38,018 bases of DNA from a virus. This document shows, piece after piece, positions 1-38,018 of this stretch. Where the stretch lies: positions 1 through 38,018 of IMG/VR virus record IMGVR_UViG_3300046557_000447, one strand, 5' to 3'. Made by a program: the position numbers and the translations under genes. Every line of letters starts with the position of its first letter. The first letter of the stretch is position 1. The notes under the pieces were generated by a model. The model was not told the origin of the DNA. It saw only the letters and a list, made by a program, of their open reading frames with translations, and did not search any database.

Positions 1-79
1 CCGCCCGTGGATCCAGTCCGCGATCACCCCCGCCAACGGCAGCACCTCCACGCTCTCCCCGTTCGTCGAGCTCCTCTAA
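1..79 (+). CDS. C-terminal end of a structural protein, probably major capsid protein (partial)
   Basis: The frame starting at base 2 is open to a TAA at 77-79 and encodes about 25 residues ending in SPFVELL. Too little remains to recognise a family. Its place, just before a hairpin, a small structural gene and the connector genes, fits the end of a major capsid gene. That assignment is inferred from gene order only; a scaffold or other head protein is possible. Confidence 0.55.
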   Translation, partial: RPWIQSAITPANGSTSTLSPFVELL

Positions 80-87
80 CACCCCTC

Positions 88-121
88 GGCCGCCGTCGGC
101 AGTAACGCCCCGACGGCGGCC
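88..121 (+). terminator. Strong hairpin after the capsid gene
   Basis: A perfect 12-bp inverted repeat (GGCCGCCGTCGG at 88-99 and its complement at 110-121) encloses a 10-base loop. It lies between the stop at 79 and the next gene at 178. There is no T-tract, as is common for actinobacterial terminators. It may act as a partial terminator or as a 3' mRNA stabiliser that lets capsid mRNA accumulate above the genes downstream. Confidence 0.6.
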
Positions 122-177
122 ACTACCGGGCCGGCAGTGTCGCCCCGGACCCGCCCCGCAGACGAAAGGAACACCCC

Positions 178-618
178 ATGTCGCAGAAGGCCCTTGGCCG
201 TCTGGTCAACGTCACCCCCGCCGCCGATGGCGTGTGGATCGCTCTGAAGGGCGCCGCGGCCGGCGTCACCTTCAGCTGCTTCCTCACGGGCGCGGTCGGC
301 GACACGTACACGCTGCAGGAGGCGAAGGACTCCGCGGGCACCGGCGCGCAGAACCTCGCGATCATCACCGAGTACCACACCAACACGGGGAACGCGTCGG
401 ACGCGTGGACCCGGCGGACGCAGGCGGCCGCGGCCACGATGGTCACCGCAGCGGCGGCGACACAGAACGCGGCCGTCGTCGAGGTCGAGGGCACCAGCCT
501 CTCCGACACCTACAAGTACGTGAAGCTCACCAGCACCGGCGCGGGCGCCGTCACGGCGATCACCCGTGACCTGGGTACGGGCCGCGCCCCTGCGAACCTG
601 CCCGCCATGGGGGCCTGA
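178..618 (+). CDS. Small virion structural protein, possible head decoration protein
   Basis: A 146-aa protein rich in Ala, Thr, Gly and Val, with no signal peptide or membrane segment. It looks like a compact beta-rich protein: alternating Val/Thr stretches run through residues 15-60 and 95-130. An AAAGGA site lies about 9 bases before the ATG. Its position directly after the capsid end and before the connector genes is where phages place head decoration or head-stabilising proteins. I do not recognise a specific family; the role is inferred from position and size. The next gene starts 1 base after its stop. Confidence 0.6.
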   Translation: MSQKALGRLVNVTPAADGVWIALKGAAAGVTFSCFLTGAVGDTYTLQEAKDSAGTGAQNLAIITEYHTNTGNASDAWTRRTQAAAATMVTAAAATQNAAVVEVEGTSLSDTYKYVKLTSTGAGAVTAITRDLGTGRAPANLPAMGA

Positions 619-619
619 C

Positions 620-1060
620 ATGGCCCTGTGGGAGTGCGCGGAGTGCACAACCAAGTACGCGGTGGGCATGCCGCAGTGCCCGCACTGCGGGTCGACTGTG
701 CGCGTCAACGAAGCGACACGACCTCCGGAGGAGGACGACGACATGGCCAAGGTCACCGTGCACGGCGGGCCATCCAACGCGCTGACTGGGCTCGCGGACG
801 GCGAGCACGTGCTGAGCGCTGAGGCTGTCGCGGCCGCGACAGAAGGCGGTGAGGACGTATCAGCTGGGAACAACTCCTCGACATCACCCGAGAAGCCGTC
901 GAGCTCGCCCGCACCGAAAGAGACGCCGCCCCCGTCGCGTGTCCGAACGACGGGGAGCCGCTCAAAGAAGGGCCAGACGGACAGCCCTTCTGCCCCTTCG
1001 ACGGGTGGCGGCCAGGCGGACGGTACGTCGGCGACCGACTCGGCTGCTGACAAGTCCTGA
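620..1060 (+). CDS. Zinc-ribbon protein with a disordered tail, unknown function
   Basis: A 146-aa protein. ATG at 620 follows the previous stop by one base, so translation is probably coupled. Residues 1-25 form a zinc-ribbon-like motif: CAEC near residues 6-9 and CPHC near 20-23. The second half is low-complexity Ser, Pro, Thr and Gly and probably disordered. In between is a short stretch beginning MAKVTVHGGPSNA. Its place in the head-gene cluster suggests a minor head or assembly role, but nothing in the sequence proves it. Confidence 0.6.
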   Translation: MALWECAECTTKYAVGMPQCPHCGSTVRVNEATRPPEEDDDMAKVTVHGGPSNALTGLADGEHVLSAEAVAAATEGGEDVSAGNNSSTSPEKPSSSPAPKETPPPSRVRTTGSRSKKGQTDSPSAPSTGGGQADGTSATDSAADKS

Positions 1061-1100
1061 CCCTGATCCGACAACGCACATCGAAGGGAGGTGACGAGAG

Positions 1101-2159
1101 ATGACGACACCCTGGTACGCGACCCGCGAGGAAATCAAGGCCGAGCTGGACGTGAAAGAGACCGCACGCTCCAACGCCCGGATCGATCGCGCGCTGGCCG
1201 ATGCGACCGAGGCCGTCGAGGGTCTGACACACCGCGTGTTCTACCCGATGCAGGACACCCGCAAAATGGACTGGCCGCCCCGTACTGGGGCCACCCCGTG
1301 GATCCTGCGCCTCGACGCGAACGAGCTCGTCTCCGTCACCTCCCTCACCTCCGGAGGCAAGACGATCGCCCCCGGGGACTACCTCCTGCGCCGGGCCGAC
1401 GACAAGGCCGAGCCTCCGTACACGCGCATCGAGATCAACCTCGGCGGCCCGGCCTCGTTCGGCGGGGGCAGCACCTACCAGCAGGACATCGTGGTGACCG
1501 GGCTGTTCGGCTACCGCAACGACGAGACCGCGGCCGGCACCCTCGCCGCGCAGGTCGCGACGGCTGGCGCGACCACCATCACGGTCGACGGGCCCGCGTC
1601 TGCGGCGCTCGGTGTCGGGTCGCTGCTGCGTATCGACAACGAGCGGATGATCGTCACCGGCCGCACCCAGCTCGACACCGGGCAGGGCTTCGGCGACTCG
1701 ATGACCAACACCAACAACGACGTCAGCATCGGCGCAGCGAACGGCGGCGTGTACGCGGTCGGTGAGGTGATCCTCCGGGACTCCGAGCGGATGCTGATCA
1801 CCGACATCGCAGGCAACACACTCACCGTGACCCGCGCGTGGGACGGGTCCGTCCTCGCCGCGCACCCCGACTCCGCGATCTACGCCCCCCGGGTCCTCAC
1901 CGTCGTGCGTGGCGCGCTCGGTACTACGGCCGCCGTCCACAGCAGCGGGGCGAGCGTGGCCCGCTGGGATGCGCCCGGAAGCGTCCGGCAGCTGTGCGTC
2001 GCGGAAGCCCTCACGGACCTCTTGCAGGGCCGCTCCGGGTACGCGCGGACCGCCGGGGCTGGGGACAACGAGCGGGAAGCGTCCGGCCGTGGCCTGAAGG
2101 ACCTACGGGACCGCGTCTACACCAGCCACGGCCGCAAGGCTCGGACGAGGAGCGTGTGA
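1101..2159 (+). CDS. Head-tail connector (adaptor) protein with a beta-rich insertion
   Basis: A 352-aa protein with an excellent ribosome binding site (AAGGGAGGTGA, about 9 bases before ATG 1101). The N-terminal part (about 1-120) begins with an amphipathic helix typical of gp6-like connectors (ATREEIKAELDV, then a helix with ADATEAVEGLTHRVFYP). Residues about 145-240 are a Gly/Thr/Val-rich beta segment not needed in minimal connectors of about 100-150 aa, so the protein is enlarged. The C-terminal helix (about 290-345) resumes the connector pattern. It would sit under the portal in the neck. The family call rests on pattern and gene order. Confidence 0.65.
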   Translation: MTTPWYATREEIKAELDVKETARSNARIDRALADATEAVEGLTHRVFYPMQDTRKMDWPPRTGATPWILRLDANELVSVTSLTSGGKTIAPGDYLLRRADDKAEPPYTRIEINLGGPASFGGGSTYQQDIVVTGLFGYRNDETAAGTLAAQVATAGATTITVDGPASAALGVGSLLRIDNERMIVTGRTQLDTGQGFGDSMTNTNNDVSIGAANGGVYAVGEVILRDSERMLITDIAGNTLTVTRAWDGSVLAAHPDSAIYAPRVLTVVRGALGTTAAVHSSGASVARWDAPGSVRQLCVAEALTDLLQGRSGYARTAGAGDNEREASGRGLKDLRDRVYTSHGRKARTRSV

Positions 2160-2160
2160 C

Positions 2161-2535
2161 GTGCTGCTCGACGTATCCACCCAGTCCCGCGGCCCCCTCT
2201 TCGACGGACGGGCCCGCGCCGCCGCGAACGCCTACGTCAACAGGTTGGAGCGCGACCTCGCCGAAGAGGGCCTGAACATCCTCCGCGGCGAGATGCACCG
2301 CGTGTTCCGCAACCCGACCGGCTACTACGAATCCCGCTGCAAGGTCATCGAGGGACACAAGATCTCCGACTCCCGCGTGGTGTACGGGCCGTGGCTGGCC
2401 GGCATCGGGTCCCGGAACTTCCCGGTGACGAAATTCCGCGGCTACGACCACTGGACCGTCACCCGGGAAAAGTTGAACGCCCGCAAGGTCGGTATCGGTG
2501 AGCGGCTCCTGCGCCGGTATACGGGCAGGATGTGA
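2161..2535 (+). CDS. Neck / head-tail joining protein (putative)
   Basis: A 124-aa protein starting at GTG 2161, one base after the previous stop. It is rich in Arg, Tyr and Gly, with a helical N-terminus (about residues 15-50) and a basic C-terminus ending RRYTGRM. Its place between connector and tail-terminator candidates is where HK97 gp10-like or other neck proteins occur. The sequence shows no catalytic motif. The stop overlaps the next start (GTGA), so the two are translationally coupled. Confidence 0.55.
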   Translation: MLLDVSTQSRGPLFDGRARAAANAYVNRLERDLAEEGLNILRGEMHRVFRNPTGYYESRCKVIEGHKISDSRVVYGPWLAGIGSRNFPVTKFRGYDHWTVTREKLNARKVGIGERLLRRYTGRM

Positions 2536-2999
2536 TCACGGTGGCCCTCGATCTCCTCGCCTACCGCAGCGCGGCTATGTCCCACGCTCAGAGCCTCGGC
2601 TTGTTCGAGCAGGTACTCGGCCACGAGCCCGTGTCCGCGCCCGGGTCGGGTCTGATCTACGCGCTGTGGGTCACGGACATCGCTCCGATCCCGGCACGGT
2701 CCGGACTGTCCTCGGTATCGGCCCGACTAGAGCTGACCGGGCGGGTGTTCATGCCTGCGGACAGCGAGCCGCAGGACGACGTCGACATCGCAGTGACGGC
2801 CGCGGTCGACGGGCTGATGAACGCATACTCCGGGGACTTCGAGCTCGGCGGGACCGTGGCGAACGTCGACCTGCTCGGCATGCACGGTGCCGGGCTGCGG
2901 GCGCGGTTCGGCTTCACGCGCTTCGACAGCACGACTTACCGGGTGGCCACGCTCACCATCCCACTCGCGATCAACGACGCATGGACGGAGGCCCCGTGA
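2532..2999 (+). CDS. Tail terminator / tail completion-like protein
   Basis: A 155-aa protein starting at GTG 2532 with a 4-base overlap with the upstream gene. It alternates helical and beta segments. The size and position, last before the tail-tube genes, match tail terminator proteins that cap the tail tube and join it to the neck. The stop overlaps the start of the next gene (GTGA at 2996). No specific motif is visible, so this is a positional assignment. Confidence 0.5.
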   Translation: MITVALDLLAYRSAAMSHAQSLGLFEQVLGHEPVSAPGSGLIYALWVTDIAPIPARSGLSSVSARLELTGRVFMPADSEPQDDVDIAVTAAVDGLMNAYSGDFELGGTVANVDLLGMHGAGLRARFGFTRFDSTTYRVATLTIPLAINDAWTEAP

Positions 3000-3748
3000 A
3001 GAGCAGTGGGCTTGGGGACAACCTGTACATCGCCGGGTTCAACGCCTCCGGCGATATCCAGCAGCTCGGACGGGTCGGCGGCGGCCCCGCGCTGCTCAAC
3101 TACACCGGAATCGACAAGGGCGGGTACGAGCGCCTCGGCGGTGAGCGGGACGGCGCCATCGAGTACACCGCGTTCTTCAACCACGTCGCCGTCACGGGCG
3201 GCACGCACGAGAAACTCGCCGCGCTGCCCCGCACAGACCAGATCGTCACCTACTGCCGGGGCACGACGCTCGGCGACGCGGCCGCATCCCTGGTGTCGAA
3301 GCAGATCAACTACGACCCGCAGCGCGGCGACGACGGGATGCTCACCTTCGGCGTGTCCGCGCAGGCCAACAGCTTCGGCATCGAGTGGGGGCAGCAGCTC
3401 ACCCCCGGGCTGCGCACGGACAGCGCGGCGACGAACGGCACGGGCATCGACACGCTCGCATCGTCCTCGTTCGGCGGGCAGGCCTATCTCCAGGTGTCCG
3501 CGTTCACGGGCACGGACGTGACGGTGAAGGTGCAGGACTCCGCGGACAACGTGACGTTCGCGGACGTTGCTGGGTTCAACTTCACCCAGATCACTGCGGG
3601 GGCGCCGCTCGCGGAGCGGATCGCGCTGGGCAACACGGCGACGCTGCGCCGCTATCTGCGGGCCAGCACGGTAACAACCGGCGGGTTCACCAACCTCGTC
3701 TTCGCCGTGAACGTGATCAAGAACGAGATCGCGGGGGTGACGTTCTGA
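2996..3748 (+). CDS. Major tail (tube) protein, first candidate
   Basis: A 250-aa protein starting at GTG 2996 with 4-base overlap. Residues 1-140 have the look of a tail-tube protein: LGDNLYIAGFNASGDI, a VGGGPALLNYTGID segment, then GAIEYTAFFN. Residues about 150-250 look like an added beta-sandwich domain (FGGQAYLQVSAFTGTDVTVKVQDSADNVTF and following), which often decorates the outside of phage tails. The open frame extends farther upstream, but that stretch is inside other genes. Major tail protein is likely; a second tube-like protein lies at 4204. Confidence 0.6.
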   Translation: MKSSGLGDNLYIAGFNASGDIQQLGRVGGGPALLNYTGIDKGGYERLGGERDGAIEYTAFFNHVAVTGGTHEKLAALPRTDQIVTYCRGTTLGDAAASLVSKQINYDPQRGDDGMLTFGVSAQANSFGIEWGQQLTPGLRTDSAATNGTGIDTLASSSFGGQAYLQVSAFTGTDVTVKVQDSADNVTFADVAGFNFTQITAGAPLAERIALGNTATLRRYLRASTVTTGGFTNLVFAVNVIKNEIAGVTF

Positions 3749-4197
3749 TGACGGTCCAACTGTTCCGGCCCGAGCCGAAGGCGCCCGCACACGCGTACAA
3801 GACGTACGCCGTGGTCTCCCCGCTCCGCTCGCACTTCCGCCCGGCGACATGCGAGGAAGTCAGCTGCCCGCACTACCTCAACGGCTGGCGTACCCGCGTC
3901 GAGGGCCTGCCCGCGGACATGCTCCACGCCGCCCGCACCTCGGGCCGGAAGTACCAGGAGCAGCAGGTCACGGCCAACGAGACGTGGCTGGTGTTCGACG
4001 CCGGCCAGCCGTGCTTCCGCGCCAGCGACCACCGCATCCGCGTCAGCGACCGGCCGCCGCTGTACGTCGTGCGGGACGGCGACCACCGCGGCAACCCACG
4101 CGGCACGAAAGACCGGGTGCATCACAACCCGGGCAACTGGCTGGACGACTTCGCCACGCATCAGCAGGCGATCAGCAACGCAATCGAGAAGGGGTGA
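3748..4197 (+). CDS. Conserved-looking tail-region protein of unknown function
   Basis: A 149-aa protein whose ATG overlaps the previous stop (TGATG at 3746-3750). It is rich in His, Arg and Tyr. Two Cys occur near the N-terminus (ATCEEVSCPHYLNGW) and there are His residues through the second half, so metal binding is possible. It lies between two tail-tube-like genes, so it is probably a tail component or assembly factor. I do not recognise a family. Confidence 0.65.
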   Translation: MTVQLFRPEPKAPAHAYKTYAVVSPLRSHFRPATCEEVSCPHYLNGWRTRVEGLPADMLHAARTSGRKYQEQQVTANETWLVFDAGQPCFRASDHRIRVSDRPPLYVVRDGDHRGNPRGTKDRVHHNPGNWLDDFATHQQAISNAIEKG

Positions 4198-4203
4198 TCG
4201 GCC

Positions 4204-4605
4204 ATGGCGAAGGCTAGCGGCCTCGGCCAGACGGCACTGTCGGTGGACACCAGCGCGGGGACGCCGACGGACATCCGTAACGACGTCACGAACTGGCAGA
4301 TGAGCACGCCGCGCGGAGTGCAGGAGATCACGGGTGTCGACAAGAGCGCGGTGGAGCGGCTCCTTCTGCTCGCCGACATGTCCGTCACCTACAACGGCGT
4401 CTTCAACGCCACCGGCTCCCACCTGGTGTTCCGCACCGTTCCGTCCACGGGCGTCATGCGGACCTGCACGAACACCGTCAACGGCGTCACCCTCGCGGGC
4501 GAACTCCTCTTCTCCGACTACCAGCTCACCCGCTCCGACAGCGGCGAACTCACCTGGTCCGCGCCCGGCTCCCTGGCCGACGGCACCGTCCCGACTTGGG
4601 CCTGA
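4204..4605 (+). CDS. Tail tube-like protein, second candidate
   Basis: A 133-aa protein six bases after the previous gene. The pattern is that of small tail-tube proteins: a short N-terminal arm, a loop with WQMSTPRGVQEITGVDKSA, then beta strands (ADMSVTYNGVFN, HLVFRTVPST, ELLFSDYQLTRSDSGELTWSAPGS) with acidic/Ser-rich hairpins. The ending (DGTVPTWA) is typical of this type. It lies directly before the tail chaperone frames, the usual location of the tube gene. Which of this and the 250-aa protein at 2996 forms the tube cannot be decided by reading. Confidence 0.6.
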   Translation: MAKASGLGQTALSVDTSAGTPTDIRNDVTNWQMSTPRGVQEITGVDKSAVERLLLLADMSVTYNGVFNATGSHLVFRTVPSTGVMRTCTNTVNGVTLAGELLFSDYQLTRSDSGELTWSAPGSLADGTVPTWA

Positions 4606-4618
4606 GAGGCGCACGCAC

Positions 4619-5026
4619 ATGAGCTACAAGATCAAGCGCAAGACCACCCTCATCCAGTTCGAACCAGGCCACGACCTCTACGGCCTCGAAGTACGCCTCC
4701 GCGGCATGTCCATCGGCGAGTTCCTCCAGTTCACCGGATACGACGGCGGCGAAGGCGAAACCGTCAACGGGCTCATCGCCCGCTTCGGCCGGCACCTCGT
4801 GGCCTGGAACCTCGAAGAGGAGGAGACCGGGTCCCCGGTGCCGGCCACTCCGGAGGCCGTGCAGGAGCAGGACCACGAGCTGGTCCTCGCCCTCGCAAAC
4901 GCGTGGATGGATTCACTCCAGGGGGTTCACAAGGCCGACCCTTTGCCGGAGAGCTCGCCCTCTGGCGAGCCGTCCCTGGTGGAGTCCGTCCCGATGGAAG
5001 CACTGTCACCGAGCCTCGCCAGCTGA
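4619..5026 (+). CDS. Tail assembly chaperone, gpG-like frame
   Basis: A 135-aa protein starting at ATG 4619. It begins MSYKIKRKTTLIQF with a beta-rich N-terminal half, then an acidic helical segment around residues 60-100. It lies immediately before the tape measure gene and is overlapped by a second frame, the signature of the gpG/gpGT tail assembly chaperone pair. These proteins bind the tape measure protein and recruit tail-tube subunits, and are absent from the virion. The CCCTTTG heptamer at 4939-4945 is in the correct register for -1 slippage. Confidence 0.8.
   Translation: MSYKIKRKTTLIQFEPGHDLYGLEVRLRGMSIGEFLQFTGYDGGEGETVNGLIARFGRHLVAWNLEEEETGSPVPATPEAVQEQDHELVLALANAWMDSLQGVHKADPLPESSPSGEPSLVESVPMEALSPSLAS
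4939..4945 (+). promoter_or_regulatory. Probable -1 ribosomal frameshift slippery site, C CCT TTG
   Basis: In the gpG frame the codons here read GAC CCT TTG, so the heptamer fits X XXY YYZ exactly (CCC, TTT, G). Slippage by -1 would place the ribosome in the overlapping frame that runs to 5175. It lies inside the overlap of the two frames, with GC-rich sequence after it that can fold. Programmed frameshifting between these two frames is well established for long-tailed phages; the exact site here is my reading. Confidence 0.65.
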
Positions 5027-5175
5027 AGCGCGCGCGGTGGGTGCTCGATCTGTGTGAACGGTTCGGGTGCCTGCCGAGCCAGCTGTACGAGGAGGACGCC
5101 GATCTCCTGCGCCTGCTGGCGATGGAGGAACTCGGCGGTGGCAACGAGCCTGGTGGGGAGGTAGACGATGTCTGA
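4945..5175 (+). CDS. Tail assembly chaperone, frameshifted T domain (gpGT extension)
   Basis: This frame, -1 relative to gpG, is read after slippage at 4939-4945. It adds about 76 residues, giving a fusion of about 185 aa. The useful part is RWVLDLCERFGCLPSQLYEEDADLLRLL, a compact helical segment like T domains that contact the tape measure protein. The frame also has a GTG at 4903, but with no clear ribosome binding site, so independent translation is less likely. The stop overlaps the tape measure start at 5168. Confidence 0.7.
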   Translation, partial: AGELALWRAVPGGVRPDGSTVTEPRQLKRARWVLDLCERFGCLPSQLYEEDADLLRLLAMEELGGGNEPGGEVDDV

Positions 5176-8100
5176 CGACGTGACGATCACAGTCCGGGTC
5201 GATGACCGCACGGCGGCCGGATTCCGCGACGTCAACGGCAGGTTGCGTGACATGCGCGGCCGGTTCGCGGCGACCGCCGGGGACATGCAGCGGTCCGGGA
5301 ACGGCCTGACCGGGGCGCTCATGGACGTCCGGGCGTCGCTGCTGTCCCTCGCCCCGGCCGCGGTTCCGGTGGCCGCGTCGCTGGCTCCGATCGCTGTGCA
5401 GGCTGGGGCCGCTGGGCTGGCGGTGGCCGCGTTCGGTGCTGCGGTGATCCCGCAGATCGCGAACCTGAAGGACGCGGCCGACGCGCAGACGAAGTACTCC
5501 GATGCGGTCCAGCGGTACGGGGCGCAGTCGAAGCAGGCGATCGCGGCGCAGCAGCAGGCGCAGCAGGTGCTCGCGGGGATGCCGAAGGCGACGCAGCAGG
5601 CTGCGGGCGCGTACCTGGTATTGAAGGACAAGTTCACGCAGTTCTCCGACAGCACGGCGAAGTTCACCATGCAGCCGGTCGAGAAGAGCTTCGCGGTGCT
5701 GGGGCAGATCGTTCCGAAGCTGACGCCGATGGCGGAGGGCGCGGCGAAGCAGCTGGACCGGCTGGTGACCGTCGCGGGCGGCGCCATCAACACGAGCGGG
5801 TTCGACACGCTGTCGAAGAAGGTCAGCGACTTCGCGAACTCGGCCCTCAAGCGCGCGACGGACGGGGCGATCCACTTCGGGCGGGTGCTGTCCGAGGGCA
5901 ACGCGCACGGCCCGCTGTCTCAGTTCATGCAGTACGCGCGGGAACAAGGGCCTGCGGTCAAGGAGCTGCTGACCAATTTGGCGTCGGCGGCCGGGAACCT
6001 GGCGCAGGGCGCGGCGCAGGCGGGGCCGGGTCTGCTGACGGTGGTGAACGCGCTGGCGAAGATGGTGTCGGCGGTCCCGCCCGAGGTCATCGGCCGGCTG
6101 ATGCAGATGTACGCGGCGTTCAAGTTGATCAAGCTGGCGGGTGCGGGAATCGGGGCGGCTGCGGGCGGGATCCAGTCGCTGGCCACGAAAATCACCGCAC
6201 TGCGGGCCGCATCAGTTGCTGCGGGCGGCGGCGTGGCCGGGCTGCGTGCCGCGTTCATGGCGCTGGGTACCGCGACGAAGGCCACGGTCGTTGTCGCGGG
6301 GATCGCCGCGGTGGTCCTGGTCCTGTCGAAGCTATCGAACATCGGCAAGTCGGCGCCTCCGGATGTCGACAAGCTCACCTCGGCGCTGACCAGGCTCGGT
6401 GCCACCGGTGAGGTCACGGGTGAGGCAGCGAGCAAGTTCGGGGCGCACTTCGAAAAGCTGAAGTCCCAGATGGACAAGGTGCTCGACCCCAGCATTTCGG
6501 AGAGCGTCAACAACTGGGGTCACAGCGTCTCGGGCGGCCTGCTGAAGGGCGGCGACGCCACGGAGGAACTGACCGGTTCCTTCAAGGCGATCGATGAGTC
6601 TCTGGCCGACCTGGTCAAGGGCGGTAAGGCCAAGCTGGCCGGGGCCGCGCTCACGGACATGCTCAGCCGCATGAACCCGGAGCAGGTCAAGAAGCTGCAA
6701 GGGAGCCTCACCAAGTACAAGGACGCGTTGGCGGATCAGGCGCTGGAAGCGAAGCTGACGGCGCAGTCGCAGGGGCTGTTCGGGCAGGCGGCTCAGGACA
6801 CGGCGGCGAAGTTGGACGCGCAGAAGGCGAGCGCGGACGGGCTGCGCGGCGCGATCCAGGCCCTGAACGATGTCAACCGGCAAGGTCTCGGCGGGATGAT
6901 CGGATTCGAAGCCGCGATCGATGCTGCGTCCACGGGCGGCAAGAAGTACCACGACGTTCTCAGCATGCAAAACGGCCAGCTGAGCCTGAACACAGACAAG
7001 CAGCGTGAAGCTGCCGGGCTCCTCAGCGACCTTGCGGACAAGACTGACAGCGCGGCATCGAGCGCACGGGAGTCGGGCGCGTCCTGGGAGAAGGTCAACG
7101 GCATCTACAGCCGGGGACGTGAGCAACTGATCGCGTCAGCACGGGCCATGGGCCTGGGCAAGACGGAAGCAGCGGCGCTCGCGGATCAGATCTTGAAGAT
7201 CCCGGACAAGACCACCACGTTCAAGATGAACAAGGAGGACGCGCAGCACGATATCGAGTCGTTCAACGCGGCGCTCAAGGCGACTCCGGGCGCGAAGTCG
7301 GTGACGCTGAAGGCGCTCAGCAAGTCGGGTGAGCAGGTGCTGGAGTCGTTCGGGCTGAAGGTGAAGCGCCTCCCGGACGGCTCGGTGACGGTGTCCACGA
7401 AGGGCGGCGCCCTCTCCACGATCAACAACATCGCCGCCGCGCTGCGCCGGTTGGACGGCAAGAGCGCCACGACGTGGACGTTCCACAACATCAAGACGAA
7501 CTACTCGACCTCGAACAGCGTCTCCGGCGGCAAGAGCGTCCACGACATGGTCGGCGCGACAGGCGGCCTGTACACCGGAAAGGGCTCGGGGTTCCGGTAC
7601 GCCGAGGGCGGCCTTGTCCGCGGCCCGGGGACAGGCACGTCGGATGATGTCCCGGCTCCGTGGCTCAGCAACGGCGAGTTCGTCATCAAAGCTGCGGCGG
7701 TACAGAAGTACGGCGAGCGCTTCCTCCAGCGGGTCAACGACGGTCAGCTCGACGGGCCGAAGTTCGCCAAGGGCGGCAAGGTGTCGAAGCTGGCCCAAGC
7801 AGAGAAGGACGCCCGCGGGAATCTGCGAGGCCAGTTCGGGATCAGCTCGTTCGGGCGGATGGCCGGGTACCAGCGGACCTCATTCGAGAAGGGCCTCGCT
7901 ACCCCGTCCGATCTGGGGTCGCTGGTCGCCGCACTGAACACCGCACGCGGCGAGATCAAGGGCGCGACGCACGGTGGCACGGAGTCGCGTCTGCTGCACC
8001 AGTTGGACTCGGTCGGCAAGAGCCTCATCAAGGCAGAAAAGTCGCTGAGCAAGGTGACCGCGTCCCTCGACAAGGCGAAGTCGAAGCTCGACAACCTGAA

Positions 8101-8875
8101 GAACAGCGCGTCGCAGCTCTCCGACAGCGTCAAGGGCGGCGTGCTGTCCTCGGCGAACATCACCCGCGGGGGCGCCGGCGGGACGGTTACGGTCGCCTCG
8201 ATCATGGGCGGGCTCACCGCGAGCCGGGACAAGGCGACCGCGTTCGATGGCGCGCTGAAGGGCCTGAAGTCGAAGGGCCTGTCGAAGGATCTGATTCAGC
8301 AGATCGGTGAGGCCGGGATTGAGGGCGGCGGCCTGGAGACCGCGGGCGCGCTGCTGGGGGCGTCGTCGTCGGAGATCTCCTCCGTCAACAGCTTGCAAGG
8401 GCAGATCGCGAAGGCGGCCACGTCCGCCGGTAAGACCACGGCCGATGCGGTGTACGGGGCTGCGATCAAGGCGCAGCAGAAGCTCGTCGACTCCCTGAAG
8501 GGGCAGCAGGCCAAGCTGGAGAAGGCCATGAACAACCTCGCGAAGGTCATGGAGAAGTCGATCTCGAAGGCCATCGGGAAGAAGGCATCCGGCGGGATCG
8601 TCGGAGCGGCTGCGTCGGGTGGCCTGCGCGGGGGTTTGACGTGGGTGGGCGAGCACGAGCCCGAGTTGCTGGACCTCCCTGTCGGCTCCCGGGTGCGGTC
8701 CGGGCCGGACTCACGCCGCATGGCAGCGATGGGCGGCGGTGGCCCGGCGGTGGTTCAGCTGGAGATCCGCTCGGGGGGTTCGCCGTACGACGAGTTCTTG
8801 GCGAAGGAGCTGCGCCGGTTCGTCCGCGTGCGCGGAGGCAACGTTCAAGTCGCCCTGATGGGGCGACCCGCATGA
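5168..8875 (+). CDS. Tail tape measure protein
   Basis: A 1235-aa protein with a good site (GGGGAGGT) before ATG 5168. It fixes tail length and is threaded through the tube. The N-terminus (MSDDVTITVRVDD) is typical. Hydrophobic segments lie near residues 55-100 and 365-395, and long Ala/Lys/Gln-rich helices and coiled coils fill much of the rest (around 430-560 and 930-1000). Near residues 810-860 is the common FAEGG-like block (YAEGGLVRGPGTGTSDDVPAPWLSNGEF). A second similar motif is near the C-terminus (ASGGIVGAAASGG, VGEHEPELLDLP). No peptidase or lysozyme motif was recognised. Position and size are diagnostic. Confidence 0.93.
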   Translation: MSDDVTITVRVDDRTAAGFRDVNGRLRDMRGRFAATAGDMQRSGNGLTGALMDVRASLLSLAPAAVPVAASLAPIAVQAGAAGLAVAAFGAAVIPQIANLKDAADAQTKYSDAVQRYGAQSKQAIAAQQQAQQVLAGMPKATQQAAGAYLVLKDKFTQFSDSTAKFTMQPVEKSFAVLGQIVPKLTPMAEGAAKQLDRLVTVAGGAINTSGFDTLSKKVSDFANSALKRATDGAIHFGRVLSEGNAHGPLSQFMQYAREQGPAVKELLTNLASAAGNLAQGAAQAGPGLLTVVNALAKMVSAVPPEVIGRLMQMYAAFKLIKLAGAGIGAAAGGIQSLATKITALRAASVAAGGGVAGLRAAFMALGTATKATVVVAGIAAVVLVLSKLSNIGKSAPPDVDKLTSALTRLGATGEVTGEAASKFGAHFEKLKSQMDKVLDPSISESVNNWGHSVSGGLLKGGDATEELTGSFKAIDESLADLVKGGKAKLAGAALTDMLSRMNPEQVKKLQGSLTKYKDALADQALEAKLTAQSQGLFGQAAQDTAAKLDAQKASADGLRGAIQALNDVNRQGLGGMIGFEAAIDAASTGGKKYHDVLSMQNGQLSLNTDKQREAAGLLSDLADKTDSAASSARESGASWEKVNGIYSRGREQLIASARAMGLGKTEAAALADQILKIPDKTTTFKMNKEDAQHDIESFNAALKATPGAKSVTLKALSKSGEQVLESFGLKVKRLPDGSVTVSTKGGALSTINNIAAALRRLDGKSATTWTFHNIKTNYSTSNSVSGGKSVHDMVGATGGLYTGKGSGFRYAEGGLVRGPGTGTSDDVPAPWLSNGEFVIKAAAVQKYGERFLQRVNDGQLDGPKFAKGGKVSKLAQAEKDARGNLRGQFGISSFGRMAGYQRTSFEKGLATPSDLGSLVAALNTARGEIKGATHGGTESRLLHQLDSVGKSLIKAEKSLSKVTASLDKAKSKLDNLKNSASQLSDSVKGGVLSSANITRGGAGGTVTVASIMGGLTASRDKATAFDGALKGLKSKGLSKDLIQQIGEAGIEGGGLETAGALLGASSSEISSVNSLQGQIAKAATSAGKTTADAVYGAAIKAQQKLVDSLKGQQAKLEKAMNNLAKVMEKSISKAIGKKASGGIVGAAASGGLRGGLTWVGEHEPELLDLPVGSRVRSGPDSRRMAAMGGGGPAVVQLEIRSGGSPYDEFLAKELRRFVRVRGGNVQVALMGRPA

Positions 8876-8879
8876 GGGA

Positions 8880-9392
8880 GTGATCAGCATCCACAGGTAC
8901 CGCGTGTTCAACGGGCCGATGGCCACAACGGCAGCCCAGCAGAAGGTGACGACAGGCACCGCGATCAAGACAATGCTTCAGATCGCAACCCCGAGCACAC
9001 GGCAGATCCAGCTCATCTCGTGGGGGTTCACCCTCGATGGCGTGCCTGGGTCGGCCGGGCAGGTCGAACTGATTCAGACCGACGTCGCCGCGACGGTCAC
9101 CGCGCACGTCGCAGCCGGTGTGCAGCCGCTGGACCCGAATGCGCCGGCGTCCCTGATGACGCTGAGCACGACAGCTACGGGCTACACGGCTTCGGCCGAA
9201 GGCACCACCACAGCGAGCCGTACGTTCGACGCCAACCTCGTCCCTCCCACGGCTGGGGCTACGGACCTCAACTACGTCTACCAGTGGATGCCGGACGAGC
9301 GGCCCATCGTCGCCGTCTCCAAGTTCCTGCGGGTGCGGTGCACGTTCGGCGCGGCCGTGAACCTTTCAACGTGGGTCTGCTTCGACGAGTAG
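8880..9392 (+). CDS. Tail-associated protein of unknown function
   Basis: A 170-aa protein between the tape measure and the large minor tail gene. The frame can start at GTG 8880, directly after a GAGGGA, or at GTG 8904 or ATG 8919. I give the longest because the N-terminal IHRYRVFNGP segment looks like part of the fold. It is Thr/Ala/Val-rich with likely beta strands (TRQIQLISWGFTLDG, KFLRVRCTFGAAVNLSTWVCFDE), suggesting a small beta-sandwich tail protein. Possibly part of the tail tip or a carried adhesion protein; no enzyme motif is visible. Confidence 0.65.
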   Translation: MISIHRYRVFNGPMATTAAQQKVTTGTAIKTMLQIATPSTRQIQLISWGFTLDGVPGSAGQVELIQTDVAATVTAHVAAGVQPLDPNAPASLMTLSTTATGYTASAEGTTTASRTFDANLVPPTAGATDLNYVYQWMPDERPIVAVSKFLRVRCTFGAAVNLSTWVCFDE

Positions 9393-9399
9393 GTGACTG

Positions 9400-12129
9400 A
9401 TGCCAGGGAGTGTTGCCGCACGGTCGATGGGCTGGCAGCGCCGCATGCGCGCCGCGGCTGGTCCCCTCGGCGCGTCCGGGGCGGCCTCGACCGGCGCCCC
9501 CGTGACGGTGGAGCTGCTCGTCAACGGCGTGTGGGTGGACATCACCTCGTACGTCATGGTCCGCGATGACCAGGGGCAGATCACCCTCACCAAGGGGATT
9601 CGCGACGAGGGCAACCAGACCGAACAGGCCAGCGCCAGCCTGCCGCTGAAGAACCAGGACGGCCGGTTTACCCCCAGGAACCCCATGGGCGTCTGGTACG
9701 GGCAGATCGGACGCAACCAACCGGTCCGCATCTCGGTCCCGGACGGGATGGGCGGCAAGTCGTACCGCGTCCAGGGCGAGATCCCGCGCTGGCCCGCATC
9801 GTGGGACCCGACGGGCGCGGACGTATGGGTCGACGTCAGCGTGAACGGACCCCTCCAACGCCTCGCGCAGGGCCCGACTCCGGAACGCAGCGTGATCTAC
9901 AACGCGGTCACGGATCCGATCCCGTCGTCGGTGGTGGCGTACTGGTCGTGCGAGGACCCGTCGGACGCGACGACAATCAAGTCCGCGCTCGTCAGCGGCT
10001 CCCCGATGACAATCTCTGGAACCCCAGCCCTCGCCTCATACGCGGGGTTCGGCGCGTCCGATCCGCTGCCCGACCTCACCGCAAGCTACCTGTCCGGGGG
10101 CGTCGTCGCCTACGACGAACCCACCGCGACCCAGGTCCGCTTCCTCGCCTTCATTCCCGCGATCGGCCTGTCGGACGGCAAGGTGCTCTGCTCGATCGAC
10201 CAGGTCGACTACTCCGCCGGCTCGGCGCAGTTCTGGGAGCTGTACTACTCGACAACCGATGCTTCCAACTCGCTGGTGCTGCGCACGTGTGCGTCCGACG
10301 GCACGTTCCTCGGTATCCAATTGCCCCATACCCTGGATGTCCGCGGCCGTCAAATGTACGTGTCCGTCGAGCTGCAGGAGTCCGGGACGGCGATCACCCG
10401 AACGGTGCGGATCACGGACATCAACACCGGGGCAACGTCAAGCGTCACCGACACCCAGAACGTGACCCAGCTCTCCCGCGTGGTCAAGGTGCAGTTCGGC
10501 CCCGCGGCTCGTGCCACAGCTGGCCCGGCTGGCACCCAGTACCTACCTGGGGTCGCCGTCGGGCACGTGACCGTGGAGAACACGATCACCGCTGTGGGCG
10601 CGCTCGGGGTACGCCTCAACCCGATCGGGGAGGCCGCAGGGCGCCGCATTCAGCGCCTGTGCGGCGAGGAGGGGATCCCGTTCGACTGGGTGGGCGACCT
10701 CGACGACACCGTCGACATGGGCGCGCAGGGTAAGCAGAATCCGCTGACCCTGATGCAGGAGGCCGTCCTCGCCGACGACGGCCTGCTGTACGAGAACCTC
10801 GCCGTGCTCGGACTCGGCTACCGCACCCGGGCATCGCTGTACAACCAGGACCCGGCCCTGGTGCTGAACTACGCCGGGTTCAACTTGGCGGAGGTCCCCA
10901 CCCCGGTAGAAGACGACCGCTACTTGGCCAACCGCGTCACGGTCAGCGTGGGCGGCGTGACGGCCACCTACGAGGAGACAGCCGGCCCCCTGTCGACAGC
11001 GCCCCCGCCGGCCGGGGTGGGCGTGTACGGGCCGAACGCAGACTCGCCGCTCACCCTGAACCTTGCGACGTCGGACACGCCGACGCTGTTGGACCAGGCG
11101 GCGTGGCGGGTGCACCACGGGACGGTGGACGAGGCCCGCTACCCGCAGATCAGCGTCAACTTGGCGCATGCGTCGATCACTCCGGACATGCGGCGGGCGG
11201 TCCTCGCGCTGCGGATGGGCGACCGCGTCCAGATCATCAACCCGCCGTCCTGGCTCGGCGGGGACACGATCGACCAGCTGATCCTCGGATTCGAGGAGTC
11301 CATCACCCACTTCCAGCACAAGCTGACGTTCACCTGCGCCCCCGCGAGCCCCTACAGCGCGATCGGGGTCCTCGACACCACCGCCCGCTTGGACACGGCC
11401 GGCAGCCAGCTCGCGGCGGACGTCACAGCGGGCGCGACGACCCTGTCCGTGGTCACCACTTCGGGCCCGGCCTGGGTGCAGTACGGGCAGCTCAACGCGA
11501 ACAGGAATTTCGAGACCGACCTCAACAACTGGTCGGCTTCCGGATCCGCTATCGCCCGCGTAGCTACTCCGGGCACCCCGGCATTCCCTGGCCTGTGGTC
11601 GCTACAGATCACCCCGGACGGCGTCTCCCAGTTCCCGAACGCGGGCAGCGAGCAGATTCCTGTGACGGTCGGCCAGCAGTACACGCTGTCGGGGTGGCTG
11701 CTGTGCGCCACCTCGCGCGCCGTCGACCTGAACGTCAACTGGTTCGACGTCGCTCACGGATATCTGAGCACTTCGGGAAATGAGTTGACGGTCGCCGCGA
11801 ACACCTGGACTTTCCTCTCACTCACCGCGACCGCCCCGGCAAGCTCCGTGTACGCAAACTTGGCACCGACCGTGCCCAACTTTCCGCCGTCCGCTGATGT
11901 TCTCTACGCGGACGAAATCATTTTCCGTCTCGCGAGTGAGACCGCTAACCCCGATGATTTCCCGTTCGATATCAGCGTCGGCGGCGAAACCATGACCGTC
12001 ACCCGCATCGCAGGCGGGACTTCACCACAAACGTTCACCATCGGCGCCCGCTCCGTCAACGGAATCATCAAAGCCCAAACCGCAGGCACCGCCGTGAGCC
12101 TCGCCAACCCGACCATCCTCGCCCTGTAA
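9400..12129 (+). CDS. Large minor tail protein with lectin-like and carbohydrate-binding-like domains
   Basis: A 909-aa protein; GTAGGTGA lies just before ATG 9400. Residues about 30-150 form a distal-tail-like domain (VELLVNGVWVDITSYV, PLKNQDGRFTPRNPMG). Residues about 170-400 read as a concanavalin/LamG-like beta sandwich (AYWSCEDPSDA, then AQFWELYYST). Residues about 415-640 fit a baseplate-hub or tail-spike-like core. Residues about 700-830 (NRNFETDLNNWSASGSA, YTLSGWLLCAT, ADVLYADEIIFR) have the jelly-roll pattern of CBM-type domains that bind cell-surface sugars. It probably forms the tail tip and contributes to host recognition. Domain names are by pattern, not by search. Confidence 0.8.
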   Translation: MPGSVAARSMGWQRRMRAAAGPLGASGAASTGAPVTVELLVNGVWVDITSYVMVRDDQGQITLTKGIRDEGNQTEQASASLPLKNQDGRFTPRNPMGVWYGQIGRNQPVRISVPDGMGGKSYRVQGEIPRWPASWDPTGADVWVDVSVNGPLQRLAQGPTPERSVIYNAVTDPIPSSVVAYWSCEDPSDATTIKSALVSGSPMTISGTPALASYAGFGASDPLPDLTASYLSGGVVAYDEPTATQVRFLAFIPAIGLSDGKVLCSIDQVDYSAGSAQFWELYYSTTDASNSLVLRTCASDGTFLGIQLPHTLDVRGRQMYVSVELQESGTAITRTVRITDINTGATSSVTDTQNVTQLSRVVKVQFGPAARATAGPAGTQYLPGVAVGHVTVENTITAVGALGVRLNPIGEAAGRRIQRLCGEEGIPFDWVGDLDDTVDMGAQGKQNPLTLMQEAVLADDGLLYENLAVLGLGYRTRASLYNQDPALVLNYAGFNLAEVPTPVEDDRYLANRVTVSVGGVTATYEETAGPLSTAPPPAGVGVYGPNADSPLTLNLATSDTPTLLDQAAWRVHHGTVDEARYPQISVNLAHASITPDMRRAVLALRMGDRVQIINPPSWLGGDTIDQLILGFEESITHFQHKLTFTCAPASPYSAIGVLDTTARLDTAGSQLAADVTAGATTLSVVTTSGPAWVQYGQLNANRNFETDLNNWSASGSAIARVATPGTPAFPGLWSLQITPDGVSQFPNAGSEQIPVTVGQQYTLSGWLLCATSRAVDLNVNWFDVAHGYLSTSGNELTVAANTWTFLSLTATAPASSVYANLAPTVPNFPPSADVLYADEIIFRLASETANPDDFPFDISVGGETMTVTRIAGGTSPQTFTIGARSVNGIIKAQTAGTAVSLANPTILAL

Positions 12130-12140
12130 GGAGACATCTC

Positions 12141-12695
12141 GTGCCAGAGGCCTATCCCACGCCCCTTGCAGGGCAGAGGCTCACCGCCGCTCTGCTCCGG
12201 TCGATGCAACCCGTAGTGCTGCGGAAAACTTCGGACACCTCCCGCTCATCGACCACGACCCAAACAGCGGACCCTCATCTGCAATTCACTGCGGAAGCAG
12301 GCGCGGTTTATGCGTGGCACGGGTGGATCCGGTACGACGCGGCCACGGGCGGAGACCTCATTATCGCGTTCAGCGCCCCTACGGGGTCCCTCGGCGGATG
12401 GGGCGGACATGGCGTCGGTGTCCTCGTTATCGGCGCAAACACCACCCCGACCCTTGAGACGGACACCGTACGCGCCGACGGCTACATGCTGCGCGTCGAG
12501 GCCAATGACGTGACCCAGTTCAGGACGTACGGCGGCCTCGGTGTCGGCAATGGAATGTCCCTTTTCATCAACGGCACTCTTCGCGTCGGGCCAACTGGTG
12601 GGACATGGGCTTTGACCTGGTCTCAATCTGTCTCGAACGCGACCGCCACGACCCTTTTCACGGATAGCTACATTTCATTGCAGCGCATCGCTTAA
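12141..12695 (+). CDS. Minor tail / receptor-binding-type protein
   Basis: A 184-aa protein starting at GTG 12141 after AAGGAGACA. The N-terminal 40 residues (LAGQRLTAALLRSMQP) form a short helical attachment segment. The remainder is a beta-rich domain: LQFTAEAGAVYAWHGWIRYDA, GDLIIAFSAPTG, FINGTLRVGPTGG, STTLFTDSYISLQRIA-like ending. This arrangement (short anchor plus a trimeric-looking beta domain after the tail tip gene) is common in Streptomyces phage tail appendages. A receptor-binding role is an inference. Confidence 0.65.
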   Translation: MPEAYPTPLAGQRLTAALLRSMQPVVLRKTSDTSRSSTTTQTADPHLQFTAEAGAVYAWHGWIRYDAATGGDLIIAFSAPTGSLGGWGGHGVGVLVIGANTTPTLETDTVRADGYMLRVEANDVTQFRTYGGLGVGNGMSLFINGTLRVGPTGGTWALTWSQSVSNATATTLFTDSYISLQRIA

Positions 12696-12708
12696 AGGAG
12701 TTTGAACT

Positions 12709-12906
12709 ATGCCCACTTACGTGATCACTGGGAAGAACATCAGTGGTGAGCCCGTGGCTTCGGTGAGTATTTCCGGGATCGATCAGGAGGCGCCCGTGGT
12801 ACAGGACATCGATGTGGTGAACGTGGTGAGAGCGTTCCTTGCCGGTACGGCCAGTGTGAACAGCGTGGTCGCGCAGAGATACGAGCAGGTCATAACCGTC
12901 ATATGA
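12709..12906 (+). CDS. Small protein of unknown function between tail and lysis genes
   Basis: A 65-aa protein with AAAGGAG about 8 bases before ATG 12709. It is rich in Val, Ile and Ser and predicted mostly beta, with no membrane segment or Cys. It lies between the tail appendage gene and the endolysin with short gaps on each side. It may be a small tail accessory protein. No family recognised. Confidence 0.65.
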   Translation: MPTYVITGKNISGEPVASVSISGIDQEAPVVQDIDVVNVVRAFLAGTASVNSVVAQRYEQVITVI

Positions 12907-12919
12907 GAGAGGACTAACC

Positions 12920-13900
12920 ATGACCGGAACCGGACCGCAAACATACCCGGGCGCCAACACAGCGCACTGGTGGCAAACCAGATGGGGCGGCGACCTCATG
13001 GAGGTCAACGTCGCAGGACTCCACACCACTGAGGGCGTCGGCCTCACCGACTACGACGGCGGGGCGATGGCCCCGAACCTCACCGCTATCTCGAACTTCG
13101 CCCGGAAACGCCTCGACTGGTACCAGCACTTCGACATCGACCGCTCGTCCCGCGCGCTACAGAACCTGGCCGGCGGGGTACAGACGAACACGCTGAACGT
13201 GGTGCAGGTGGAACTTGAGGGGACCTGCGACTACTCGAAGCGCGAGCGCTGGGGCAGCCGCGTCGCGGGCAAGGACTACATCTACTGGGGTGACCCGCCG
13301 GACTGGGCACTCCGGGACCTCGCGGACTTCCTGCGCTGGCTGAACGCCGAGCACGGGGTGCCGCTGTCCGGGCCGTCGATGTGGCTGAACTACGGGCCGG
13401 ACCCCCGGCGTCCGGGTGTCACGCCCGCGTCGTACGGGGCCAGCCCGGCCCGCATGTCCTTCGCGGAATGGAACGCCTTCGAGGGCGTGTGCGGGCACCA
13501 GCACGTTCCCGAGAACGACCACGGCGACCCCGGCGCTCTGCCGTTCGCCAAGCTCATTGCCCTGGCCAAGGGGCAGCCCGTACCTGAGGAGGACGACATG
13601 CCCACTGCTGCCGAGGTCGCGAAGGCGGTGCTGACCTACGACGGGGTGATCTCCGTCCCGGGCGCGCCCGCCACGAACCCGACGTGGACGTTGTCGAGCG
13701 TGCAGACGGAGATCCTCAAGCGGATCGACGCGGTGCGTACCGCGGAGGCCGCACAGACCGCCGCGATCACGAAGCTCGCCGAGCTGATCGGCTCCGGTGT
13801 GGACACGGCTGCCGTGGTGGCAGCGGTGAAGGTGGCCATCGCGGAAGCGGTGGTCAAGGTGAGCGTCGATGTGACCGGCGCCGCAACGAAGGGATCCTGA
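12920..13900 (+). CDS. Endolysin, N-acetylmuramoyl-L-alanine amidase type
   Basis: A 326-aa protein that should cut the amide bond between muramic acid and the peptide stem of host peptidoglycan. The catalytic domain spans about 1-215: HTTEG with H35, VQVELEG near 95-101, and CGHQHVPENDHGDPG near 191-205, which resembles the zinc-binding, DPG-ending motif of type-2 amidases. H35, H193 or H195, and H201 or D203 are likely metal or catalytic residues. The C-terminal part (about 227-326) is Ala/Val-rich and helical, probably for binding or oligomerising. There is no signal peptide, so it depends on the holin. An internal start (13598) may give a separate C-terminal product. Confidence 0.85.
   Translation: MTGTGPQTYPGANTAHWWQTRWGGDLMEVNVAGLHTTEGVGLTDYDGGAMAPNLTAISNFARKRLDWYQHFDIDRSSRALQNLAGGVQTNTLNVVQVELEGTCDYSKRERWGSRVAGKDYIYWGDPPDWALRDLADFLRWLNAEHGVPLSGPSMWLNYGPDPRRPGVTPASYGASPARMSFAEWNAFEGVCGHQHVPENDHGDPGALPFAKLIALAKGQPVPEEDDMPTAAEVAKAVLTYDGVISVPGAPATNPTWTLSSVQTEILKRIDAVRTAEAAQTAAITKLAELIGSGVDTAAVVAAVKVAIAEAVVKVSVDVTGAATKGS
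13586..13600 (+). promoter_or_regulatory. Internal ribosome binding site and start inside the endolysin gene
   Basis: GAGGAGGA (13586-13593) lies four bases before an in-frame ATG at 13598. It is the strongest Shine-Dalgarno match in this gene and falls exactly at the boundary between the catalytic and C-terminal domains (M227). Translation from it would give a 100-aa C-terminal fragment. Several other endolysins are known to make such fragments, which assemble with the full-length enzyme. Confidence 0.5.
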
Positions 13901-13902
13901 TC

Positions 13903-14169
13903 ATGTCTGAGTCGTCTCTCCCTGACGTGAACACCGTGGTGAAGACCGCGGCCACCTACGGCCGCGACCTTGCCGAGCGTGTCATCTGGACGTTCCTCGG
14001 AGGGACCACCGCGGTAGTGGTCGCCTCCGGGCCGGCCGACGTGCTGCACGCCTCGTTCTGGCAGGCCGTCGCCACGGGCGGTGTTGCTGCGGTGGTGTCC
14101 CTCGTGAAGGGTCTGGCCGCGCGCGGCTTCGGTGCCAGGAACTCCGCCTCGACGGCTTCGGGCGTCTAG
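13903..14169 (+). CDS. Holin, phage r1t-like
   Basis: An 88-aa protein with GAAGGGA about 8 bases before ATG 13903. It has two hydrophobic segments: about 26-43 (VIWTFLGGTTAVVVASGP) and about 50-70 (FWQAVATGGVAAVVSLVKGLAA), then a short basic tail. This two-segment shape, with N-terminus and position after the endolysin, matches the r1t-type holins common in actinophages. It would form the membrane holes that release endolysin. Confidence 0.8.
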   Translation: MSESSLPDVNTVVKTAATYGRDLAERVIWTFLGGTTAVVVASGPADVLHASFWQAVATGGVAAVVSLVKGLAARGFGARNSASTASGV

Positions 14170-14177
14170 GAGTCCTG

Positions 14178-14438
14178 TTGGACGCCACCACCATCGGCGC
14201 CGTCCTCACCTGCGTGGGCGTGCTGTCCGGCTCGGTGGTGGCGTACATCGGGAAGCGGGGCGAGACCCGCAACTCGCTCACGGACCAGCTCCAAGAGGAA
14301 CTGACCGCGAAACGCACCGAGCTGGCCACGGCGCAAGCCGAGGTCACCGCGTTGCAGCAGCAGCGTCGTGAGTACCTCGTCAGGATCACCCAGCTAGAGA
14401 TAGAGAACATCCGACTCGGAGGAAACCCGCAACCATGA
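14178..14438 (+). CDS. Membrane-anchored coiled-coil protein in the lysis cassette
   Basis: An 86-aa protein starting at TTG 14178 with TAGGAG just upstream. Residues 4-23 (TTIGAVLTCVGVLSGSVVAY) form one membrane segment. Residues about 30-80 are a strong heptad coiled coil (QEELTAKRTELATAQAEVTAL and on). One membrane anchor plus coiled coil in a lysis cassette suggests a holin partner or second holin-like protein. The stop overlaps the next start (ATGA at 14435). Confidence 0.65.
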   Translation: MDATTIGAVLTCVGVLSGSVVAYIGKRGETRNSLTDQLQEELTAKRTELATAQAEVTALQQQRREYLVRITQLEIENIRLGGNPQP

Positions 14439-15094
14439 CCCGGACCCAGCGAACGATCGTCCTGCACTGGCGGGGCATTGCCACAGCCTGCGCGATCGTC
14501 GCTCTGTTCGGCATCGCGTGGGCGACGTGGCACCGCGTAGACGAGTCGGACAGCAGGTATGCGGCGGCCGCGGCCGAGGCGAACAAGCGCGGCGACGCCG
14601 TCAGCTTGCTCGCGGGGGATGTGCGGGCGCTGCGGGCGCAGGTGCAGGCGCGGGGTGGGACTCCGGTGGCTCCGGACCCGAGCAAGGCGGTGCCTTCGCT
14701 GTCGGCGCGCGCGGAGGTCCCCGTCCCGATCCCGGGCCCGCAGGGTCCTGCGGGTTCGCCTGGCCCGTCTGGTTCCCCGGGGACACCGGGCGCTACGGGA
14801 GCGGCCGGCACCTCGGGCAAGGACGGAGAGGTCGGGGCAGTCGGACCGGCTGGTCCTGCGGGTCCTACCGGTCCTCAGGGCGCGCAGGGCCCGGCCGGTC
14901 CCGCGGGGCAGGACGGGACGGACGGACGTGATGGGCAGGATGGGCAGACCTGCCCGGACGGCTACAGCCTCCAGCCTCCCGCGGACGACCCTGACGCCCT
15001 GGTGTGCCGCCGCGACGGCGCCCCCGATCCGGGCAGTAGCGATTCCCCCAGCCCGCTCGCCGCGGGCCTCGACCCGCGCCGCAAGTACCTGTGA
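14435..15094 (+). CDS. Membrane-anchored collagen-like protein
   Basis: A 219-aa protein with a transmembrane segment at about 14-32 (GIATACAIVALFGIAWATW), a helical region with Ala/Glu heptads at 40-75, a Pro/Ser linker, then about 23 Gly-X-Y triplets at 101-170 (for example GPQGPAGSPG). It ends in a short domain with two Cys (TCPDG and LVCRRDG). Such repeats form triple helices and occur in phage tail fibres. Here the protein lies at the end of the lysis cassette and has an N-terminal anchor, so a membrane-bound trimer reaching toward the cell wall is more likely than a tail fibre. Exact role unknown. Confidence 0.8.
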   Translation: MTRTQRTIVLHWRGIATACAIVALFGIAWATWHRVDESDSRYAAAAAEANKRGDAVSLLAGDVRALRAQVQARGGTPVAPDPSKAVPSLSARAEVPVPIPGPQGPAGSPGPSGSPGTPGATGAAGTSGKDGEVGAVGPAGPAGPTGPQGAQGPAGPAGQDGTDGRDGQDGQTCPDGYSLQPPADDPDALVCRRDGAPDPGSSDSPSPLAAGLDPRRKYL

Positions 15095-15101
15095 AAAAGC
15101 A

Positions 15102-15119
15102 CCCGGGCACCACCCCGGG
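15102..15119 (+). terminator. Hairpin at the end of the late gene operon
   Basis: CCCGGG at 15102-15107 and again at 15114-15119 can pair across a 6-base loop, directly after the stop of the collagen-like gene. There is no T-tract. Genes on opposite strands converge here (the next gene is on the minus strand, ending at 15220), so this is a plausible end point for late transcription. Confidence 0.45.
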
Positions 15120-15219
15120 GGCATCGCCATACGGACCGGCCACGGTCAACGGAGGCACGTTCACCGTAGCGGGCCCGCGCGCGAAACTCTCCCCAGCCCT
15201 GGGGAGTTCAGCGAGATAG

Positions 15220-15399
15220 CTACGCGGCTTCAACGACCTCGGCCCGGGCCGCGGCCGCCCACTCCTCCAACAGCCGCTCGTACTCGGCCCGCTCCGCCGC
15301 CGTGAGCTGCGTCCCCTCACGCGGCCACAGGGCACGGATGTCCTCATTCACGACCGCAGCAGGCCGCACAGCGCCGCTAGGCAGGGGGTTGGGGGACAT
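15220..15399 (-). CDS. Small Streptomyces-type hypothetical protein
   Basis: A 59-aa protein on the minus strand with ATG at 15399. The frame is open upstream to 15489, but that extension is Arg/Cys/Gly-rich and unlikely to be coding. The C-terminal half is a predicted amphipathic helix (LTAAERAEYERLLEEWAAAAR) preceded by VNEDIRALWPREG. It has no good Shine-Dalgarno; a TACGCT about 7 bases before the ATG could be the -10 of a leaderless transcript. Its role is unknown. It is divergent from the regulator at 15539. Confidence 0.55.
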   Translation of the reverse strand: MSPNPLPSGAVRPAAVVNEDIRALWPREGTQLTAAERAEYERLLEEWAAAARAEVVEAA

Positions 15400-15481
15400 G
15401 AGACAAGCGTATCCGCGAGCACCGACACAGGCACGCCCCCTGAGCAGGCCCGGGCACTGGACAGGGGGCGCAACCGCCATA

Positions 15482-15528
15482 TCCCCCACGCGGAGGGGGA
15501 GTAGCGTTCTGAGTGTCTAGGTCAGAAC
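15482..15528 (+). promoter_or_regulatory. Two dyads in front of the XRE/TPR regulator
   Basis: TCCCCC (15482-15487) pairs with GGGGGA (15495-15500), and GTTCTGA (15506-15512) pairs with TCAGAAC (15522-15528) over 9 bases. The second dyad ends 10 bases before the regulator's ATG at 15539. Both lie in the gap between divergent genes and could be binding sites of the regulator itself or another protein. The CGGAG between the second dyad and the ATG could be the ribosome binding site. Confidence 0.5.
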
Positions 15529-15538
15529 GGAGTCCAGT

Positions 15539-16798
15539 ATGCCCGAGCACACCGACACCGCACCCCCAGCACTCGCCTTCGGCCAACGCGTCCAACACGC
15601 CCGCGAACGTGTCGGCCTCACACGCGCCGTCGTCGCCGGCCTCATGGACCAGTCCACCGAGTGGGTCAAGGCCATCGAAAAAGGCTCCATCGGAATGCCC
15701 CGCCTCCCCAAACTCCTCCGCCTCGCGCACGTCCTCGGCGTAGAAGACATCGCCGACCTCATGGGCGACGACCGCCTCGCCGTCGCCACCTACACCAAAG
15801 CCGAACACGGCGACCTGCCCACAGTGAAGCGCGCCCTCACCTCATACCGGCTCGCCCCCGAGGACCGTGAACCCGAGCCTGTCGACGTCCTCACCGCCCG
15901 GCTACGGAGGGCCTGGCAGCTCTGGCACGACCGCGACCCACAGATCACCCACGGCCGCACCGTGGAAGGCAACCGCACCCGGATCGCCCGGCTCCTCCCG
16001 CAGCTCCTCGCCGACGCCCAGCACTCCGCCAAAGTCCTGGAAGGAGCCGACCGCAGGCGCGCCCTCGTCGCCCTCGCAGAGACTTACCACCTCGCGCAGC
16101 TGTTCCTCTCCTTCCAGCCCGCACCCGATCTCGTCGTCCTCACCGGCGACCGCGCCATGACGGCCGCGCAAGACGCCGATAGCCCACGCGCCATCGCGGG
16201 CGCCGCCTGGTACATGAACCATGTCCACCGGGATGCCGGCGAAGCTGCGGAGGCGCGCGTGGACCTGGCGGAGCAGGCGGCGGCGCTGCTGCCGTCGAGT
16301 GACGATCCGGAGCACATCGCCCGCCGTGGCCTGCTGTATCTCGCGGTGGCATTGTCCTACGCCAAGACCGGCCAGGCCGGGGACGCGTGGCGCTACTGGG
16401 ACAAGGCTGATGCTGCGGCTCGTGATCTCGGGGACGACTACGCGCACCCGTGGCTGATCTTCGGGCGGGGCATTGTCACCGGGTACGCGATCACGATGTA
16501 CAACGATCTGATGCAGCCTGTGAAGGCCCTGGAGGTCGTCGAGGCATTGGAGTTGGGACGGATCCCGTCGGCGACGAGGCGTTCGTACCATCTGATCGAG
16601 TCGGCGCGGGCGCACGGGATGCTCGGGGAGGGTACGGCCGCGGTGTCGCTGCTGGGGAAGGCGTTCGCCGAGTCGCCGGAGACGATCCAGTACAACCTGC
16701 ACACGAGGTCGGTCCTGCCGGAGTTGGTGAAGACGGGCCCGCGGATGGTCCGTGATGACGCGCTCGGCCTCGCTCGGGATCTCGGCGTCCCCGTGTGA
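15539..16798 (+). CDS. XRE-family transcriptional regulator with TPR-like sensor domain
   Basis: A 419-aa protein. Residues 14-75 hold a helix-turn-helix: GQRVQHARERVGLTRAVVAGLM, recognition helix around STEWVKAIEKG, then the DIADLMGDD ending. Residues about 115-415 are helical repeats of TPR type with hydrophobic pairs, as in Streptomyces regulators that pair with small partner genes. These usually bind signal peptides or proteins through the TPR part. It is followed by two small genes at 16921 and 17133 that look like its usual neighbours, so the trio was probably moved as a unit. The target is unknown; flanking dyads are candidate binding sites. Confidence 0.8.
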   Translation: MPEHTDTAPPALAFGQRVQHARERVGLTRAVVAGLMDQSTEWVKAIEKGSIGMPRLPKLLRLAHVLGVEDIADLMGDDRLAVATYTKAEHGDLPTVKRALTSYRLAPEDREPEPVDVLTARLRRAWQLWHDRDPQITHGRTVEGNRTRIARLLPQLLADAQHSAKVLEGADRRRALVALAETYHLAQLFLSFQPAPDLVVLTGDRAMTAAQDADSPRAIAGAAWYMNHVHRDAGEAAEARVDLAEQAAALLPSSDDPEHIARRGLLYLAVALSYAKTGQAGDAWRYWDKADAAARDLGDDYAHPWLIFGRGIVTGYAITMYNDLMQPVKALEVVEALELGRIPSATRRSYHLIESARAHGMLGEGTAAVSLLGKAFAESPETIQYNLHTRSVLPELVKTGPRMVRDDALGLARDLGVPV

Positions 16799-16805
16799 TC
16801 ACGTG

Positions 16806-16853
16806 GGGGGTAGGAACGCTACCCCCTGTCGAGGGGGTAGGAACCCTACCCCT
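16806..16853 (+). promoter_or_regulatory. Two tandem operator-like dyads, GGGGTAGGAACNCTACCCC
   Basis: The dyad sits at 16806-16826 (centre GAACG) and again at 16833-16853 (centre AACCC). The start-to-start distance is 27 bp, so the two lie on nearly the same side of the helix. They lie immediately after the regulator's stop and before the small gene at 16921. They look like cooperative binding sites for a dimeric repressor or activator. Confidence 0.7.
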
Positions 16854-16873
16854 CAGGCTTCCAGCTGCGCCTT

Positions 16874-16908
16874 ACGGTCACGGGTGTGAGACAGATCACC
16901 GTGACCGT
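16874..16908 (+). promoter_or_regulatory. Inverted repeat ACGGTCACGG / CCGTGACCGT upstream of the small gene
   Basis: Perfect 10-bp arms (16874-16883 and 16899-16908) with 15 bases between them, ending 12 bases before the ATG at 16921. It differs in sequence from the two dyads just upstream. It could be a second operator, part of a promoter for the small genes, or an mRNA hairpin at the start of translation. Confidence 0.5.
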
Positions 16909-16920
16909 GGAGGCCGGAAG

Positions 16921-17136
16921 ATGACGACGCAACAGCCCCTACCCGAGGCGCCCGTCACGCTGATGGACCCCACCCGGCCGCCCCGTCCGGTGCCCGGCTG
17001 CGACGTGTGCGCGGCCCTCGACCGGCAGCGGGCGACGGCCGAAGCTCGGGGCGACATCGCACAGGCCACGACGTACGAGCAGGAAATGCGCAGCCACCCC
17101 GCCCACGGGGACCGCCCCGCCGCCACCCGCCGATGA
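16921..17136 (+). CDS. Small conserved Streptomyces protein downstream of XRE regulator
   Basis: A 71-aa protein with ATG 16921 (GGAGG and GGAAG precede it). The core is PGCDVCAALDRQRATAEARGD, then a helix with EQEMRSHPAHG. A CDVC motif followed by a basic helix is typical of a small family that follows XRE/TPR regulators in Streptomyces. The role is not established. The last codons overlap the next gene (ATGA at 17133), so they form one operon. The long open frame from 16795 is not used, because it lacks a start signal and runs through the operators. Confidence 0.7.
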   Translation: MTTQQPLPEAPVTLMDPTRPPRPVPGCDVCAALDRQRATAEARGDIAQATTYEQEMRSHPAHGDRPAATRR

Positions 17137-17330
17137 CCCGCCGCACCCTGCCGTCCGCACGGTCTCTCACGCGCGCACAGTACGACGGCCGCGCCTGCGT
17201 CTGGTGCGGCAATCCGTTGTGGAGAAGCGCGAAGAGCGTGGGCATAGCCCGCGGATCGTTGGGCGCCCACAGCCTCGATGTCGAAGTGTTCGCCTGCGCC
17301 CCCCGCTGCCCGCGACGTCCCACCAGATAG
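17133..17330 (+). CDS. Small zinc-finger-like protein, third gene of the regulator trio
   Basis: A 65-aa protein overlapping the upstream stop by ATGA. It has CVWCG near residues 22-26 and a later CAPRC near the C-terminus, giving four Cys that can bind zinc. The sequence YDGRACVWCGNPL with GAHSLDVEVFAC is characteristic of a small family next to XRE/TPR genes in Streptomyces. It may be an inhibitor or partner of the regulator; that is inference. Confidence 0.65.
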   Translation: MTRRTLPSARSLTRAQYDGRACVWCGNPLWRSAKSVGIARGSLGAHSLDVEVFACAPRCPRRPTR

Positions 17331-17333
17331 ACC

Positions 17334-17378
17334 CCCGCCCCGGGCCCCAACCCTGGACAGGTCGAGCCTCGGGGCGGG
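17334..17378 (+). terminator. GC-rich inverted repeat after the regulator trio
   Basis: CCCGCCCCG (17334-17342) pairs with CGGGGCGGG (17370-17378) over a 27-base loop. It starts a few bases after the stop at 17330 and ends about 40 bases before the next gene. It has no T-tract, so it is a weak terminator candidate. Confidence 0.45.
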
Positions 17379-17419
17379 CTGCAAGTGCACATCAACTCAC
17401 ATGGGAGAAAGGACCGCCA

Positions 17420-17857
17420 ATGACTGTGGCACCTGAAAGGCCAGTCGCTCTGCTGCTGGGTAGGGACCTCGTGTCCCGCGAGCTGTTCGAGCGCCTAGTG
17501 GACTTCTGTGCCGAGGAGTACGGGCACGAGCGTTCCATGGCCGAGCGGATCATGGACGAGGCCCTGGCATTCCTGGACGTCATGGGCCAGACGGGTGAGG
17601 GCATGTCGCCCTCTCAGGTCGTGGACCCCGGATGGCACACGTTCATGCTCCACACCGAGGACTACGAGAAGTGGTGCGTCGAGCGGTACGGCCGGTTCAT
17701 CCACCACGCCCCGAAGAGCCGCTACAGGGACAAGGTCACGATGGTGGACGTGGTGGCCAAGATCCGCGCCCACGGCTACGCGGTCGACGAGTCCCTGTGG
17801 GGCACCAAGGCCGAGTGCAACGAGCCGACGTGCTGCGGCGACGGCCCCTGCTGCTGA
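17420..17857 (+). CDS. Glycine-rich-domain-like Streptomyces protein
   Basis: A 145-aa protein with GGGAGAAAGGA before ATG 17420. It is mostly helical, with a strongly recognisable block VVDPGWHTFMLHTEDYEKWC and YGRFIHHAP. This is the signature of proteins annotated as glycine-rich-domain-containing in Streptomyces, usually found near XRE/TPR regulators. The C-terminus has a Cys cluster (CNEPTCCGDGPCC). The biochemical role is not known to me. The frame is open further upstream to 17204, but that part overlaps the previous gene and hairpin. Confidence 0.7.
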   Translation: MTVAPERPVALLLGRDLVSRELFERLVDFCAEEYGHERSMAERIMDEALAFLDVMGQTGEGMSPSQVVDPGWHTFMLHTEDYEKWCVERYGRFIHHAPKSRYRDKVTMVDVVAKIRAHGYAVDESLWGTKAECNEPTCCGDGPCC

Positions 17858-17886
17858 CACAGGCCGCTGTCAGTACCAGCCGCTAG

Positions 17887-17908
17887 AGTCCGGCCCTCAC
17901 AGTCCGGA
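17887..17908 (+). promoter_or_regulatory. Dyad GTCCGG / CCGGAC upstream of gene at 17935
   Basis: Perfect 6-bp arms (17887-17892 and 17903-17908) with ten bases between, in the gap after the previous stop. The motif AGTCCGG is also present as a direct repeat. It could be a terminator of the upstream gene or an operator for the gene at 17935. Confidence 0.4.
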
Positions 17909-17934
17909 CCTCTAAGCACAAACAGGGAGAATCC

Positions 17935-18363
17935 ATGGCAACTGCCGAAGGAAGCAAGGGTCGAGGGCGTGCCACCGCCTTCTCCATGTTCGGGCCCGTC
18001 TTCGGCTATGCAAGCACTCTCGTGGATGACCGACAGGTCGCCTACGTGGGTCCGCTCACCCCGGGCGTCAGTTGGCGCAAGCTCTGGCAGATGGCAGAGA
18101 GGTGCCACAACGACGGGGCCAAGGAGACCAGGAAGGCCGAGTGGATCATCTCGCAGGCGTCCCGTGCATTCATCTGCGGCAGTGACGTGGTCGTGAAACT
18201 CTCAGACGCAGATTGGGAGATGGAGCCCGGCGGATGGCTCGTAGAGCTTGACGGCTCCTGGTGCAACCAAGACGTGTTGGTCACCGGCAACCTCACGGTG
18301 CCGGACCTCACCGCCCAGCACATCGCCGAGAAGTTCACCCACTACCCGCAGTACGCGGGGTGA
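17935..18363 (+). CDS. Unknown accessory protein
   Basis: A 142-aa protein with CAGGGAGA before ATG 17935. It has mixed helix and strand pattern, several Trp, and Cys at RCHN and AFICG. The DNA has more A and T at codon third positions than the phage core genes, which suggests a separate origin. It is a single-gene unit: a dyad precedes it and a strong inverted repeat follows it. I do not recognise a family. Phages often carry such independent genes (morons) expressed in the lysogen. Confidence 0.65.
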   Translation: MATAEGSKGRGRATAFSMFGPVFGYASTLVDDRQVAYVGPLTPGVSWRKLWQMAERCHNDGAKETRKAEWIISQASRAFICGSDVVVKLSDADWEMEPGGWLVELDGSWCNQDVLVTGNLTVPDLTAQHIAEKFTHYPQYAG

Positions 18364-18369
18364 CGCCCC

Positions 18370-18402
18370 GACCACTCTCACTCTCGCAAAGGTCGAGTGG
18401 TC
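18370..18402 (+). terminator. Inverted repeat GACCACTC / GAGTGGTC after the gene at 17935
   Basis: Perfect 8-bp arms (18370-18377 and 18395-18402) with a 17-base loop, starting 7 bases after the stop at 18363. It can serve as a terminator, which supports the reading of 17935-18363 as an isolated transcription unit. Confidence 0.5.
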
Positions 18403-18443
18403 GAGACGCCTGGATCCCAACCCTTGGGAGAGGAGGGAACACG

Positions 18444-18542
18444 ATGAGGGTAATCGAAACTACGCCTTCCGGGCCGACCGAGCCGGGACCGACGCCGCCG
18501 ATCGCACCGTCTCGGAGCCGGCGCCCACGTGAACGCCGCTGA
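18444..18542 (+). CDS. Small 32-aa open frame with strong ribosome binding site
   Basis: ATG 18444 is preceded by GAGAGGAGGG at 6-14 bases, one of the best Shine-Dalgarno matches in the window, and by a small hairpin (TCCCAA/TTGGGA at 18415-18429) just upstream. The peptide is Pro-rich with a basic end (SRSRRPRERR). The size is near the limit of what can be trusted; only the strong translation signal supports it. It may also be a leader peptide. Confidence 0.4.
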   Translation: MRVIETTPSGPTEPGPTPPIAPSRSRRPRERR

Positions 18543-18555
18543 ACGTAACTGAACC

Positions 18556-18595
18556 GGCCCCGTCTATCCGCTGTCTTGTGGCGGGTGGGCGGGGC
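18556..18595. terminator. Possible terminator between convergent genes
   Basis: GGCCCCG (18556-18562) can pair with CGGGGC (18590-18595) in the gap between the plus-strand small frame and the minus-strand XRE gene that ends at 18638. The loop is about 27 bases and the arms are short. It is weak evidence, but a terminator is expected at this convergent junction. Confidence 0.3.
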
Positions 18596-18637
18596 TGGCC
18601 GTGCGGCGAAGACCGAGACGCGGGTGTCGAGGACGGG

Positions 18638-18871
18638 TCATCTCACGAGGTCGGCGAGTGGGACGCCGATGGCGTCGGCGATGAGGATCAGGCGATCGAC
18701 CGACGTGGCGTGGGTGCCCTGCTCGATGCGGTTGATCGTTTTGCGGTCCAGCCCTGTGAGCTCGCCGAGCTTCTCCTGTGTGAGTTTGCGCTCGGTGCGG
18801 GCGGCGCGGATGTGGTCTCCGATGGCCTGTCGGCGGGCGAGCACCCGGGCGGGCAGGGGGTCGGAGGGCAC
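18638..18871 (-). CDS. Small XRE-family regulator, minus strand
   Basis: A 77-aa protein starting at GTG 18871. Nearly all of it is one helix-turn-helix domain: HIRAARTERKLTQEKLGELTGLDRKTINRIEQG, then SVDRLILIADAIGVPLADLV. No Shine-Dalgarno precedes it. A perfect dyad (TGTACCA / TGGTACA) sits about 35 bases upstream of its start and is a good candidate operator. It is a second, independent regulator from the one at 15539 and from the immunity repressor at 21523. It could act as a Cro-like or antirepressor-type control of the integrase side. Confidence 0.75.
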   Translation of the reverse strand: MPSDPLPARVLARRQAIGDHIRAARTERKLTQEKLGELTGLDRKTINRIEQGTHATSVDRLILIADAIGVPLADLVR

Positions 18872-18904
18872 GGATCAACGCTGGTGGGAGCGGTGATCAA
18901 TGTC

Positions 18905-18922
18905 TGTACCATCGTTGGTACA
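18905..18922. promoter_or_regulatory. Perfect dyad TGTACCA-N4-TGGTACA, operator candidate
   Basis: Seven-base perfect arms (18905-18911 and 18916-18922) with spacer TCGT. It lies just upstream of the minus-strand XRE gene and about 175 bases before the small plus-strand gene at 19099. The size and symmetry fit an XRE dimer site that controls one or both directions. Confidence 0.6.
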
Positions 18923-19098
18923 TTTGTGCCCTCAGGTTTCGGCCAGACCGCAACCGCCATTCGAATAAAACACCCGTTCGAGTGACATGGATTGCATAAA
19001 TGTAAAAGTTGAATGCAGGATTACCTGCACCAACCGTGCAGCGGCCGCCCATCCAGGCGCGCCGCACCCTCCCCCGCCCAGCAAAAGGTGACCCCCAC
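18923..19098. promoter_or_regulatory. AT-richer regulatory region with dyad TGCAGG-N4-CCTGCA
   Basis: This intergenic region is distinctly richer in A and T than its surroundings (for example around 18961-19013) and contains no gene. A perfect dyad TGCAGG atta CCTGCA lies at 19014-19029. An AAAGGTGA (19084-19091) is the ribosome binding site of the gene at 19099. It probably contains a promoter for the small gene and possibly for the integrase; no clear -35/-10 pair could be fixed by reading. Confidence 0.45.
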
Positions 19099-19314
19099 AT
19101 GCACGAAGCCCCGCTGCCCCCCGCCGTGCGCCTTACCGACATCCAGAAGGCCCGGATCGACTACGCCCGCCGCGACCTGGAGACGTTCCGCGCCGAAGAT
19201 CTCGCACTGCTGGAGCCAGCCTCCCTGATCATCATCATCGAGCGGCTGCGCACCCGCCTCTACGAGACGCTGGAACTCGTCGCCGAAGTCTGCGACACCA
19301 CCCCACCCGACTAA
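19099..19314 (+). CDS. Small helical protein upstream of attP and integrase
   Basis: A 71-aa protein with AAAGGTGA before ATG 19099. It is helical: LTDIQKARIDYARRDLETFR, then LIIIIERLRTRLYETLELV. No DNA-binding motif is obvious, but its position just before the integrase attachment site makes it a candidate recombination directionality factor or accessory protein. This is speculation from position and size. It could equally be an unrelated small early gene. Confidence 0.6.
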   Translation: MHEAPLPPAVRLTDIQKARIDYARRDLETFRAEDLALLEPASLIIIIERLRTRLYETLELVAEVCDTTPPD

Positions 19315-19327
19315 CAGAAGACCACCC

Positions 19328-19361
19328 CTAAATCACTTTGTGGCTCCACAAACCTATTTAG
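19328..19361. other. Candidate attP of the serine integrase
   Basis: A 34-bp dyad: outer arms CTAAAT (19328-19333) and ATTTAG (19356-19361), inner arms TTTGTGG (19337-19343) and CCACAAA (19346-19352). Thirteen of sixteen positions per side are symmetric. The centre is the dinucleotide CT (19344-19345), which is not its own complement. This matches the design of serine integrase attP sites: a near-palindrome with a non-palindromic central dinucleotide, beside the int gene. It is also lower in GC than the phage average. It could alternatively be an operator or terminator. Confidence 0.65.
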
Positions 19362-19378
19362 AGACGGTCAGCACTCGC

Positions 19379-19391
19379 TAGCATCGACGTA
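19379..19391 (+). promoter_or_regulatory. Possible promoter for leaderless integrase mRNA
   Basis: TAGCAT (19379-19384) is a fair -10 match. The integrase ATG at 19391 begins 7 bases after it and there is no Shine-Dalgarno, so the transcript may start at the A of ATG. The matching -35 would fall on the right arm of the attP-like dyad (about 19355-19361). The -35 match is poor, so this is tentative. Confidence 0.35.
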
Positions 19392-21031
19392 TGCCCTACG
19401 CGCCCGAGTACCTGCACCTCGTCTTCCCCGGCGTCGCCTTCGAAGCGATGCTCTACGGCCGCAACTCGGACGGCGACGGCACAGGCAGCTCCGTCAGCGA
19501 CCAGCTCGCCACCGGCCGCAGACTGTGCGACAGACACAACTGGCACGTGATGCACGAGTTTGAGGACGCCGACACCTCGGCCAGTCGACACGGCCGCAAG
19601 GTCCGCGACGACTTCGAAGCGCTGATCGACACCATCGCCAACGAGCCGGCGCCGCCGAGCACCCGCCGGATTGTCGTCGCGTTCCAGGCCAGCCGCTACT
19701 ACCGCGACCTCGAGGCCTACGTCCGCCTCCGCAAGGTCCTCCGCGACACCGGCACTCTGCTCTGCTACAACTCCCAGATCTACGATCTCTCCCGCCGCGA
19801 CGACCTCAAGGCCACGGCCATGCACGCCGTCGACGCCGAGGACGAAGCAGAGGGCATCCGCGACGGCAACCTCCGCACGGCCAACTCGCAGGCGCAGGCA
19901 GGCCTGCCACACGGAAAGGCCATCTACGGGTACCTGCGGACGTACCAGACAGTCAACGGGCGCAAGCGCTGCACCGGACAGACCGAAGACCCTGTACGCG
20001 GCCCCTACGTGGTGCAGGTGTTGCAGCGCCTCGATACGGGCCACACACTCAGATCTCTCACCCGCTGGCTTCGATCACAGCCGGAAGCGGCACGCCCGGA
20101 CGGACAGCAATGGGTGGAGCAGACGGTCCGAGCGATGGCGTTGAATCGGGCATACCTTGGCGAACGGCTCCACAAGGGCAAATACATCAAAGCCGTGTGG
20201 GCTCCCATTAAGGGGCTCGACACCCCTCAGGGCCGGGCCATGCACAACCGTGTGACCGCCAAAATGACTGACCCCGCCCGCAGAATGCAACGAGGCACGG
20301 AGGTGAAACACCTCCTGTCCTACGTGGCCCTGTGCGGAGAGTGCGGCGACCACGCGGTACTGCGCTACCTCGCTCCGAGCGGCAAACGGAAGACAACGCT
20401 CGTCTGCAAGGAGAAGTTCGACACCTCCATCGTTGAAGCCCTCCTCGACGCCTACGTTGAGGAAGCGCTCCTTGCCTGGTTCAGTGACAAGGCCAAGGCC
20501 AGGGCCGCTCTCATCCCGGCCGACGACAAGGTGAAGGAGATGGCGGCTTCGGCACAGAAGCTCGTCAACGCTTACACGGAGCAGCTCGGCGAAGCGCGCC
20601 GGATGTCCCGGGAGTTCGACGCGGACGCGGGGCGCTTCAAGCTCTCTTCCGTCTCACTCGCGGCGATGGAGTCGGAGCTGGAGCCGAAGCTGGAGGCGGC
20701 ACTAGAGAAGCTCCGCACCTTCACGGGCATCTCGCCGCTGGTCCTCCAGCTGCTGGAGGCCGACGATCCTGATGCGGTGTGGAACGGCCGGCCCGCGATC
20801 GAGGACCGGCCGGCGGTGCGGGGGCTCACACTGGATCAGAAGCGCGAGGTGATCAAGAAGAGCATGACGGTACGCCTGCACAAGGCTCCCGGCGTCCGGA
20901 AGCTGGATGAGCGCCGTATTCGGCTTGCGTTCGTGGGCGAACCTGAGTTCAGGGCCCGACCACTCCGTGTTCCCGCGAGCGAGCGTGTTGTGCGGATTGG
21001 CTCGGCTGGCCCTGCTTCGGGAACTGAATGA
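19391..21031 (+). CDS. int: Large serine integrase (serine recombinase)
   Basis: A 546-aa protein. The catalytic domain (about 20-160) has YGRNS with S26 as the likely nucleophile and a later FQASRYYRDL containing conserved Arg. The recombinase domain follows (about 165-290, ANSQAQAGLPHGKAIYGYLR and QTVRAMALNRAYLGER). A zinc-ribbon region begins at C315 and C318 and continues to C339; the fourth ligand is not obvious. A long charged helix follows (about 370-440), likely the coiled coil that controls synapsis. The C-terminal tail contains VIKKSMTVRLHKAP. It would recombine attP (19328-19361) with a host attB. Length is normal for this family. The 3' end overlaps an antisense gene by 83 bases. 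Confidence 0.93.
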   Translation: MPYAPEYLHLVFPGVAFEAMLYGRNSDGDGTGSSVSDQLATGRRLCDRHNWHVMHEFEDADTSASRHGRKVRDDFEALIDTIANEPAPPSTRRIVVAFQASRYYRDLEAYVRLRKVLRDTGTLLCYNSQIYDLSRRDDLKATAMHAVDAEDEAEGIRDGNLRTANSQAQAGLPHGKAIYGYLRTYQTVNGRKRCTGQTEDPVRGPYVVQVLQRLDTGHTLRSLTRWLRSQPEAARPDGQQWVEQTVRAMALNRAYLGERLHKGKYIKAVWAPIKGLDTPQGRAMHNRVTAKMTDPARRMQRGTEVKHLLSYVALCGECGDHAVLRYLAPSGKRKTTLVCKEKFDTSIVEALLDAYVEEALLAWFSDKAKARAALIPADDKVKEMAASAQKLVNAYTEQLGEARRMSREFDADAGRFKLSSVSLAAMESELEPKLEAALEKLRTFTGISPLVLQLLEADDPDAVWNGRPAIEDRPAVRGLTLDQKREVIKKSMTVRLHKAPGVRKLDERRIRLAFVGEPEFRARPLRVPASERVVRIGSAGPASGTE

Positions 21032-21506
21032 GGTTGGCGGGCATGGCGGGTTCGTCACGCCTGAACGCGCCGGCGCGTTCCATTTCGACGCCAGTACGGA
21101 ATGCCTCGGTGGTGATTTGGAGGCGCTCTTCCTCGAATTCGGCCCGCATCTTCTGACGTTCGGAAATGAGCGTGGCGGCGATGCGGGCTCGCTCGAGGTT
21201 CATCTCGTGGTTGAGGCGTCCCATCTCACTTTCGAGCGAGGCCTTCGCGGCGACGTAGGTGCGTCGTTCGGCTTCGGCTTGCTGCTCAGCGCGGGCGAGG
21301 GCCCGGCGTTCGTCGCGGGTGTCGACGATCCAGCTGCGAATGAGAGTGAGCGCGATAAGCGTAAGCGCGGTGAGGGTGAGGCCGGTTCCGTCGAGAGAGC
21401 GTGGCACGTCCCTGCGCATCAGGCCCTGTGCGCTCATCGTCAGTCCCATGGCGAGGAGCGCTACCCCTGCTACTGCCGTGGTCTGTGCCTTACCGGTGAG
21501 ACTCAT
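20949..21506 (-). CDS. Membrane protein with coiled coil, next to the repressor
   Basis: A 185-aa protein on the minus strand. ATG 21506 is preferred; GTG 21539 is possible but overlaps the repressor end. Two hydrophobic segments lie at about 7-26 (AQTTAVAGVALLAMGLTMSA) and about 38-58. A long charged helix follows (about 60-150, ERRALARAEQQAEAERRTYV and on), so it should anchor in the membrane with a cytoplasmic coiled coil. It follows the repressor on the same strand, so it is probably expressed in the lysogen. Such genes often encode superinfection exclusion, but the function here is unknown. It overlaps the integrase end. Confidence 0.65.
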   Translation of the reverse strand: MSLTGKAQTTAVAGVALLAMGLTMSAQGLMRRDVPRSLDGTGLTLTALTLIALTLIRSWIVDTRDERRALARAEQQAEAERRTYVAAKASLESEMGRLNHEMNLERARIAATLISERQKMRAEFEEERLQITTEAFRTGVEMERAGAFRRDEPAMPANLIQFPKQGQPSQSAQHARSREHGVVGP

Positions 21507-21522
21507 CAACCGCACCCCCGCA

Positions 21523-21981
21523 TCACATCTGTGCTGCACCCCCGGAGCTTTGGTTGGCCTGCCCGTCTTCTGGCTCGGTTTCCTTCAGGGACTTGACGAA
21601 GCCCACGAAAATGGCGCGCCGTACGTCGTCCTGGAAGCCCAGCCTGTCGGCAGCCTTCTCCGGAGTGATTCCTTCGGAGCCTACCTGTGACTGATTAGTT
21701 TCGGACAGTGTCTGTTGAGACTCCAGGTACTCCGGCGGTAGATGCTCGGCTGCGACGAGGAGCTCGGTGGGGTCCAGTCCGATGGCTGCGGCCAGCGCAG
21801 GGAAGAACTTCACGTGGGGGATCGACTCGCCTCTGAGGAGGCGCGAGGCGGTGCTCTTGTTCATGCCGGTTTCGGCCACGAGCTTCTGCTGCGCGCCGTA
21901 CTCGGCATAGCCGGCCTCTGTGAGGGCGGGGAGGACGAGCGCGAAGAATTTGGCTTCGCGTCCCTGGGGGGCATCCGTCAT
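21523..21981 (-). CDS. Immunity repressor-like HTH protein
   Basis: A 152-aa protein on the minus strand. ATG 21981 is chosen because the longer frame (to 22071) reads through the operator region. The helix-turn-helix is at about residues 24-75 (QQKLVAETGMNKSTASRLLRGESIP, then FFPALAAAIGLDPTELL). The C-terminal half is acidic and probably used for dimerisation; no peptidase motif of the LexA/CI type is seen. It is opposite a Cro-like gene across an operator array, the classical layout of a phage genetic switch. It likely keeps the early genes silent in the lysogen and represses itself through site O1, which is close to its own start. Confidence 0.75.
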   Translation of the reverse strand: MTDAPQGREAKFFALVLPALTEAGYAEYGAQQKLVAETGMNKSTASRLLRGESIPHVKFFPALAAAIGLDPTELLVAAEHLPPEYLESQQTLSETNQSQVGSEGITPEKAADRLGFQDDVRRAIFVGFVKSLKETEPEDGQANQSSGGAAQM

Positions 21982-21996
21982 GTCCAGCAACTCTAC

Positions 21997-22182
21997 TTCC
22001 CTGGGGAGGGAATAGTCACTGATTCCCTCCCGTGGGAAAGCGGTGATCCGGCCACTGACCTGCATTAACACAGGTCACTCGCTGACTCGAACGCGCATTC
22101 TAAGGGAAACTCTTACTTCCCGCACCCGGCATTCCCTTGCCAGGGAGGGAATCTGCATGGCAGAGTTTCCCTCGACAGGGAA
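21997..22182. promoter_or_regulatory. Operator array TTCCCT-N4-AGGGAA in the immunity switch
   Basis: Four sites of the same 16-bp dyad: O1 21997-22012 (perfect), O2 22023-22038 (one mismatch), O3 22132-22147 (one mismatch) and O4 22167-22182 (perfect, arms extend to GTTTCCCT/AGGGAAAC). Two more half-sites lie at 22103-22108 and 22117-22121. O1 and O2 lie beside the leftward repressor gene, O3 and O4 beside the rightward Cro-like gene. This is strong evidence of the phage repressor binding here. Confidence 0.8.
22056..22077. promoter_or_regulatory. Separate dyad TGACCTG-N8-CAGGTCA between the operators
   Basis: Perfect 7-bp arms (22056-22062 and 22071-22077) with an AT-rich 8-base spacer, midway between the O1/O2 and O3/O4 pairs. 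The sequence is unrelated to the TTCCCT operators. The AT-rich spacer and central position suggest a promoter core or a binding site for a second protein (for example a host regulator). Confidence 0.5.
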
Positions 22183-22216
22183 ACTGCCCCACCACCTGCG
22201 AAGGGAGGGCACCCCC

Positions 22217-22465
22217 ATGTACCGACTCAACGTCGCTCGCCTCCGTGAAGTCGCCAAGCAGCACGGCGACCGCAGCGCCTACGCCATCGCCAAACGCACC
22301 GGAGTCAACGTCAGCAGCGCGTACCGGATCCACTCCGGAGAGACACAACCTGACCTGATCAATGCGCTCCGGATCGCCGACGCCTACGACGTCGACATCC
22401 GCACCCTCATGGATCGCGTCGAAGACGAAGCCGAAGACGAAGAGCCCGCCGGAGTCGCCGCATGA
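22217..22465 (+). CDS. Cro-like HTH regulator, first rightward gene
   Basis: An 82-aa protein. ATG 22217 is chosen: GAAGGGAGGG lies about 8 bases upstream, and a start at 22157 would put operator O4 inside the gene. Residues 5-60 form a helix-turn-helix (LREVAKQHGDRSAYAIAKRTGVNVSSAYRIHSG), followed by a region with two acidic runs. It is divergent from the repressor and leads the early operon, the position of Cro. Probably competes for the TTCCCT sites. Its stop overlaps the next start (ATGA). Confidence 0.75.
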   Translation: MYRLNVARLREVAKQHGDRSAYAIAKRTGVNVSSAYRIHSGETQPDLINALRIADAYDVDIRTLMDRVEDEAEDEEPAGVAA

Positions 22466-22653
22466 CCCGCGAAGAGCGCCTCGCGATCCTCGGCCCCGAG
22501 ACCGTCGCCGCGATCCGCGCCCGAGTGGCACTCGCCCCGGAGCCGCCCGACGAACTCGTCGAGGAACTCCGCCGGATCATGACGAACCCCGCGGGCGAGA
22601 TCCCGGCGCCCCGGCCGGCGGAAGACGTCCGGCCCGCGGCCGACGCCGCCTGA
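22462..22653 (+). CDS. Small early protein of unknown function
   Basis: A 63-aa protein with 4-base overlap with the Cro-like gene. It has a helical middle (GPETVAAIRARVALA, DELVEELRRIM) and a Pro/Ala-rich tail. No Cys or membrane segment. Part of the start of the early operon. No family recognised. Confidence 0.6.
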   Translation: MTREERLAILGPETVAAIRARVALAPEPPDELVEELRRIMTNPAGEIPAPRPAEDVRPAADAA

Positions 22654-22747
22654 CCCATCACGTGCCGAAGGGCCGTCCCGACTTCCCGGCCCGGACGACC
22701 CCCCGACTTTCGGCAATCCACCAGCACAACGAAGGAAGTGGATCACC

Positions 22748-23011
22748 TTGAGCACATCATCCCAGACCCCGGACTCCGGTCAGATCAGAGTCCTTCCCCT
22801 GAACGAGGCTCCGTTGGAGCAGGCGTTCGTCGACCGTGACGGTGACGTGTGGGTGCCGAACGGGCACACGCCGTCCGGGGATCTGCTGTTGGCCTGCCCG
22901 CAGCCGTCGAACCCGGAGGACTGTGGCGAGGGCGAGAGCTATGCGTGGACGCTCCGTCTGGTTGAGGCGGGTTTCGGTCCGCTGACGGTTCGTTCGGCGG
23001 TGTCGGCGTGA
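22748..23011 (+). CDS. Early protein of unknown function
   Basis: An 87-aa protein beginning at TTG 22748 with GAAGGAAG 9-17 bases upstream. It contains short beta-like segments (AFVDRDGDVWVPNGHTPSGDLLLA) and an acidic, Cys-containing loop. It shares translational coupling with the next gene (GTGA overlap). It appears to be an early-operon protein of Streptomyces phages; role unknown. The 95-base gap before it contains possible hairpins but no clear promoter. Confidence 0.6.
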   Translation: MSTSSQTPDSGQIRVLPLNEAPLEQAFVDRDGDVWVPNGHTPSGDLLLACPQPSNPEDCGEGESYAWTLRLVEAGFGPLTVRSAVSA

Positions 23012-24000
23012 GCGCCCCGACGACGCATGACCCGCTGTTCGTGAACACGCAGGACGGTGCGGTGTGGATGCGGCGCGCTGTGACCCGCGAGGGCCGTGGC
23101 TTGTACGCGGTGGCGGATGCGCCGAAGTGCTGCCCGGAGTTCGTGATGGCGACGCTGACCGAGCTGGCGGAGCACGGGATCACGGGGTCGGCGTACGCGC
23201 TGCCCGTCCCGGTCGGGCCGGTTGACGCGGGTCCGGTGGTTCGGCCGCTAGAGCTGCCTGAGGCGCAGATCGATGCGCTCGCGGCGGCCGGGAACCGCGT
23301 GGTCAACGACGAGACGCACCAGCACTTGTGCATGTGCGACGCGTGGCCCGAGAAGTGCGTGTCGACGGGCAACTACTTCATGGGCGCGTGGGATGTGGAC
23401 GGCCTGGAGGCTGCGCTCCCGGCGGTGCTCGGTCTGTGGGAGTCGATGCGTGGCGGCGAGTTGGAGCGGCTGCAGACTCGGGTCGCCGAGTTGTTGGCGG
23501 AGCGGCACGACACGAACGAGGCGCTCCTGAAGGTGACGGTGGCGCAGCGCGCAGCCGAGGACCGGGGTGCCGAGTTGGAGCGGCGTCTGCACGACGCGGC
23601 TATGACGAGGGTGTGGACGAACGAGGACGGCAAGCGGTTCGTCTTTGTCGAGGACATCGCCCCGGCGCTGCTTGGTCTGGAGCCGAAGCCGGATGCCATC
23701 ACGCGGCGGAACGTGCCGTTGCAGGCCCTCCGCGAGGACGACGTGTCGCCGCAGGTGCAGAAGCTGCGCAACCTGCTCGCCGGGCAGCGCGCGGCTGTTG
23801 AGGACGGCTGCCCCCGGAACGTGATCGACGGTGACGTGGGGGGCCACTTCTTCAAGAAGGGTGCGTTCGCCGACTCCCCGGTCCGCTGCACGTACTGCGG
23901 CGCGAAGAGGCCGGAGCCGCTGGAGGACCTGCACGACGGTCCGCTGTCGCACTCGTACCGCGTGGGTCGGGACCTGCCCGAGATGGGTGGCACCAAATGA
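23008..24000 (+). CDS. Large early protein with coiled coil and C-terminal Cys motif
   Basis: A 330-aa protein with GTGA overlap with the gene before it. Residues 1-75 are compact and Cys-containing (DAPKCCPEF). A HQHLCMCDAWPEKC block lies near residues 105-118. Residues about 145-200 form a coiled coil (ELERLQTRVAELLAERHDTN). Near the C-terminus is CTYCGAKRPEPLED, another zinc-type knuckle. It may bind nucleic acid or assemble with partner proteins. No enzyme motif is visible. Stop overlaps the HNH gene. Confidence 0.65.
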   Translation: MSAPTTHDPLFVNTQDGAVWMRRAVTREGRGLYAVADAPKCCPEFVMATLTELAEHGITGSAYALPVPVGPVDAGPVVRPLELPEAQIDALAAAGNRVVNDETHQHLCMCDAWPEKCVSTGNYFMGAWDVDGLEAALPAVLGLWESMRGGELERLQTRVAELLAERHDTNEALLKVTVAQRAAEDRGAELERRLHDAAMTRVWTNEDGKRFVFVEDIAPALLGLEPKPDAITRRNVPLQALREDDVSPQVQKLRNLLAGQRAAVEDGCPRNVIDGDVGGHFFKKGAFADSPVRCTYCGAKRPEPLEDLHDGPLSHSYRVGRDLPEMGGTK

Positions 24001-24590
24001 CTCCGCGTTTCGATCTGACCGGCATGACCTTCGGCCGGCTGGCAGTCGTCGAAGTCAGCGGCACCGACAAGCGGCGCGAAACGCTCTGGCTGTGCAATTG
24101 CGCCTGCGGCGGCCAGGCCCACGTGCCTGCGTCGAACCTGCGGAGTGGCAGAACCTCCTCGTGCGGGTGCCTGCAACTCCGAGGGCCGGCCTTGGAACGG
24201 CTGGAAATCCGCACGGACCGCACTGGGGAGTGCTGGCTGTGGACTGGCCGCCTGAACGGCTCGGGATACGCCGAGATGAAGCTCGGCGGCCGGTATCAGA
24301 TGGCGCACCGGGTGGCGTATCAGGAGATTGTCGGCCCGATCCCCGAGGGTATGCAGCTCGACCACCTGTGCCGCGTTCGCCACTGCGTCAATCCGGCCCA
24401 TCTGGAGCCAGTGACGTCTCGTGAGAACACGATTCGCGGCAAGGGGCTGCCGGCCATCAATGCCGCCAAGACGCACTGTAAGCGCGGCCACGCTTTTGAC
24501 GAGGCCAACACCTTCATCAATACGTTCGGGTCGCGGGTTTGCAGCGCTTGCAGGCGCGCCCGTCGCGCGGCCCGTAAGGCGGGTGCCTGA
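23997..24590 (+). CDS. HNH endonuclease, homing-type
   Basis: A 197-aa protein. Residues 1-60 form a zinc module (CNCACGG at 33-39 and SCGC at 55-58) beginning LTGMTFGRLAVVE, as in AP2-like or NUMOD-type DNA-binding parts. The HNH core spans about 100-140: AHRVAYQ with H104, LDHLC with D122/H123, and NPAHL with H135. A second zinc pair is at the end (CKRGH, VCSAC). These features are typical of free-standing homing endonucleases that spread by cutting alleles lacking them. Its start overlaps the upstream gene and its stop the downstream gene, so it is embedded without breaking them. Confidence 0.85.
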   Translation: MTPRFDLTGMTFGRLAVVEVSGTDKRRETLWLCNCACGGQAHVPASNLRSGRTSSCGCLQLRGPALERLEIRTDRTGECWLWTGRLNGSGYAEMKLGGRYQMAHRVAYQEIVGPIPEGMQLDHLCRVRHCVNPAHLEPVTSRENTIRGKGLPAINAAKTHCKRGHAFDEANTFINTFGSRVCSACRRARRAARKAGA

Positions 24591-24913
24591 TGAACCACAC
24601 CCACACCGTCGCCGAGTGGGCCGCGTTCCTCTCCCTCGGCCTGTCGATGGCCTCCGCCACCGCGAGCCCGTACCTGCTGCTCGTCGACGCGGACCACTTT
24701 GCGTGGCCGCAGCCGGTGACGGCCGCCGTGGACCGCGCGAAGCCGGTCGTCTGGGACGCCACGCGGTCGGAGGTCGCGTACCCGCTGCTCCGTGAGTGGG
24801 ACAACGCCCGCCACATCGTCCGCCAGACCGGCCGCTCGTCCCGTGAAGCCTGCCGGGACGCGGCCGCGCTGATCGTCCTGCTCACCACCAGCCCGAAGGG
24901 GGCGCTCCGATGA
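24590..24913 (+). CDS. Small protein with a hydrophobic segment, unknown function
   Basis: A 107-aa protein whose ATG overlaps the HNH stop (TGATG). A hydrophobic stretch lies near residues 9-30 (EWAAFLSLGLSMASATASPYLLLVD), but it looks like a buried helix as much as a membrane segment. The remainder is helical and Arg-rich. It may be a small regulator or modulator. No family recognised. Confidence 0.55.
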   Translation: MNHTHTVAEWAAFLSLGLSMASATASPYLLLVDADHFAWPQPVTAAVDRAKPVVWDATRSEVAYPLLREWDNARHIVRQTGRSSREACRDAAALIVLLTTSPKGALR

Positions 24914-25527
24914 CGACCACCACGTACGTCGCCACGAACCACCACGGCCCGATCGCCACCGCGCTCACCCTCGAAGCCGCGCAGAAGCAGGGACTCCGCA
25001 ACGCGCAACAGCACGCCAGCGCCGCCCAGTACGACTACCTGTGGGTGGACGGCAAGCCTGGCGAGTGGCGGCTCCTGCGGAAGCCTGCGGGGAAGCGGCT
25101 CGTCCCGGCCGAGCGGACGGTGTGGAAGGTGACCGCGGTCGCGCTCACTCCGGACGAGGCGACTCCGGTGGACGGCCCGTTCCCGGTCCGAGTGGCCGCG
25201 ACTCTGTCCGGCGCCGAACTCGACGTGTCGAGCTTCCTGTTCAAGGCCGTGTTCGCCGAGCTGATCGCGAAGGCGGACGACGACCCGGAGGCGCTCGCCG
25301 AAGAACTGTCGGACATGGCGGACCTGCTGCGGTCGGCTGTGGCGCAGGGACCGAACTCGCATGCCCGTCACGAGTTCGACGAGGCCATGCAGCGGATGGT
25401 CAAGGAGTACGCGGCCGACGGTCTGATCCCCCTGTACGGCCCGGCGGTGGGTCGGATGGCGGAGCGGCTGACCGAGATCGCGGCCCCGCGCCCGGTGCCC
25501 GGCCAGCGTGAGGCAGGTGCCGCGTGA
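24910..25527 (+). CDS. Early protein of unknown function
   Basis: A 205-aa protein with ATGA overlap with the gene before it. The N-terminus (TYVATNHHGPIATALTLEAAQKQ) and the section YDYLWVDGKPGEWRLLRK are compact. The middle and end are helical and acidic (AELIAKADDDPEALAEELSDMADLL). No metal-binding cluster or Walker motif. Part of the early operon. Confidence 0.6.
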   Translation: MTTTTYVATNHHGPIATALTLEAAQKQGLRNAQQHASAAQYDYLWVDGKPGEWRLLRKPAGKRLVPAERTVWKVTAVALTPDEATPVDGPFPVRVAATLSGAELDVSSFLFKAVFAELIAKADDDPEALAEELSDMADLLRSAVAQGPNSHARHEFDEAMQRMVKEYAADGLIPLYGPAVGRMAERLTEIAAPRPVPGQREAGAA

Positions 25528-26165
25528 GTGCCGCCATGGAACTGCACGTCGCCCTGTCCCTGCGGCTCGACGCGGTCGAGGCGTACCGGCTGGCCCACAA
25601 CTACCGCGATGAGGTGCTCGCCGGGCAGGAACCCGAGGCGCTCACCAAGGCCCGCGCCGCAGTCGCGCCGCTCATCGCCCACGACACCGGAGACCGCCCG
25701 CGGTGGCGGATCATCCACACCGACAGCGAGTCACCCTCCGGCGTCGCCCTCACCTGCACCGGAGACCGCAGCGACGCACTGCACATGATCGACGACTACC
25801 CAGGCGGACCCACCCGCGACGAGGAAGGCGTCTACGACTGCTGCCCGTGGCCGCAGTTCGAGACGTACTCCCCGGTGCTGGCCGCGTACCTGGTGGCGCT
25901 GCTCAACGCGGACGCCGAGGAGAAGACCACCCCCGCAGGGGCTGCGGTCACTCCCGACTTCTTCCAGCCCGGCCACACCTACGCCCGCGAGCACCACGCC
26001 TCCACCATCCGCTTCCTCGTCAAGTACCTGGACGAGTCCCCCTGCGGGACCTACCAGGTCGCGTTCGGCTGGCGCGTCGAGGACGGCGACGTCACCTGGT
26101 CGCCGTTCGACTCCGACGACATGGGCGGCTGGATCGACGTCACCAAGGCGGGTGAGGCCAAGTGA
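25524..26165 (+). CDS. Early protein with a domain often seen in Streptomyces phages
   Basis: A 213-aa protein starting at GTG 25524 with 4-base overlap. The first 60 residues are helical. The C-terminal 80 residues (FFQPGHTYAREHHASTIRF, then a strand-rich run ending in WIDVTKAGEAK) look like a discrete domain with aromatic, Asp and His residues. That domain appears to recur as a stand-alone part of phage proteins. Its function is unknown. No catalytic signature is clear. Confidence 0.6.
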   Translation: MSAAMELHVALSLRLDAVEAYRLAHNYRDEVLAGQEPEALTKARAAVAPLIAHDTGDRPRWRIIHTDSESPSGVALTCTGDRSDALHMIDDYPGGPTRDEEGVYDCCPWPQFETYSPVLAAYLVALLNADAEEKTTPAGAAVTPDFFQPGHTYAREHHASTIRFLVKYLDESPCGTYQVAFGWRVEDGDVTWSPFDSDDMGGWIDVTKAGEAK

Positions 26166-26515
26166 TCACCGTCCTCAATCTGCGGCAGCACATCCTCAAT
26201 GTTGCCGACGACCTCGACCTCCCCCTCACCGTTCCCCAAGCCGAACGCCTCGCCGACCACGTCGCCGTCCGACTCTCACGCGGCAAGACACCGCAGATGG
26301 TCCTCAGCGACCAGCTCCAAGCCGTCCTCGTCGGGCTCGCATCCGGCGAGACCGCGGAGACCACCGCCCGCTGGATGTGCCGAAGCACCGAAACCGTCAA
26401 AACCCACCGAGCACGCCTTTACAAGGTGCTCGGCGCCCGGACGGGGGCCCATGCGGTAGCGATCGCCACCGATCTCGGTCTGCTGCACACGAAACAGATC
26501 GGGGCGCGCCCGTGA
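26162..26515 (+). CDS. LuxR-type helix-turn-helix protein
   Basis: A 117-aa protein starting at GTG 26162. Residues about 50-110 form the GerE/LuxR-type winged region: LQAVLVGLASGETAETTARWMCRSTETVKTHRARLYKVLGA. There is no response-regulator receiver domain in front, only about 48 residues of helical sequence. It may regulate the early or late phage promoters. The start and stop overlap neighbours, so it is coexpressed with early genes. Confidence 0.75.
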   Translation: MITVLNLRQHILNVADDLDLPLTVPQAERLADHVAVRLSRGKTPQMVLSDQLQAVLVGLASGETAETTARWMCRSTETVKTHRARLYKVLGARTGAHAVAIATDLGLLHTKQIGARP

Positions 26516-26709
26516 CCGGCCGCCGTACCGCCCGCCAGGCCGCCCACTGGACGGCCGTCACCACGGCTGCCGCCTGCGTCAGCACCGTCATTTCGATCCC
26601 CTTCACCGGGGCTGGCGCATCCGCCGTCGGCACCCTCGCCGCCGGCGCGGTCTGCCTCATCGGCATCGCACTCGCACCCACCACCACCCGAAAGGGAGGC
26701 GAGCAGTGA
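26512..26709 (+). CDS. Small membrane protein
   Basis: A 65-aa protein starting at GTG 26512 with 4-base overlap. Two hydrophobic stretches (about 10-27, AHWTAVTTAAACVSTVIS, and about 32-55, AGASAVGTLAAGAVCLIGIAL) suggest a membrane hairpin. The C-terminus is basic. The long open frame upstream is not supported by codon pattern. Role unknown. Confidence 0.55.
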   Translation: MTGRRTARQAAHWTAVTTAAACVSTVISIPFTGAGASAVGTLAAGAVCLIGIALAPTTTRKGGEQ

Positions 26710-27167
26710 CCGAGACCGAGACCCGCCGCACCTATCTGCTCACCGTCCTCCGGAACTTCGGCGGCCCGGTCACCACCAAGCGGGCGCTGAACATCTACGC
26801 CAAGTCAGGCGAGTGGGCCACGGCCAGCAGGAGCACCGCCCGCCGTGACCTCCGGGACCTCGCTCGGCGCGCACACCTCGTTCCCGCCGAGCACTGCGGG
26901 CGCCGCTTCTACAAGCTCGGCAACGACCCCCGTCCTGCCCACCCGGCGCGCAACTCCCGGAAGTTCCTCCTGGAGGCGATCCAGACGGAGGGCGGCGAGT
27001 GGACCACTGGTCGCGTCAGGCGCGCGTGGCACCAGCTCGTCGGCACGCATGTCCTCCGCATGGCCGCACGCCGCTATCTCGCCGATCTGCACCGGGACGG
27101 CCACCTCGACCGCCACGGCGACGGCACCCCGCGCCGCTTCTACACCGTCAGGAAGGACGACGCCTGA
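26706..27167 (+). CDS. Winged-helix-like DNA-binding protein (duplicated domain)
   Basis: A 153-aa protein starting at GTG 26706. It seems to contain two similar halves: residues 6-65 (RTYLLTVLRNFGGPVTTKRALNIY, ending FYKLG) and residues 85-150 (KFLLEAIQTEGGEWTTGRVRRAW, ending FYTVR). Each has the helix-helix-beta-wing look of a winged helix. It is rich in Arg and His and ends ATGA-like into the exonuclease gene. Possibly a replication or transcription regulator of the recombination genes. Confidence 0.6.
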   Translation: MTETETRRTYLLTVLRNFGGPVTTKRALNIYAKSGEWATASRSTARRDLRDLARRAHLVPAEHCGRRFYKLGNDPRPAHPARNSRKFLLEAIQTEGGEWTTGRVRRAWHQLVGTHVLRMAARRYLADLHRDGHLDRHGDGTPRRFYTVRKDDA

Positions 27168-28204
27168 TGACGACCGCAGCCCCGGCCGGGCCCACCAGCC
27201 CGGCCGCTGGCCGCCGGGTCACCCCGACCGGCCGCCTCATCCTCCCCGCCACCGCCGACCGAGCCGACTGGCTCACCGCCCGCCGCTCCGGCATCGGCTC
27301 CTCCGACGTCCCCGCCATCCTCGGACTCGTCGACTACACCCCGCCGCTGAAGGTCTACTACGACAAGACCGGCCACGACGTCGACGACGCAGGCGAGGCC
27401 GCTTACTGGGGCACCGTCAACGAGGAGCCCGTCGCCCGACGTTGGGCCATGCAGAACCGCTCCGTGATCCGCCGCATCGGGCTCGTCGCTCACGTCGACC
27501 ACCCGCACTGGATGACGACCCTCGACCGGCGGGTCACCGAGTGCCCGCTCGCCGAGGACGAGCAGACCCCCTGCGCTTTGGAAGTGAAGACGCGGTCCGC
27601 GTTCAAGTCCGCGCAGTGGCATGCCGGGGCGCCGGACGACGTCACCGCACAGGTGCTGTGGCAGATCATCGTCAACGGCTACGAGCACATGCACTACGCG
27701 GTCTTGATCGGCGGCAACGAGTACCACCAGGGCACCATCCGCGCCGACCAGTACACGGACGTGACGGCCGACATCACCACCGCGGTCGACAAGTTCTGGA
27801 ACGAGCACGTACAGGCCGGGGTGCCGCCGGAGCCGTCCGGTGACGGCGAAGCCCTCGTGAAGATGTTCCGCCGCCTGCACCCGAACCGCTCCGGCGCGGT
27901 GGACATCGACCGCCACGACGACGCGTTGGACGCACTCCTCGACTACGGCCGCGAGCAGAAGGCCGAGTCCGCCGCAAGGAAGGCCAAAGCCCAGGCGAAG
28001 GCCCGCATGATCGCCGCCCTCGGCCCGGCGCAGCAGGCCCTCATCGGCGGGGAGCGCGCCTACTCCCTGGAGCCCAGCAACGCCGCCCCGCGCGTCGACC
28101 TGGAGCAGCTCGCCGAACGGTGGCCCGACGCCTACGCCGCGTGCGTCGCCCCGAACCCAACCGAACGCATCGACATCGCCAAGAACTACAAGGGGGACTC
28201 CTGA
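27167..28204 (+). CDS. YqaJ-type viral recombinase (exonuclease)
   Basis: A 345-aa protein; ATG 27167 overlaps the stop of the gene before it. It belongs to the YqaJ/lambda-exonuclease-like group. Motifs are GIGSSD (residues 42-47), TLDRRV with D120, and LEVKT with E139 and K141, together forming the PD-(D/E)XK nuclease core. It would digest one strand of broken DNA to leave ends for the annealing protein encoded next. The C-terminal half is helical with a basic run. The pair is a typical phage recombination module. Confidence 0.85.
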   Translation: MTTAAPAGPTSPAAGRRVTPTGRLILPATADRADWLTARRSGIGSSDVPAILGLVDYTPPLKVYYDKTGHDVDDAGEAAYWGTVNEEPVARRWAMQNRSVIRRIGLVAHVDHPHWMTTLDRRVTECPLAEDEQTPCALEVKTRSAFKSAQWHAGAPDDVTAQVLWQIIVNGYEHMHYAVLIGGNEYHQGTIRADQYTDVTADITTAVDKFWNEHVQAGVPPEPSGDGEALVKMFRRLHPNRSGAVDIDRHDDALDALLDYGREQKAESAARKAKAQAKARMIAALGPAQQALIGGERAYSLEPSNAAPRVDLEQLAERWPDAYAACVAPNPTERIDIAKNYKGDS

Positions 28205-28992
28205 TGGGACTGCGCGAGAACGCAGCCGCAGCCGCCGGCCGCATCCTGGCCGACGAGCAGCAAGACGACTTGCAGCTCCCGCCTGAGTTCGTCGACCAGT
28301 TCCCCGCGCCGGACCCGATGGCCGGGTACGAGCCGGGCGACGACGACCCGGAGATGGTCCCCGTCCACCTTGCGTGGCTCCGCGTCCGCAAGGAAGTCCG
28401 CGCCATCTCCAAGTCGGAGCAATACAACGGCGGCGGCACCCGCTTCAACTTCCGCGGCGTCGACACGGTCGTCAACACCTTCGGCCCGGTCACGTTGAAG
28501 CACGGCATCAACATCTTCCCCGTCGGCGTGGAAGCGGAGCACCGCGACACCACCACGTCCAAGGGCAACAAGCAGCGCGAGTGCACCGCGACCGTCTCGT
28601 GGCTGGTCATGGGCCCGAAGGGCGACACCCTGCCCATGCTGCTGAAGAGCCGCGGCGAGGCCCTCGACTCCGCTGACAAGGGCACCGCGAAGGCACAGTC
28701 CGTGGCGCTGCGGGTCCTGCTCCTGACGGGCGGCCTCACGCCGACGCACGACAAGGACCCCGACGCCTCGCACGTCGAGCGCGGGGAAACCCCGGTGCGG
28801 CCCGCGGTGCAGTACCTCGACGAGATCTGCCACCCGCAGACGAGCGCCGGGCGGCTGCGGCAGATCCACCACGAGCTCGGGACGACCCGGCAGTTGGGTG
28901 CGCTGGTCACGAACGAGGTGGGTGTCGAGGAGCAGATCGGCGCGATGGTCGTCCGCATCGGCAAGGAGCGCGCCGCCGGGGGTGCCGAGTGA
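28204..28992 (+). CDS. ERF-family single-strand annealing protein
   Basis: A 262-aa protein whose ATG overlaps the exonuclease stop (TGATG at 28202-28206). The core is residues about 55-190: FNFRGVDTVVNTFGPVTLKHGINIFPV is the ERF signature, followed by AALRVLLLTGGLTPT-like segments. ERF proteins form rings that anneal complementary single strands. It acts with the preceding exonuclease in phage recombination and genome circularisation. The C-terminal part is more variable. There is a short overlap with the next gene. Confidence 0.85.
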   Translation: MGLRENAAAAAGRILADEQQDDLQLPPEFVDQFPAPDPMAGYEPGDDDPEMVPVHLAWLRVRKEVRAISKSEQYNGGGTRFNFRGVDTVVNTFGPVTLKHGINIFPVGVEAEHRDTTTSKGNKQRECTATVSWLVMGPKGDTLPMLLKSRGEALDSADKGTAKAQSVALRVLLLTGGLTPTHDKDPDASHVERGETPVRPAVQYLDEICHPQTSAGRLRQIHHELGTTRQLGALVTNEVGVEEQIGAMVVRIGKERAAGGAE

Positions 28993-29807
28993 GCTGGCAC
29001 CTGGAGCACATGGCCGCCCTCGACTTCGAATCCAGCGACAAGGACGCCGACACCGCCCGCATCGTCACCTGCGCCCTCATCCTCGGCGGCGTCGGCCGCA
29101 CCCCCGACGTCCGCACCTGGCTCCTCAACCCCGGCATCCCGATGGAGCCCGGCGCCATCGCAGTCCACAAGATCACCGACGAGTACGCCGCCAAGCACGG
29201 CCAGCCCGCAGAACAGGGCGTCGGCGAGATCGCGAAAGCTATCGCCGAAGTCGTGGCTGGCGGAGTCCCGCTGGTCGGGCACAACCTCGGCGGCTACGAC
29301 CTCAACCTCCTCGACCGCGAGTGCCGCCGCCACCTCGGCGACAGCCTCGAAGGCATCACCCGCCAGCCCCTCACCCGGGTCATCGACACGATGGTCCTGG
29401 ACCGGCAGTGCGCACCGTTCCGTAAGCGGATCTCCGAAGACCAGGGCCCGTACCAGATGCGGACCACGGCCGAGACGTACGGCCTGGACTGGGACGAGGA
29501 GAAGGCGCACGGCGCTGAGTACGACGCGTGGATGTCCGCGCGGGCCGCGTACCGGATCGGCGTCATCGCACACACCCCGTACCGGCAGCGCCCCGACTGG
29601 GTGCAGGCGTTGCGGCCGAACCGCTTCAACTCGGTGCGGGACCTGACCGTCGAGGAGCTTCACGCGCGGCAGGTCGACTGGTACCGGGAGGACGCCGTCC
29701 GCTACCAGGCGTGGCTCCGCAACAAGGAGAAGGCGAAGGACAAGCACGACCCCGACGCCGTGATCGACGGTCACTGGCCGCTGCGCCCGGTCGGGGGTGC
29801 CGAATGA
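28989..29807 (+). CDS. DnaQ-like 3'-5' exonuclease
   Basis: A 272-aa protein starting at GTG 28989. The DEDDh set is visible: D12 and E14 (ALDFES), D104 in HNLGGYDLN, and H174 with D179 in HGAEYDA. Such enzymes proofread or trim single strands and bind two metal ions. The C-terminal 60 residues are helical and highly charged, and may link it to other replication proteins. It is between the annealing protein and the resolvase. Note that it is free-standing rather than fused to a polymerase. Confidence 0.85.
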   Translation: MSWHLEHMAALDFESSDKDADTARIVTCALILGGVGRTPDVRTWLLNPGIPMEPGAIAVHKITDEYAAKHGQPAEQGVGEIAKAIAEVVAGGVPLVGHNLGGYDLNLLDRECRRHLGDSLEGITRQPLTRVIDTMVLDRQCAPFRKRISEDQGPYQMRTTAETYGLDWDEEKAHGAEYDAWMSARAAYRIGVIAHTPYRQRPDWVQALRPNRFNSVRDLTVEELHARQVDWYREDAVRYQAWLRNKEKAKDKHDPDAVIDGHWPLRPVGGAE

Positions 29808-30061
29808 CCGAGCAGATCACGGTCGGGGCGTGCGCGCTCATGGTCAGCCTCGCCGGACTCACCGCCGTGTTCCGGGTGTGGCCCGCTCCGGGCGGCCGGC
29901 ACCGGGCCCCGCACCCGTCCCTGCGCCCGGTTGAGGCGCTCGTCGAGGTGACGGTCCGCTGCCGGGCTGAGGGCCGGGACACGGTCCATGCGCGGACTCG
30001 GGTGACGAACGAACTGATCTGCCGCTCATGCGGCCACTTCAACACCACCAAGGGGGACTGA
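29804..30061 (+). CDS. Small protein with membrane segment and CxxC motif
   Basis: An 85-aa protein with ATGA overlap at the start. A hydrophobic segment lies at about 7-25 (VGACALMVSLAGLTAVF). A basic middle follows, and a CRSCGHF zinc-like pair near the end, together with an earlier VRCRAEG. It may be a membrane-anchored zinc-binding protein. Role unknown. Confidence 0.5.
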   Translation: MTEQITVGACALMVSLAGLTAVFRVWPAPGGRHRAPHPSLRPVEALVEVTVRCRAEGRDTVHARTRVTNELICRSCGHFNTTKGD

Positions 30062-30064
30062 CCC

Positions 30065-30247
30065 ATGGACGACACCACCATCACCGCGGTCGACGGGACC
30101 GACGCCCTCGCCTTCGTCATCATCCGCCCCGGCTCCACTGAGGGCGGCGTGTCGATCGAGGCCGTAGCCAATGGCCTCAGTAAGCGGTCCGCGGCGTACG
30201 TCCTGCGCCAGGTCGCGGACATGTGGGACGCGGAGGCGGGCCAGTGA
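30065..30247 (+). CDS. Small early protein, unknown function
   Basis: A 60-aa protein three bases after the previous stop. It has an N-terminal beta-rich half and a helical C-terminal half (LSKRSAAYVLRQVADMWDAE). GGGGACTGACCC precedes it, so GGGG is the likely ribosome binding site. Overlaps the next gene by GTGA. No family recognised. Confidence 0.55.
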   Translation: MDDTTITAVDGTDALAFVIIRPGSTEGGVSIEAVANGLSKRSAAYVLRQVADMWDAEAGQ

Positions 30248-30834
30248 CCACACTGTTCGACCTCGACACCCCGGCCACGGCCGCCCCTGTGGCGGCCGGG
30301 CCCCGGCCCCTCGTCATCGGAGGCGACCTCTCCCTCCGCTGCACCGGCATCGGCTCCGCCGAATGGACCGACTACGTCAAGCCCAAGGCCGCACTCCGCG
30401 GGAACCCCCGCCTCGCCTACCTCATGGAAGAGATCGGCTCGTTCCTCAAGAACGCCGACCTCGTCGTCCTCGAAGGCCCCTCCTTCGGCCACGCCGGACA
30501 GGGCGGCCACGAAGAACTCGCCGGGCTCCGCGTCATGGTGCAGCACTGGCTGTGGCGCCGCGAAATCCCGTACGCCATCGTCCCGCCGTCGTCGCTGAAG
30601 CTGTTCTTCGCCGGGTACGGCAAGGCCTCGAAGGCGCAGATGCGGGCCGCGGCCGAGCAGTTGTACGGCCGCACCTTCGAAGGGCCAGGCGCGAACGACC
30701 AGTGCGACGGGTTCGCGCTTGCCGCGGCTGGCTGCCACTGGCTGGGCTTCCCGCTCGCGGAGATCCCGGCGGAGTACAGCGCTGCGCTGGCCGGTTGCGT
30801 GTGGCCGGAGCGCGAGGCGGTGACCGCGCGGTGA
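30244..30834 (+). CDS. RuvC-like Holliday junction resolvase
   Basis: A 196-aa protein starting at GTG 30244. The RNase H-like RuvC pattern is clear: VIGGDLSLRCTGIG with D28, LVVLEGPSFG with E77, and the pair D152 and D155 in GANDQCDGFALAA. It should cut four-way DNA junctions in a metal-dependent way, resolving recombination or replication intermediates before packaging. It belongs with the exonuclease and annealing genes upstream. Size is normal for phage RuvC relatives. Residues 1-20 are a flexible Ala/Pro leader. Confidence 0.85.
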   Translation: MTTLFDLDTPATAAPVAAGPRPLVIGGDLSLRCTGIGSAEWTDYVKPKAALRGNPRLAYLMEEIGSFLKNADLVVLEGPSFGHAGQGGHEELAGLRVMVQHWLWRREIPYAIVPPSSLKLFFAGYGKASKAQMRAAAEQLYGRTFEGPGANDQCDGFALAAAGCHWLGFPLAEIPAEYSAALAGCVWPEREAVTAR

Positions 30835-31562
30835 CTCACTACAGCGGGGCCGTCCCCACCACCCAACGCGCCAAGGACTGGCGCGACCAAGCCGCCTGCC
30901 GCACCGAAGATCCTGAACTGTTCTTCCCTAAAGGCGACTCGGGGCCCTGGCTCCCTGCCATCGAGGAGGCCAAGAACGTCTGCCGGCGCTGCCCCTCCGC
31001 CGGAGCCTGTCTCCAGTTCGCTCTCACCGAGGGAATCGACTCCGGCATCTTCGGCGGGCTCACTGAGCAGGAACGACGCAGTGTCCGCCGCACCGCGAAA
31101 CGCCGTCAGATCCCCGTCGGCCAGGCCGTAGCACGCAAAGCAGCAAGGACCCCCAAGCCGACCACCATGCGGGGCATCTTCAACGCCAGCGCCACGCCCC
31201 TCCCGGACGGGCACGCCGCATGGACCGGCACCCGCCAGGTCCATTTCAAGGGGCAGGTCTTCACGCCCAAGCAGTTCGTGTTCACCCTCGACCGCGGACG
31301 GGCGCCCGACGGCCGCGTGACCTCGGAGTGCGGCGTCACCAACTGCATCCTGCCCGCTCACCTCAAGGACCAGCAGGAACGCGGGATCTGCGGCACCCGG
31401 ACCGGCTACCGGCAGCACCTCCAGGAGAAGACGGAGATCTGCCCGCCGTGCCGCCGCGCGAACGCGGACGCAGACAACCGGCTGCGCCGCACCGGCACCA
31501 CCCTGGCCGCAGCGTCCGAGGTCTTCCCCCTGCGGGCCGAGCATCAGGCGGTGGCGTCATGA
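30831..31562 (+). CDS. WhiB-like protein with C-terminal zinc/HNH-like extension
   Basis: A 243-aa protein starting at GTG 30831. Residues 15-90 are a WhiB domain: DWRDQAACR with C23, then C51, C54 and C60 (CRRCPSAGAC), and the GIFGGLTEQER turn. WhiB proteins hold a 4Fe-4S cluster and act on the sigma factor to control transcription. Residues about 115-220 are an unusual tail containing SECGVTNCILPAHL, which resembles the HNH core, then CGTRTGYRQHL and CPPCRRANADAD, as in other Streptomyces phage proteins. The HNH-like part has too few catalytic residues to be called a nuclease. Normal WhiB proteins are about 80-130 aa, so this is a fusion. Confidence 0.75.
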   Translation: MTHYSGAVPTTQRAKDWRDQAACRTEDPELFFPKGDSGPWLPAIEEAKNVCRRCPSAGACLQFALTEGIDSGIFGGLTEQERRSVRRTAKRRQIPVGQAVARKAARTPKPTTMRGIFNASATPLPDGHAAWTGTRQVHFKGQVFTPKQFVFTLDRGRAPDGRVTSECGVTNCILPAHLKDQQERGICGTRTGYRQHLQEKTEICPPCRRANADADNRLRRTGTTLAAASEVFPLRAEHQAVAS

Positions 31563-31870
31563 CCGCCTCCGCCTACAGCCTCACCCAGGAACCCGCCCAC
31601 ACCTGGCTGGCGAAGGCCGCCTGCCGCGCCGAGGACGTAGATCCCGACTGGTTCTATCCCACGAACACCGTCGACGGCATCGGCCAAGCCCGCGCGATCT
31701 GCGCGGCGTGTCCCGTTCGGCGGGAATGCCTCGCCGACTGCATGCGCCATGAGGGCGGCCGGGCCGCAGCCTCGCGGTTCGGGGTGTTCGCGGGCCTGTC
31801 ACCTCGGCAGCGGGCGCGCCTGCATCAGAGGCTCCGCGACCGCGCCCGCAGAGGGAAGGCCGCCGCATGA
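31559..31870 (+). CDS. WhiB-family protein, second copy
   Basis: A 103-aa protein with ATG 31559 overlapping the first WhiB gene. The four conserved Cys are C22, C48, C51 and C57 (AACR, ICAACPVRREC), followed by a GVFAGLSPRQR turn. The second copy is shorter and of ordinary length. It probably binds an iron-sulphur cluster and interacts with the host sigma factor. Being different from the first (the GVFAGLS turn replaces GIFGGLT), the two are likely not a recent duplication. Confidence 0.85.
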   Translation: MTASAYSLTQEPAHTWLAKAACRAEDVDPDWFYPTNTVDGIGQARAICAACPVRRECLADCMRHEGGRAAASRFGVFAGLSPRQRARLHQRLRDRARRGKAAA

Positions 31871-32133
31871 CCGGCCGCCAGGAAGTCCGCGACGCCCTGT
31901 TCGTCGACCTCGGCGAAGGCCACGAGATCAAGCACGGCGACCGCGCCGGCCAGATCAAGTACACCCGCCAGCCCCGCGCCCGCTTCGAATGCGTCCGCTG
32001 CGGCCACGCCTCCCCGACCGTCACCGGCCCCATCGCGGTCCGCGACTTCGTGGCCAACGAACCCACCGACCACCGGGCCGTATGCCCGGCCATCCACCAC
32101 ACCACCAACCAGCAAGGAGCCATCGCCGCATGA
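31867..32133 (+). CDS. Zinc-binding small early protein, unknown function
   Basis: An 88-aa protein with ATGA overlap. It has FECVRCGHASPTVTGP with C-x-x-C and later His and Cys (HRAVCPAIHH) that may complete a zinc site. The first half is beta-rich. It is in the early operon next to the WhiB genes, so a regulatory role is possible. No family recognised. Confidence 0.55.
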   Translation: MTGRQEVRDALFVDLGEGHEIKHGDRAGQIKYTRQPRARFECVRCGHASPTVTGPIAVRDFVANEPTDHRAVCPAIHHTTNQQGAIAA

Positions 32134-32504
32134 GCACGCACACCGACCCCACCACGGGCGAGATCACCGAGAAGGCGCCCGTCGCCGCGTTCCTCGCCAG
32201 CCACCTCAACGGCCGCACCGAGGAAGAGCTGTCCGCCGAGTTCCACACCCTGCTGGAAGCGGTCCGCGCCCACGGCAAGAAGGGCTCGATGGTCATCACG
32301 ATCGTCGTCGAGCCGCCCGCCAACGGGGTCGACAGCGCGCCGCTCCCCATCGGCGTCGAGTCCGCCGTGAAGGCCCCCAAGCCCACCCCGGTCAAGTCCC
32401 TCTACTTCCTCGACGACGACGGCCTGCCCGTCCGCGAGGACCCCCGCCAGATGGCCATCGAGTTCCGCACGGCCCCCGCCAACAACACCTTCAAGGACGC
32501 CTGA
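32130..32504 (+). CDS. Conserved-looking early phage protein, unknown function
   Basis: A 124-aa protein with ATGA overlap. The N-terminal half is helical (AAFLASHLNGRTEEELSAEFHTLLEAV), then a beta-rich run (GSMVITIVVEPP), then KSLYFLDDDGLPVREDPRQM. It lies directly before the DUF2303-type gene, which is a common pairing in phages. It may be a partner of that protein. No motif. Confidence 0.6.
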   Translation: MSTHTDPTTGEITEKAPVAAFLASHLNGRTEEELSAEFHTLLEAVRAHGKKGSMVITIVVEPPANGVDSAPLPIGVESAVKAPKPTPVKSLYFLDDDGLPVREDPRQMAIEFRTAPANNTFKDA

Positions 32505-32506
32505 CC

Positions 32507-33334
32507 GTGACCTACACCGAGCTCTCCTCCACCAACGGCGAAGCGCAGACCATCGTCGACACCGCCGTCCGCACCGTTCCGCCGGTCGAGCTGACCCCCG
32601 GCAAGGTGTACGCCTTCAACACTCCGGCCGGCGTCCACAAGGTCGACCTCACCGGCGAGGAGTACAAGGACGCCCCGGTCCGCAAGCGCGGCACCACCAC
32701 CGTCCGCGACGCCGAGTCCTTCCTCGCCTACTACGGCAAGCACGCCGACGAGAACACTGAGGTGTACGCCGACTCGGACCGGCTGGCCATCACTGCTGTC
32801 CTCGACGCGCACACCGCCACCGCGGCCCGCTGGTCCGGCCACCGCCTCGCTCTCTCTTTGCGCGAGACCGAAGCCTGGAAACAGTGGATGGCCCGCGACG
32901 GCAAGCTGATGGACCAGGAGACGTTCGCCGAGTTCCTCGCCGACCACCTCCCCGAGCTCCTGGAGCCCTCGGCCGCGGACATGCTGGAGATCGCCCAATC
33001 CTTCCAGGCGACGACGAAAGTCGACTTCCAGTCCGCGACCCGCCTCTCCTCCGGGCAGCGGCAGTTCCAGTACGTGGAGACCGGCACCACGAAGGCGGGG
33101 CAGAAAGGGCAGCTCTCCGTTCCCGAATCGTTCGTCATCGGGCTCGTGCCGTTCGAGGGATCCGAGGGCTACCGGCTGACCGCCCGCCTGCGGCACCGCA
33201 TCACCCCGAACGGACTGACCCTCGGCTACAAGCTGGAGCGGCCCGACGAGGTGAGGCGGACCGCGTTCGCTGACGTGCTGAAAGCCATCGGCGAGCAGAT
33301 CGAAGCCCCGGTCATGAACGGGACGCCCGCCTGA
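32507..33334 (+). CDS. DUF2303 / YfdQ-like phage protein
   Basis: A 275-aa protein starting at GTG 32507. The pattern is of the DUF2303 (YfdQ) family of phage early proteins: RDAESFLAYYGKHAD, YADSDRLAITAVLDAHT, ESFVIGLVPFEGSEGYRLTARLRHRI. It is usually located near the recombination genes. Its function is not established; an exonuclease-accessory or modulator role has been suggested in general terms only. The start follows the upstream stop by two bases. Confidence 0.75.
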   Translation: MTYTELSSTNGEAQTIVDTAVRTVPPVELTPGKVYAFNTPAGVHKVDLTGEEYKDAPVRKRGTTTVRDAESFLAYYGKHADENTEVYADSDRLAITAVLDAHTATAARWSGHRLALSLRETEAWKQWMARDGKLMDQETFAEFLADHLPELLEPSAADMLEIAQSFQATTKVDFQSATRLSSGQRQFQYVETGTTKAGQKGQLSVPESFVIGLVPFEGSEGYRLTARLRHRITPNGLTLGYKLERPDEVRRTAFADVLKAIGEQIEAPVMNGTPA

Positions 33335-33633
33335 TGGCCGCCCGGCCGCGGGGCAGCAACCCCCAGCGCTGCCCCGCGTGCCGGGCCCCCGTCATCAAGC
33401 AGCTGGTCGGCGAGCGGGCCGCACTCAACGTCATCGCGGACCTCACCCCGCTCACCCCCGCACGGCAGGCCGAACTGAGCGAGCCCAACCGGCTCATCTG
33501 GTGCCTGCGCACCAACCGGGTCGGCACCCGGCGGCTCGTCTGGCTCGACCCCTGGCACCCGCCCGACTGCCCCCACGGTGACCACGTCGCCGACCACCGA
33601 TGCCCGCCCGCCGAACCCACCACGCTCTTCTGA
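33334..33633 (+). CDS. Small zinc-ribbon-like protein
   Basis: A 99-aa protein with TGATG-type overlap. It starts with a basic stretch, then CPACRAPVIKQL, and later HPPDCPHGDHVADHRC, with several Cys and His able to bind zinc. It lies between the DUF2303 gene and the helicase. A DNA-binding or primase-like accessory role is possible; nothing specific is recognised. Confidence 0.6.
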   Translation: MAARPRGSNPQRCPACRAPVIKQLVGERAALNVIADLTPLTPARQAELSEPNRLIWCLRTNRVGTRRLVWLDPWHPPDCPHGDHVADHRCPPAEPTTLF

Positions 33634-33645
33634 GGAGAACCGCCC

Positions 33646-35445
33646 GTGGACAACGTCCGCCACATGCCGCGCGACCAGGCGGACCAGGACGGCCTCACAC
33701 GCACCAGCCCCCACGACGCCGAGGCCGAAAACTGGATGGCCGGCGTCATCATGCACAGCCGCACAGCCTTCCTCGAATGCGCGGAAGTCCTCGACCGGGA
33801 CGACATCTACCAACCCGCGGTCCGCCTCATCTGGGACGTGGTCGGCGGCATGGTCGCCGAACAGAAGCAGCTCCACCCCATCACCGTCCGCGCCGAGATC
33901 GAGAAGCAGAAGCAGCTCCGTACCGTCGACGACGGCCGTCTCCTCGACCGCCTCGGCGCCGAGACGATCTCCCCGACGATGGCGCAGGCCTTCGCCGAAC
34001 GCATCGCCGACGTTGCGAAGATCCGCCGCCACGACGAACACGCCAACCGCGTCAAAGCACAGATCCAACTCGGCGCCACTGCCGAAGAGCTCGACAAGCT
34101 CGACGCCGACCACCGCCAGTACGAGGAGCGCCGCGCCACCACCGGCCACGGCCCCTCACACCTCACCGCCGCGTTCCTCGACTGGAACCCGTTCTTCGCC
34201 ACCGACTTCGGCAGCGTCCAACTCCTGCCCGGCAAACTCCTCGGCCCCGGCCAGCAGATCACCATCGTCGGCGAAGGCAAGGCCGGTAAGTCCCTCGTCG
34301 TCCAAGAGTGGCTGTGGCGCATGGCCACCGGCCAGAGCTTCCTCGGCGACCGCCCGCAGGCCCCGATCCCCCTCCTGTACGTCGACGCGGAGAACGGCCA
34401 CCAGGACATCCAGGAACGCTTCCTGTCCTACGGCGCGGGCCCGGGACGCATGGGCCTGATGACCTACGCAAGCTTCCCGCCGATCCGCCCCCTCGACACC
34501 GCGGGCGGCGGCGCCGACCTGATGGCCATGGTCAAGGAGACCGAAGCCCAACTCGTCTGCCTCGACACCGTGTCCCGGTTCATCTCCGGCCCGGAGAACG
34601 ACGCCGACACCTGGCTGTCCCTCTACCGGCACACCCTGCTCCCCCTCAAGCGCGCCGGCATCGCCTCGGTGCGCCTCGACCACATGGGCAAGGACGGCGA
34701 GCGCGGCGCCCGCGGCTCGTCCGCGAAGACGCAGGACGTCGACCACGTGTGGGAGCTGAGAGCGCAGGGCGGCGGCACGCTCGTCCTCAAGCGGACCCAC
34801 ACCCGCACCGGGATCGGCCCCGACGCCTTCGTCCTGGTGCGGCAGTCGCAGAAGGACGGCGACCGCTACCGGCCCGGCTGCACCCGCCACGTCCTCATGG
34901 AGTACGACCGCCCGGAGCAGGCCGTCGAGGGCTCCGTCGAGTGGCTGATCCAGAAGATCGACAGCCTCGGCCTGCCGAACGACGCGGGCAACCCGCGCAC
35001 GATCAAGGCGCTTGCGACGGCCGGTATCAGGGCCGGAAAAGACAAGATCGCCGACGCGGTCCGGATTCGGAAAAACCGGGACAACTTGGGTTCCCGGGAA
35101 ACCTTCCCGGAGACCTTCCCGGAAGGGGTTCCCGGGGAACGTTCCCCGGGAACTTTCAAGGGATCGCAAAAACCCCAGGTCAACCATTCCCCGGAAACCC
35201 CGCGGGAACCCGCGGAAACCCCCCCTTCCCCCCCTTCCCCCCCTCTACGAGAGGGGAAGGGGGAGGGAAGCCCCGGCACAGGTGTCACAGACACCCCCCT
35301 CTGCACCATCTGCGAGACCCCCATGAACACCGACTGGGCAAGCCGCGGATACGACACCCACATCGGCTGCGACCCCGCCACCGGCAGCCACCCCGACCGA
35401 CCCCAACACCCCACCACCAACCACGAAGAAAGGCACAGCGCATGA
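33646..35445 (+). CDS. Replicative helicase-type protein (DnaB-N-like plus RepA/RecA-like ATPase)
   Basis: A 599-aa protein with GAGGAG before GTG 33646. Residues about 20-130 resemble the helical N-terminal domain of DnaB helicases (DAEAENWMAGVIMHSRTAF). Residues about 195-450 are a RecA-like ATPase: Walker A GEGKAGKS (209-216), Walker B-type LLYVDAEN (243-250) and LVCLDTVSRF. It resembles RepA-type helicases of phages and plasmids. Residues about 480-545 are a Pro/Glu/Gly low-complexity linker encoded by iteron-like repeats, and a CTICETPM zinc-like pair follows near the end. It should unwind phage DNA at the origin that may lie within this gene. Confidence 0.85.
   Translation: MDNVRHMPRDQADQDGLTRTSPHDAEAENWMAGVIMHSRTAFLECAEVLDRDDIYQPAVRLIWDVVGGMVAEQKQLHPITVRAEIEKQKQLRTVDDGRLLDRLGAETISPTMAQAFAERIADVAKIRRHDEHANRVKAQIQLGATAEELDKLDADHRQYEERRATTGHGPSHLTAAFLDWNPFFATDFGSVQLLPGKLLGPGQQITIVGEGKAGKSLVVQEWLWRMATGQSFLGDRPQAPIPLLYVDAENGHQDIQERFLSYGAGPGRMGLMTYASFPPIRPLDTAGGGADLMAMVKETEAQLVCLDTVSRFISGPENDADTWLSLYRHTLLPLKRAGIASVRLDHMGKDGERGARGSSAKTQDVDHVWELRAQGGGTLVLKRTHTRTGIGPDAFVLVRQSQKDGDRYRPGCTRHVLMEYDRPEQAVEGSVEWLIQKIDSLGLPNDAGNPRTIKALATAGIRAGKDKIADAVRIRKNRDNLGSRETFPETFPEGVPGERSPGTFKGSQKPQVNHSPETPREPAETPPSPPSPPLREGKGEGSPGTGVTDTPLCTICETPMNTDWASRGYDTHIGCDPATGSHPDRPQHPTTNHEERHSA
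35091..35246 (+). other. Iteron-like repeats and polypyrimidine tract inside the helicase gene: candidate origin
   Basis: The repeat TTCCC(C)GG(G)AA occurs at least six times in about 100 bp: 35091 (TTCCCGGGAA), 35104, 35116, 35129, 35142 and 35187, with partial copies after it. It is followed by CC-C5-TT-C7-TT-C7-TCT (35219-35246), a 28-base run of pure pyrimidines. Iterons next to an unusual-strand region inside a replication gene are typical of phage origins. The amino acids encoded there are low complexity, as if DNA function came first. Confidence 0.55.
35228..35267 (+). repeat. Hairpin-forming purine/pyrimidine inverted repeat
   Basis: The pyrimidine run (C7 TT C7 TCT, 35228-35246) is followed by the three-base loop ACG and the purine run AGAGGGGAAGGGGGAGGG (35250-35267), so the strand can fold on itself with a small bulge of three C. 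The sequence can also form a triplex or a stable stem. It is adjacent to the iteron-like repeats and sits in codons for the PPSPPSPPLREGKGEG segment. Confidence 0.6.
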
Positions 35446-35879
35446 ACCCCCGACAGACCACCCTCGACGAACCCCGCCGCATCCAACGCCGCCGCACCAA
35501 AGGCTGGCGCGCACCCGCAGACGCCATCTACGTCGGCCGCGGCAGCAAGTGGGGCAACCCCTGCACCCAGATCCGCACGCCTGCCCTCGACGGCAGCGAG
35601 TGGGAGCGCGAAGGACGCCTCGGCAAGACCTCCGGCCAGCGCCACGCCTTCGTCCACCCGGACAAGACCGTGACGTGGCACCTCGTACAGGACGCCACCC
35701 GCGAGCAGGCCGTCGAGATGTTCCGCCGCTGGCTCGACGAGGCGCCCTCGCTGGCTGCCGCTGTCCGTGAGGAGCTCGCGGGCCGGGACCTCATGTGCTG
35801 GTGCCCGCCCCCCGAGCCCGGACAGCCCGACCACTGCCACGCCGCGGTCCTGCTCCAGCTCGCCAACCAGCCCGCCTGA
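35442..35879 (+). CDS. DUF4326 family protein
   Basis: A 145-aa protein with ATG 35442 overlapping the helicase stop. The family pattern is clear: IYVGRGSKWGNPC, REQAVEMFRRWLDE, and the Cys/His ending DLMCWCPPPEPGQPDHCHAAVLL. This domain is found in many phages and plasmids and has a conserved Cys and His set, suggesting metal binding. Its function is not established. Overlap with the helicase suggests coexpression with replication. Confidence 0.85.
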   Translation: MNPRQTTLDEPRRIQRRRTKGWRAPADAIYVGRGSKWGNPCTQIRTPALDGSEWEREGRLGKTSGQRHAFVHPDKTVTWHLVQDATREQAVEMFRRWLDEAPSLAAAVREELAGRDLMCWCPPPEPGQPDHCHAAVLLQLANQPA

Positions 35880-35944
35880 CCCCGCGCCAACGGAACGCCC
35901 GTCCAACCACCCGCCACGGCATCAAACGGACAACGGAGACACCA

Positions 35945-36472
35945 ATGGCCAGCCTCGCCCCGAACCCGTACAGCCCCTACGCCGACGCCGACCCCAAGAC
36001 CCGCCACATCTTCGCCAGCCCGATCTTCTTCGGCCTGCCCGACCCCGGAGTCCTCGCCCCGACCGCATGCGAAGCCATGGCCGTCGTTCCCGAGGAGCAG
36101 CTCACCACGACTGGGCCGGACGCCGAACTCCCCGAAGGCCTCTGCCAGATCTGCGTGAACGTCATGCAGGGCGGTGAGGCCCCGGCCCGGCCCGTGTCGA
36201 ACTGCCGTGAGTGCGAGTGCTTCACGGACCACGACGGGCTGTGTGCGGTCTGCCGCCAGGAGAAGCACGAGGAGTGGTGGCCGACCCGCGCCGGAGAGCA
36301 GTCGGCCGTAGAGGCGTCCGAGATCTGCGGCAAGTGCAAGCAGCCGTTCGACCCGGCCGACACCCGGTTCGACGGGCGCGCCCGCTACCACCTCACGCCG
36401 TACTGCCGCGGCTGCGTCTCGCGCTGCCACGACACGGAGATCGCGGATCACCGGTGCGTCATCTGCGCCTGA
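35945..36472 (+). CDS. Cys-rich multi-zinc-knuckle protein
   Basis: A 175-aa protein with CGGAGACACCA before ATG 35945. It has about 16 Cys in pairs: CQIC, CRECEC, CAVCR, CGKC, CRGCVSRC and CVIC, so it probably folds around several zinc ions. It is of mixed composition otherwise, with WW in the middle. It may bind DNA, RNA or partner proteins. The 65-base gap before it shows no clear promoter. Confidence 0.65.
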   Translation: MASLAPNPYSPYADADPKTRHIFASPIFFGLPDPGVLAPTACEAMAVVPEEQLTTTGPDAELPEGLCQICVNVMQGGEAPARPVSNCRECECFTDHDGLCAVCRQEKHEEWWPTRAGEQSAVEASEICGKCKQPFDPADTRFDGRARYHLTPYCRGCVSRCHDTEIADHRCVICA

Positions 36473-36480
36473 CCACAGGA

Positions 36481-36513
36481 CCGGCCGCCCGCGTTGGAGC
36501 CGCGGGCGGCCGG
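36481..36513 (+). terminator. Perfect 13-bp hairpin between early genes
   Basis: CCGGCCGCCCGCG (36481-36493) pairs perfectly with its complement at 36501-36513 over the 7-base loop TTGGAGC. It begins 8 bases after the stop at 36472 and ends 36 bases before the next ATG. It is the strongest inverted repeat in the early region. It may terminate the early operon or protect mRNA from decay. Confidence 0.7.
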
Positions 36514-36549
36514 CCCGTCCATCATCCCGCACCGATCAAGGAGCAGCAC

Positions 36550-37296
36550 ATGCCCACCGACCCGCGTATCGCCGTCCTCTCCGCACTCTCCAGCCCCGGC
36601 TGGCATCCCGTCCCTGAAGCGCACGGCATGCCGTGGGACGAGGCCGAGCAGCTGCTCACCGCCTACGACGCCTCCCGGGCTGCTGCCGCGCCCTCCGTGC
36701 CGTCTGCGCCCGCCGACCGTCAGGAGCGGTACGCGGTCGCGATCCACGACGCGATGGAGGAAGACCTGTCCCTGATCGATGAGGACCCAGTGGTTCAGGC
36801 CGTGGTCGCCCGTGCTGCTGAAGCCGCCATGGCTTTGGCCGATGCTGAGCAGGCCGCCGACTTGGTCATCGCACTGCGAGGCGCTGGCGCCGAACGCGAC
36901 AAGATCGAAGCCAAGCGCTACCGGCAGGAACGCGCCGCCGCACTCCGTGACGCCGCCAACCAGTACGCCACCCTCGCCGACCAGAACGAGGCCTACGACG
37001 CCGAGCAAGGCGCGCTCGACCACGACTCCCGGCTCCAGCACGGGACAGTCCGGGACATTGCGATTGGGCTGCGCCGCATGGCCGACGAGATCGAGGCCGC
37101 GTCCGGCCCGAGCCGTGTGGCTGGCGAGGCGCAGCAGCCCGAGACGCAGGCCGAGGCACAGGGCGCGCTGCTGGCCACCCGCTGCGACGCCTGCCGTCAC
37201 ACGCTGAACTGGCACCGGAACGACGTCGGATGCACGGTCGTCCTCTGCGTCTGTGGCCGCTTCCAGGCGCCCGTCGACGACGAGCAGCCGTCGTGA
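36550..37296 (+). CDS. Early protein with helical acidic core and zinc pair
   Basis: A 248-aa protein with AAGGAGC before ATG 36550. Residues about 60-200 are helical and Ala-rich (QAADLVIALRGAGAERDKIEAK and on). A Cys pair at the end (TRCDACRHTLNWHRNDVGC, CVCGRF) probably binds zinc. It may be a regulator or a structural protein of the early complex. It is the first gene after the strong hairpin. Confidence 0.6.
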   Translation: MPTDPRIAVLSALSSPGWHPVPEAHGMPWDEAEQLLTAYDASRAAAAPSVPSAPADRQERYAVAIHDAMEEDLSLIDEDPVVQAVVARAAEAAMALADAEQAADLVIALRGAGAERDKIEAKRYRQERAAALRDAANQYATLADQNEAYDAEQGALDHDSRLQHGTVRDIAIGLRRMADEIEAASGPSRVAGEAQQPETQAEAQGALLATRCDACRHTLNWHRNDVGCTVVLCVCGRFQAPVDDEQPS

Positions 37297-37505
37297 TCGC
37301 GTTCGGGCTGTACCTCATCACCGTCCTGTGCGGCGCTGCCGGGCTTTGCGGGCATGCGCCACTCCTGCCCCGGCTTGCACGCTCAGCGCTTGCGTGGCGG
37401 GCGCGCAGGGCGTCGCGGGGGTCTCGCGTCCTCCGAGCGGCCCCCAGCACCTCCAGCGCCCGCACAGCGCCCTCGTGGGCACGCACCGACCAGGAGGCAG
37501 CCTGA
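37293..37505 (+). CDS. Small membrane protein with basic tail
   Basis: A 70-aa protein starting at GTG 37293 with 4-base overlap. A hydrophobic N-terminal segment (IAFGLYLITVLCGAAGL) is followed by a long basic Ser/Arg tail. It looks like a small membrane-anchored protein. The stop overlaps the next start (TGATG). No family recognised. Confidence 0.5.
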   Translation: MIAFGLYLITVLCGAAGLCGHAPLLPRLARSALAWRARRASRGSRVLRAAPSTSSARTAPSWARTDQEAA

Positions 37506-37867
37506 TGCCCATCCGACCCGAGAACCGCGGGCGCTACCCCAGCAACTGGCGAGACATCAGCCTCCGCATCCGCACCGTGCGCGCCGCCGGCCGATGCGAA
37601 TGCCGCGGCGAATGCGGGCGCGGCACCCACACCGGACGCTGCCCCAACCGCAACGGCGGCCAGGCCTACGGCACCGGCAGCACGGTCGTGCTCACCGTGG
37701 CGCACCTCAACCACACCCCGGAGGACTGCCGGGACGAGAACCTCCGCGCCATGTGCCAGGGCTGCCATTTGCACTACGACCGCGACCACCACCGCGAGAC
37801 CGCAGCAGCCACCCGCCGCGCCGCAGTCGAGGCGGCCGGGCAGCTGACGATCGGCGGCACCTCGTGA
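37505..37867 (+). CDS. HNH nuclease
   Basis: A 120-aa protein whose ATG overlaps the stop of the small membrane protein. It has the zinc-binding Cys set CECRGEC (31-37) and CPNRNGG (46), followed by the HNH core VAHLNHTPEDCRDENLRAMC with H67, H70 and N79, then CQGCHLHYDRDHH. Such proteins often lie near phage terminase genes and assist DNA packaging at cos ends, or act in DNA repair. Its place at the right edge, with probable terminase beyond, fits the packaging role. Confidence 0.8.
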   Translation: MPIRPENRGRYPSNWRDISLRIRTVRAAGRCECRGECGRGTHTGRCPNRNGGQAYGTGSTVVLTVAHLNHTPEDCRDENLRAMCQGCHLHYDRDHHRETAAATRRAAVEAAGQLTIGGTS

Positions 37868-37986
37868 TCGCCGTCGACTGGTCCCGCGCCCACGGACTCG
37901 CCCTCCCACTCCTCTACCTCACCGCCATCACCGCACTCGGTGTAGCCACCGCCGTACACCTCTACCGCAACCGAAAGGACCGCTGA
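37864..37986 (+). CDS. Small membrane protein after the HNH nuclease
   Basis: A 40-aa protein starting at GTG 37864 with GTGA overlap. Residues about 10-33 (GLALPLLYLTAITALGVATAVHLY) form a single membrane segment with a short basic tail. It is at the end of the early-gene string and just before another gene start. Its small size limits confidence. Confidence 0.45.
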   Translation: MIAVDWSRAHGLALPLLYLTAITALGVATAVHLYRNRKDR

Positions 37987-37987
37987 C

Positions 37988-38018
37988 ATGGGATGGAACA
38001 GCGCCAACCGCATCTTCG
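37988..38018 (+). CDS. Start of a gene cut by the right edge
   Basis: ATG 37988 is preceded by AAAGGACC and opens a frame MGWNSANRIF that continues past the window edge. The short peptide has no recognisable family. A small gene of this type commonly precedes terminase in phages, but this is only a guess. The frame is 1 base past the previous stop. Confidence 0.4.
   Translation, partial: MGWNSANRIF

What the first reader, a model, noticed from the sequence alone, without database searches (positions are those of the whole stretch)
35091..35267. Candidate origin of replication inside the helicase gene
At least six copies of TTCCC(C)GG(G)AA within 100 bp, then a 28-base pure pyrimidine run with a matching purine run forming a hairpin. 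The protein region it encodes is low complexity, so DNA structure may be the selected feature. This resembles phage origins placed within replication genes.
Basis: partly seen in the sequence, partly recalled or inferred. Interest (0 to 1): 0.75.

Follow-up and report, generated by a model that had tools for sequence, protein, structure and literature searches.

The report
Phage replication origin inside helicase gene
A cluster of mirrored DNA repeats and a hairpin, hidden inside the part of a Streptomyces phage helicase gene that encodes a floppy linker, is very probably the phage's replication origin, because the repeats change together with the helicase's own predicted DNA-binding domain and the same layout sits inside the replication gene of Streptomyces plasmids.

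Summary
Window 35091-35196 carries five perfect TTCC(n)GG(n)AA units and one imperfect unit, none elsewhere in 38 kb. A 28-nt pyrimidine run and 22-nt purine run follow. They lie in the low-complexity linker of a 599-aa DnaB_N/AAA_25 helicase, between a three-helix domain (helices 431-478) and a Cys/His tail.

Selection is on DNA, not protein. The window's repeat content exceeds nearly all synonymous-codon permutations, as it does in most of 51 related phage and prophage genes. Units fall in all three reading frames. A shared core word, CAGGTCARAC, is read in one frame in 20 relatives and in another in 29.

The repeat half-site differs between relatives (GTTCCC, CGTTTCC, CCTCCCC, CCTGCCC). It tracks the adjacent three-helix domain (partial correlation 0.64) and no other domain (-0.10 to 0.12). 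Linear Streptomyces plasmids carry the same layout (iterons, the word GCAGGTCA, C-tract, hairpin) inside the gene next to their DnaB-type helicase, the rep1/rep2 replicon.

Best explanation (0.85): an iteron origin embedded in, and bound by, its own initiator-helicase. It works like lambda's ori in gene O and resembles the plasmid replicon, but initiator and helicase are fused. Replication itself is untested. New variant of a known kind.

The parts
33646..35445 (+). Initiator-helicase CDS, 599 aa: DnaB_N (residues 21-122), AAA_25/RecA-like ATPase (193-352), three-helix domain, disordered linker, Cys/His tail
   Evidence: Pfam AAA_25 1.2e-18 and DnaB 5e-12; PDB profile hits to DnaB and RSF1010 RepA; Foldseek DnaB 2.3e-16
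34927..35085 (+). Three-helix, HTH-like domain (residues ~428-480), proposed origin-binding domain
   Evidence: AF2 helices 431-440, 449-458, 465-478; divergence correlates with the half-site; no Pfam match for the window's domain, only two one-member hits at E 0.02-0.06 elsewhere, and no significant PDB fold match
35083..35295 (+). Linker-coding DNA that forms the proposed origin
   Evidence: Repeat excess over synonymous permutations; encoded residues pLDDT below 50
35091..35100 (.). Unit 1 TTCCCGGGAA (half-site GTTCCC + mirror)
35104..35113 (.). Unit 2, imperfect, TTCCCGGAGA
35116..35124 (.). Unit 3 TTCCCGGAA
35129..35139 (.). Unit 4 TTCCCGGGGAA; with unit 5 forms a perfect 13+13 palindrome 35128-35153
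35142..35152 (.). Unit 5 TTCCCCGGGAA
35176..35185 (+). Core word CAGGTCAACC (family consensus CAGGTCARAC), conserved as DNA in two reading frames and also found in plasmid rep1-type genes
35187..35196 (.). Unit 6 TTCCCCGGAA, directly after the core word
35202..35222 (-). Two inverted half-sites (GCGGGAACCC, GCGGAAACCC) on the right side of the array
   Evidence: D4, I12, I16
35219..35270 (+). C-rich pyrimidine tract and hairpin; apical stem 35240-35246/35250-35256; purine arm 35249-35270
   Evidence: apical stem varies with pairing kept across relatives, 24 of 50 loops are C(GNA)G
35302..35376 (+). C-terminal Cys/His tail (CxxC ... HxxC), probable zinc-binding; does not track the half-site

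Best explanation
Window 35083-35275 is the replication origin of this Streptomyces (pro)phage, embedded in the gene of its own initiator-helicase. Inferred mechanism: the three-helix domain (residues 428-480) of the DnaB/RepA-type helicase binds the GTTCCC/GGGAAC half-sites, which lie in direct and inverted order on both sides of the core word. This places several helicase protomers on the origin. The duplex then opens, and the C-rich/G-rich hairpin is extruded and exposes single strand for helicase entry and priming. Shown here: the DNA-level selection, the single location per genome, the correlation of half-site with the three-helix domain, and the shared plan with the plasmid replicon gene. 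Inferred: binding, opening, loading, priming and the role of the hairpin.
For: DNA-level selection: the repeat excess over synonymous permutations holds in the window and in most of 51 distinct relatives. Units start in all three frames. The core word is read as PQVK/NH in 20 relatives and as (A/P)GQT in 29. Single location: the perfect unit is found only here in 38 kb, and a 19-nt core-plus-unit pattern occurs at most once per Streptomyces genome (5 of 9 and 8 of 393 genomes, reversed-pattern control 0); all eight of the latter lie in this gene family. Co-divergence: half-site distance follows the three-helix domain (Spearman 0.72; partial 0.64 with all other domains fixed, 0 of 999 permutations) but not the N-terminal, ATPase or adjacent C-terminal domains (partials -0.10 to 0.12). 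Pairs with about 90% identical ATPase but a swapped three-helix domain also have swapped half-sites (window vs L014 or L021; L100 vs L078). Same plan inside the gene beside the DnaB-type helicase in autonomous Streptomyces plasmids: iterons, word GCAGGTCA, C-tract and hairpin. A paper describes linear Streptomyces plasmids as replicating bidirectionally from rep2 helicase + rep1 iteron (PMC13152386). Plasmid pWTY27's iteron, repeats GTGGGAAC/TTCCCAC with a long hairpin, is bound by its RepA in EMSA and footprint (PMC3583192).
Against: No replication, binding or coverage data. No lambda-type AT-rich tract; at most a short, moderately AT-rich spacer (about 35153-35174) in a 70% GC genome. Cumulative GC skew has no turning point near 35 kb; it falls steadily through the rightward genes. 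The three-helix domain has no Pfam family and no significant PDB fold match. Co-divergence could partly reflect co-inheritance of neighbouring DNA, although the domain flanking the other side does not show it.
Confidence: 0.85

Rival explanations
1. Operator or autoregulatory site: the protein binds repeats inside its own gene to repress transcription or block RNA polymerase, with no role in initiating replication.
For: Clustered palindromes bound by a neighbouring DNA-binding domain would look alike; initiators often autoregulate (general knowledge).
Against: The cluster lies about 1.4 kb inside the ORF, not at a promoter; no second copy upstream of other genes; it has a core word and hairpin shared with plasmid replicon genes. 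Autoregulation could coexist with origin function.
Confidence: 0.05
2. Partition, packaging or recombination site (parS, pac/cos, or a recombinase site) that happens to lie in the helicase gene.
For: One cluster per genome with inverted symmetry also fits such sites.
Against: The half-site tracks the helicase's three-helix domain rather than the helicase's other domains; the nearest analogues are plasmid replicon genes; location in a replication gene in every relative seen.
Confidence: 0.04
3. RNA element: the repeats and hairpin act in the mRNA (attenuation, pausing, antisense).
For: The hairpin stem varies with pairing kept.
Against: No Rfam family reaches its gathering score; the hairpin is not followed by a T run; the hairpin alone is not more stable as RNA than shuffles; palindromic direct and inverted duplex sites that follow a DNA-binding-like domain are not expected of an RNA element.
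Confidence: 0.03
4. No function as DNA: a slippage-prone, proline-rich linker with biased codons.
For: The linker is low complexity and the genome is about 70% GC.
Against: Synonymous permutations do not reproduce the repeats; the core word is conserved out of frame; the half-site type follows the three-helix domain.
Confidence: 0.03

Closest known systems
Streptomyces linear-plasmid replicon rep1/rep2 (pSLA2, SCP1 type)
   Same: DnaB-type helicase gene; iterons encoded in the low-complexity part of a replication gene; the word GCAGGTCA beside iterons; a C-rich tract and purine/pyrimidine hairpin after the array (replicon type described in PMC13152386)
   Different: In plasmids the iterons are in a separate gene before the helicase gene; here the DNA-binding-like domain, origin and helicase are one gene. 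The three-helix domain is not shown to be related to Rep1, and the iteron sequences differ. That the nine plasmid genes examined are rep1 in the published sense is my reading of gene order and helicase type.
Lambdoid phage ori in gene O
   Same: Iterons inside the initiator gene, in its middle part (PMC7466680)
   Different: No similarity to O found; lambda O recruits host DnaB through P, whereas here the proposed binding domain is fused to the helicase; no AT-rich tract next to the iterons; palindromic 10-11 bp units with 12-13 bp spacing plus a hairpin instead of lambda's longer direct iterons.
pWTY27 iteron origin (Streptomyces theta plasmid)
   Same: Near-identical half-site (GTGGGAAC/TTCCCAC vs GTTCCC/GGGAAC), direct plus inverted repeats and a long stem-loop, bound by RepA (PMC3583192)
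   Different: Described there as a 300-bp non-coding sequence; RepA not described as a helicase; protein relationship not tested (record not held).
RSF1010 RepA-type helicase replicon
   Same: AAA_25/RecA-like helicase core; the family profile matches RSF1010 RepA 1g8y at E 9e-4
   Different: RSF1010 uses a separate iteron-binding protein (RepC) and primase (own knowledge); here a DnaB_N domain and an extra three-helix domain are fused to the helicase.
Streptomyces aureofaciens phage mu1/6 gp21 (DNA helicase)
   Same: 46% identical protein; the same layout with half-site CCTGCCC/GGGCAGG and the core word
   Different: Different half-site and different three-helix domain; annotated only as helicase in the record.

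Membership tests
Iteron-type replication origin | Clustered repeats of an initiator-binding site, direct and/or inverted | tested here: met
   Six units plus two inverted half-sites; excess over synonymous permutations
Iteron-type replication origin | Specific binding by the initiator | not testable with these tools
   Only indirect: half-site co-diverges with the three-helix domain
Iteron-type replication origin | Supports autonomous replication or initiation in vivo | not testable with these tools
   No reads or experiments available
Lambdoid ori (in gene O) | Iterons within the initiator gene between its domains | tested here: met
   Array lies between the three-helix domain and the C-terminal tail
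Lambdoid ori (in gene O) | Initiator homologous to lambda O | tested here: not met
   Pfam finds DnaB_N and AAA_25 only
Lambdoid ori (in gene O) | AT-rich tract beside the iterons | tested here: not met
   The array is followed by a C-rich tract; only a short moderately AT-rich spacer inside
Streptomyces rep1/rep2 linear-plasmid replicon | DnaB-type helicase (rep2) | tested here: met
   DnaB_N + AAA_25 in both
Streptomyces rep1/rep2 linear-plasmid replicon | Separate rep1 gene carrying the iterons, directly upstream of rep2 | tested here: not met
   Here the iterons are inside the helicase gene itself
Streptomyces rep1/rep2 linear-plasmid replicon | Origin layout: iterons, GCAGGTCA word, C-tract and hairpin | tested here: met
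   Word CAGGTCA in 8 of 9 plasmid genes examined; direct repeats exceed permutations in all nine
RSF1010 RepA-type replicon | RepA-like hexameric helicase fold | tested here: met
   Profile hit to 1g8y; DnaB/RecA fold
RSF1010 RepA-type replicon | Separate RepC iteron binder and RepB primase | tested here: inconclusive
   None recognised among the window genes scanned with Pfam; not every gene was scanned

The most novel reading that the evidence does not exclude
A one-gene replicon found across Streptomyces phages and some relatives, in which a replicative helicase carries its own origin-binding domain and its own origin in the DNA of its linker. The binding domain and repeat half-site are exchanged as a matched pair between otherwise similar helicases, so phages can change origin specificity in one recombination event. 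A core word and hairpin are shared with Streptomyces plasmid origins.
Probability: 0.6. Interest if true: 0.72.

Novelty: new variant of a known kind. Interest (0 to 1): 0.62.

Why it matters
In the open-access library searched I found no mapped origin for this phage family, which includes the long-studied mu1/6. This gives a precise 190-bp candidate in about 50 genomes, a predicted binding domain, and a natural set of half-site/domain pairs from which a recognition code could be read. It also links phage origins to the rep1/rep2 replicon of Streptomyces linear plasmids, and it offers a compact orthogonal replicon for actinomycete vectors. The helicase-initiator fusion would show how origin recognition and helicase loading can be one protein.

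Tried and rejected
RNA element: no Rfam family above its gathering score, hairpin alone not exceptional as RNA. GC-skew inflection at the site: none, inconclusive. Satellites carrying the core pattern without the helicase: all 8 hits in 393 Streptomyces genomes lie in this gene family; the one that looked different (L114) proved to be an inversion that split the gene. Direct nucleotide similarity to phage or plasmid records: none, as expected for changing half-sites. Fold match of the three-helix domain: nothing significant, only weak hits at E above 1, some of them homeodomains. pWTY27 record: not held. Literature: no paper found that describes an origin in mu1/6 or these phages; the original mu1/6 genome paper was not found in the library, so I cannot say whether its authors noted the repeats. 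RSF1010-like ssi priming signals: considered for the hairpin, no direct test possible.

Full report
WHAT IS THERE. The finding lies in a 599-residue ORF (33646-35445, +) with a DnaB N-terminal domain and an AAA_25 ATPase domain. The family profile matches DnaB helicases and RSF1010 RepA, and the predicted structure matches DnaB. After the ATPase comes a three-helix domain (helices 431-440, 449-458, 465-478), then a segment predicted disordered (residues 480-548), then a CxxC...HxxC tail. The reported repeats fall in the DNA of the disordered segment. Perfect units TTCC+GG+AA start at 35091, 35116, 35129, 35142 and 35187, with an imperfect one at 35104. They are spaced 12-13 bp in the left group and occur nowhere else in the window. 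A 28-nt pyrimidine run (35219-35246) and a 22-nt purine run (35249-35270) form the hairpin. The window itself is a virus record of 38,018 bases.

IS IT MORE THAN CHANCE, AND IS IT DNA OR PROTEIN? I permuted synonymous codons within the linker, keeping the protein and the codon set. Direct and inverted 8-mer pairs in the window (25 and 31) exceeded the permutations (means 6.1 and 5.3; 2 and 0 of 10,000 as high), and five perfect units were reached once in 10,000. In 51 distinct relatives the same test gives at most 10 of 500 permutations reaching the observed value in nearly all cases, for direct or inverted pairs or both; segments elsewhere in the window gene mostly do not differ from permutations. 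The window's units start in all three codon phases. Most telling, the word CAGGTCARAC (with small variants) sits at the same place in 49 of 50 aligned relatives but is read in two different frames: as PQVNH or PQVKH in 20 and mostly as (A/P)GQT in 29. The shorter word appears 53 times in these linkers against 12.7 expected from synonymous permutation. Protein selection cannot explain conservation across frames; DNA (or RNA) selection can.

HALF-SITES CHANGE WITH THE THREE-HELIX DOMAIN. Relatives from IMG/VR, GTDB genomes and the phage collection carry the same layout with different half-sites: GTTCCC or GGTTCCC (window group), CGTTCCC, CGTTTCC/CGTTCCG, CCTCCCC, and CCTGCCC in mu1/6. Over 50 relatives the half-site distance correlates with divergence of the three-helix domain (0.72; partial 0.64 given the other domains; none of 999 permutations reached it). 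Partial correlations for the N-terminal domain, both halves of the ATPase and the C-terminal tail are between -0.10 and 0.12. The tail borders the array on the other side, so closeness alone does not explain the link, although a recombination breakpoint there could contribute. Several pairs show exchange: window and L014 or L021 have about 90% identical ATPase domains but three-helix domains only 43-49% identical and different half-sites; L100 has an ATPase like L078 but a three-helix domain and CCTCCCC repeats like L050. Recognition by this domain is the simplest reading. It is inference, not shown.

HAIRPIN AND CORE WORD. The apical stem varies between relatives with pairing kept (C-G, T-A and A-T at the same position), and 24 of 50 loops are C(GNA)G. 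GNA triloops make very stable single-stranded DNA hairpins (own knowledge), which would suit an extruded single-strand signal, but this is not tested.

LOCATION. The 19-nt pattern CAGGTCARACRTTYCCCGG occurs at most once per Streptomyces genome (5 of 9 and 8 of 393 genomes searched; reversed-pattern control none), and all eight hits of the larger search lie in this gene family. A regulon operator would be expected at several promoters.

PLASMID PARALLEL. A 23.9-kb circular plasmid of S. mobaraensis has a DnaB_N/AAA_25 helicase gene. The gene directly before it carries five imperfect copies of a 37-nt repeat, including TTTCCGCAGGTCAGA (15 nt identical to a stretch of the mu1/6 array), followed by a C-rich tract and hairpin. 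The same gene pair occurs on linear Streptomyces plasmids (53 plasmid records match the upstream gene). Of nine examined, all have direct repeats beyond synonymous permutations, eight have CAGGTCA in the linker, again in different frames, and a C-tract with hairpin follows. Linear plasmids of Streptomyces are described as replicating bidirectionally from a central replicon of rep2 helicase and rep1 iteron (PMC13152386, citing Chang and Cohen 1994). In plasmid pWTY27 repeats GTGGGAAC/TTCCCAC with a long stem-loop are bound by RepA in EMSA and footprint (PMC3583192). This parallel is the main reason to call the phage element an origin rather than another kind of binding site.

HOW IT PROBABLY WORKS. 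Inferred: protomers of the helicase bind the half-sites through the three-helix domain; the array on both sides of the core word assembles a helicase complex; the duplex opens, perhaps at the short AT-richer spacer near 35153-35174 or by hairpin extrusion; the DnaB-like part is loaded on the exposed strand. The lambda origin inside gene O is the functional analogue (PMC7466680), but no similarity to O was found and there is no AT-rich tract beside the array. The element is therefore not filed as a lambdoid origin, nor as a rep1/rep2 replicon, since there is no separate rep1 gene.

LIMITS. No binding, replication or coverage data exist here. GC skew gives no signal. The three-helix domain has no significant structural match. 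The relatives are related to each other, so counts are not independent; the partial correlation controls for this only in part. The mu1/6 genome paper was not available.

VERDICT. New variant of a known kind: an iteron origin in its own helicase gene.

Noticed in passing
L121:1046-2614 (+) and L121:5544-5957 (-); genome G365 contig 1 about 2453046-2457957; same C-terminal sequence as L091: A prophage in which an inversion has split the helicase gene after its three-helix domain: the intact origin and the C-terminal tail lie about 3 kb away on the other strand, with the first Cys of the tail changed to Arg. No inverted repeats of 10 nt or more were found at the breakpoints. A natural test of whether origin and helicase work when separated.
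   Followed up: partly
L057 (Solirubrobacteraceae MAG), linker of an AAA_25 protein: A distant relative carries unrelated repeats GGGTGCCA/TGGCACCC at the same place, also far above synonymous permutations (31 and 26 pairs vs 2.9 and 3.9), so the arrangement may extend beyond Streptomyces phages. L051 (Actinosynnema) likewise.
   Followed up: partly
window 35176-35185; L122-L130: The word GCAGGTCA is shared by phage and plasmid arrays while the iterons differ; its binding partner, perhaps a host factor, is unknown. It does not resemble the Streptomyces DnaA box (own knowledge).
   Followed up: partly
window 35302-35376 and relatives: The C-terminal Cys/His tail comes in at least two exchanged versions (NTDWA... 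and GYRxD...) regardless of half-site or ATPase type.
   Followed up: no
L001:9480-9601 (mu1/6, gp29 WhiB-like gene): A second small cluster of the mu1/6 half-site words CTGCCC/GGGCAG outside the helicase gene.
   Followed up: no
L030 and L031: Streptomyces sp. NBC_01016 carries two copies of the same helicase region, each near an end of a large contig, perhaps a prophage inside terminal repeats.
   Followed up: no
window 30171-31562: A long ORF (463 aa) contains a WhiB domain at residues 237-304; the ORF start is probably misplaced and another ORF (30223-30834) overlaps it in a different frame.
   Followed up: no
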